A stretch of 39,834 nucleotides of DNA from Myxococcaceae bacterium (GTDB lineage Bacteria > Myxococcota > Myxococcia > Myxococcales > Myxococcaceae). Of the stretch, positions 1-39,834 are shown piece by piece; position 1 is the stretch's first letter, and every line of letters starts with the position of its first letter. The notes beneath the pieces were generated by a model. That model saw nothing but the letters and a program-made list of their open reading frames with translations. It did not search any database and was not told where the DNA came from. The DNA is taken from positions 1-39,834 of the forward strand of contig JADGQZ010000240.1 of NCBI GenBank assembly GCA_017881345.1, in the 5' to 3' direction. Position numbers and translations under genes: made by a program.

Positions 1-176
1 CAGGAGGCGGCCATGCAGAAGGGGCCGCGCGGCCGGTGGTACTTGATGCTCCGGGAGAACACGGTCTCCCCGGCGGCGAGCAGCGCGCAGGCGGCCGGCT
101 CTCCCTCGCGGGCCCGGACCGACTTCCCCTCGAACTCGATGGTGAGCTCCGGACCTGACGGAGGGAGGCGCCGCAT
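1..176 (-). CDS. 2Fe-2S ferredoxin-like protein, N-terminus (sarcosine oxidase alpha / HcnA-like), cut by window edge
   Basis: The reverse strand encodes the first 58 residues from an ATG at 176, preceded by a purine-rich AGGGAG site six bases upstream. The fragment has the beta-grasp start (ELTIEFEGKSVRAREGE, then CALLAAGE) and the block FSRSIKYHRPRGPFC. That block precedes the cluster-binding cysteines in the N-terminal 2Fe-2S domains of sarcosine oxidase alpha subunits and of HcnA-type amine dehydrogenase subunits. The rest lies outside the window, so I cannot tell a small stand-alone ferredoxin subunit from the front of a large flavoprotein. Either way it would pass electrons during oxidation of an amine-type substrate. 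Confidence 0.6.
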   Translation of the reverse strand, partial: MRRLPPSGPELTIEFEGKSVRAREGEPAACALLAAGETVFSRSIKYHRPRGPFCMAAS

Positions 177-318
177 GGCTCCCTTCTATCCGAGGCCCGT
201 CACGGCTGCCTCGCCGAAACCGCCCTCGCGTCCGGCGCTCCACGGCCGCGCCTCGGCCCGAAGCGTGGCAGGGGAGCGGTGACGCAGGGCGCCGGGTCAT
301 CTACGGTGACCCCGCAGA

Positions 319-1092
319 ATGGAACTTCTCTACAAGGCGCCGCTTCTCGTCCTGCCCATCCTCTTTGTGGGATTGCTCGGGTGCCTCGTCCTCGGTCGAC
401 GCCTGGGAGTCCGGGATGCCGCCTCGGAGGCGGAGCGGAGTGAGGTGGGGGCGATCGACGGGGCCGTCTTCGCGCTGCTGGGGCTGCTGATCGCCTTCAC
501 CTTCTCGGGAGCCGCCGAGCGATTCGAGGGGCGGCGTCACCTCATCGTCCAGGAGGCCAACGCCATCGGGACGGCCTACCTCCGGCTGGACGTGCTTCCC
601 CCGGCCACCCAGCCCGCGCTGCGTGAGAGCTTCCGCCGGTACGTCGACACGCGCCTCGCCGTCTACCGGGCGATTCCGGACATGGTCGCCGTCCATGAGG
701 CCCTGCGGCGGGCAGACACGCTGCAGGACGAGATCTGGAGACAGGCGGTCAGCGCCTGCCAGGCGAGCCCAGGCTGGAGACCCGATCAGCTGGTCCTCCC
801 GGCGCTCAACGAGATGATCGACATCACGACCACCCGGACGGTGGCGACCCAGAACCATCCACCGGCGGTCATCTACATCATGCTGGTCGTGTTGGCCCTG
901 GTCGCCTCGGTGCTCGCCGGCTACGCGATGGCCGGTGGCGCCCGGGCCCGTCGAATCCACGCAGCCGCCTTCGCGCTCGTGCTGAGCGCGACGGTCTACG
1001 TCATCGTAGATCTGGAATACCCGCGCGCCGGGCTGATCCGGATCGATACTGCGGACCAGCTGCTGGTCGACGTCCGCGCGAAGATGCGGTGA
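319..1092 (+). CDS. DUF4239 / bestrophin-like domain membrane protein
   Basis: This 257-residue protein has hydrophobic segments at about 5-25, 50-70, 178-198 and 205-227. A soluble helical region lies between the second and third. The phrase EANAIGTAYLRLD after the second segment and the ending VIVDLEYPRAGLIRID are typical of the DUF4239 (bestrophin-like) family, whose function is not settled; ion transport has been suggested from fold similarity. The ribosome site before the ATG is weak. It runs toward the aldehyde dehydrogenase gene, with a single base between the two stop codons. Family assignment is from motif memory; the role is unknown. Confidence 0.7.
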   Translation: MELLYKAPLLVLPILFVGLLGCLVLGRRLGVRDAASEAERSEVGAIDGAVFALLGLLIAFTFSGAAERFEGRRHLIVQEANAIGTAYLRLDVLPPATQPALRESFRRYVDTRLAVYRAIPDMVAVHEALRRADTLQDEIWRQAVSACQASPGWRPDQLVLPALNEMIDITTTRTVATQNHPPAVIYIMLVVLALVASVLAGYAMAGGARARRIHAAAFALVLSATVYVIVDLEYPRAGLIRIDTADQLLVDVRAKMR

Positions 1093-1093
1093 C

Positions 1094-2821
1094 CTAGAAG
1101 ACCAGGTGCCGGCCCTTCTGCCGCCGGGTGTAGATGCTGAGGGTCGCCGTCACCTCGCCGACGCCCATGTTCCCGGAGTCGCCGACGCCCGAGGCGCCGA
1201 ACTCCTCCCACTCGAGCGCCGAGTCGGTGCCGTCGTTCTCCTTGAGCATCCCCCCCAGGGTGCGCCGGCCGAGCTGCAGCTTCCGGTCGTCGCGGGTCCA
1301 GATGCTCGTCGAGAGGTCGTGGCTGTTCTCGAAGAGGCAGAACCGCACGTAGGAGGCGAAGTCCGGCAGCTCCATCCCCACCAGGATGGGCATGAAGAAC
1401 TCGGTCGTGGCCAGGCGGACGTCCTGCGTCCCCTTGCCGTCCCAGTTCACCTTCACCGTGCTGTCGGGGCGGATCTTGAGGATGACCGGCTTCACCGCCT
1501 CCGAGTGCTCACCGTAGGCGCCGTCTGCCCGGCCGCCCTCGCGCACCACGGTGACCCCGGGCGTCTTCTTCGCCTCGGCGACGATGTCCACCAGGGTCTG
1601 CGCCTTGTGGACCATCAGCGGGCTCACGACCTTGTCGTCGGTCGCCTCGCGCGGGTCCGCGACCCGCCAGGTCCCCATCTCCTCGTTGATGAGCCCGAGG
1701 AGGGTGTCGAGCGTGCGTGAGGACGCCGCCACGCCGTGCAGTGACGTGCACTTGTGCGCCCCGAAGCCGCAGACCGAGTAGGCGAGCCGGACGGCGATCT
1801 TCTTGAGATCCTCGGGCGAGTAGCCGTCGTCCACGAAGGACCAGTTGCAGCCGCCGCCCTCGAACCGCAGCCGGTTGAGCCCGCGGCCCTGCTGGATCTT
1901 GCCCGCCGTCTCGGACGAGCCGGTCACCGCCACCACCGTCACCCGCCGATCCGTCGCCAGGCTGGCGATGCCCTTGCCGAACCCCTCGACCTTCTGGACG
2001 TAGGCCGGGTCGGCGCCCGCGGCGATCATCATCCGGATCATCGTGGTGTTGGTGATCCCGGCGTAGGGGTGCCCCTTGTAGATGAACGGCACGCCCGCCA
2101 GGTACGCCCCGACGAGGTGGATGCCCGGGATGCCCCAGATGAAGTTCATCGGCGAGATGATGACCGACACCCCGGCCGGCACCCACGGGTTGCGCCAGTA
2201 GCTGTGGCCCGGGAGCATCGGCGGGAGCAGCTCGCCCTGGAGGGCAGCCTCGGCCGAGCCCTCGAGGTGGTCAGCGGCGCGCTTGGCCTCGAAGAAGTCC
2301 TTCTGCGCCTCGAGCCGCGTCTTCGGGATCTGCTGGCGGATCTCCCGCATGCAGTCCTCGGCGAAGTAGTCCATCATCCGGCTGAAGTTCTTGATGACGT
2401 GCTTGCGGTAGGTGAACACGTCCTCCGCCCAGGACAGCGACTTCCAGGCCCGATCGGCGGCGCTCACCGCCTTCTCCACGTCCTCCTCGGTCGAGGCAGG
2501 CACCTCCATCAGCGGGATCCGCCGGTCGGCGTGGCTACGGAGGAGGGCCATCTCGCCCCGGGCGGGGAGACGCCACTCGCCGTCGATGAAGTTGGTGACC
2601 CGGACCGGAGCGTCCGAGCTCCGCTGCGGCAGATCGCGCCAGCAGAAGAGGTACGGCTTGAGCAGATCCAGCTCCCGGTCGGTCAGGAGGTTGGTGAAGA
2701 GCCCGTGCGCCTTCCGCCGCTCGGCGAAGCAGGCCGCCACCGGGTCCTTCCCGAGCTGTCCCCGGGCGTTGAAGGCCTGGATCTCCTCGGCAAGACGGGG
2801 GAAGGGGGCGAGGGTGGGCAT
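1094..2821 (-). CDS. Aldehyde dehydrogenase family protein
   Basis: This 575-residue protein has the aldehyde dehydrogenase layout: NAD(P)-binding region with ISPMNFIWG (N226), YKGHP (K249) and VTGSSETAG near 300, then a general-base region and a catalytic cysteine. The usual ELGG is replaced by FEGGG (E321), and the nucleophile is C358 in GAHKCTSLHG. It would oxidise an aldehyde or semialdehyde to an acid, or to an acyl-CoA in some subfamilies. About 75 extra N-terminal residues and the FIDGEWR start of the domain recall the pyrroline-5-carboxylate dehydrogenase branch, but the active-site phrases are divergent and I do not assign a substrate. It starts with ATG at 2821, 83 bases after the STN membrane gene in the same direction. 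Confidence 0.8.
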   Translation of the reverse strand: MPTLAPFPRLAEEIQAFNARGQLGKDPVAACFAERRKAHGLFTNLLTDRELDLLKPYLFCWRDLPQRSSDAPVRVTNFIDGEWRLPARGEMALLRSHADRRIPLMEVPASTEEDVEKAVSAADRAWKSLSWAEDVFTYRKHVIKNFSRMMDYFAEDCMREIRQQIPKTRLEAQKDFFEAKRAADHLEGSAEAALQGELLPPMLPGHSYWRNPWVPAGVSVIISPMNFIWGIPGIHLVGAYLAGVPFIYKGHPYAGITNTTMIRMMIAAGADPAYVQKVEGFGKGIASLATDRRVTVVAVTGSSETAGKIQQGRGLNRLRFEGGGCNWSFVDDGYSPEDLKKIAVRLAYSVCGFGAHKCTSLHGVAASSRTLDTLLGLINEEMGTWRVADPREATDDKVVSPLMVHKAQTLVDIVAEAKKTPGVTVVREGGRADGAYGEHSEAVKPVILKIRPDSTVKVNWDGKGTQDVRLATTEFFMPILVGMELPDFASYVRFCLFENSHDLSTSIWTRDDRKLQLGRRTLGGMLKENDGTDSALEWEEFGASGVGDSGNMGVGEVTATLSIYTRRQKGRHLVF

Positions 2822-2875
2822 GGTCCCAGCCGTGTAGCGCCCGCCAGGCTGAGCTTCAACGGGTCCGAGCAGGGA

Positions 2876-2899
2876 GGGGGCGGATCCGGACGCGCCCCC
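2876..2899 (-). terminator. GC-rich inverted repeat after the STN membrane gene
   Basis: Arms GGGGGCG (2876-2882) and CGCCCCC (2893-2899) are perfect complements around a 10-base loop. They lie just past the stop of the minus-strand gene ending at 2905 and before the aldehyde dehydrogenase start. There is no T-run on the minus strand, so a classic intrinsic terminator is not shown. It may be a weak terminator or an RNA-stabilising hairpin. Confidence 0.35.
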
Positions 2900-2904
2900 G
2901 TTCG

Positions 2905-4317
2905 TCAGACCGCCTCGGGGAACTCCCGGGGGCGCGTCCCGAAGCGGGTGCGGATGGTGGCGCCCAGGGCGATGAAGGAGGCGGCCGTGAGCACCAGCGG
3001 CCCGAGCACCGGGATGAGCTGGATGATCAGGAGCACCACGATGCCCAGCGCCAGGACCGCCGCCTGCGTCTTGCGGCTGGCGCGCAGCACCGGGAGCCGG
3101 GTCCCGAGCTCCGAGGCGAGCGCCGAGAAGCCCATGGCGATCCCGACCGCGGTCACGATGAGCAGCACCAGCGTGAAGGGGATGCCGATGACGATGATGG
3201 TCAGCAGGATGGCCAGCCCGGCGATGGCCAGCGCACCGAGGAGCCCGGTGAGGCCGCAGCGGAGCGGGTCGCGGCGGATCTCCGACTCGAGCTGCTTCAT
3301 CGGCCTGGGGGCGAACATGATGAAGACGAAGCCGAGCGCGAAGTAGACCGCGAACTGCACCAGCAGCCAGAAGATGGACGAGCCGCGATGCTTCTCGACC
3401 GGCCGGGCCTTCTTCTCGGCGAAGCCAAGGCCACCCGACTTGCCGCCGAACGACAGGGTCTGCCCGTGCACCTTGGCCCCGGTCTCGCGCTCCACGCTGC
3501 CGCCGAAGGCGACCGCGTCGCCGCCGACCACCGCATGCGGGCCGAGCTGGACGTTGCCACCGAAGGCCACGGCATCGTTCCGCACGTGCCCCTTGATGTT
3601 CAGGCTGCCGCCGTAGGCCACCGCGTCGTCGACCTCCTGGTCCTCCTCGACGGTGACGTTGCCGGTGCCGACCGTCTGCCGGTCCGAGCGGTCCGCGCCC
3701 TTGGCGCGGCGGTGGAACTTGAGGGCGTCCTTCAGCTCCTTGAGGTCCTTGAGATCCTTGAAGTCCTTCAGCCGCCCGAGCTTCTCCTCGAGGCTCTGGG
3801 GAGGCATCGCGTCGGCGTCCTCCGCGTCGCTGTCCTCGTCCGGCTCGTCCGCGGAGTCCTCGTCGCTGTCCGAGGGCGGGGCGCTGTGACCCATGTGGGG
3901 CATGGGTGGCATCGGCGGGACGGGAGGGACGGGTGGGACCGGAGCCATCGGCGCGACGGGGGGAAGCGGCGGCATGGGGCCGACCAGCTTGGGCGGCGGC
4001 GAGCCCTCGGCGTGCGGGCGCAGGCTGTAGATGTTGCCCCGCTTCTCGAGCGAGAGGCCGTAGGCGCGGGCCAGCGTCTCCAGCGCCTCGTCGGCGGGGA
4101 CGTTCTGGAAGAAGACCTCGGCGTCCTCGTCGAGATCGCCCCGGACCACCACGCTGAGCTTGCCCTCGCTGGCGATGCGCTCGGCGACCTCCCGGAGCGA
4201 GCCATGGGTCTTCAGGGTGATGCGGGCCGCCGGCTCCTTCGCCTGCTCGGCCCTGGCGGGTGCGGCTGACAGGAGGAGCGGGAGGACCGCCGCGATGATG
4301 GCGACTGCGCGCTTCAC
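2905..4317 (-). CDS. Membrane protein with STN domain and bactofilin-like repeats, third gene of ECF unit
   Basis: This 470-residue protein has a signal peptide (1-23, ending APARA) and an STN (secretin/TonB short N-terminal) type domain at about 30-100. A proline/methionine stretch follows at 108-145, then an acidic stretch at 148-170 and a Lys/Leu/Asp heptad-like helix (LKDFKDLKDLKELKD) near 185. At about 225-290 are beta-solenoid repeats of the form DAVAFGGNVQLG, as in bactofilin-like polymer domains. Three or four hydrophobic segments lie at about 315-460. It overlaps the anti-sigma gene by four bases, so the three genes are probably co-translated. STN domains elsewhere pass signals from outer-membrane receptors to anti-sigma factors; here the domain is on an inner-membrane-type protein. 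A role in envelope sensing or structure is inference. Confidence 0.6.
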   Translation of the reverse strand: MKRAVAIIAAVLPLLLSAAPARAEQAKEPAARITLKTHGSLREVAERIASEGKLSVVVRGDLDEDAEVFFQNVPADEALETLARAYGLSLEKRGNIYSLRPHAEGSPPPKLVGPMPPLPPVAPMAPVPPVPPVPPMPPMPHMGHSAPPSDSDEDSADEPDEDSDAEDADAMPPQSLEEKLGRLKDFKDLKDLKELKDALKFHRRAKGADRSDRQTVGTGNVTVEEDQEVDDAVAYGGSLNIKGHVRNDAVAFGGNVQLGPHAVVGGDAVAFGGSVERETGAKVHGQTLSFGGKSGGLGFAEKKARPVEKHRGSSIFWLLVQFAVYFALGFVFIMFAPRPMKQLESEIRRDPLRCGLTGLLGALAIAGLAILLTIIVIGIPFTLVLLIVTAVGIAMGFSALASELGTRLPVLRASRKTQAAVLALGIVVLLIIQLIPVLGPLVLTAASFIALGATIRTRFGTRPREFPEAV

Positions 4318-4817
4318 GGTCGGACCTGGGCCTCCACGACCCGGTGTGCAGCGAGACGACGGACGCCCAGCGTGGACATCACGACGATGCCAGCCATGGC
4401 GACCGCCAGCGGGAGGGCGGCGGTGCTCCAGACGGCGGCGAGCGCCTCGGAAGCGCCGAAGAAGAAGTTCCTCCAGACGACGATGGCCGACGCCGCGTGG
4501 GTCCCGAGGAGCCCGAGGCTCCCGTGGGTGGCGACGAAGGCCAGCGTGGCGCCCATCAGGGTCACCGCGAGGATGGACAGGCCGGTGCGGAGCTCGAGCC
4601 GTACCGGGGCGGGCTCGAGCGCGACGCGGGCCATGACGCTGCGGACGAAGTCCACCGGAGGGAGCGGGTCCACCAGGCGGGTGAGGTCCTTTTCCAGCTG
4701 GCGGTGCTCCTCGGCGAGGAAGGCGCAGTCGGGGCAGCTGCGGAGGTGGGCGAGGGCGTCCGCGTCGTGCTCCGCCACGCCGACCATCAGGGTCTCTAGC
4801 TCGGGGCAGGCGTTCAC
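4314..4817 (-). CDS. Zinc-type anti-sigma factor, membrane-anchored
   Basis: This 167-residue protein has the zinc anti-sigma signature H24-x3-C28-x2-C31 (HLRSCPDC) in a short N-terminal cytoplasmic domain. Hydrophobic segments follow at about 83-103 and 128-150. Such proteins bind and hold back an ECF sigma factor until released by a signal. The gene overlaps the sigma gene by four bases upstream and the STN gene by four bases downstream, the usual arrangement for sigma/anti-sigma pairs. The start ATG at 4817 is fixed by the overlap. Confidence 0.8.
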   Translation of the reverse strand: MNACPELETLMVGVAEHDADALAHLRSCPDCAFLAEEHRQLEKDLTRLVDPLPPVDFVRSVMARVALEPAPVRLELRTGLSILAVTLMGATLAFVATHGSLGLLGTHAASAIVVWRNFFFGASEALAAVWSTAALPLAVAMAGIVVMSTLGVRRLAAHRVVEAQVRP

Positions 4818-5434
4818 TGGACGTCCTCCGTCTTCATCTGCTTGCGCAGCTTCTCACGCGCGCGGAACAGGCGGGCCATGATGGTGCCCGGTGCCACGCC
4901 CATCACCTGGGCGATCTCCTTCGTGGTGCGCTTCTGCACGTAGTACAGGGCGAGCACCTCGCGGTCGTCCGTGCCGAGCGTGGCGAGGGCGGTCTCGAGG
5001 CTCCGGTGCTCCTCGGCGGCGATGACGGTCTCCTCCTGGCTCCTCTCGCCGGAGGGGAGCGACTCGTGCATCTCGTCGACGTCCTGGGTGTGGACCCGCG
5101 AGCGGCGCCGGAGGAGGTCGAGGCAGAGGTTCCGGGCGATGGCGAGCACCCAGAGGTCGAAGGGCTTGGACTCGTCGTAGCGGCCCAGGTGCTGGTAGGC
5201 GCGGAGGAAGGTCTCCTGCGCAACCTCGGCGGCCTCGGCCTCCGTGCGGAGCAGCCGCAGACAGAGGCCGTAGACGGGGCGCTGGACGCTCCGGACGAGG
5301 GCCTCGAACGCGGACCGGTCACCGCGGCGCGCGGCGCGCACCTCGGCGCGGTACGGCACGGTCTCGGTCGGCTCGGCCAGGATCGACCCCAGTGCCGCCG
5401 GGGAGGAAAGCCACGAGGAGAGCAGGGTGGTCAC
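4814..5434 (-). CDS. RNA polymerase ECF sigma factor
   Basis: The protein shows sigma region 2 (RRGDRSAFEALV through AIARNLCLDLLRRR, with the core-binding stretch ETFLRAY) and region 4 (DREVLALYYVQKRTTKEIAQVMGVAPGTIMARL, a helix-turn-helix). This is the size and form of an extracytoplasmic-function sigma factor that directs RNA polymerase to a small regulon. I chose the GTG at 5434 (206 residues); a TTG at 5485 gives 17 more residues of poor, Gly-rich sequence and has no ribosome site. Neither start has a strong site, so the start is uncertain. It lies about 100 bases after truD in the same direction and heads the sigma, anti-sigma, STN-protein unit. Confidence 0.88.
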   Translation of the reverse strand: MTTLLSSWLSSPAALGSILAEPTETVPYRAEVRAARRGDRSAFEALVRSVQRPVYGLCLRLLRTEAEAAEVAQETFLRAYQHLGRYDESKPFDLWVLAIARNLCLDLLRRRSRVHTQDVDEMHESLPSGERSQEETVIAAEEHRSLETALATLGTDDREVLALYYVQKRTTKEIAQVMGVAPGTIMARLFRAREKLRKQMKTEDVQ

Positions 5435-5536
5435 GTCAACCCATACGCCCGTACTCCCTGGGCGATTGCCCCCGCCCCCGTGCAACTGACGGCATGGCCC
5501 GGAGCGGGGGCGGCCCCGTCCCGGAAGCGGCGCACC

Positions 5537-7036
5537 TTAGCGCAGCTTCTGACGTGCCCGTGCGGCGGCCTTGGCCTCTTTTCGGGCCTTTGCGCGGGCA
5601 AGAAACCCGGTCGGTGCGTCCGTGGCCGCGACGGGAAGAGGGGCCGAGCGTTCCCTCGGAGCACCCAACGGACCTTCGTCTCGCCGAGCTTTCCGGGAGC
5701 TCGGAGGCCGCCTCCGGTCGCCCGCCTCCGCGTGGCCGGTGGCCGGGCCCGAGCCCCGGCGTTCGTCCGGCCCGGAGCGGGCGTGCGGTGCGTCCTCCCG
5801 CTCGCCATCGGGGGCGGGGTGGCCGCCGCCCGGCGTGGCGCGGATCTCGTCCGGGGTGTCCTCCCGGGCAGTCCGGTGGAACAGGCGCTTCACGACCAGG
5901 GTCGCGTAGCTGCCAGGCGGCAGCGTGAAGGCCACGTTCAGCTTGCCGAAGCCGCGGTTCAGCTCGTCCGACTGGGTCCGGCCGAGCACCAGCTTGCTCG
6001 GCTGCACGAGCACGCCCCGTTCCTCGTGCTTGAAGTACAGCATCCGCTCGGCCCCGGCGATCCGGAGCTGCTCGAGCCGGAGCTTCTCCTTGCCGAGCAC
6101 CCAGTCCACGGCCTCACGGACCCGCGGATCCTCGATCGTCGTGTCGGGAGCGAGGAGCGGGAAGGTCAACCCTCGGAGCCAGCGCAGGGTCTCGGGGTCC
6201 GCGTCCTGGTGGAAGAGCAGCGTCCCGGCCTGGTAGCGGAGCGGGAAGAGGGAGGTGCGCGGGAGCGCGATCTGGAGCAGCCGCCGCACCCCCTCGTTCC
6301 AGAGCCAGCTCTGGTAGGTGAAGAGCAGGAGCGCGCGATAGGCGGAGTCGATCTGGAGGAAGGCCCGGAGATAGTCCTCGGGCTTCTCCTTCAGCGAGCG
6401 CACCACCCGGTCGTACTTGTGCGCGGCCTCGAAGGGCACCCGGCGCGTCCAGTCCCCCCAGTTGGCCTGCCAGAACTGCTTGACCTTGGCATCGTCGGAC
6501 CGGTCGAGGGTCGACGGCTTCGCCAGGTAGTTCTTCAGGGCGGCCTCGAAGTCGCCCCGGATGAGGTCCTTGGCGATGTAGCCCTGGCCGTGCTTCAGCG
6601 AGCCGAAGCGCTGGCTGTCGAAGTAGTTCACCACTCCGAGTCGGTTCACCTCGGCGGCAGCGCGCGGGAGCTCCTGGAGGTCTTCGTCCGTCAGGGCGCG
6701 GACGGTGACGCTGAACCGGTTGGAGGTGGTGTTCGCCGCCGACAGAGCCCGACCTGTGCGACCCAGTGGCTTCAGGCGGAGGTCCGGCTCCTGGAAGTCG
6801 ACCTCGGCGCCGTCCACGGCAATGAGCTGCTCGGTGCGGCCCTGCTTGTCCTTCAGGCCGCAGAAGCTGATGGCGCCCGGGCGGAGGCCGTAGCGGGTCC
6901 GGATGCGCTCCACCGCCTCGAAGGTGGACAGCTTTTGCTTGTCCATCAGGTAGACCCGGTACCGCCCGTCGGGGACCGGGTCGAAGCGGTAGGACTCCTT
7001 GACGCTGAAGTCCTCGGGTCGTTGCTTGATGCGCAC
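5537..7036 (-). CDS. truD: tRNA pseudouridine synthase TruD with long basic C-terminal tail
   Basis: TruD makes pseudouridine at position 13 of tRNA. The catalytic aspartate is D63 in FCGLKDKQGRTEQ, and NYFDSQRFG and the TRRVPFEAAHKYD region match the family. I set the start at GTG 7036: an AAGG site lies nine bases upstream, and this places residue 1 at the start of homology (RIKQRPEDF). A longer reading to 7381 would run through the divergent cyclase gene. The core ends near residue 389. The last 110 residues are predicted disordered, rich in Arg, Pro, Gly and Glu, and end in a Lys/Arg/Ala helix-like run (ARAKARKEAKAAARARQ). The tail is not part of the usual family and may bind RNA; that is inference. 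Confidence 0.88.
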   Translation of the reverse strand: MRIKQRPEDFSVKESYRFDPVPDGRYRVYLMDKQKLSTFEAVERIRTRYGLRPGAISFCGLKDKQGRTEQLIAVDGAEVDFQEPDLRLKPLGRTGRALSAANTTSNRFSVTVRALTDEDLQELPRAAAEVNRLGVVNYFDSQRFGSLKHGQGYIAKDLIRGDFEAALKNYLAKPSTLDRSDDAKVKQFWQANWGDWTRRVPFEAAHKYDRVVRSLKEKPEDYLRAFLQIDSAYRALLLFTYQSWLWNEGVRRLLQIALPRTSLFPLRYQAGTLLFHQDADPETLRWLRGLTFPLLAPDTTIEDPRVREAVDWVLGKEKLRLEQLRIAGAERMLYFKHEERGVLVQPSKLVLGRTQSDELNRGFGKLNVAFTLPPGSYATLVVKRLFHRTAREDTPDEIRATPGGGHPAPDGEREDAPHARSGPDERRGSGPATGHAEAGDRRRPPSSRKARRDEGPLGAPRERSAPLPVAATDAPTGFLARAKARKEAKAAARARQKLR

Positions 7037-7070
7037 GGGGGCAAGCCTTGTAACATCGGCAGACGGTCCG

Positions 7071-8801
7071 ATGCTCAGCGCCTGCCCACGCTGTCGAACC
7101 CCCCTGGCCCAGCCCAATCCGCCGAGGTGCGCGGCGTGCGGGGAGTCGCTCTCGTCGAGCCAGGTCCCGTCGGTCCGGACCAGTCCCCGCGGGCCGTACC
7201 TGACCGGGCGGCTCCTGGACGGCAAGCTGAGCGAGTTCCCGCTGGGGCCGAGGACCACCCTGGGCCGCCACCCGGCCAACACGCTCCGGCTGGCCGACCG
7301 CGAGGTGTCCAAGGAGCACGCGTCCATCGAGAAGGTGGGCAACGGCTTCGTCATCAAGGACCTGGGCAGCTCGAACGGCACCTACGTGAACGGCCGCCGG
7401 GTCCGGGAGCTCCGTCTCAAGGACGCCGACGAGATCGCGCTCGGGAACAGCCGGCTCGTCTTCCACACCGGCGACGTGCTGACCAGCACCGGGAGCCCCG
7501 GGGTCACGGTGCTAGCCTCGGCCCAGGCCGCCCCCGCCTTCCTGGCCCAGCTCGACCAGCCGGCGGTCGACGAGACCGAGTTCCGTCCGGCCGAACAGCT
7601 CAAGGACCAGGCCGCGCTGCGCCAGGATTACGAGAAGCTCCGGATCGCCCACGAGTTCCACCGCCAGGTGGGCCTGGAGCGCGACCAGAAGAGCCTCCTC
7701 GACAAGATCCTCGCCGTCAGCTTCCAGCTGCTCGCCGCCGACCACGGCGTCATCTTCCTGGTGAACGATCAGGGCGAGCTCGTCGCCCAGGCCGTGCACC
7801 ACCGGACCGGGAGCGACGAGGAGGTCGTCCTCTCCGACACCGTGCTGAAGCGCGTCCTCGAGACGCGGCAGGCGGTGCTGACCGCGGACGCCATCCTCGA
7901 CAGCCGCTTCAGCGGGAGCGAGAGCATCGTTGCCCAGGGCATCCGCAGCGCCATGGCCGTGCCGCTGCTGGCCAAGGGCGAGCTGAAGGGCGTGCTCTTC
8001 CTCGACACCCGCGAGCGGACCAACGCCTTCAGCGAGAAGGATCTGAAGATCCTCTCCGGAATCTCCTCCCAGGCCGCCATCGCGCTCGAGAACGCCGACC
8101 TGGCGCGGAAGATCGAGACCGAGGCCGTGACCCGGGCGGAGCTCTCGCGGTTCCTGTCCCCGGCGGTGGCGGACATGGTGGTGAAGGGACAGGTCGAGCT
8201 GCTCCGCCAGGGCCGGCTGGCCGAGGTGAGCATCCTGTTCGCCGACATCCGGGGGTTCACCTCCATCGCCGAGGGAGAGAGTCCCCAGGAGACGGTGTCG
8301 ATGCTGAACGCCTTCTTCTCCGCGATGGCGGACGTGGTGTTCCGGCACGAGGGGAACCTGGACAAGTTCATCGGCGACTGCGTGATGGCGGTGTGGGGTC
8401 CGCCCTCGCCGCACGAGGACGATCCGGCCCGGGCGCTCCGGGCGGCGCTGGAGATGCAGGCCGCGGTCGAGACGCTGAACGAGGCCCGCGAGGCGAACGG
8501 GCAGACGCGCATCGAGATCGGCATCGGGGTGAACACCGGCCAGGCCGTCGTCGGCTACATGGGTTCGGCGGACCGGCACGAGTTCACGGCCATCGGCGAC
8601 TGCGTGAACACCGCCTCCCGCCTCTGCAACGTGGCCAAGGGGAACGAGGTGCTCGCCGCGGACAGCACGGTGTCGAAGGCCGGCGCCGGCTTCCACGTCG
8701 AGGCGCTCCCACTGGCGCACGTGAGGGGCAAGGAGCGGGCGGTGCAGACCTTCCGGGTGATGGGGCTCGACGAGCCAACGTCGACCGGGACGGACGGGTA
8801 G
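7071..8801 (+). CDS. Zinc ribbon-FHA-GAF class III adenylate/guanylate cyclase
   Basis: The 576-residue protein starts at ATG 7071. Domains in order are a small zinc ribbon (C5-x2-C8 and C20-x2-C23), an FHA phosphothreonine-binding domain (about 42-133, with GRHPANTLRL, SKEHASI and GSSNGT), a linker helix and a GAF domain (about 205-342). A class III cyclase domain follows (about 385-562). Cyclase residues are present: metal aspartates D392 (FADIRGFT) and D436 (IGDCVMAVWG), base-contacting K432, and transition-state N513 and R517 (CVNTASRL). The enzyme should be active and make cAMP (or cGMP), with input from a phosphorylated partner through FHA and from a ligand through GAF. It is divergent from truD with 34 bases between starts, so the promoters must overlap. 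Confidence 0.9.
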   Translation: MLSACPRCRTPLAQPNPPRCAACGESLSSSQVPSVRTSPRGPYLTGRLLDGKLSEFPLGPRTTLGRHPANTLRLADREVSKEHASIEKVGNGFVIKDLGSSNGTYVNGRRVRELRLKDADEIALGNSRLVFHTGDVLTSTGSPGVTVLASAQAAPAFLAQLDQPAVDETEFRPAEQLKDQAALRQDYEKLRIAHEFHRQVGLERDQKSLLDKILAVSFQLLAADHGVIFLVNDQGELVAQAVHHRTGSDEEVVLSDTVLKRVLETRQAVLTADAILDSRFSGSESIVAQGIRSAMAVPLLAKGELKGVLFLDTRERTNAFSEKDLKILSGISSQAAIALENADLARKIETEAVTRAELSRFLSPAVADMVVKGQVELLRQGRLAEVSILFADIRGFTSIAEGESPQETVSMLNAFFSAMADVVFRHEGNLDKFIGDCVMAVWGPPSPHEDDPARALRAALEMQAAVETLNEAREANGQTRIEIGIGVNTGQAVVGYMGSADRHEFTAIGDCVNTASRLCNVAKGNEVLAADSTVSKAGAGFHVEALPLAHVRGKERAVQTFRVMGLDEPTSTGTDG

Positions 8802-8828
8802 CGGCCGCCGCGAGTCTGTCTTTTTTTC
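8801..8828 (+). terminator. Possible weak terminator after the cyclase gene
   Basis: A short GC stem (GCGG 8801-8804 with CCGC 8808-8811) is followed by a run of seven T at 8821-8827. The T-run stands out in this GC-rich DNA. The stem is only four base pairs and lies nine bases from the T-run, so this is a weak call. Confidence 0.3.
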
Positions 8829-8899
8829 AGCCTTGGCCCCGAACCGGCCCTGGTTCCGCCTGAAAGCGCTGGCACGCGGGTTGCCACGGTTGGGCTGCC

Positions 8900-9811
8900 G
8901 TGACCGACCTCGCCGGACTCGACGTCTCGACCGTGCTGGCTCCCGCCCTGGGGCTGGGAGCGTCAGGAGCGTTGCTGGCAGTGCGGGGCACGGCGCTGCA
9001 GCGGCAGGTGCCGGTCATCGCGCCATCGCTCGCGCCGCTGCCGGTCCTCGCCGGCATGCTCCTCACAGGAGCCTTCGCCGTGGCGCTCGCCGGGGGCACG
9101 CCCGCGGGCTCGGCGCTGCGCTGGGCGCTCGGGTTCGCGGCCCTCGCCGGAAGCCTCGCTGCCGCCTGGACCGCGGGCCAGCTCTGGAGGCACGCCGAGC
9201 TGCTCCGCTTCGCCCAGCCCTGCACCGTGGACCATGCGCTGGCGCTGCCCGGGCGCGAGCGGGAGGGACGCTGGCTGCTCGTGGATGGCCGGCTCGGCGC
9301 CGCCGGGGAGGTGACGTCTCCGGGCGGCGTGGTCTGCGCCTTCTATGACGCCGAGCTGCGGCTCATCGGGCTCCAGGGCGAGCGCGGGCGCCTCGTCGCG
9401 CGCGAGCGTGGTGCGAGCCTGCCGCTGGAGCTCCGGGGCGTGAGCAAGAGCGTGCGCGTTCGCTTCTCCTCGACGCGGGCGGCGGCCCCGATGACCATCC
9501 GGCGCGTGCTCGTCCCGCTCGAGCCCGAGGCGGGCGAGGTCCCTGCCGACGGAGAGCGCGCGGCGGTGGAGGTGCTCTCCTGGGAGTCGGTCGGCAAGCT
9601 CGGGACGCGGGCCCTCGCACTCGGCAAGCTCGAGGCAGATCGGCGTGGCGGATGGCGGCTGGTGGGCATCCTGGGAGGGGCGGCCCCGGTCGTCCTGCCC
9701 AGTGAACAGCAGAGGGCGGCGGGGGCGTGGCGGAGCGAGGCCTGGCGGTGGTCCGGGGTGGCAGTGCCGCTGGCGGTGCTCGCCGCGCTCTGCTTCGGAC
9801 GTTCGGTCTGA
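8900..9811 (+). CDS. GIDE-like domain membrane protein, function unknown
   Basis: This 303-residue protein has hydrophobic segments at about 12-30, 42-64 and 70-92, and a last one at 283-300 close to the C-terminus. Between them lies a soluble region with LLVDGRLGAAGEVTSPGGVVCAFYDAELR and later LVPLEPEAGEVPADGE. This layout (membrane segments around a domain that begins with a G-x-V/L ... SP-x-x-x-x-C-A-F-Y phrase) is like GIDE-domain proteins, the bacterial relatives of the MUL1 outer part. There is no RING finger. GTG 8900 is the only good start. The match is tentative and the role is not known. Confidence 0.5.
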   Translation: MTDLAGLDVSTVLAPALGLGASGALLAVRGTALQRQVPVIAPSLAPLPVLAGMLLTGAFAVALAGGTPAGSALRWALGFAALAGSLAAAWTAGQLWRHAELLRFAQPCTVDHALALPGREREGRWLLVDGRLGAAGEVTSPGGVVCAFYDAELRLIGLQGERGRLVARERGASLPLELRGVSKSVRVRFSSTRAAAPMTIRRVLVPLEPEAGEVPADGERAAVEVLSWESVGKLGTRALALGKLEADRRGGWRLVGILGGAAPVVLPSEQQRAAGAWRSEAWRWSGVAVPLAVLAALCFGRSV

Positions 9812-9890
9812 GCGGTCTCCCTGCGCGGGGACGGGCGACCGCTGCAGCAACGTTGTCCGCAAGCGCGCGGATCGGGCCTGCTCGGGCCCG

Positions 9891-10565
9891 ATGGTCACGT
9901 TCGTGCTCCTGTTGCTCACCGGGGCTGCGCCGACCACCGACGCGGTGGATCGAATCCGCGCCTGGGTCGGAGTGAACGGGGGAGAGCCCTCCGGCTACGA
10001 CGCGATGGCCGACTGCACCGGCCCGCATCGGGCCTATCGGACGCGCGTGGCCTTCCGCCGCTCCGACGGCTGGGCGCGCTTCGTTCAGTGGCACGGCGAG
10101 GAGCAGAGCTCGGATGCGGTCGCGCTCGGCACCGCGAGCTGGGTCCTGGATGATGCGGGGAAGTGGGCCGCGGGCGACGCCGACGTCCTGGCGAGGGTGA
10201 TCGGCCACCAGTTTCTCGCCATGGTCCTCGCGCCGGAGCGAATCTTCCGCAGGCTGGCCTCGAGCGGCAAGGAGCCGTTCGAGGACCAGTCGGTGGAGTG
10301 GTTCACCGGGACCGAGATCGCCGGGACGCCGGTCGAGCTCGCCATCGACGCCGAAGGCCGTCCGGTCGTGCTGCGGCTTCACCGGGGAGGAAAGATTGGC
10401 TCGCTGCTCGTCCGCTGGTCGGGCTGGCAGCGCTTCGGGAGCGTCAAGATCCCGATGACCGTCCAGATCGACCAGGGCAAGGACATCTTTCGCTTCCGCT
10501 TTCGCCCGCCGCGGCTGGAACCACCGAGCGATGCCGGGTGGACCCCGGCAGGGACCGCGCGCTGA
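9891..10565 (+). CDS. Exported protein of unknown function
   Basis: This 224-residue protein starts at ATG 9891. The first 13 residues are hydrophobic (VTFVLLLLTGAAPT), consistent with a short signal peptide. The body alternates charged and aromatic strands (WARFVQWHGEEQ, VEWFTGTEIAGTPVELAID, RFGSVKIPMTVQIDQGKDIFRFRF), which suggests a beta-rich fold like outer-membrane lipoprotein carrier or DUF-type beta sheets. I recognise no family. The in-frame reading upstream to 9645 overlaps the previous gene and is not needed. It converges on the HExxH gene with 37 bases between stops. Confidence 0.55.
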   Translation: MVTFVLLLLTGAAPTTDAVDRIRAWVGVNGGEPSGYDAMADCTGPHRAYRTRVAFRRSDGWARFVQWHGEEQSSDAVALGTASWVLDDAGKWAAGDADVLARVIGHQFLAMVLAPERIFRRLASSGKEPFEDQSVEWFTGTEIAGTPVELAIDAEGRPVVLRLHRGGKIGSLLVRWSGWQRFGSVKIPMTVQIDQGKDIFRFRFRPPRLEPPSDAGWTPAGTAR

Positions 10566-10602
10566 GACGCGCCGACGCGCGCGGGTGCACCGGAAGGCCG
10601 CT

Positions 10603-11604
10603 CTACCTCTCGCTGTCCGTGCGCCGATCCGGCGAGGGGAGCGAACCGGCGTCGCCGGCTTCCGCCAGTCTGCGGAGGGCGCGCTCCACCTGCGCCCGGC
10701 TCTCGGCAGGTGGCATACGAGCCAGCTCGGCCAGGGAGTGGGTCCGCCCCAGCTCCCGGGCGATGCGCCAGCCGATGACATATCCACTGCGCGGCGGCAC
10801 CTCGGTGGCCTTCTCGGTCGACCCGTAGAAGAACTGCCTGTAGGTGGGCCCGTCCTCGGGGTCGTCCAGGTGCGCGAGCAGGCGCCGGCTCAGCTCGGCG
10901 ATCCGCGGGGTCGCCTCGGCGATGAGTGCGTCCGGGACGCTGATCTCGTCGTTCGTCGCGCCGGGGTTGAGCGCCGCACTGACGTAGGTGGCGAGGCCCT
11001 CCTCCCAGAGCGCCCCGGCCACGGTCTCCGGCGCGTCGGGGTGGAGGTTCCCGTGGTGCACGTGGAAGAGCTCATGCTCGAGGAAGGGGCGGAGGTCGAA
11101 GCCCCGCGGCCGGATGACGGCGATGACGTCGGCTCCAAAGAGCAGCACATCGGCTCCGTCGACCGGGCGGGTGCCGCCATCGAACGCGCCGAGAGAGCAG
11201 ACGACGTAGACGGGGCGCCGCGACACGAAGTCAGGGAACGTCCTCCGGAACTGCGCTGCCGCGTCCTGGAGGTCTCCCTCCAGCGTCCGGCGCACCTCGT
11301 CCACCCGGGCCGGGTCGGGCACGAACCTGGCCGCCTTCTTCAGCCGTTCCGGGATGCTGCTCGAGAAGGGTTCCGCCAGGCCGAGAACCTTGGAGGTGTA
11401 CAGGGTAGGGTGGGGTGACCGGAGGAGCTGGTCGAAGGCGCGGACCTGCCGCTCGGCCGTGGCGCCCGGCGCGCGCCGCCAGAACTCCGCACACCCCTCC
11501 GCGGCGTCGACGAGCTGGAGCCGGGTGGCACCGGCGTCGGGCGCGGCGCCCGCCGGAGCTCCGGCGAGCGAGAGGAGCGCGATGGCCAGCGCACGGACGG
11601 GCAT
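10603..11604 (-). CDS. Exported HExxH zinc metallopeptidase-like protein (DUF2268-like)
   Basis: This 333-residue protein has a signal peptide (about 1-20, ending GAPAGA). It carries H177-E-L-F-H181 followed by LWEEGLATYVS at 200-210, where E201 or E202 could be the third zinc ligand, the gluzincin pattern. This resembles DUF2268-type predicted Zn-dependent proteases. The surrounding sequence (FLEHELFHVHHGNLHPD) supports a real active site rather than a chance motif. It is transcribed away from the next minus-strand gene start, with 55 bases between it and the acyltransferase stop upstream. Its substrate is unknown. Confidence 0.6.
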   Translation of the reverse strand: MPVRALAIALLSLAGAPAGAAPDAGATRLQLVDAAEGCAEFWRRAPGATAERQVRAFDQLLRSPHPTLYTSKVLGLAEPFSSSIPERLKKAARFVPDPARVDEVRRTLEGDLQDAAAQFRRTFPDFVSRRPVYVVCSLGAFDGGTRPVDGADVLLFGADVIAVIRPRGFDLRPFLEHELFHVHHGNLHPDAPETVAGALWEEGLATYVSAALNPGATNDEISVPDALIAEATPRIAELSRRLLAHLDDPEDGPTYRQFFYGSTEKATEVPPRSGYVIGWRIARELGRTHSLAELARMPPAESRAQVERALRRLAEAGDAGSLPSPDRRTDSER

Positions 11605-11659
11605 GCGCAGCGGACGGTCGAGTCGTCCGACGATTTCGACCAGCCTCCGGGCCAGCGCC

Positions 11660-12796
11660 TCAGATGTACTGCGCCAGGCTTCCCGGGTGAGCGACCTTGT
11701 ACCGGCGGAACCGCTCGCAGAGCGGGAGGAGCAGGGCGATCACGACGGCGGCGGCGAGGTAGGTGGCCGTCAGGCCGCCACCGTGGAGCAGCCCCATCGC
11801 CCACGCACCGAGCCGGAGCAGATGCGCGTGGAGCAGGTAGAAGAAGAACGCGCTCTGGCCCAGAGGCAGCAACAGCGCCGCCGCCCAGCCAGGCAGCGTC
11901 GAGTTCCAGAGCGCGGCGAGCAGCAGCCAGGCGATGCCGAGCTCGCAGGCCAGGTAGCTGAAGCTCGCCGGGTACTTGGCGGTGTGCAGCCACTGGATGA
12001 GCGCACCGCTCTCCCGGAAGATGCCGCCGTTGCCGTAGCCGTCGAGCCCGCGGACGACGACGAAGGTGACGAGCGCCGCGACGCCGGCGAGGACCAGCCG
12101 CCGCTGGAAGAGTTCCGGCTCCCGACGTGCGAGGTCGCCGGCAGCCCACCCGAGGAGCATCACCGCCAGCCACGGCAGGCACGGGTAGCCCACCATGAAG
12201 GGGCCGACCTTGCCCGGCACCAGGGTCAGGATCAGCAGCGCCCGGCCGACCCCGTCCACGCTCCCCAGCGCGGTGGCCACCGCCTCGTGAAGGACGATGA
12301 TGAGCAGGCCCAGCGCGCCACACACCCGGGCCGGAAGCCGGCGGAGGAAAACCATGGCCACCATGCTCACGCCGATCGCGTACAGGACCTGTAGCACCAG
12401 CTCGCCGCGGTGGACGAACACCATCCACAGCGGGTCGAGCGCGGCGATGAGGAGCCCGCGGAGGACGATGAACCGGGTGATGTCCGCCTCCGACGCGCCA
12501 TCGCGCCGCCGCCGCTGGACGGACATGAACAGCGCGAACCCAGAGAGAAAGAGGAACGTCGGCGCGCAGAGGTGGGTCATCCACCGGGTGAAGAACTGGG
12601 CCGCGGGCAGTGCCGTGCCGGGGACGTAGGTCCGCGCCGAGTCGAGCACCAGGCGGCCGTGGTTGAAGGCGGCGGACGAGTGGTCGACGGTCATCAGCAC
12701 CATCACCAGCCCGCGGAGCCAGTCCACCGGCAGCAGGCGCGACCTCGCCAGCGGCACCGCCCGCACTGCCGTCACCACACGCGTCGAGACGTCCAT
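11660..12796 (-). CDS. DUF1624 / HGSNAT-type membrane acyltransferase
   Basis: This 378-residue polytopic protein has about ten hydrophobic segments. It opens with RLLPVDWLRGLVMVLMTVDH, the R-x-x-x-x-D-x-x-R-G ... M-x-x-D-H start of DUF1624 and heparan-alpha-glucosaminide N-acetyltransferase relatives. The LFLSGFALFM phrase at the third segment also fits. Such proteins move acetyl groups across the membrane onto sugars, but the bacterial substrate is not known. A GGAGG site lies six bases before ATG 12796. It follows ubiB in the same direction after a 98-base gap. Confidence 0.75.
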   Translation of the reverse strand: MDVSTRVVTAVRAVPLARSRLLPVDWLRGLVMVLMTVDHSSAAFNHGRLVLDSARTYVPGTALPAAQFFTRWMTHLCAPTFLFLSGFALFMSVQRRRRDGASEADITRFIVLRGLLIAALDPLWMVFVHRGELVLQVLYAIGVSMVAMVFLRRLPARVCGALGLLIIVLHEAVATALGSVDGVGRALLILTLVPGKVGPFMVGYPCLPWLAVMLLGWAAGDLARREPELFQRRLVLAGVAALVTFVVVRGLDGYGNGGIFRESGALIQWLHTAKYPASFSYLACELGIAWLLLAALWNSTLPGWAAALLLPLGQSAFFFYLLHAHLLRLGAWAMGLLHGGGLTATYLAAAVVIALLLPLCERFRRYKVAHPGSLAQYI

Positions 12797-12869
12797 CCCA
12801 CCTCCAGGAGTGTTCCGCTAGGAGGCGCGGATCCGGAGGTCGGTGCACGATCGATGCGCTGTTTCGGCC

Positions 12870-12884
12870 GCGGGCACTGCCCGC
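12870..12884 (-). terminator. Short inverted repeat after ubiB
   Basis: GCGGGCA (12870-12876) and TGCCCGC (12878-12884) are complementary around one base, so the formed hairpin would have fewer pairs and a loop of at least three bases. It lies ten bases past the ubiB stop on the minus strand. No T-run follows, so a terminator role is only possible. Confidence 0.25.
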
Positions 12885-12894
12885 TGTACCCCCC

Positions 12895-14619
12895 TCAGCG
12901 AGGGACGTTGCCGCCGCGGCCCGGCAGGAACCGCCGGAGGCTGATCTTCCCGAAGCGGTTCCCGAACAGGTACCAGGTGAACGCGGCCCCGAAGAGCGCG
13001 GCCGCACCAGCCGTCCCGAGGAGCCCGAGCACCGGGTAGCCGCGCACGGTCCACGGCACCTGGGCGAAGCTGATGAACGCGCCGACGATGAAGCCGCAGG
13101 CGCAGAACCCGAGGAAGGTGATGACCGCCGCGGCGCGAAGGCTCGCGTTCACCTTGTCCAGCGCGGCCGAGCGCACGTTCACCGCGAAGCGCCCGGTCTC
13201 GAGGTCGAGGAGGATCTGGGAGAGCTGCGTCGGCAGGTCCGCCGCCAGCCCCTGGAAGCGGAGCAGCGCCCGCAGCAGCCCGCCCTGCAGGTCTCCGCCC
13301 AGGTCGTACCGCCCCTTGAGCAGCTCCTTGGCGTAGGGGAGCACCACCCCGAGGATGTCGAGGTCGGGGGAGAGCTGCCGGAGAATTCCCTCCATCGAGA
13401 CCGACGCGCGGGAGAGCAGCGCGTACTCGCGGGGGACCCGGACCCGGTACTTCACCGCGAGGTCCAGCAGATCTCCGAGCAGGTGCCTGGCGTTCACCTC
13501 GCCGAGCGTCCGCGGGAGGTTGCGGGCGAGCACCCCGTCGATGTCGCTGCGGAACGCGGCGATGTTGGCCCGGGCGTCGGGCGCGCCGATCCGGTACAGG
13601 AGCCGCGCCACCGACTCGGAATCCTTGAGCGCGACGGCGACGATGAGGATGACCAGCTGCTCGCGCATCTGGCGGCTCAGCCGGCCGACGAGCCCGAAGT
13701 CGATGAGGCCGATGGTGCCGTCGGGGAGCAGGAGGAAGTTCCCGGGGTGAGGGTCGGCGTGGAACAGGCCGTCCTCGAAGAGCTGGCGGAAGGCCGTGTC
13801 GAGCACGGTCTTTGCGAGGGCGGCGCGCCGCTCCGGATCGAGGTCTGCCTCGAGCAGCCTCACCCCGCCGAAGTACTCGAGCGTCAGCACCGTCCCGCTG
13901 CTCAGCTCGTCGTGGACCTTCGGGATGCGGATGCCCGGGCGGTTGCGGTGCGTCTCCTGGAAGGCACGCACGTTCTCCGCCTCGTGCACGAAGTCGAGCT
14001 CCTCGCGGATCGCGCGGTCGAATTCCTCGGCGATGCCCACCGGTGAGTAGATGCCGGTCTCCTCGACCACGGCCTCGAGGAGCCTCGCCACGGACTTGAG
14101 CACCTGGAGGTCGGAGGCGACCTGCGCCTGGATATCCGGGCGCTGCACCTTCACCACCACCGGCTCGCCGGCACGCGTCGTGGCCCGGTGCACCTGGGCG
14201 ATGCTTGCCGCCGCGAGAGGCTGCGGGTCGATGCTGGCGAACGCCTCCTCGGGCGACCGACCCAGGCCGGCCTGGATGGCGCCGCGGACGGCCTCGAGCG
14301 GGATGGGCGTCACCGAGTCCTGCAGCATCCGGAGCTCGGTGACGAACTCGCCGGGGAGGAGATCGGCACGCGTGGAGAGCACCTGCCCGAGCTTCACGAA
14401 CGTCGGGCCGAGGTCCTCAAGCATCCGCCGGAAGCGACGGGCCGCGCTGGCCGCGCGGGTGTCCGGCGCCTGCTCGACCGGCTCGCGGCGGCCGATGAGC
14501 CGGAAGACGCCGGCGCGGTCGAGGAGGTCGGCGAACCCGTGCCGCGCGGCGATGGTGGCGATCTGTCTGAGCCGGTTGAGATCGTGGAGATTCAAGGGGT
14601 CAGCCCGGGGTGCTACCAT
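12895..14619 (-). CDS. ubiB: UbiB/ABC1-family atypical kinase (ADCK-like)
   Basis: This 574-residue protein has the UbiB signature: FVKLGQVLSTR (K76-x-G-Q79), the alanine-rich loop PLAAASIAQVH at 134-144, VVVKVQRP with K157, HADPHPGNF for the catalytic loop and IDFGLVGR for metal binding. Two hydrophobic segments close the protein (about 505-530 and 535-555). Family members support ubiquinone or other isoprenoid lipid handling, probably as ATPases. The start is ATG 14619, which gives residue MVAPRADPL with a G-rich stretch upstream. The reading frame stays open to 16959 but only as a shadow of mutS. It is divergent from mutS. Confidence 0.88.
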   Translation of the reverse strand: MVAPRADPLNLHDLNRLRQIATIAARHGFADLLDRAGVFRLIGRREPVEQAPDTRAASAARRFRRMLEDLGPTFVKLGQVLSTRADLLPGEFVTELRMLQDSVTPIPLEAVRGAIQAGLGRSPEEAFASIDPQPLAAASIAQVHRATTRAGEPVVVKVQRPDIQAQVASDLQVLKSVARLLEAVVEETGIYSPVGIAEEFDRAIREELDFVHEAENVRAFQETHRNRPGIRIPKVHDELSSGTVLTLEYFGGVRLLEADLDPERRAALAKTVLDTAFRQLFEDGLFHADPHPGNFLLLPDGTIGLIDFGLVGRLSRQMREQLVILIVAVALKDSESVARLLYRIGAPDARANIAAFRSDIDGVLARNLPRTLGEVNARHLLGDLLDLAVKYRVRVPREYALLSRASVSMEGILRQLSPDLDILGVVLPYAKELLKGRYDLGGDLQGGLLRALLRFQGLAADLPTQLSQILLDLETGRFAVNVRSAALDKVNASLRAAAVITFLGFCACGFIVGAFISFAQVPWTVRGYPVLGLLGTAGAAALFGAAFTWYLFGNRFGKISLRRFLPGRGGNVPR

Positions 14620-14673
14620 CGGATCCCCCCGGACGTCGTGGGCGGGCAACAGACCGGAGGCGAGGCGGCGGGC

Positions 14674-17373
14674 GTGGACCGGAGCGCAGCGGCGACAGCG
14701 CGGGCAGTGTCGGGGGACGAGCAGCCGTCCGACGTGTCGGTCACGCCGATGATCCGCCAGTACCTCGACGCCAAGGCGCGCGCCGGGGACGCGTTCCTGT
14801 TCTTCCGCCTCGGAGACTTCTACGAGCTCTTCTTCGAGGACGCGGTCCGGGCCTCGGAGCTGCTCGGCATCACCCTGACCGCCCGGAGCAAGGGGGCAGA
14901 CCGGGTCCCGATGTGCGGCGTCCCGTTCCACGCCGCGCGCCGATATCTGGCGAGGCTGCTCGAGGGTGGCCACAAGGTCGCCATCTGCGAGCAGGTGGAG
15001 GCGCCCGGGACCGGTCCGGGCATCGTCCGCCGGGAGATCGTTCGCATCGTCACCCCCGGCACCGTCCTGGACGAGGACGTGCTGGACGCCTCGCGGGCGG
15101 CGTGGCTCGTCGCGGTGGACACAGGCGAGGGTGCCCACGGGGCCGCGCTGCTGGACGTGTCGACCGGGGACTTCCGGGCGCTGCAGGGCGCCTCGCTGCA
15201 GGCGGTGCTCGAGGCCGTGGCCGCGCACGAGCCGCGCGAGGTGCTGCTCCGGGCAGATGCATCGGCGGCGGTCCGCACGGCGGTTCGCCAGACGCTCGGG
15301 GCGCTGCCGGTCACCGAGCGCGAGCCGGCCCACTTCGACGCGACGCGGGCCGGAGCGTTTCTCCGCACCCACTTCGGGGTGGCCACGCTCGAGGGGTTCG
15401 GCGTGGAGGGGTCGCCCCGGGCGGTGGCGGCCGCCGGCGCGGCGCTCCGCTACCTCAAGGACACCCAGCGCACCGAGGCCCGGCACGTCCACGCGCTCCG
15501 GCGCCTCCCGCTCGAGTCCACGCTGGTGCTCGATGAGACCACCCGGGCCAACCTCGAGGTCCTCCGGACCCTGCGCGATGGCTCCCGGGTCGGTTCGCTG
15601 CTCGGCGTGATGGACCGGACGGTCACCGCGCTCGGCGCGCGCCGGCTGGCAGAGTGGTTGCTCGCGCCGCTCCTCGACCTCGACGCCGTCCGGGCCCGCC
15701 AGGACGCGGTCGAGGAGCTGTCGACGAAGGCCGTGTGGCGGGAGGCGTGGGCGGGGCTCCTGCGACAGGTGGCGGACATCGAGCGGATCCTCGGACGGCT
15801 CGCGACCGGGCTCGGGACGCCGCGGGACCTCGCAGGCCTCGGACGGAGCCTCGCGGTGCTGCCGGATCTGGCGACGGCGCTCGAGGGCTGCCGCGCCGAG
15901 CTCTGGACGCGGCTGGCCGCGCCGCTGCGCGGCTTCGAGCCGCTCGCCATGGAGCTGCTGCGCGCGCTGGTGGACACGCCGCCGGCGGCCCTGGACGAGG
16001 GCGGGTTCATCCGTCCCGGCTACTCGGAGGAGCTGGACGGGCTGGTGGGTCTGGCCACGGACGGCCGGAGCACGCTGGTGCAGCTGGAGCGCCGCGAGCG
16101 CGCGCGGACCGGCATCTCGAGCTTGAAGGTCCGCTACACCCGTGTCTTCGGGTACTTCTTCGAGGTCACCCGCGCCAACCTGCACCTGGTTCCGGACAGC
16201 TGGGAGCGGCGGCAGACGATGGTCGGCGCCGAGCGCTTCGTCACCCCGGAGCTGAAGGCGTTCGAGGCCCAGGTGCTCGGGGCAGACGAGAAGCGCATCG
16301 GCCTCGAGCGAGCGCTCTTCGACGGGCTCCGCGACCAGGTGCTGGCACAGGCCGGCGCGCTCCGGGCCGCCGCGGATGCGCTGGCCTCCACCGACACGCT
16401 GACCTCGCTGGCCCGGGTGGCGGCGGAGAACGGCTACTGCCGCCCGGTGGTGGACGACTCGGACGTGCTCGATCTCGAGAGGTCGCGGCACCCGGTGGTC
16501 GAGCGGCGCGTCTCGGCCGAGCCCTTCGTGCCCAACGACCTGGTCCTGGACCGGACGCGCTGGCAGCTCGTGGTCCTCACCGGGCCGAACATGGCGGGGA
16601 AGAGCACCCTCTTGCGTCAGGTGGCGCTCACCGTGCTGCTCGCGCAGGCCGGCAGCTTCGTCCCTGCGTCCAGGGCGCGCATCGGCCGGGTGGACCGCAT
16701 CTTCACCCGGGTGGGCGCCTCGGACGATCTGGCCCGCGGCCAGTCCACGTTCATGGTGGAGATGGCGGAGACCGCCGCCATCCTCCACCACGCGACCGAG
16801 CGAAGCCTGGTGGTGCTGGACGAGATCGGCCGGGGGACGTCGACCTTCGACGGCCTGTCCATCGCCTGGGCGGTGGCGGAGCACCTCCACGACGGCATCG
16901 GGGCCCGGACGCTCTTCGCCACGCACTACCACGAGCTCGTCGAGCTGGCCCGGACGCACGCCCGGGTTCGGAACCTCTCGATGGGAGTCCGCGAGACGGG
17001 CGGCAAGGTGGTCTTCCTCCGGACGGTGGTGGAGGGCGGGGCGAGCAAGAGCTACGGCATCGAGGTGGCGCGGCTCGCGGGGCTCCCCTTGAGCGTGCTG
17101 CGGAGGGCGCGCGAGGTGCTTCGGCGGCTGGAGACGGAAGGGGCGCCGCGGCCGGGCATGGTGCGCTTCGACGCGGCCCAGCTGCCGCTTCGCCTCGAGG
17201 ACGGGGGACCGCCCACGCTGCTCCCGGACGACGTGACGCCGGACGGGCCGTCGGTCGAGTCCGAGGTCCTCGCTGCGCTCCGGAACGCCGCGCTGGACGA
17301 GACGACGCCGCTAGAGGCGCTGCAGCTCCTCGCGAAGCTGCAGGAGGAGCTCGCCGGCAGCGGAGAGAGCTGA
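14674..17373 (+). CDS. mutS: DNA mismatch repair protein MutS
   Basis: MutS binds mismatched DNA and recruits repair. The mismatch-reading F49-Y-E51 occurs in LGDFYELFFEDA. The ATPase end has Walker A (T636-GPNMAGKST645), DDLARGQSTFMVEM, Walker B (VVLD716E717IGRGTSTFDG) and ATHYHEL. Length is 899 residues with the GTG at 14674, which has GGAGG 13 bases upstream. GTG 14638, GTG 14707 and ATG 14749 are also in frame, and the exact start is not settled. The C-terminal tail after residue 800 is less conserved and is short of a clear MutL-binding motif. It is divergent from ubiB with about 54 bases between starts. Confidence 0.93.
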   Translation: MDRSAAATARAVSGDEQPSDVSVTPMIRQYLDAKARAGDAFLFFRLGDFYELFFEDAVRASELLGITLTARSKGADRVPMCGVPFHAARRYLARLLEGGHKVAICEQVEAPGTGPGIVRREIVRIVTPGTVLDEDVLDASRAAWLVAVDTGEGAHGAALLDVSTGDFRALQGASLQAVLEAVAAHEPREVLLRADASAAVRTAVRQTLGALPVTEREPAHFDATRAGAFLRTHFGVATLEGFGVEGSPRAVAAAGAALRYLKDTQRTEARHVHALRRLPLESTLVLDETTRANLEVLRTLRDGSRVGSLLGVMDRTVTALGARRLAEWLLAPLLDLDAVRARQDAVEELSTKAVWREAWAGLLRQVADIERILGRLATGLGTPRDLAGLGRSLAVLPDLATALEGCRAELWTRLAAPLRGFEPLAMELLRALVDTPPAALDEGGFIRPGYSEELDGLVGLATDGRSTLVQLERRERARTGISSLKVRYTRVFGYFFEVTRANLHLVPDSWERRQTMVGAERFVTPELKAFEAQVLGADEKRIGLERALFDGLRDQVLAQAGALRAAADALASTDTLTSLARVAAENGYCRPVVDDSDVLDLERSRHPVVERRVSAEPFVPNDLVLDRTRWQLVVLTGPNMAGKSTLLRQVALTVLLAQAGSFVPASRARIGRVDRIFTRVGASDDLARGQSTFMVEMAETAAILHHATERSLVVLDEIGRGTSTFDGLSIAWAVAEHLHDGIGARTLFATHYHELVELARTHARVRNLSMGVRETGGKVVFLRTVVEGGASKSYGIEVARLAGLPLSVLRRAREVLRRLETEGAPRPGMVRFDAAQLPLRLEDGGPPTLLPDDVTPDGPSVESEVLAALRNAALDETTPLEALQLLAKLQEELAGSGES

Positions 17374-17408
17374 CCTCGGATCTCCGCGGACCGTGGCCCG
17401 CTTCTCCC

Positions 17409-17825
17409 TCACGGCGTCCAGGTCATCGGCCGGTTCAGCCGATGCCGACAGCGCTTCGAGGCGGCGAGCAAGACTCCGCTCGTTGCGCCGACCAGCGCTG
17501 TCAGCGCCAGGGGCTGCCATCTCCAGAAGAGCCCTGGGACAGTCTGGGCGTCAGCGAGCACGAACGCCCAGGCACACAGCATGAAAGTCAGCGGACCGAC
17601 GACGAGCCCGAGACCCGCACCGACCCAGAGCGACGCGTGGGGTCCGTCACGACGGGCTCGCGAAGCGACAACGCAGACGGCGGCGTACAGGCAGGCGAGG
17701 GTGACGAGGTGTGGAACGGCACCCGCGGGGAAGAAGACGAACGGCGCCAGGACGAGCACGGCGAGCAGACCCGTCATCCAGGGCAGGGACCGGCGCAGGC
17801 GGGACCAAGGTGAGACTGTGCCCAT
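17409..17825 (-). CDS. Small integral membrane protein, unknown
   Basis: The reading from ATG 17825 gives 138 residues with four hydrophobic segments (about 15-32, 36-54, 68-90 and 102-120) and a basic C-terminus (SKRCRHRLNRPMTWTP). Upstream of 17825 the frame stays open to 18068, but that part is antisense to the amidase gene and is rejected. There is no clear ribosome site. Base composition looks less GC-biased than the flanking genes, so this could be a recent arrival or a poorly conserved gene. I recognise no family. Confidence 0.5.
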   Translation of the reverse strand: MGTVSPWSRLRRSLPWMTGLLAVLVLAPFVFFPAGAVPHLVTLACLYAAVCVVASRARRDGPHASLWVGAGLGLVVGPLTFMLCAWAFVLADAQTVPGLFWRWQPLALTALVGATSGVLLAASKRCRHRLNRPMTWTP

Positions 17826-17888
17826 CCGGGGAAAAGAGTAACCGAGGGGCCGACCGAAAATTTGCCGAGCCGATCCCCCCGGGTTCAC

Positions 17889-19697
17889 ATGGCTGTAGTC
17901 GTGAATCCTACCCGCCTGGCCCTGGCCCTCTGTCTGCTCGCGCTGCCCGCGATCGCCGCCCCGGATCCGGCGGAGCAGTCCTACCAGGCCGCACGCAAGG
18001 GCTACTACGCGCTGAAGAAGGACCCAAAGCGCCGGAAGTTCCGCGACAGCTGGCTCACCGTGGCGCACCGGTTCGAGTCGGTGGCGAAGAAGTACCCGAC
18101 AAGTCCACGCGCACCGGACTCGCTCTTCACCGCGGCCCAGCTGCTATCGGACCTGAGCCGGATCAGCCTCCTGGCCGAGGACGCGACGGCGTCGATGGAC
18201 GACGACCGGGCGCTGCTCGAGACCTACCCGCGCAGCCCGCTGGCCGACGACGCCGCGCTCGCGCTGGCCCAGGCGTACCTCGACCGCGAGCAGCCGGACG
18301 CCGCGCGCAAGGTCCTCCAGCGCGCCGCCCAGCTTCCGAAGGGAGACCAGACGGCCCGTCTCCGCGCGCTCGCCGCATCGCTCCCGCCCGAGGCGAAGGA
18401 GACCGCAAGGAAGGCAGGGAAGGGCGAGGCGCTCGCCAGGCGCGAGACCCCGCCGCCCGAGCCCCGCCCCGCAGCCACCCGCGAGGCACCCGCGGACGAG
18501 ACGCGGTCGTCCAAGACCGGCAGCAAGGACGTTCCTGTCGTCGATCGACACGCCACGGCTCCGAGCCGGGGTGACGCTCGGCCGGGTACGTCTGCACGTG
18601 CGCCCCCGGAGAGCCGTACCAGCACGGTGGTCACCGTCCGCCAGGGGCCGGCGGTCGAGACCCCGGAGTGGCTGAAGGACGTCACTGCCTCGAGGACGCC
18701 ATCGGTCGAACCGGAGGCGCGTCCCTCCGACGATTCCCGGGCAGCCGATGAGGACGAGGAGACCTCCACGCCTCCCGCAGCGGCCGAGCCGGTCGCCGAG
18801 ACCCGACGCGCGCTGCCCGTCGCCGAGCCGGCCCGCAAGCGACCCGTCGCCGGGACCGTTGCTGCGGCTTCCGAGACGAGCCGCTCCTCGGGGACGCCCG
18901 ACGCCGGAGCGCTCCTGGCGACCGCGCCGCCCACCCAGGTCCGCGAGCGGCTCCGCGCCATCGGCAAGCGCACTGCGAGCGAGGTGACGCTCGCCGAGCA
19001 ACTCGGCCTGAAGTTCCGCCGGGTGGTCATCGACCCCGGCCACGGCGGCCACGACAACGGCACCATTGGCGAGGGCGGGGTGAAGGAGAAGGACGTCGCG
19101 CTCGCCATCGCCAGGAAGCTCCGTACCGTCCTCACCGATCAGGGGCTCGAGGTCGTCCTCACCCGCGAAACCGACCGCTTCGTCCGGCTCGAGGAGCGCG
19201 CCCGCATCGCCAACGCCGCCCGGGGCGACCTCTTCATCTCGGTGCACTGCAACTCGCTGCCGCAGCGCCACATCCGAGGGATCGAGACGTACACCCTGAA
19301 CCTGGCCTCGGACCGCTACGGCATCCGCCTCGCCGCGCGCGAGAACGCCACCTCCGAGAAGGGGATGTCCGACCTCCGGTTCCTTTTGGCCGACCTCGCC
19401 ACCCGGGCCAACACCGAGGAGTCGGTCCGGCTCGCCACCCAGGTGCAGTCGGGCCTGGTCGCGAGCCTCAGGGGCAAGGACAAGAAGATGCGCGACCTCG
19501 GCACCAAGGAGGCCCTCTTCTACGTGCTCCTCGGGACGAAGATGCCCGCCATCCTGGTGGAGACCGGGTTCCTGTCCAACCCGGACGAGGAGAAGCGACT
19601 GGGGGCGACCGGGTACCAGGAGGACGTGGCCCGGGCCATCGCCACGGGGGTCCAGGACTTCCTCGGCCACCGCGAACGGCTGGCGAAGGCGAACTAG
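17889..19697 (+). CDS. N-acetylmuramoyl-L-alanine amidase (Amidase_3) with N-terminal tetratricopeptide-like region
   Basis: The enzyme cuts the bond between MurNAc and the stem peptide of peptidoglycan, in the periplasm. A signal peptide (about 1-24) precedes a helical repeat region (30-170, with YQAARKGYYALKKDPKR and LLETYPRSPLADDAALALAQAYL, typical tetratricopeptide wording). A long low-complexity linker of Pro/Ala/Arg/Thr/Glu runs from about 175 to 370. The amidase domain (377-600) has zinc ligands H385 (DPGHGG), E400 (KEKDV) and H453 (SVHCNS) and catalytic E558 (VETGFLSNP). The start is uncertain: ATG 17889 gives 602 residues, and GTG 17901 is also possible. Family members work at cell division and envelope remodelling. 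Confidence 0.88.
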   Translation: MAVVVNPTRLALALCLLALPAIAAPDPAEQSYQAARKGYYALKKDPKRRKFRDSWLTVAHRFESVAKKYPTSPRAPDSLFTAAQLLSDLSRISLLAEDATASMDDDRALLETYPRSPLADDAALALAQAYLDREQPDAARKVLQRAAQLPKGDQTARLRALAASLPPEAKETARKAGKGEALARRETPPPEPRPAATREAPADETRSSKTGSKDVPVVDRHATAPSRGDARPGTSARAPPESRTSTVVTVRQGPAVETPEWLKDVTASRTPSVEPEARPSDDSRAADEDEETSTPPAAAEPVAETRRALPVAEPARKRPVAGTVAAASETSRSSGTPDAGALLATAPPTQVRERLRAIGKRTASEVTLAEQLGLKFRRVVIDPGHGGHDNGTIGEGGVKEKDVALAIARKLRTVLTDQGLEVVLTRETDRFVRLEERARIANAARGDLFISVHCNSLPQRHIRGIETYTLNLASDRYGIRLAARENATSEKGMSDLRFLLADLATRANTEESVRLATQVQSGLVASLRGKDKKMRDLGTKEALFYVLLGTKMPAILVETGFLSNPDEEKRLGATGYQEDVARAIATGVQDFLGHRERLAKAN

Positions 19698-19739
19698 CGA
19701 GCCGACGCGGGTAATCTCCGGCCCCGGGAACACTCGCCC

Positions 19740-22394
19740 GTGTCCGTCGATCCTCACGCCCTGCCGCCCACGCCCGACCGCGTCTGTGCGCGGGCGCTCC
19801 TCGAGCTCATCCCGTCGTTCCCGGACCAGGGCAGCCTCGGGGAGCGACTCCGGCAGCACCGGACCGAGTCGCTCGAGCGGATCCGGGCCTTCCACACCGC
19901 CGGGGGCGCCGGGCTCTCCACGGCGCGGCTGGTGACCGCCGCGGCCGACGTCGCCGTGGAGGCGCTGTGGTCCGTCCTGGCCCCGGCGCACCGGCTCGAC
20001 GGGGCGGTGCTGGTGGTGCTCGGAGGCAGCGGGCGGCGCGAGATGAGCCCGGGCTCGGACTGGGACCTCCTGCTCCTGCACTCGGGGAGGGGCGAGGTTG
20101 CGAGCTTCGCCCGGGCCTTCTCCACCGCCCTCTGGGATGCGCGGGTCCACCTGGGCTGGAGCGTGCGCACCATCGCTGAGGCCTCCTCCGCGGCGCGCGA
20201 GGACCGAGACCTCCGCACCTCGCTGCTCGACGCCCGCCGGCTCGCCGGGGACACGCGGCTGTGGAGCAGGGCGGAGCGCTCGCTCCTCGCCGACCAGCGC
20301 ACCCGCGACGCCGACGCCTTCGTCCTGGCGAAGGTCGACGAGCTCACCACCCGTCGGGAGAAGTTCGGTGACACCGTGTTCCTGCTCGAGCCCAACGTGA
20401 AGCAGGGCCAGGGCGGGCTCCGGGACCTCGAGACGGCGCTCTGGGTGGCGCAGGTGCGGTTCCGGGCGAAGACGCTCGGTCAGCTGCTCGAGCGCGCCGT
20501 GCTCCCGGGCCACGACGCGGCCGAGGCGCGGGCCGCGCGCGACTTCCTGATGCGCGTCCGCCACGCCGCGCACCTGGCAACGGGGCGCAAGGAGGATCGG
20601 CTCACCTTCGAGCTCCAGGCGAGCCTCTCCCAGGAGCTTGGCTACCGGACCGGGCCGGAGGGGGCCGCCGTCGAGCGCTTCATGCGCCACGTCTACCTCG
20701 CGGCCGGCACCCTGCGCCGGGTGAGCGACGCGCTGCTGGCGCGGGCGGCCGAGGAGCGGGCGCCACGGCGCATCTTCCGCTCGGAACGCAAGATCGGGCA
20801 CTTCAAGGTGTTCCGGGGCCGGCTCACCGTGGACGACGGGACGCTCTTCCAGCGCGCGCCGGCCGAGGTGGTGCGGATGTTCCAGCACGCAGGCGAGCTC
20901 GGCGTGCCGCTCTACAGCTGGGCGCGCGAGCGCATCGCCGAGGCGCTCCCGGCCGTGGTCGCCGCCCGGGGCGAGCCGGAGGTCGTCGAGGCGTTGAAGG
21001 CGCTGTTCACCTCTCCTGCGGGACGGGGCGCGGTGCTGGACGAGATGCACGCCCTCGGCGTGCTCGGGGCGCTGGTCCCCGAGTTCGGCCGGATCACCGC
21101 GCACCACCAGAGCGACCTGTACCACGTGTACACCGTGGACGTGCACACGCTCCGGGCGCTCCGGCGGCTCTACGCGCTGCGCGCCGGGGACCTGGTGGAC
21201 GTCGAGCCGGAGCTCGGACGGATGCTCGCCGACCTCGAGGATCCACTGCCGCTCTACCTCGGCATGCTCCTCCACGACGCCGGCAAGGGAATGGGGGGAG
21301 ACCACTCGGTCCGCGGGCGCGAGCTGATGGCCACGCTCGGAGAGCGCCTCGGGCTCAGCGCACGCCAGCGCGAGGTGGCCGAGTTCCTGGTCCTCCACCA
21401 CCTGACGATGAGCCAGACCGCGCAGCGGCGGGACCTGTCCGACCCCGAGCTCATCCGCTGGTTCGCCGATCTCTGCGGAGACGTGGAGAAGCTCACCGCG
21501 CTCTACCTCCTCACCTGGGCGGACATGTCCTCGGTGGCGCCCGGCATGTGGAACGCCTGGCGCGCGGGCCTGGTCCACGAGCTGTTCCGGAAGGCCCACG
21601 CCGTTCTCTCGGGCAAGGAGGGCACGGAGCACGCCGCGCGCGAGGCGTTCGCCGAGGCCTGGACCCGGGCGCTCGGACCGGCCGAGACCGCCCGGCTGCT
21701 CGAGGCGTTGCCCGACCGGTACTTCGACGCGACGCCGACCACGGACGCGCTTCGCCACGCGCTGCTGCTGCGCCGCGCCCGGCGCTTCCCCATCGCCGCG
21801 GTGCTGCGGCGAACGCTCGAGGGGCACGCCGAGGTGCACGTGGCGGCCGCGGACGCGCCGGGGCTCCTCGCCACCTGGAGCGGGGTGCTGGCCGCGCACG
21901 GCCTCGACATTCTCTCTGCGCGCATCGTCTCCACCGTGGACGGCTACGCGCTCGACGTGTTCGAGGTGCGCGGACGGGCAGGGCGCCCGGTCGAGCGGAC
22001 GCGCTGGCGCAGGGCCCGGGCCGACCTGGTCGCCGCGGCGCGCGGGAGGCTCGATGTGCCGGGCCTGCTCGCCCGGCGTCGGGGCGGGAAGGTGCTCCAC
22101 CGGGCGTTGCCCCCGGTGGCCACACGGGTGAGCGTGGACAACCGCGCCTCGCAACGCTTCACCGTCGTCGACGTGCGGGGCGAGGACCGGCTCGGACTGC
22201 TCCACGACCTCGCCGCGGCCCTGGCCCAGGCCCGGCTGGAGATCGCCGTCGCGAAGGTGGCCACCGAGGCCAACCGCGCCATCGACGCCTTCTATGTGAC
22301 CCGGGGCGGGACGAAGCTCACCGACGCAGCCGAGGTGGAGGCCGTGCGGGAACGGCTCGCCGCGGCGGTGCCTGCACCCTCGGCCGAGGGGTAG
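19740..22394 (+). CDS. glnD: [Protein-PII] uridylyltransferase / uridylyl-removing enzyme GlnD
   Basis: This 884-residue protein is the bifunctional nitrogen sensor that adds UMP to and removes it from PII proteins. It has the nucleotidyltransferase site (GG95SGRREMSPGSD107WD109LLLL), the HD hydrolase domain (H512-D513 in LLHDAGKG) and two C-terminal ACT domains (about 690-760 and 805-870) that sense glutamine. Length matches the usual near-890. The start is GTG 19740, 42 bases after the amidase stop. No glnB or glnA is in the window, so the PII partner is elsewhere. Confidence 0.93.
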   Translation: MSVDPHALPPTPDRVCARALLELIPSFPDQGSLGERLRQHRTESLERIRAFHTAGGAGLSTARLVTAAADVAVEALWSVLAPAHRLDGAVLVVLGGSGRREMSPGSDWDLLLLHSGRGEVASFARAFSTALWDARVHLGWSVRTIAEASSAAREDRDLRTSLLDARRLAGDTRLWSRAERSLLADQRTRDADAFVLAKVDELTTRREKFGDTVFLLEPNVKQGQGGLRDLETALWVAQVRFRAKTLGQLLERAVLPGHDAAEARAARDFLMRVRHAAHLATGRKEDRLTFELQASLSQELGYRTGPEGAAVERFMRHVYLAAGTLRRVSDALLARAAEERAPRRIFRSERKIGHFKVFRGRLTVDDGTLFQRAPAEVVRMFQHAGELGVPLYSWARERIAEALPAVVAARGEPEVVEALKALFTSPAGRGAVLDEMHALGVLGALVPEFGRITAHHQSDLYHVYTVDVHTLRALRRLYALRAGDLVDVEPELGRMLADLEDPLPLYLGMLLHDAGKGMGGDHSVRGRELMATLGERLGLSARQREVAEFLVLHHLTMSQTAQRRDLSDPELIRWFADLCGDVEKLTALYLLTWADMSSVAPGMWNAWRAGLVHELFRKAHAVLSGKEGTEHAAREAFAEAWTRALGPAETARLLEALPDRYFDATPTTDALRHALLLRRARRFPIAAVLRRTLEGHAEVHVAAADAPGLLATWSGVLAAHGLDILSARIVSTVDGYALDVFEVRGRAGRPVERTRWRRARADLVAAARGRLDVPGLLARRRGGKVLHRALPPVATRVSVDNRASQRFTVVDVRGEDRLGLLHDLAAALAQARLEIAVAKVATEANRAIDAFYVTRGGTKLTDAAEVEAVRERLAAAVPAPSAEG

Positions 22395-22700
22395 CCTGGC
22401 GAACAGGCCCAGGATGCGTCCGAGCCTGACCGTGCGCTCTCTCGGGGTGGAATGAATCAACGTGCGGCGGGTTGGTCCGAGACAGCCAGGACGTTCGGAT
22501 CCTGGGTCCGGTACATCGGTCAAGTTCTCGAAACTCCGGAACGTTTGCCTGGTACCGGGCTCTGGGAGTCTGCAGGTTCTCGGTCGAGTGCCTGGCTGTG
22601 CACGGGACTTGCTTGCGTTTCCCGTGCGATGTCGCACCTTGCGTCCTAAGCAGCGGAGCGAGGGCTGGTTGGCGAGGCCGCGAAGGGAGACAGGAAGACA
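22395..22700 (+). promoter_or_regulatory. 306-base gene-free leader upstream of the KGG-repeat gene
   Basis: There is no convincing gene here. A 65-codon reading (22452-22649) has poor codon use and no ribosome site, and I leave it out. Composition is clearly less GC-rich than the genes around it. The stretch holds a weak stem just after glnD (CCTGG 22395-22399 with CCAGG 22409-22413), a GGAAC box near 22537, two overlapping inverted repeats (given separately) and, at its end, a purine-rich GGAAGACA before the ATG at 22701. The GGAAC box resembles an ECF-type -35 element, but I cannot place a -10 with confidence. A promoter with RNA-leader regulation is inference. Confidence 0.45.
22601..22637 (+). 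repeat. Two overlapping inverted repeats in the KGG leader
   Basis: Repeat one is CACGGGA (22601-22607) with TCCCGTG (22620-22626) around 12 bases. Repeat two is GTGCGA (22624-22629) with TCGCAC (22632-22637) around two bases. They share GTG at 22624-22626, so the two hairpins cannot form fully at once. This is the geometry of a switching RNA leader or of overlapping operator sites. It lies 64 bases before the ATG at 22701. Confidence 0.4.
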
Positions 22701-23105
22701 ATGACGGACAAGGACAACAAGGGAAGCATGACCGTGGCGGAGGCCGGCAGGAAGGGCGGCGAGACCGTCCGGAACGAGCGCGGCCGCGAGTTCTACGAGA
22801 CCATCGGCAGGAAGGGCGGGGCGACCGTGAAGGCGGAGCGCGGACGGGCCTTCTACGAGGAGATCGGGCGCAAGGGCGGTGAGACGGTGAAGGCCGAGCG
22901 CGGCGCCAAGTTTTACGAGGAAATCGGGAAGAAGGGTGGCGACCGGGTGAAGGCAACCCGCGGCCCCAACTTCTACGAGGAGATCGGCCGGAAGGGCGGT
23001 CAGAAGGTCAAGAAGCTCATCGAAGAGGGAAAGCGGGCGGCGCGTGATGCAGCAGCGGCGGCGCCGGCCGCCCCCACTCCCGGTCCCGAGCCCTCCAAGG
23101 GCTGA
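22701..23105 (+). CDS. KGG-repeat protein (stress-induced GsiB-like)
   Basis: This 134-residue protein is made of a 20-residue repeat, GRKGGxTVxxERGxxFYEEI, with four full copies (residues 16-35, 36-55, 56-75 and 76-95) and a partial fifth. It begins with a short acidic-basic start and ends in an Ala/Pro tail. The K-G-G pattern with F-Y-E is that of KGG-domain stress proteins such as Bacillus GsiB, small hydrophilic proteins made in general stress, often compared with plant LEA proteins. The start has the site GGAAGACA just before ATG. The first two copies differ most in DNA, so the array is not a very recent expansion. A role in stress protection is by analogy. Confidence 0.85.
   Translation: MTDKDNKGSMTVAEAGRKGGETVRNERGREFYETIGRKGGATVKAERGRAFYEEIGRKGGETVKAERGAKFYEEIGKKGGDRVKATRGPNFYEEIGRKGGQKVKKLIEEGKRAARDAAAAAPAAPTPGPEPSKG
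22746..23010 (+). repeat. 60-base coding repeat of the KGG gene
   Basis: About four and a half copies of a 60-base unit encode GRKGG...FYEEI. Copies two to four share the phrase TTCTACGAGGA or its close variant at the same phase. The repeat is real at the protein level and partly eroded in DNA. Confidence 0.75.
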
Positions 23106-23117
23106 TATTCGGGAGGG

Positions 23118-23774
23118 GTGAGCGCACCCCTCGTTCCGGTGGACGGGCAGCACCCGCAGCCGAGAACGGTGGGGCTGGCGGTGCAGGCGCTCGGGGACGG
23201 CGAGATCCTCGGCTACCCGAGCGACACCACCTACGCCCTCGGCTGTGACGCCCACCAGCGCCGCGCCGTGGAGCGCCTCGCGCAGCTGAAGCACCGGGAC
23301 GCGAAGAAGCCGTTCGCGCTCCTCGTCGCGGACCTGTCGGACCTCGCGCGCTATGCCCAGGTGAGCAACTTCGCCTACCGGGTCCTGCGACAGCTCGCTC
23401 CGGGGCCGTTCACCTTCGTGCTCCCGGCAACCCGGCTGGTGCCCGAGCTCCTGCTGCACCGCCGGCGCGAGGTGGGCCTGCGGATCCCGGATGCGCCGGT
23501 GGCCCGCGCCCTCGTCCTCAGTCTCGGACGGCCCCTCGTCACCACCACCGCCACGGCGCTGGAGGAACAGCTCGACGGCGGGCGAGGGCGCGTGGTGCGC
23601 GTCGAGGGCGAGCCGCTGAACGACGCCACCGAGGTACGCGACGTGTACGGCCACGCGCTCGCCCAGGTGCTCGACGCCGGGCCGCTGCCGGGGGACCCGA
23701 GCACCGTCCTCTCCCTCATGGCGGACAGCATCGAGGTCATCCGCCAGGGCGTCGGGATGGTTCCCGGGCTGTAG
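23118..23774 (+). CDS. YciO/Sua5 family protein (L-threonylcarbamoyladenylate synthase-like)
   Basis: The 218-residue protein has the YrdC fold phrases GYPSDTTYALGCD, KKPFALLVADLSDLARYAQ and LAPGPFTFVLPAT. The opening with HPQPR is like E. coli YciO (HPDNPQQR) rather than TsaC, so the YciO subfamily is the better call. TsaC makes the threonylcarbamoyl adenylate used for t6A in tRNA; YciO proteins have a weaker or different activity. GTG 23118 is used, with GGGAGG directly before it (unusually close). It lies 12 bases after the KGG gene and 42 bases before the Xer gene. Confidence 0.8.
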   Translation: MSAPLVPVDGQHPQPRTVGLAVQALGDGEILGYPSDTTYALGCDAHQRRAVERLAQLKHRDAKKPFALLVADLSDLARYAQVSNFAYRVLRQLAPGPFTFVLPATRLVPELLLHRRREVGLRIPDAPVARALVLSLGRPLVTTTATALEEQLDGGRGRVVRVEGEPLNDATEVRDVYGHALAQVLDAGPLPGDPSTVLSLMADSIEVIRQGVGMVPGL

Positions 23775-23816
23775 AAAAGTTCTCCCCGGACCGGGCAGGA
23801 CTACCGTGTCCCGGCC

Positions 23817-24731
23817 ATGGACCCGCGTCCGAGCCCGCTCGAGCCGTACCTCGACGCGTTCATCGCGCATCTGCGCGCCGAGCGCGGCCTGTCCCCGCGG
23901 ACCATCGAAGCGTACGCCAGCGACCTGGTCGGCTATCTCGAGTGGCTGGGACCAACGGGTGTGCGTCTGCCCACGGCCGTCAGGCAGGAGCACGTGCGAG
24001 GCCACCTGGCCACGCTCGGCCGCCGGCTCTCCTCACGAAGCCAGGCAAGGCACCTGGCCGCCATCCGGATGTTCCACCGGTTCCTCGTCGCCGAGCGCCA
24101 CGCGACGGACGACCCCACCGAGCAGGTCGAGACGCCGCGGCAGTCCCGCCGCCTCCCCGTCTTCCTCACCCTCGAGGAGGTGGAGGCGCTGCTCGAGGCG
24201 CCGCGGGACACCACGCCCGCCGGGCTGCGCGACCGGGCGATGCTGGCCGTGCTGTACGCCACCGGGCTCCGGGTGAGCGAGCTGGTCGGGCTCTCGGTCA
24301 ACTCCATCCAGCTCGACGCAGGCTTCCTCATCGCCCGGGGCAAGGGCGACAAGGAGCGGCTCGTCCCGCTCGGGCGACGGGCCGTCACCGCGGTGCGCGC
24401 GTGGCTCGGGCGCGGCCGTCCGGCGCTCCTCCGTGGGCGCGCCTCGCGGGCGCTCTTCGTCGGGCCGCGGGGCACCGCGCTCACCCGGCAGGGTGTGTGG
24501 AAGCTGCTCCGACGTCACGCCCTGGCAGCGGGCATCCGGAAGCCGCTCAGCCCGCACAAGCTCCGCCACTCCTTTGCCACCCACCTCGTCGAGCGCGGAG
24601 CGGACCTCCGGGTGGTGCAGGCGATGCTCGGGCACGCCGACCTGGCGACCACGCAGATCTACACCCACGTCGACGCGCGGCGGCTCCGCGCGGTCTACGA
24701 CGCGGCCCACCCGCGCAGCCGGAGCGGTTAA
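23817..24731 (+). CDS. xerD: Tyrosine recombinase of the XerC/XerD type
   Basis: This 304-residue enzyme has the N-terminal SAM-like DNA-binding domain (1-105) and the catalytic domain with R152 (GLRVSEL), K176 (RGKGDKER), H247-x-x-R250 (HKLRHSFATH), H273 (LGHADLATTQ) and nucleophile Y282 (IYTHV). The full set of catalytic residues is present, so it should cut and rejoin DNA, most likely resolving chromosome dimers at dif. The ending YDAAHPR is XerD-like, but XerC cannot be excluded without a comparison. The ATG start gives the standard length. Its place beside scpAB fits a segregation role. Confidence 0.88.
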   Translation: MDPRPSPLEPYLDAFIAHLRAERGLSPRTIEAYASDLVGYLEWLGPTGVRLPTAVRQEHVRGHLATLGRRLSSRSQARHLAAIRMFHRFLVAERHATDDPTEQVETPRQSRRLPVFLTLEEVEALLEAPRDTTPAGLRDRAMLAVLYATGLRVSELVGLSVNSIQLDAGFLIARGKGDKERLVPLGRRAVTAVRAWLGRGRPALLRGRASRALFVGPRGTALTRQGVWKLLRRHALAAGIRKPLSPHKLRHSFATHLVERGADLRVVQAMLGHADLATTQIYTHVDARRLRAVYDAAHPRSRSG

Positions 24732-24749
24732 GGTCGCCCGCTCCGCATC

Positions 24750-25760
24750 ATGCGCATCCTCTCCGGCATCCAGTCCTCCGGGAAGCAGCACATCGGCAAC
24801 TACTACGGCGCGCTCCGCCAGTTCGTCGATCTCCAGAACCGCGGCGAGGCGCTGTACTTCATCGCCAACCTGCACGCGCTGACGACGGTCCGGGACCCGG
24901 TCGCCGCGGCGTCGCTGACCCGCGAGACGGCGATGGCGTTCCTCGCGCTCGGGCTCGACCCGGCCAGGGCCATCCTCTTCCGCCAGAGCGACATCCCGGA
25001 GGTCACCGAGCTGTACTGGATCCTCGGGACGGTCGTCCCGCTCTCCAACCTCGACCGCGCGCACAGCTACAAGGACAAGATCTCCAAGGGGATCTCGGCG
25101 GACTTCGGGCTCTTCGCCTACCCGGTGCTGATGGCGGCCGACATCCTGCTCTACGGCTCGGACCTGGTGCCGGTGGGCAGGGACCAGGTGCAGCACCTCG
25201 AGTTCGCCCGAGACTGGGCGACCAAGTTCAACCTCACCTACGTGCCGGGCTACGACGCATCGGACCCGACCGGGGCGACGAGCGGCAAGCCCGGCGTCCT
25301 CAAGCTCCCCGAGGCGCTGGTGCAGGAGGCGACCGCCACGGTGCCCGGGACCGACGGGCAGAAGATGTCCAAGTCCTACAACAACACCATCGACCTCTTC
25401 GGCGAGGAGGGCGAGGTGAAGAAGCGGATCATGGGCATCAAGACCGACAGCACCCCGGTCGAGGCGCCGAAGCCCGTGGACGGCGCGCTCTACCAGCTGC
25501 TCAAGGTGATGGTCCCCGGGACCGACTTCCCGGCCATCGACCAGGCGTGGCGGGAGGGGGGAAAGGGCTACGGGGACTTCAAGAAGACCCTGCTCGCCGC
25601 CTATCACGCGACCTTCGGTCAGGCGCGAGCCCGGTACCAGGCGCTCCAGAAGGACCCGGGCGCGGTGGACGCGATTCTTCGCGCCGGAGCGGAGCGGGCC
25701 CGGGCGGTTGCCGCTCCGGTCATCGAACGGGTGCGCCAGGCGGTGGGGATCGAGCGTTGA
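24750..25760 (+). CDS. trpS: Tryptophan-tRNA ligase
   Basis: TrpS loads tryptophan onto its tRNA, a class I synthetase of 336 residues, the normal length. The HIGH motif is H14-I-G-N17 in SSGKQHIGNYYGALR, the usual TrpS variant, and KMSKS is at 205-209. The middle AYPVLMAADILLYGSDLVPVGRDQVQHLE is diagnostic. It begins 18 bases after the Xer gene and is followed by scpA. Confidence 0.95.
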   Translation: MRILSGIQSSGKQHIGNYYGALRQFVDLQNRGEALYFIANLHALTTVRDPVAAASLTRETAMAFLALGLDPARAILFRQSDIPEVTELYWILGTVVPLSNLDRAHSYKDKISKGISADFGLFAYPVLMAADILLYGSDLVPVGRDQVQHLEFARDWATKFNLTYVPGYDASDPTGATSGKPGVLKLPEALVQEATATVPGTDGQKMSKSYNNTIDLFGEEGEVKKRIMGIKTDSTPVEAPKPVDGALYQLLKVMVPGTDFPAIDQAWREGGKGYGDFKKTLLAAYHATFGQARARYQALQKDPGAVDAILRAGAERARAVAAPVIERVRQAVGIER

Positions 25761-25793
25761 CCCTCCGCGGATCGGACTGGTAGGGCCTCGCAG

Positions 25794-26636
25794 GTGGGCA
25801 CCCGTTCCCAGACTCCGGCGGACCCGGACGATGCCGCGCAGGCTGGCGCCGCGCCGCTCCATCCTGCGTTCCAGGTCGCGCTGCCGACCTTCGAGGGGCC
25901 GCTCGATCTCCTGCTCCACCTGATCCGCGAGCACCGGATCGACATCTTCGACATCCCCATCGCGCTCATCGCCGAGAAGTACAACCAGTCGCTGGCCGAG
26001 ATGGCGGCGCTGGATCTCGACGTCGCGGGCGAGTTCCTGGTCATGGCCGCCACGCTGACGCACATCAAGAGTCGGCTGCTCCTGCCGCGGGTCGAGACGA
26101 CGGGCGAGACGGGCGAGACGGCAGAGGAGCAGGGCGACCCGCGCGCCGAGCTGGTCCGGCGGCTCCTCGAGTACCAGAAGTACAAGGACGTGGCCCGGCA
26201 ACTCGCCGAGAACCCCCTCCTGGACCGCGACGTGTTCGCCCGGCGCATCACCCCGGCGGCGGCGGCGCAGGTCGAGTCGGCGGCGCTGGCCGAGGTCAGC
26301 GTGTACCGGCTCATCGAGGCGCTGGACCGGGTCCTCAAGGCGCTCGAGCCGCGGGTCGGTCACGAGGTGGTCCGTGACCAGCTGACGCTCTCGGCAGCGA
26401 TGCAGGGCATCACCGGGCGGCTCCGCCCGGGCGAGCAGGTGAGCTTCTTCCAGCTGTTCGAGGGTCAGCGCACGCGAGGGTCGGTGGTGGTCACCTTCCT
26501 CGCCCTGCTCGAGATGGTGAAGCTGCGGCTGGTCCGCATTCACCAGGACGAGGGGGTGAAGGACATCTGGGTGACACCGGATTCCGGCGCCCTCGAGGGC
26601 GGCACCCCGGAGGTCGACGAGCGTGAGTACTCCTGA
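25794..26636 (+). CDS. scpA: Segregation and condensation protein A
   Basis: ScpA is the kleisin that bridges the two SMC heads in bacterial condensin. The 280 residues carry the N-terminal helical domain with FEGPLDLLLHLIREHRIDIFDIPIALIAEKY and FLVMAATLTHIKSRLLLP. After a Glu/Thr-rich loop comes the C-terminal winged helix (TFLALLEMVKLRLVRIHQDEGVKDIWV). The first 30 residues are a poorly conserved extension. GTG 25794 is the start. It overlaps scpB by 14 bases. Confidence 0.93.
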   Translation: MGTRSQTPADPDDAAQAGAAPLHPAFQVALPTFEGPLDLLLHLIREHRIDIFDIPIALIAEKYNQSLAEMAALDLDVAGEFLVMAATLTHIKSRLLLPRVETTGETGETAEEQGDPRAELVRRLLEYQKYKDVARQLAENPLLDRDVFARRITPAAAAQVESAALAEVSVYRLIEALDRVLKALEPRVGHEVVRDQLTLSAAMQGITGRLRPGEQVSFFQLFEGQRTRGSVVVTFLALLEMVKLRLVRIHQDEGVKDIWVTPDSGALEGGTPEVDEREYS

Positions 26637-27579
26637 GAAGCCGGGCGAGTCGGCGAAGCGCCCGGGACCGGCCGTGCCATTCAGCGAGGCCGAGGTCCGG
26701 TCGGTGGCGGCCCCGCCGGCGGACGCCGAGCTCGAGGACGTCGAGCCGGCGGAGATCGAGGAGCAGCCGGTCGAGTTCGAGCCGTTCGACCGGCTCGTGC
26801 AGCGCGCCCGGCGACTGACCCCCGAGCGGGTACGGACGGTGGTCGAGTCGCTCCTCTTCGTCACCGACAAGCCGGTGACGATGGACCAGCTGCACGAGGC
26901 CACCGGCATCGAGAAGGCGCGCCTCGAGGCGGCGCTGGAGCAGCTCGGCGGCACCCACCGGGAAGGAGTGAGCGGCACCGTGCTCACCGAGGTGGCCGGC
27001 GGGTGGCAGCTCCGGACGGACCCGGACAGCGGCGAGTTCGTGCGCCGGTTCCTCCGGGTGAAGCCGCACCGGCTGACCCGGGCGGCCCTGGAGACGCTGT
27101 CCATCATCGCCTACCGGCAACCGGTCACCCGGCCGGAGATCGAGGACGTGCGCGGGGTGGATTCGGGCGCGGTGGTGAAGGCCCTGCTCGAGCGGCGGCT
27201 GATCAAGATCCTCGGGAAGAAGGACGAGGTCGGCCGGCCCATCCTCTACGGCACCACCCGCGAGTTCCTCGAGTTCTTTGCGCTGAAGGACCTGTCCGCG
27301 CTGCCCACCCTTCGCGAGTTCCACGAGCTCTCCGAGGAGCACCGCACGCTCGTGGACACCGAAGCACCGGCAAAGCCCGGGGCAGAGAATCTGGTGGAGG
27401 AGCTGGCGGATCCCGCCTTCGAGGAGGGCCTGGATGCAGCGGCGCCGGGCGCCGAGGAAGCGATGGAGGCGCTGGAGCAGGCGATGGAGGAGGCCGAGGC
27501 GCGCTCGAAGGCCGCGGCCGCGTCCCTCGGAGCCGAGTCCCCCAAACCGGGTCCGGCGCCCGAGGAGACCGACAGGTGA
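26623..27579 (+). CDS. scpB: Segregation and condensation protein B
   Basis: ScpB binds ScpA in the SMC complex as a dimer. The core (about residues 65-240) has two winged helices: VRTVVESLLFVTDKPVTMDQLHEATG and LTRAALETLSIIAYRQPVTRPEIEDVRGVDSG, ending GRPILYGTTREFLEFFALKDLSALP. It is flanked by an acidic N-terminal extension (about 65 residues) and an acidic Ala/Glu-rich C-terminal extension (about 75 residues); the usual protein is near 200 residues. It overlaps scpA (14 bases) and rluB (four bases, GTGA). Confidence 0.93.
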   Translation: MSTPEKPGESAKRPGPAVPFSEAEVRSVAAPPADAELEDVEPAEIEEQPVEFEPFDRLVQRARRLTPERVRTVVESLLFVTDKPVTMDQLHEATGIEKARLEAALEQLGGTHREGVSGTVLTEVAGGWQLRTDPDSGEFVRRFLRVKPHRLTRAALETLSIIAYRQPVTRPEIEDVRGVDSGAVVKALLERRLIKILGKKDEVGRPILYGTTREFLEFFALKDLSALPTLREFHELSEEHRTLVDTEAPAKPGAENLVEELADPAFEEGLDAAAPGAEEAMEALEQAMEEAEARSKAAAASLGAESPKPGPAPEETDR

Positions 27580-29720
27580 GCGAACGACTGCAGAAGTTCC
27601 TGGCCCGCTCCGGCGTGGCCTCGCGGCGGCATGCCGAGGGTCTCATCACGGCAGGCCGGGTCACCGTGAACAACCAGCGGGTGACCGAGCTCGGCACGAA
27701 GGTCGAGCCCACGGACCTGGTCACGGTCGACGGGACGCTGGTGACGGCGCCGGAGCGCACCTCCTGGTACCTGCTCCACAAGCCGACCGGCGTGGTGACG
27801 ACGCTCTCCGACCCCGAGGGGCGGCCGACGGTGGCCGGGCTGCTCGCGGGTGTGGAGCAGCGCGTCTTCCCGGTCGGCCGGCTGGACTGGGACGCCGAGG
27901 GGGCGCTGCTGGTGACCAACGACGGGGAGGCCGCGCACCGGCTGCTCCACCCGAGCTTCGAGGTGCCGCGGACGTATCTGGCAAAGGTGAAGGGGACGCC
28001 CACCGACGAGACGCTCGCCCGGCTGCGGGACGGGGTCCGCCTCGAGGACGGCGACGCGCGCGCGATCCGGGCCGACCGGTTCGAGGTCACCGAGAAGAAC
28101 ACCTGGCTCGTGCTCCAGGTCGGCGAGGGGCGGCCACACCTCGTGAAGCGCCTCTGCGCCGCGGTGGGACACCCGGTGGTCCGGCTGTTCCGGCCGGCGC
28201 AGGCAGGCATCTCGGTCGCGGGGCTGCAGCCGGGCGAGCTGCGTCCGCTGACCGCCGAGGAGATGGAGCGCGTCCTGGCGGTGGCTGCGGGCAAGGACGT
28301 GGACGAACCGACGCTGTTCCTGCCACCCCGGCGCCATGGACGGGCCGGCGGCGGAGAGGACGAGGAAGCGGAGTCGGAGGGCAGCCCGGACGGGCCGGTG
28401 GATGCACGCGCCCGGACGAAGGGCCCCGGGGGCGGAGCGCGCGCAGGGGCCGGTGCAGCCGAGGAACGCGGCACCGAGCGCCGGGGCATCCGGCCATCTC
28501 GAGGTGCAGCCCGTTCGTTCGGGGGCGCCGGCGCTGGCACCCGGGGGGCGGGGCGTGGCCGGCCGGGGTGGGGAGCCGGCGGTACCCGCGAGGGCGGAGA
28601 GCCAGCGGGCGGATTCCGGCGCGGCGGCTTCGGTGCTTCCCGGACCGGCGACGGTGCCCGCGGACCTCGGTCAGGGCCTCCGGGTTCGCGCGATCGGTTC
28701 GCGAGGACCCCGGGCGAGGGCGGTCGGGGTCGGGGACCTCGGTCGGGTCCTCCGGCCTCTCGCGACGGGTTCGGCGAAACCGGTGATGCGCGTCGAGGAC
28801 CCCGGGCAGGCCCCCCGCAGTCGCGGGAGAGATTCGGCGGCCCGTCGGGCGAGCGTGAGCGCGGACCTCGCTCGGGACCTCCCAGTTCGCGCGAGCGGTT
28901 CGGGAGCGCGCCCGGCGAGCGAGGGCGGGGACCCCGGAGCGGCCCCCCACGGTCGCGAGAGAGCTTCGGAGGGGCACCGGGCGATCTCGGGGGCCGAGGC
29001 CCTCGGACCGGCGGTCCCCGGCCACGCGTCGGGTTCGGCGCCGCAGCCGCGGACGGCCGTCGAGGCCCGCCCCGGTCGCGGGACGGTTTCGCGGGCCGGT
29101 CCGGTGGCGGGGCGCGAGGACCTCGGTCGGGGCCTCCACGATCGCGGGACGGCTTCGGCGGCGCACCGCGTGACACGGGTCGCGGACCTCGGTCTGGGCC
29201 TCCACGGTCCCGGGACGGGTTCGGCGGCGCACCGCGCGACACGGGTCGCGGACCTCGGTCTGGGCCTCCACGGTCCGCCGAGCGCTTCGGCCGTGGAGCC
29301 GGCGAGGGCGCGCGGGGACTCCGCTCCGGGCCTCCGCGCACGCACGGCGGGTTCGGGGGCCCACCGGGCGGTGCGGGGCGGGGACCCCGTGCTGGCACCG
29401 GCGAGCGCCCAGCCAGGTTCGGCCAGGAGCGGGCCGGCCGGCCCGAGCGCCGCGGAGAGGGTGGGAAACCCCGAGCGTGGGGAGGGGCGACCGGTCGAGG
29501 TGGACCATCCGGTCGCGGCGCTCCGCGTCAGGGCGCGTCGCCTCCCCGAGGGGAGTCACGGGGCCGCACCTTCGGTGGCCGGGGGGGAGCGCCGGGCAGG
29601 GGTGGGACACCGGGCAGCCGCGGCCGCTTCGGCACGCTTCCGCGCGGCGGAGCCAGCCGTCGGCCCGGGCCAGGAGGGCCGCGGGGTGGAGGTGGGAGGG
29701 GCGGCAAGCCCCCCAGGTGA
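27576..29720 (+). CDS. rluB: RluB-type 23S rRNA pseudouridine synthase with giant Arg/Gly/Pro repeat tail
   Basis: The first 250 residues are a normal RsuA/RluB enzyme: S4 RNA-binding domain (1-60, LQKFLARSGVASRRHAE) and a synthase domain with catalytic D104 in GRLDWDAEGALLVTNDGE. A late-domain phrase GEGRPHLVKRLCAAVGHPVVRLFRP replaces the usual GKNRQVRRL. Residues 251-714 are low complexity. They start acidic and Gly-rich, then about 12 copies of a 20-25 residue unit around RGPRSGPPRSRDGF with GG-rich spacers, then a final Gly/Arg stretch. Such RGG/RG tails bind RNA and can drive condensates in eukaryotic proteins. The start is GTG 27576, four bases inside the scpB end. A tail of nearly two thirds of the protein is far beyond the usual family length. 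Confidence 0.9.
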   Translation: MSERLQKFLARSGVASRRHAEGLITAGRVTVNNQRVTELGTKVEPTDLVTVDGTLVTAPERTSWYLLHKPTGVVTTLSDPEGRPTVAGLLAGVEQRVFPVGRLDWDAEGALLVTNDGEAAHRLLHPSFEVPRTYLAKVKGTPTDETLARLRDGVRLEDGDARAIRADRFEVTEKNTWLVLQVGEGRPHLVKRLCAAVGHPVVRLFRPAQAGISVAGLQPGELRPLTAEEMERVLAVAAGKDVDEPTLFLPPRRHGRAGGGEDEEAESEGSPDGPVDARARTKGPGGGARAGAGAAEERGTERRGIRPSRGAARSFGGAGAGTRGAGRGRPGWGAGGTREGGEPAGGFRRGGFGASRTGDGARGPRSGPPGSRDRFARTPGEGGRGRGPRSGPPASRDGFGETGDARRGPRAGPPQSRERFGGPSGERERGPRSGPPSSRERFGSAPGERGRGPRSGPPRSRESFGGAPGDLGGRGPRTGGPRPRVGFGAAAADGRRGPPRSRDGFAGRSGGGARGPRSGPPRSRDGFGGAPRDTGRGPRSGPPRSRDGFGGAPRDTGRGPRSGPPRSAERFGRGAGEGARGLRSGPPRTHGGFGGPPGGAGRGPRAGTGERPARFGQERAGRPERRGEGGKPRAWGGATGRGGPSGRGAPRQGASPPRGESRGRTFGGRGGAPGRGGTPGSRGRFGTLPRGGASRRPGPGGPRGGGGRGGKPPR
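28655..29425 (+). repeat. Coding tandem repeat array in rluB
   Basis: About 12 units encoding R-G-P-R-S-G-P-P ... R-D/E-x-F are visible. Most are diverged, but at about 29120-29275 consecutive units repeat at a period of 66 bases (22 codons) with only a few changes. The shared run includes GACACGGGTCGCGGACCTCG at 29173 and again at 29239. Recent duplication by slippage or unequal exchange is the simplest reading. Confidence 0.8.
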
Positions 29721-29740
29721 GGTAAAACCCCGTCCCATCG

Positions 29741-31516
29741 ATGGATCCTGCCCGGCTCAAAGCCGACGCCGGCGCGGCCCTGGCCGCAGGGGAGTTCTCG
29801 CGCGCTGCCTCGCTCTACGCGGCGTACTGCGCAAGCGCTCCCCGCGACCGCCAGTCGCACCTCCGGCTGGGTGATGCCTGGGCCCGCGCCGGCGACGACG
29901 CCCGGGCGATCGACGCCTATCTGGCGGCAGCCCAGGGCTTCGCCGAGGACGGGTTCCTCGCCCGGGCCATCGCGGCGAGCAAGCGCGTCATGGAGCTGGA
30001 CCCGAACCACACCCGGATGCAGCGCATCCTCGCGGATCTGTACGCAAAGCGGGCTGCGGGCGGACAGGCGCTCCGGACCCTGCTCGGCAAGAGCGAGACG
30101 CCCCGCGACGAGCTGCTCCCGGTTCGTCCCTTCGCGCCGATCTCCGCCGAGGCCCCGGCGGTCATCGAGCCGAACACGCCTCCACCGGGCCATGCACCTG
30201 CCCCCGCGAAGAAGCCCGCCGAGCTGGTGGAGCTCCTGGTCACCGAGTACGTCCTCGAGCCAGATCCTGGAGAGCAGACGCTGGAGGATGTCCTCCGCAC
30301 CGAGGCCGATCGCCGTAATCAGACGCCGCTCCCCCTCGGACGTCCGGCACTTCCCCCGGCGATGCCCGCGGCCGCTCCTCCGGCGGATCCTGGCGTGGCC
30401 GCTCCGCCCTCACCGACGCCCGCGCCGGCGCCCGTTCCACGCTTCGTCGAGCTGAGCCTGGAAGACGCGGGCGGGCTGGACGGCGTCGACCTGCCGCGGG
30501 TCGCCGCGCCGGTCGCCGCAGGAGAGCCCGGCTCGGACCCGGGGTACATCGACCTGGAGCTCGAGGAGGACCCGCCTCCTCCGCCGCCACTCGCGCTCGA
30601 CCCGGGCCCGCTGATCCACGCGGTGGAGCAGGCAGCGGAGCTGGCTCCGCTCGAGCCAGCGCTGGCCCGCAACCCGTTCGTCGCGCCCGAGGCCCGCAAC
30701 GTCCCGCGGGCGCCGCTCTTCTCCGACCTCTCGCACGAGGCTTTCATCGAGCTGGTGGAGCGCTGCCCGCTGCGCCACTTCGAGGCGGGCGACCGCATCC
30801 TCCAGCAGGGCGAGACGGGCGACAGCTTCTACGTGGTCTGCGAGGGGCGGGTCTCGGTGCTCCGGGAGGAGGATGGGCTCGCGCACCCGCTCGCTGCGCT
30901 CGAGGCAGGCGAGTTCTTCGGCGAGGTCGCGCTCCTCGCCGGCGGGCCCCGCACCGCCTCGGTGGACGCCCTGAGCGACGACACGCAGATCCTCGAGGTC
31001 CCGGGCGAGCTGCTGCTCGAGCTGGCCCGGCGCCATCCGGGCGTCGCTGCGGCGCTGAAGACCTTCTGCCGCCAGCGGCTCCTGATGAATCTCCTCTCGA
31101 CGTCGGCGCTCTTCCGCCCGCTCGACCGGCCGGAGCGCCGCGAGCTGGCCGCAAGGTTCCGGGCGCGGGACGCGCTCGCCGGCGAGGTGGTCATCGCGCA
31201 GGGGAGCCCGGGGGAGGGGCTCTTCGTCGTCCTCGCCGGAGAGGTGGAGGTCGTCCGGGACGGCGCCGTGGCCAGCACGCTCGGGCCGGGCGACGTCTTC
31301 GGCGAGATGTCCCTCCTCGACGGCGTGCCGGCCACCGCCACCGTCCGGACCGTGCGCCGGACCTCCCTCCTCCGGCTCCCGGCCTCCGAGCTGATCGCGG
31401 TGCTCGCGCGCTACCCCGCGGTGCGCGCCCATCTCGAGGCGCTCCGGGACGCCCGTGCCGAGATCAACGCCCGCCTGCCGCTGACGCCTGACGACGAGCC
31501 GCTCTTCGTGGTCTAG
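29741..31516 (+). CDS. TPR protein with two cyclic nucleotide-binding domains
   Basis: This 591-residue protein begins with tetratricopeptide-like helices (about 1-105: FSRAASLYAAYC, GDDARAIDAYLAAAQGF, AIAASKRVMELDPNHTRM). A long Pro/Ala linker follows (about 125-320). Two cNMP-binding domains follow. Domain one (323-440) has GEFFGEVALLAGGPRTASV, which keeps the Glu and Arg of the phosphate-binding cassette. Domain two (453-575) has GDVFGEMSLLDGVPATATV, where the Arg is lost, so it may not bind cyclic nucleotide. There is no DNA-binding domain or kinase. A cyclase lies in the same window, 21 kb upstream; any link is inference. It follows rluB by 20 bases. Confidence 0.82.
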   Translation: MDPARLKADAGAALAAGEFSRAASLYAAYCASAPRDRQSHLRLGDAWARAGDDARAIDAYLAAAQGFAEDGFLARAIAASKRVMELDPNHTRMQRILADLYAKRAAGGQALRTLLGKSETPRDELLPVRPFAPISAEAPAVIEPNTPPPGHAPAPAKKPAELVELLVTEYVLEPDPGEQTLEDVLRTEADRRNQTPLPLGRPALPPAMPAAAPPADPGVAAPPSPTPAPAPVPRFVELSLEDAGGLDGVDLPRVAAPVAAGEPGSDPGYIDLELEEDPPPPPPLALDPGPLIHAVEQAAELAPLEPALARNPFVAPEARNVPRAPLFSDLSHEAFIELVERCPLRHFEAGDRILQQGETGDSFYVVCEGRVSVLREEDGLAHPLAALEAGEFFGEVALLAGGPRTASVDALSDDTQILEVPGELLLELARRHPGVAAALKTFCRQRLLMNLLSTSALFRPLDRPERRELAARFRARDALAGEVVIAQGSPGEGLFVVLAGEVEVVRDGAVASTLGPGDVFGEMSLLDGVPATATVRTVRRTSLLRLPASELIAVLARYPAVRAHLEALRDARAEINARLPLTPDDEPLFVV

Positions 31517-31537
31517 CCCTCTGGAGACAAACCGCCC

Positions 31538-32446
31538 GTGACCCTCCGCCTCGCCGCCTCCATCCTGACCCTCGGACTCGCAGGCTGCGCCCACAGCTCG
31601 CTGCAGGGCAGCGACCTCGACCAGGTGAAGCGCCCGGCCTTCGTCTCCCGCATGGCGGACGAAGCCGGGCCCCGGGTCACCGTGTACCGCTCCGACTCCG
31701 CCCTGGCCTCGAAGCTGGCCGGCACAACGCCCGCCGATGCAGATCACCGGCTGGAGGCCAGTCTCAAGCCCGCGATGTCGTCGTTCGAGGCCGCCGAGCG
31801 GCTGCGCTCGCACGTCTACGCGGCCATCGACACCGAGAAGCCGTGGTCGCAGGCCGTTCCGCCGTCCCAGGTGGCCGGCGCGCTGGAGACCTTCCTGGTG
31901 CAGGAGGTGCCGGGGACGGCGCCGGACTACGCACGACTCAAGCCGCTCGGGGCAGACTCGGTGGTGGAGTTCGTCATCGAGGAGTACGGCATCCGCGCCG
32001 AGAAGGGCGTCCCCCAGACGTGGGTCAGCGGCAGCGGCCGGATGTTCCGCCTCTCCGATGGCGGAGAGCTCTGGCGGAGCGGCTTCTCGGGCAACTCGAC
32101 CGAGGCCGGGCTGCCGCCGCTCGACCCGTCGACCCTCTCGGGCAACGCGCGCCCGTTCAAGGACCAGATGGTCGCCGTGCTCGACGCGATCTCGGTCCAG
32201 CTCGCTCGGCAGCTGAGCCCGGGTGCCACGCCCCCGGGGACGAAGGAGCTACAGACGCCGGCGGACGCGAAGACCCCGGTGGAGAAGGAGATCGACAAGT
32301 CCAAGGCTGCGCCGCCCCCCGACGCGACCGCGCCCACCGAGGTCCCGGTCGACTCCGCGCCGAAGAAGAAGGCGCCGAAGCCGTCCGCCCCGCCTCCGGA
32401 CGCGACCGCGCCCACCGAGGTCCCGGTGGATCCCAAGAAGAAGTAG
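31538..32446 (+). CDS. Lipoprotein with repeated Pro/Lys tail, unknown
   Basis: The 302-residue protein has a lipobox (LTLGLAGC) near residues 10-17, so it is a predicted lipoprotein. The middle (FVIEEYGIRAEKG, TWVSGSGRMFRLSDGGELWRSGF) is a compact domain that I do not recognise. The last 75 residues are Pro/Lys/Ala-rich and hold two copies of DATAPTEVPVD, each ending near a Lys run. GTG 31538 has GGAG upstream. It lies 21 bases after the cNMP protein and 16 before rtcA. Confidence 0.6.
   Translation: MTLRLAASILTLGLAGCAHSSLQGSDLDQVKRPAFVSRMADEAGPRVTVYRSDSALASKLAGTTPADADHRLEASLKPAMSSFEAAERLRSHVYAAIDTEKPWSQAVPPSQVAGALETFLVQEVPGTAPDYARLKPLGADSVVEFVIEEYGIRAEKGVPQTWVSGSGRMFRLSDGGELWRSGFSGNSTEAGLPPLDPSTLSGNARPFKDQMVAVLDAISVQLARQLSPGATPPGTKELQTPADAKTPVEKEIDKSKAAPPPDATAPTEVPVDSAPKKKAPKPSAPPPDATAPTEVPVDPKKK
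32321..32427 (+). repeat. Direct repeat in the lipoprotein tail
   Basis: A 29-base sequence at 32321-32349 recurs exactly at 32399-32427 (78 bases apart), encoding DATAPTEVPV twice. The copies are identical in DNA, so duplication is recent or kept the same. Confidence 0.8.
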
Positions 32447-32462
32447 TCTCGTCTGTTCCCCA

Positions 32463-33521
32463 GTGTCCGCGTCCGCCCCCATCACGGTCGACGGCTCCGC
32501 CGGAGGTCAGTCGCTCCGGACTGCCCTGACCCTCTCGCTGATCACCCAGCGGCCCTTCCGCGTGGAGGGGTTCTGCGCGGCCAGGGTCGCCCCGGGGCTC
32601 CGGCCGCGGCACCTGGGGCTCCTCCGGGCCGCCGAGGCGCTCGGGGGCCGCGTCGAGGGCGGACAGGCCGGAGCGCTGAATTTCGCCTTCCAGCCGAGCC
32701 CGGTGACCGCCGGGAGCCGGGTGCTGGAGCTCGGCGCGTCGACGCCGGCGTGCCTCGTCTTCCAGTGCCTGTTCTACCCCCTGGCCCTCGCCGGGGGCGG
32801 GGAGCTGCGGCTGCTCGGGCTCACCCACGCGCCGAAGGGGCCGACCTACCACCACCTCGCCTGGGTGTGGCTGCCCCTGCTCGAGGCCTACGGGCTCCGG
32901 GCCACGCTCTCGCTCCAGCGCGCCGGGTTCTGGCCCGAGGGCGTGGGCGAGTTCCGCGGGCTGGTCCAGCCGCCGGGCGAGCCGCCGCTCCGGGTGGAGG
33001 TGCCGGCGCGCGGAACGCTGCAGGACGTGGAGGTCCGGAGCCTCGTGGGCGGCGTCCCGTTCGAGACCGCCGCACGCCAGGCCCGGGCCGCCGAGGCGGC
33101 GCTCCGCGAGCAGGGCATCTACTGCCACGCCGAGAACCTGCCGCTCCCGGTGGGAAAGACGCCGGGGACGCTGGTCTTCATCCGCGCGCAGTTCGAGAAC
33201 ACCTTCGCCGCGTTCGCCGCGGTGGGGGACCGGAGCGCCTCCCCCGAGGACGTGGGCGCCCGGGCAGCGCAGGCCCTCGCCGACTTCATGCAGTCGCCCG
33301 GCGCGCTGGATGAGCACCTGGCCGATCAGATCCTCCTGCCGGCGGGGCTGCTCGCCGGGGGACGGCTCGGCGCTTCCTCGCCAGCCACCACCCGCTTCAC
33401 CGCGGCCCGCATCACGCCCCACCTCCGGGTCACCGCGGCGCTGCTCCAGGAGTTCCTCCCCGTGAACGTCGAGGTTCAGGAGACGGGCGAGGTGGCGATC
33501 CTCCCGCGTCCGGCGGCGTGA
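32463..33521 (+). CDS. rtcA: RNA 3'-terminal phosphate cyclase RtcA
   Basis: RtcA uses ATP to turn an RNA 3'-phosphate into a 2',3'-cyclic phosphate. The 352 residues start with ITVDGSAGGQSLRTALTLSLIT and contain LRPRHLGLLRAAEALGG and DEHLADQILLPAGLLAGG. The AMP-accepting histidine is H320 in ITPHLRVTAALLQEFLP, lined up with the catalytic His of the E. coli enzyme. The domain order is complete. The start is GTG 32463. Neither RtcB ligase nor the RtcR activator is in the window. It sits between a lipoprotein and sppA, not in an rtc operon. Confidence 0.88.
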   Translation: MSASAPITVDGSAGGQSLRTALTLSLITQRPFRVEGFCAARVAPGLRPRHLGLLRAAEALGGRVEGGQAGALNFAFQPSPVTAGSRVLELGASTPACLVFQCLFYPLALAGGGELRLLGLTHAPKGPTYHHLAWVWLPLLEAYGLRATLSLQRAGFWPEGVGEFRGLVQPPGEPPLRVEVPARGTLQDVEVRSLVGGVPFETAARQARAAEAALREQGIYCHAENLPLPVGKTPGTLVFIRAQFENTFAAFAAVGDRSASPEDVGARAAQALADFMQSPGALDEHLADQILLPAGLLAGGRLGASSPATTRFTAARITPHLRVTAALLQEFLPVNVEVQETGEVAILPRPAA

Positions 33522-33570
33522 GGGACGTGCGCCGGTCCCCCGACAGGCGCTAGAGAGTGGCCGGGCTTCC

Positions 33571-35295
33571 GTGCTCCGACCTCTCGCCGCCGCGCTGGTC
33601 AACCTCGTCCTGCTCCTGGTGGCGGTGGTGCGCACGCTGCTCCGGATGCTCGGGCGCCGCCGCGCGCCGGTCTACGTCCGCTTTCTCCTGAAGGGAGACC
33701 CGCCGTACCGCCAGCCGCTGCAGCGGCGGTGGCCCTGGGGACGCGGACGGCACGCACCTGGACAGGTCACCTCGCTCCATCTGTTCGACGAGGCACTGGA
33801 CACGCTCGCGGCGGACCCCGCGGTGAAGGGCATCGTCCTCGAGGTGCGGTCGCTCGCGATGCCGCCAGCGAAGCGCGCCTGGGTCGCGGAGCGGCTCGCC
33901 GCGTTCCGCGCCCGGGGCAGGGAGGTCGTCGGCACGGCGGTGAGCGCCGGGAACGCCGAGTACGCGCTCCTCTGCGCGGCCGACCGCATCGCGCTCCCCC
34001 GCGCCGGCAGGCTCGAGCTCGCGGGATTCCTGGTCGAGGCCACCGCGGCGGGAAGAGCGTTCGAGCAGCTCGGCATCCGGCCGGAGTTCGTCCGCCGGGG
34101 GGACCACAAGACGGCCCCGGAGCTGTTCACCCGGGCGGAGGTGTCGCCCAACCAGCGCGCCGCGCTCGAGCAGTTCCTCGACGAGCGCCACGGCGAGCTG
34201 GTCGACGCGGTCGCCCGGGGACGCCGTCTCACCGAGGTCGAGGCGCGGGCCCGCGTGGACCTGGGCCCGTACAGCGCGACGCGTGCGCGGGCGCTCGGGC
34301 TGGTCGACACCATCGCCGACGACCTCGAGCTGCCCGGGGCGCTCGGGCTCGACGCCGACGAGCAGCGGGCGATGAGCGGGACCGCCGGCATCGGCACGTT
34401 CCAGGACTGGGAACGCTCGCGCCGGCTGCCCCGCGTCCGCTGGATGCCCTGGAGGCGGCCCACCCGGCTTGCCGTCGTGTCGGTGTCGGGGATCATCGCC
34501 CAGGCACTGTCCGGCGCTCCGCCGGTGGGCCCCACCGTCGCCGGGTCCGAGACCCTGGTCGCGGGACTCCGGGCCGCGGCGCTCGACCGCCGGAGCCCCG
34601 CGGCGGTGCTCTACATCAACAGCCCCGGCGGCAGTGCGCTCGCCTCCGAGCTGGTGCTCGCCGAGGTGCGCCGGCTCGCGGCGCGCAAGCCCGTCATCGC
34701 CTACGTGGACCGGGTGGCGGCCTCGGGTGGCTACATGGTCGCGCTCGGGGCGAAGGAGATCTGGGCCAGCCCCGGCAGCGTCCTGGGAAGCATCGGCGTG
34801 TTCGCCGGCAAGTTCGACGTCTCACCGCTGCTCGCGAGCGCCGGGGTGCACCGCGAGGTGCTGACCCGCGGGGAGCACGCGGGGCTCCTCACCTCGGCGC
34901 GCCCGCTGTCCGCCGGGGAACGCGAGGCGCTCGAGGTCGAGGTGGAGGAGGTCTACACACGCTTCGTGGAGCTCGTCTCGGAGCACCGCAAGCTCGACCC
35001 CGAGGCCGTGCGCGCCCGCGGCGAGGGCCGGGTGTACACCGCCGCCCGCGCCCAGGCGGCAGGGCTGGTGGACACGCTCGGCGGCTTCGAGGCCGCGTGC
35101 GCCCGGGCCTTCGCGCTCGCCGGGCGGACGCCGCGGCGCTTCGAGCTCCATCCGTTCGGGCTCCCGCGGCGCCGCCTCCCGCTGCTCTCGCTCCTGCGGA
35201 GCGCGCTCGCCCCGGCGGTGTACGCACTCTGGTGGCCGTCCTGGAGCGGACCCGGGCTCCGGGGCAGCGAGGACTTCGGCGCGGACTGGCGATAG
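33571..35295 (+). CDS. sppA: Signal peptide peptidase SppA, long (67 kDa-type) form
   Basis: SppA is a membrane serine protease that degrades leftover signal peptides, using a Ser/Lys dyad. The long form has two tandem domains, Lys in the first and Ser in the second. K180 lies in RRGDHKTAPELFTR and S385 in RVAASGGYMVALGA. The clpP-like phrase SPGGSALASELVLAEV precedes the Ser. A hydrophobic segment (5-22) anchors the N-terminus. The start is GTG 33571. Length is 574, near the usual 600 of the long form. Confidence 0.9.
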   Translation: MLRPLAAALVNLVLLLVAVVRTLLRMLGRRRAPVYVRFLLKGDPPYRQPLQRRWPWGRGRHAPGQVTSLHLFDEALDTLAADPAVKGIVLEVRSLAMPPAKRAWVAERLAAFRARGREVVGTAVSAGNAEYALLCAADRIALPRAGRLELAGFLVEATAAGRAFEQLGIRPEFVRRGDHKTAPELFTRAEVSPNQRAALEQFLDERHGELVDAVARGRRLTEVEARARVDLGPYSATRARALGLVDTIADDLELPGALGLDADEQRAMSGTAGIGTFQDWERSRRLPRVRWMPWRRPTRLAVVSVSGIIAQALSGAPPVGPTVAGSETLVAGLRAAALDRRSPAAVLYINSPGGSALASELVLAEVRRLAARKPVIAYVDRVAASGGYMVALGAKEIWASPGSVLGSIGVFAGKFDVSPLLASAGVHREVLTRGEHAGLLTSARPLSAGEREALEVEVEEVYTRFVELVSEHRKLDPEAVRARGEGRVYTAARAQAAGLVDTLGGFEAACARAFALAGRTPRRFELHPFGLPRRRLPLLSLLRSALAPAVYALWWPSWSGPGLRGSEDFGADWR

Positions 35296-35315
35296 GCTGC
35301 CGCTCTCTGCCTGCC

Positions 35316-35876
35316 GTGCGCGTCCTCACCGTCCTCCTGCTCCTCGCCGCCGGGTGCAGCACCGCGCCGCGTGTCTCGCCGGCCGAGGCCTACCTGGGTG
35401 CGCTCGAGCGGGACGACCTGGACACCGCCTGGTCGCTCACCTCGACGCGCTACCGGCAGCAGACGGATCGCGCCTCCTACGTGGCCCGCATGTCGGATCC
35501 GGCGGCCCGGGCGGCCCACGTGGCCCGGATGCGCGCGGCGCTCCTCGACGCGGCGCCGGAGCTCCTGGACGTCCTGCCGCCCCCGGCGCAGCCGGCCGAG
35601 GCTGTGCGCGCCCTGGTCCGGGCGGCCAGGGCGGGCGACTTCGTCGTGGCGCTCAGGTGGCTCGCCGCGTCCGAGCGGACCCGCTACACACAGGAACGTC
35701 TCGCGAGGGACTTCCAGTCCGCGCCCGGCACCGAGCTGCGGCTGTCGATCGCGCTCGCCGCGGTGGAGCGCCCGGGCGAGACGGCGGGCAACGAGACGCG
35801 CTGGGCGTTACCGGGAGGAGGCGCCGTCCGGGTGGTCATCGAGGACGGAAGCCCCCGGGTGCTGGCGCTGGAGTGA
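35316..35876 (+). CDS. Lipoprotein, unknown
   Basis: The frame begins at GTG 35316 and runs 186 residues. It has a clean lipobox (LLLLAAGC, Cys at 14). The body is helical and acidic/basic (AEAYLGALERDDLDTAWSLTSTRYRQQ) and looks like the DUF-type NTF2-like lipoproteins that bind small ligands, but I cannot place it. It lies 20 bases after sppA and is followed by a perfect 20-base palindrome. Confidence 0.6.
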   Translation: MRVLTVLLLLAAGCSTAPRVSPAEAYLGALERDDLDTAWSLTSTRYRQQTDRASYVARMSDPAARAAHVARMRAALLDAAPELLDVLPPPAQPAEAVRALVRAARAGDFVVALRWLAASERTRYTQERLARDFQSAPGTELRLSIALAAVERPGETAGNETRWALPGGGAVRVVIEDGSPRVLALE

Positions 35877-35891
35877 CGTTTGACAGCCGGC

Positions 35892-35911
35892 GCACCCTCG
35901 CGCGAGGGTGC
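35892..35911. promoter_or_regulatory. Perfect 20-base palindrome before mrp
   Basis: The arms GCACCCTCGC and GCGAGGGTGC are exact complements with no spacer, so the DNA is a perfect dyad. As RNA it would fold into an 8-pair stem with a GCGC loop. It lies 15 bases after the lipoprotein stop and 42 bases before the mrp ATG. No T-run follows, so it may be an operator or a terminator-like hairpin. Confidence 0.45.
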
Positions 35912-35953
35912 CCGCCCCCGGGGCACCACCCCCCTGGGCCATTGGGAGTGACG

Positions 35954-37030
35954 ATGCCGACCGAGAAGGACGTGCTCGCGGCGCTGAGCACGGTGATGGA
36001 CCCCGAGCTCAACGTGAGCCTGGTGCAGGCCGGGATGGTGAAGGGGGTCCGCGTCGACGGGGGCCGCATCTTCGCCACCATCGAGCTCACCACGCCCGCC
36101 TGCCCGCTGAAGGCGAAGATCCAGGCCGACGCCGAGGCCGCGCTCAAGGCCCTCCCCGGCGTGAAGGGGCTCGAGCTCTCGTGGAGCTCGCAGGTGCGCG
36201 GCCAGCCGCAGGCCGCGGGAATGCTGCCAGGGGTGAAGAACATCATCCTCGTCGGCGCCGGGAAGGGCGGGGTGGGGAAGAGCACCGTGGCCGTGAACCT
36301 GGCGGTGGCGCTGGCGAAGCACGGGGCCAGCGTGGGCCTGCTCGACGCAGACTTCTACGGCCCGTCCATCCCCATGATGACCGGGCTCTCGGATCAGCGT
36401 CCGGTGAGCCCCGACGGGAAGAGGCTCGAGCCGCTCGAGGCGCTGGGCATCAAGGTCATGTCGCTCGGGTTCCTGGTCGAGCCGGACCAGGCGCTCATCT
36501 GGCGCGGTCCCATGCTGCACGGCGCGCTCCAGCAGCTCATGCGCGACGTGAACTGGGGCGCGCTCGACTACCTGATCATGGACCTTCCGCCGGGCACCGG
36601 CGACGTCGCGCTCACCGTCTCGCAGAGCATCCGGGCCGCGGGCGCGGTGCTGGTGACGACGCCGCAGGACGTGGCCCTGGCGGACGTGGTCCGGGCCAAG
36701 CACATGTTCGACAAGGTGCAGATCCCGGTGCTCGGCATCGTGGAGAACATGAGCCAGTTCGTCTGCCCGCACTGCGGGAAGTCCACGCCCATCTTCCACC
36801 ACGGCGGTGGGCGCCGGGCCGCCGAGCTCTTCGGCGTGCCGTTCCTCGGCGAGATTCCCCTCGAGCTGGCCGTCCGCGTGGGCGGCGACGACGGACGTCC
36901 CATCGTGGCCGCAGCCCCCGAGTCGGCCGTGGCCCAGGCCTTCCTCGCGGTGGCCCGGGCGGTGGCCGGCCGGGTGTCCGTCGCCAACGGCGCGCGCGCC
37001 CCCGCGGCAGCCGTCCCCGCGACGAGCTAG
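35954..37030 (+). CDS. mrp: Mrp/ApbC family iron-sulfur cluster carrier
   Basis: Mrp proteins hold a 4Fe-4S cluster at a dimer interface and pass it to target enzymes using ATP. The 358 residues have an N-terminal MIP18/DUF59 domain (MPTEKDVLAALSTVMDPELN through 75), deviant Walker A (G101AGKGGVGKST), DADFYGPSIP and the switch IWRGPMLHGALQQ. The cluster cysteines C271-x2-C274 (VCPHCGKS) are present. The ATG at 35954 has GGGAG five bases upstream. Confidence 0.93.
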   Translation: MPTEKDVLAALSTVMDPELNVSLVQAGMVKGVRVDGGRIFATIELTTPACPLKAKIQADAEAALKALPGVKGLELSWSSQVRGQPQAAGMLPGVKNIILVGAGKGGVGKSTVAVNLAVALAKHGASVGLLDADFYGPSIPMMTGLSDQRPVSPDGKRLEPLEALGIKVMSLGFLVEPDQALIWRGPMLHGALQQLMRDVNWGALDYLIMDLPPGTGDVALTVSQSIRAAGAVLVTTPQDVALADVVRAKHMFDKVQIPVLGIVENMSQFVCPHCGKSTPIFHHGGGRRAAELFGVPFLGEIPLELAVRVGGDDGRPIVAAAPESAVAQAFLAVARAVAGRVSVANGARAPAAAVPATS

Positions 37031-37039
37031 CCTCGGGTC

Positions 37040-37483
37040 ATGGCCCACGCCCCCAGCGACGAGGACGAGCTCGACGTGGACACGCCGGACGCGCCCGGGG
37101 AGGCCGTGCGCGGATCCATCGTCGATGCGATGCGCAAGGTCGCCTTCGCTGGCCTGGGTGCGCTCTTCATGACAGAGGAGGGCATCCGCTCCCTCGCCGG
37201 TCAGCTGAAGCTGCCCAAGGAGGCGCTGGGGTTCGTCCTCTCGCAGGCGGAGCGGACCAAGGACGAGGTCGGGCGCGTGCTCTCCGACGAGCTCCGCCGC
37301 TTCCTGCGCTCGGACAAGCTCCGCGAGGACGTCCTGCAGCTCCTCTCCGGGATGCGGATGGAGGTCACGGCCAGCGTCCGGCTGGTTCCCGATCCGGATC
37401 GCAAGCCGGGGGAGCCCGGCGCCAGGCCGCGCGTCGAGGTGACGAACGTGCGCACCCGGGGCTCGCGGAAGAAGCCCGACTGA
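37040..37483 (+). CDS. Conserved-type small protein of unknown function
   Basis: The 147-residue protein starts acidic (DEDELDVDTPD), has a hydrophobic-helical middle (VAFAGLGALFMTEEGIRSLAGQLKLPKEALGFVLSQAERTKDEVGRVLSDELRRFL) and ends Arg/Lys-rich (TRGSRKKPD). The helical region recalls polyhydroxyalkanoate phasin or amphipathic-helix proteins, but there is no specific motif. It begins nine bases after mrp and shares one base with the next gene. Confidence 0.6.
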   Translation: MAHAPSDEDELDVDTPDAPGEAVRGSIVDAMRKVAFAGLGALFMTEEGIRSLAGQLKLPKEALGFVLSQAERTKDEVGRVLSDELRRFLRSDKLREDVLQLLSGMRMEVTASVRLVPDPDRKPGEPGARPRVEVTNVRTRGSRKKPD

Positions 37484-37878
37484 TGTCGTCGAGCGGCCCG
37501 GGAGCGGCGGCCGTCAGCCCCGGCAGGAGCCCTCTCTGGCGCCGGCTCGTCCCTCTCGCGCTCATCGGGGCGGGGCTCGTGCTCTGGCGCAGCCCGCTCC
37601 TGCCACAGCCGCACACCCTGATCTGGGACCGACCGTTCGGTCTGGATCTGGCCTCCGCCGAGGTGCAGCTCTGGCGCGGGAACACGCTGCTCGCCCGGGC
37701 GGAATGGCCAGACGCTTCGCAGGGAACCCTCACCCAGCAGCTGACGCTCCGCGCCGGGGCGATCCGCGTCCTCAGCTTCGCGCGGCTCCGCGACGGCACC
37801 GAGCGGCGCGGGACCCAGGAGCTCCAGCTCGGCGGCGACGAGGTGGTGCACGTCCCTCTCCTCCCTGGCGGGCGTTGA
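37483..37878 (+). CDS. Small membrane-anchored protein, unknown
   Basis: The 131-residue reading begins at ATG 37483, inside the previous stop (TGATG). It has one hydrophobic segment (about 21-40: RRLVPLALIGAGLVLW), then a soluble beta-rich part (AEVQLWRGNTLLARAEWPD, TLRAGAIRVLSFARLRDGTE). The layout is a single-span protein with an external domain. No family is recognised. The one-base overlap suggests co-translation with the gene before it. Confidence 0.65.
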   Translation: MSSSGPGAAAVSPGRSPLWRRLVPLALIGAGLVLWRSPLLPQPHTLIWDRPFGLDLASAEVQLWRGNTLLARAEWPDASQGTLTQQLTLRAGAIRVLSFARLRDGTERRGTQELQLGGDEVVHVPLLPGGR

Positions 37879-37921
37879 CCGGCCCGGAAGCCGACAGTAG
37901 AGAGCCGGGCCGAGGCGAACG

Positions 37922-38776
37922 ATGGCCAACGAGCACGTGCTGGTGGTCGGTGCAGGTCAGATGGGGGCGGGCATCGCCCAGGTCGCGCTGACCGCCGGAC
38001 TCCGCGTCACCCTGGTGGACGTGGCGAAGGAGGCGGTGGAGAAGGGCGCCGGGCGTATCCGCGGCGGCCTCGACAAGCTGCGCGAGAAGGGCAAGCTCGA
38101 GCCGCACGCCGAGAAGGCGGCCCTCGAGCGGCTCCACCTGGCGACGAACATCCGCGAGGTTCGCGATCCGGACGTGGCCATCGAGGCCGCCACCGAGAAC
38201 GAGGAGCTGAAGCGGCGGATCTTCCAGGACCTGGACCAGGTGGTGCGCCCCGGGGGCGTGCTGGCCACCAACACCTCGTCCATCCCCATCACCCGCATCG
38301 CCGCGGCCACCCGGCGGCCGGACGCGGTCATCGGGATGCACTTCATGAACCCGGTGCCGGTGATGCAGCTGGTGGAGCTCATCCGCGGCGCCGCCACCTC
38401 CGACGCCACGTTCGAGTTCACCCGGCTCCTGGCCCAGACGATGGGCAAGACGGTCGTCACCTCGCGCGACTACCCGGGCTTCATCGTCAACCGGATCCTC
38501 ATCCCGATGCTGAACGAGGCGGCCTATGCCCTGATGGAGGGGCTGGGGACGGCCGAGGACATCGACACCGCGATGAAGCTCGGCACCAACCAGCCCATGG
38601 GTCCCCTCCAGCTCGCGGACTTCATCGGGCTGGACACCGTCCTCTTCATCGCCGAGGTGATGCACCGGGGACTCGGCGACCCCAAGTACCGGCCCTGTCC
38701 CTTGCTCCGGCAGTACGTGGACGCCGGGTGGCTGGGGAAGAAGACCGGGCGCGGCTTCCACGTGTACCAGCGCTGA
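37922..38776 (+). CDS. hbd: 3-hydroxyacyl-CoA (3-hydroxybutyryl-CoA) dehydrogenase
   Basis: This 284-residue enzyme oxidises 3-hydroxyacyl-CoA with NAD, or runs the reverse in butyrate-type routes. It has the Rossmann start (VVGAGQMGAGIA), catalytic-site S119 (NTSSIPIT), H140 (GMHFMNPVPVM) and the PGFIVNRIL phrase. The single-domain size is that of the short Hbd/PaaH type. GAGGCG precedes the ATG. It heads a run with an enoyl-CoA hydratase and an acyl-CoA dehydrogenase. Confidence 0.92.
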   Translation: MANEHVLVVGAGQMGAGIAQVALTAGLRVTLVDVAKEAVEKGAGRIRGGLDKLREKGKLEPHAEKAALERLHLATNIREVRDPDVAIEAATENEELKRRIFQDLDQVVRPGGVLATNTSSIPITRIAAATRRPDAVIGMHFMNPVPVMQLVELIRGAATSDATFEFTRLLAQTMGKTVVTSRDYPGFIVNRILIPMLNEAAYALMEGLGTAEDIDTAMKLGTNQPMGPLQLADFIGLDTVLFIAEVMHRGLGDPKYRPCPLLRQYVDAGWLGKKTGRGFHVYQR

Positions 38777-38786
38777 GGAGACGGGG

Positions 38787-39569
38787 ATGTCCGACGTCAA
38801 CGTCCGGGTGGAGCTCGACGGTCCGTTCGCCACGGTGACCGTGGACCGTCCGAAGTCGCTGAACGCGCTCGACAGCCGCACCCTCGAGGAGCTGGAGAAG
38901 GCCTGCGCCCACCTCTCGGGTCGCCCGGAGCTGCGGGGCGTCATCGTCACCGGGGCAGGCGAGAAGGCCTTCGTCGCCGGGGCCGACATCGCCGAGATGA
39001 ACGGCATGGACGAGACCCGCGCCCGGCACTTCGGCGCGCTGGGACAGCGGGTGATGGACGTCATCGCCGCGCTCCCCGTCCCGGTGGTCGCCGCGGTCAA
39101 CGGGTTCGCGCTCGGCGGCGGGTGCGAGCTCGCGCTGGCCTGCGACTTCATCTACGCCTCGGAGAACGCGAGGTTCGGGCTCCCCGAGGTCAGCCTGGGC
39201 ATCCTCCCAGGATTCGGGGGGACGCAGAGGCTGACCCGGCTCGTCGGGCGTGCCCGGGCCAAGGAGCTCATCTTCACCGGCGACATGATCGACGCGGCGC
39301 GAGCCCGGGAGATCGGCCTGGTGCTCGACGTCGTCCCCCTGCCGAAGCTCCTCCCGCACGCCCGGGCGGCGCTGGAGCGGGTGGCGCAGAAGGGGCCGCT
39401 GGCCGTCCGCCGCGCCAAGGAGGCCATCGATCGCGGCGCCGACCTCGAGCTCGCCGACGGGCTGCACCTCGAGCGCGAGGTATTCTCCGACCTCTTCGAT
39501 TCCGCCGATCGCCGCGAAGGGATGAAGGCCTTCCTCGAAAAGCGCCCACCCAGCTTCACCGGCCGCTAG
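38787..39569 (+). CDS. Enoyl-CoA hydratase/isomerase family (crotonase)
   Basis: This 260-residue protein hydrates a 2-enoyl-CoA. The two catalytic glutamates are E114 (GGGCELALACD) and E134 (FGLPEVSLGILPGFGGTQR), and the oxyanion phrase VAGADIAEM is present. It is a full-length crotonase with both Glu, so a true hydratase rather than an isomerase is likely. It begins ten bases after hbd with a GAGGAG site. Confidence 0.92.
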   Translation: MSDVNVRVELDGPFATVTVDRPKSLNALDSRTLEELEKACAHLSGRPELRGVIVTGAGEKAFVAGADIAEMNGMDETRARHFGALGQRVMDVIAALPVPVVAAVNGFALGGGCELALACDFIYASENARFGLPEVSLGILPGFGGTQRLTRLVGRARAKELIFTGDMIDAARAREIGLVLDVVPLPKLLPHARAALERVAQKGPLAVRRAKEAIDRGADLELADGLHLEREVFSDLFDSADRREGMKAFLEKRPPSFTGR

Positions 39570-39584
39570 AACGACACGATCCGA

Positions 39585-39834
39585 ATGGACTTCGAACTGA
39601 CCGACCTGCAGCGCGAGACCCAGCGCCTCACCCGCGAGTTCGCGGCGCGGGAGCTGATCCCCGCTGCCCGGAAGCTGGACGAGGAGCACCGCTTCCCCGC
39701 GGAGACGGTGAAGAAGATGGCCGAGCTGTCGCTGCTCGCCGTGGCCGTCCCGGACGAGTGGGGCGGGGCGGGGCTGGACAACGTCTCCTACGCCCTGGCC
39801 ATCGAGGAGCTCAGCCGCGGGGATGCGTCGGTGG
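39585..39834 (+). CDS. Acyl-CoA dehydrogenase, N-terminus, cut by window edge
   Basis: The first 83 residues (MDFELTDLQRETQRLTREFAARELIPAARKLDEEHRFP, then MAELSLLAVAVPDEWGGAGLD) match the N-terminal helical domain of acyl-CoA dehydrogenases, which make the 2,3-double bond with FAD. EWGGAGLD is the standard phrase before the middle domain. It completes, with hbd and the hydratase, a beta-oxidation or butyryl-CoA type set. The rest lies past 39834. Confidence 0.88.
   Translation, partial: MDFELTDLQRETQRLTREFAARELIPAARKLDEEHRFPAETVKKMAELSLLAVAVPDEWGGAGLDNVSYALAIEELSRGDASV

Follow-up and report, generated by a model that had tools for sequence, protein, structure and literature searches.

A SigW-like ECF sigma operon with a membrane-anchored STN and beta-solenoid protein, candidate core of an envelope-stress regulon in Myxococcota

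A three-gene operon of a Myxococcaceae bacterium encodes an ECF sigma factor, a membrane anti-sigma factor and a third protein in which an STN domain and a beta-solenoid are predicted to be carried by a bundle of membrane spans. From sequence comparison, the trio appears to be an ECF envelope-stress system whose sigma factor, anti-sigma factor and promoter are close to those of SigW/RsiW and whose third component seems to have a new architecture. We consider it highly probable that a sigma-driven envelope-stress regulon including pspA exists in Myxococcaceae; that the trio is the core of a Myxococcota regulon of the SigW/RsiW-plus-Psp type, with the third protein as its co-regulator, is a reading that we favour with some reservation.

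The operon lies on the minus strand of a stretch of 39,834 nucleotides (the window) from a draft genome of 4.8 Mb and has the following features:

5444..5469, minus strand: predicted autoregulatory ECF promoter GCAAT-N17-CGTA, with the -35 element at 5465-5469 and the -10 element at 5444-5447
4814..5434, minus strand: ECF sigma factor, SigW-like, 206 aa, GTG start (Pfam, NCBIfam, relatives)
4314..4817, minus strand: membrane anti-sigma factor, 167 aa (position, 4-bp overlap, HxxxCxxC, hydropathy)
4725..4748, minus strand: zinc-anti-sigma type motif H24-x3-C28-x2-C31 (sequence)
2905..4317, minus strand: third protein, 470 aa, with signal peptide, STN domain, Pro/acidic linker, beta-solenoid and C-terminal membrane bundle
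4249..4317, minus strand: predicted signal peptide of the third protein, residues 1-23, ending ARA (sequence and hydropathy)
4015..4224, minus strand: STN/secretin-N0 domain, residues 32-101 (profile, AlphaFold2 (AF2) model, Foldseek)
3445..3678, minus strand: beta-solenoid, residues 214-291 (AF2; repeats of the type GGxVxIxGxVxGDAVAF)
2941..3381, minus strand: C-terminal membrane bundle, residues 313-459, ~five spans (AF2 helices mostly with pLDDT >90, hydropathy)

The original prediction had described three genes with four-base overlaps, and the coordinates of the open reading frames confirmed 4 bp at both joints. Its claim that they form one unit was supported by the conserved gene order, the overlaps and the shared promoter. 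The third gene was detected in 51 of 60 relatives and, far from being absent there, the trio order was kept in every readable locus of the order Myxococcales, the sigma and anti-sigma genes preceding the third gene in 39/39 loci with a readable upstream region. A 4-bp overlap joins sigma and anti-sigma gene in 38 of these 39 loci and anti-sigma and third gene in 22, the remainder lying within -1 to 18 nt (our script favoured a 4-bp overlap where one existed, a choice that cannot create such a start). Outside the order, the trio occurs in other Myxococcota classes (genomes G107, G091 and G064, with G075 consistent); this distribution was surveyed within Myxococcota, and the phylum search, made with a single sequence, understates distant members. 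The closest named record of the third protein, and the single relative returned by the contig scan, is a 78% identical homologue in a Myxococcaceae metagenome assembly. Third-protein relatives of the solenoid-plus-membrane type also occur without ECF neighbours (G017, G032, G037, G009). The genes adjoining the trio encode TruD and an aldehyde dehydrogenase, and no TonB-dependent transducer gene is adjacent. The TruD gene (window 5537-7381), whose product has a long basic C-terminal tail, is directly upstream of the sigma gene and syntenic in many Myxococcaceae loci, and an FHA-GAF-guanylate/adenylate cyclase protein (6999-8801), divergent from TruD, is syntenic in several relatives. The window also encodes a KGG/LEA_5 repeat protein, a stress-induced repeat type, at 22701-23105.

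The sigma factor matched Sigma70_r2 (9.7e-19) and Sigma70_r4_2 (2.7e-15) well above the Pfam cut-off, as well as TIGR02937 (1.3e-34), and has regions 2 and 4 but neither 1.1 nor 3, as expected for the ECF family (group IV). Its best NCBIfam match was SigW (8.9e-36, under that model's cut-off), and its scores remained below the SigW equivalog cut-offs (123.5 bits vs 209 for NF007223 and 108.1 vs 243.1 for TIGR02948); judged by these profiles, it is SigW-like and not SigW proper. The reading frame is open to 5485, and we placed the start at the GTG at 5434 because relatives align at this position and because of the location of the promoter. We considered that it might be identical with Myxococcus RpoE1, an ECF sigma factor reported to be involved in motility.

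The predicted promoter of the operon, GCAAT-N17-CGTA, lies 9 nt ahead of the start codon of the sigma gene, so that the message would be almost leaderless. A sequence of the form G[C/A]AAT-N16/17-CGTA precedes the sigma gene in 38/38 loci (two of them with CGTT), with a spacing of 16 in 31 loci and 17 in 7, and the distance from promoter to start is exactly 9 nt in 31/38. In control sequences, the motif appeared in 0.17% of shuffled regions and never in reversed ones, and the only strict match in the window compares with 0.04 expected. Myxococcaceae promoters carry GCAAT (24/25) and those of other families GAAAT (12/13). The single exception outside Myxococcaceae, G037, combines GCAAT with a recognition helix of the Myxococcaceae type (APGTIMARLFRAR vs PxGTVMTWLHRAR). 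This covariation of the -35 base with the recognition helix, the exception included, links the sigma factor with the promoter of its own operon. We found no internal promoter between the anti-sigma and third genes in any of the 39 loci in the order; in three distant lineages (G075, G091 and G064), a separate promoter copy lies directly upstream of the third gene, which makes this gene a predicted target of the sigma factor in its own right. The promoter of the trio is close to the consensus of Bacillus SigW, TGAAACN16,17CGTA (PMC2375139).

Taken alone, the anti-sigma factor of the window matched nothing significantly in Pfam. It consists of an N-terminal anti-sigma domain followed by two to three hydrophobic segments, as judged by hydropathy, and the presence of HxxxCxxC in the N-terminal domain together with a membrane anchor places it with the ZAS-type (Class I) anti-sigma factors. 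When compared with solved structures, the family profile matched RsiW best (7.9e-4), followed by DdvA, and zf-HC2 was matched in 5/38 relatives. HxxxCxxC is present in 27/39 loci. About a third of the relatives are devoid of it (e.g., the genes at L038:7347-7826, L040:7682-8164 and L046:7319-7798), and most of these retain an EEHRQLEKDL-like helix and a DPLPP stretch. Loss of the motif while these elements are mostly kept suggests that zinc binding may be dispensable. No periplasmic FecR or STN domain was found in the window protein or its relatives by Pfam and hydropathy, and in the 21 relatives where two spans are clear, the hydrophobic segments are only 30-42 residues apart. A folded periplasmic sensor such as that of FecR or RseA would not fit into so short a stretch, so that the anti-sigma factor would be sensor-less.

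The original prediction had assigned an STN domain to the third protein, and this assignment, for which a structure prediction without an STN fold would have been damaging, held well. The Pfam STN match (PF07660) of the window protein alone was just under the gathering score (1.8e-5; 24.9 vs 28.4 bits), the family profile matched the PilQ N0 domain at 2e-12, and PilQ-type N0 matches were found in 33/39 family members. The AF2 model has a pLDDT of ~95 over residues 32-101, and its top Foldseek match was again the PilQ N0 domain (1.1e-4, rmsd 1.8 Å), with the PupR CCSSD (6ovk, rmsd 2.2 Å), the anti-sigma structure 4m0h and other STN structures lower down the list. Thus, both profile and structure identify the beta-alpha-beta STN/N0 fold. 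The "bactofilin-like repeats" of the same prediction stood only in part. A beta-solenoid is indeed predicted (pLDDT ~96; mean of the whole fragment, 91), but the window protein had no match to Pfam Bactofilin (PF04519), the solenoid fragments of only 12/34 relatives matched it, and weakly, and the fold search returned no confident bactofilin, BacA appearing only at E 0.6. The positive charges between the spans fit an N-terminus outside and a C-terminus inside, so that the STN domain and the solenoid should face the periplasm. Read by eye, the third proteins of G091 and G107 have no recognisable STN domain and keep the solenoid and membrane parts. By this reading, the solenoid and the membrane bundle would form the core of the protein, with the STN domain as a frequent addition that cannot be essential everywhere, which weakens the original view of it as the sensing domain. 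The third protein of locus L064 (G059; 6529-8247) apparently has two STN-like units before the solenoid, and the number of STN domains appears to vary between lineages.

To delineate the predicted regulon, we used pattern scans and excluded strict matches within genes (e.g., L073, L075, L081) as targets. The pattern GCAATN16-17CGTA gave 10 matches in the genome of the window vs 0 in the reversed control, and 85 in four relatives vs 24 reversed. Of 31 trio-bearing Myxococcaceae, 20 have the strict promoter before pspA (16 by scan, G001 and G023 by coordinates, plus G017 and G012), compared with a rate of 0.12% for this form in shuffled sequences, and six more have GCAAT with CGTG or CGTC there. 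In the six genomes where no third gene was detected, the promoter is never present before pspA (Fisher p about 0.005 for 20/31 vs 0/6, calculated by hand and ignoring relatedness). It is also absent before pspA in four trio-bearing genomes of another family (f7), so that the pspA link appears to be a trait of Myxococcaceae and not a universal one. Genes for small secreted solenoid proteins, paralogs of the solenoid of the third protein, have a strict promoter in 17/19 loci and CGTC variants in the other two, which include that of the window genome; in G057 and G059 the promoter takes the GAAAT form, matching the sigma factor of these genomes. The paralog in the window genome, a secreted beta-solenoid protein of 159 aa, follows GCAAT-N16-CGTC (L148, G000:C66:21400-23400, reading frame from 899), and in several relatives such a paralog is located ~8-34 kb from the sigma operon.

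Further predicted targets, named by Pfam and several of them seen in one or two genomes only, encode Yip1, a MacB/FtsX permease, DUF2807, DUF4097 toastrack, PspC, DUF1232, Transgly_assoc and a CAAX protease. The same promoter is also repeatedly found upstream of genes for membrane proteins of 89-98 aa with a coiled-coil-like tail (L078 (G000:C216), L114, L138, L198, L175), which are PspB-like in layout only; two of them were scanned and had no Pfam match. Promoter comparison strongly implies that the sigma factor positively autoregulates its operon and controls pspA and the small solenoid genes in Myxococcaceae. Some of the targets could belong to a different ECF sigma factor that prefers the same promoter. 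The envelope signal that had been proposed for the trio thus received indirect support, because the predicted regulon includes pspA and genes of the PspC, toastrack and Yip1 types.

The trio had also been described as matching no standard system. As far as we searched, this is true of its exact domain order; its gene logic has precedents in rpoE-rseA-rseB and FecI-FecR-FecA, and the sigma/anti-sigma pair and the promoter resemble SigW/RsiW. By profile, the nearest sigma and anti-sigma factors are SigW and RsiW of Bacillus subtilis, with which the trio shares the -10 CGTA and the N16/17 spacing (PMC2375139). The Bacillus SigW regulon contains the pspA operon and yvlABCD (PMC3498285), and pspA, PspC and toastrack genes are likewise among the predicted targets of the trio. 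In contrast, the trio has GCAAT/GAAAT as its -35 element where the SigW consensus has TGAAAC, its operon includes a third gene as a constant member, and its envelope is Gram-negative. The anti-sigma factor of the trio has a membrane hairpin, whereas RsiW crosses the membrane once and has a larger outer part. In the autoregulated operons rpoE-rseA-rseB (E. coli sigma-E) and algU-mucA-mucB, a sigma factor is similarly combined with a membrane anti-sigma factor and a periplasmic third gene product, RseB being encoded by the third gene of the former. However, the third protein of the trio has no MucB/RseB domain detectable with Pfam or NCBIfam and is membrane-anchored with STN and solenoid domains, and a periplasmic domain like that of RseA is missing from the anti-sigma factor. 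Toastrack-containing Psp/Lia systems also share PspA, PspC and beta-helical partner proteins with the predicted regulon, but toastrack is predicted to be intracellular whereas the solenoid of the trio is predicted to be periplasmic; the text of the Psp/Lia survey mentions operonically linked sigma factors and makes no mention of Myxococcota, bactofilin, STN or anti-sigma factor (PMC11237479).

The operon and its promoter, the recurrence of this promoter at genes for envelope stress, and the anatomy of the domains come directly from the computation. We propose that, at rest, the membrane-bound anti-sigma factor would hold the sigma factor, which envelope or membrane stress would release. Free sigma factor would then bind G[C/A]AAT-N16/17-CGTA promoters, amplify its own operon and, in Myxococcaceae, switch on pspA, the genes for the small secreted solenoids and further genes of membrane stress. 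Co-produced with the anti-sigma factor, the third protein would be anchored in the inner membrane with its STN domain and solenoid held in the periplasm and might act as an RseB-like co-regulator, reading the state of the envelope and stabilising or releasing the sensor-less anti-sigma factor. Inferred parts of this model are the nature of the signal, a physical contact of the third protein with the anti-sigma factor, and the direction in which the third protein acts.

A regulatory role of the third protein is suggested by the fixed place of its gene behind the anti-sigma gene, by the absence of a sensor domain in the anti-sigma factor and by the precedents of RseB and of STN domains, which contact, bind and protect anti-sigma factors in cell-surface signalling (PMC7186176, PMC11637429). 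This step is weakened by the separate promoters of the third gene in distant lineages and by the effector-like paralogs. Alternatively, the third protein could be an effector only, a periplasmic scaffold, induced by the sigma factor and anchored in the membrane, for reinforcing or monitoring the envelope; the sigma factor would then be released by direct sensing or proteolysis of the anti-sigma hairpin. The solenoid paralogs predicted as targets of this promoter on their own, the promoter copies of the third gene in G075, G091 and G064, the toastrack-type beta-helical proteins among the predicted targets and the solenoid-plus-membrane relatives away from ECF genes are all consistent with this role. 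It fits less well with a third gene that invariably comes right behind the anti-sigma gene across classes, with a 4-bp overlap in 22/39 loci, and with an anti-sigma factor whose lack of a sensor domain suggests a regulatory partner. We regard a pure effector as possible but rather doubtful and give a modest preference to the co-regulator. More specifically, the third protein might represent a new class of ECF co-regulator, with a periplasmic STN domain and beta-solenoid on a multi-span bundle, that controls a sensor-less anti-sigma factor via membrane-embedded contacts and runs a phylum-wide Psp-like regulon in Myxococcota, a proposal that we make tentatively.

The STN fold and the presence of the PupR CCSSD and the anti-sigma structure 4m0h among its structural matches recall cell-surface signalling of the FecI-FecR-FecA type, in which the STN domain would receive its signal from an outer-membrane transducer. 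Indeed, FecI-FecR-FecA and PupI-PupR-PupB also combine an ECF sigma factor and a membrane anti-sigma factor with periplasmic STN and beta-solenoid-like domains, the latter joined to the STN domain in PupR (PMC7186176). However, in the trio these domains are on a separate protein and in another order, the anti-sigma factor has no periplasmic FecR or STN domain, the neighbours encode TruD and aldehyde dehydrogenase and not a TonB-dependent receptor, and the STN domain is nearest to PilQ N0 and not to FecA. With no periplasmic domain in the anti-sigma factor and no transducer nearby, we rejected this type of signalling as very unlikely. A sigma-controlled polymer or cytoskeletal scaffold of the bactofilin type is, if anything, even more improbable. 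The glycine-rich beta-solenoid repeats and the Pfam matches in 12/34 solenoid fragments speak for it, but a true bactofilin was not supported by Pfam, fold search (BacA at E 0.6) or topology, the signal peptide and membrane spans predicting periplasmic repeats fused to an STN domain. Known bactofilins are cytosolic.

In the open literature searched, we found neither a report of ECF-sigma control of pspA in myxobacteria nor a description of the architecture of the third protein (most subscription journals were outside this search). The finding supplies an operon that is conserved, a defined promoter and a set of targets in ranked order. It suggests a way in which an anti-sigma factor that has no sensor domain may be controlled and would extend the pairing of STN and solenoid domains with sigma regulation beyond iron uptake.
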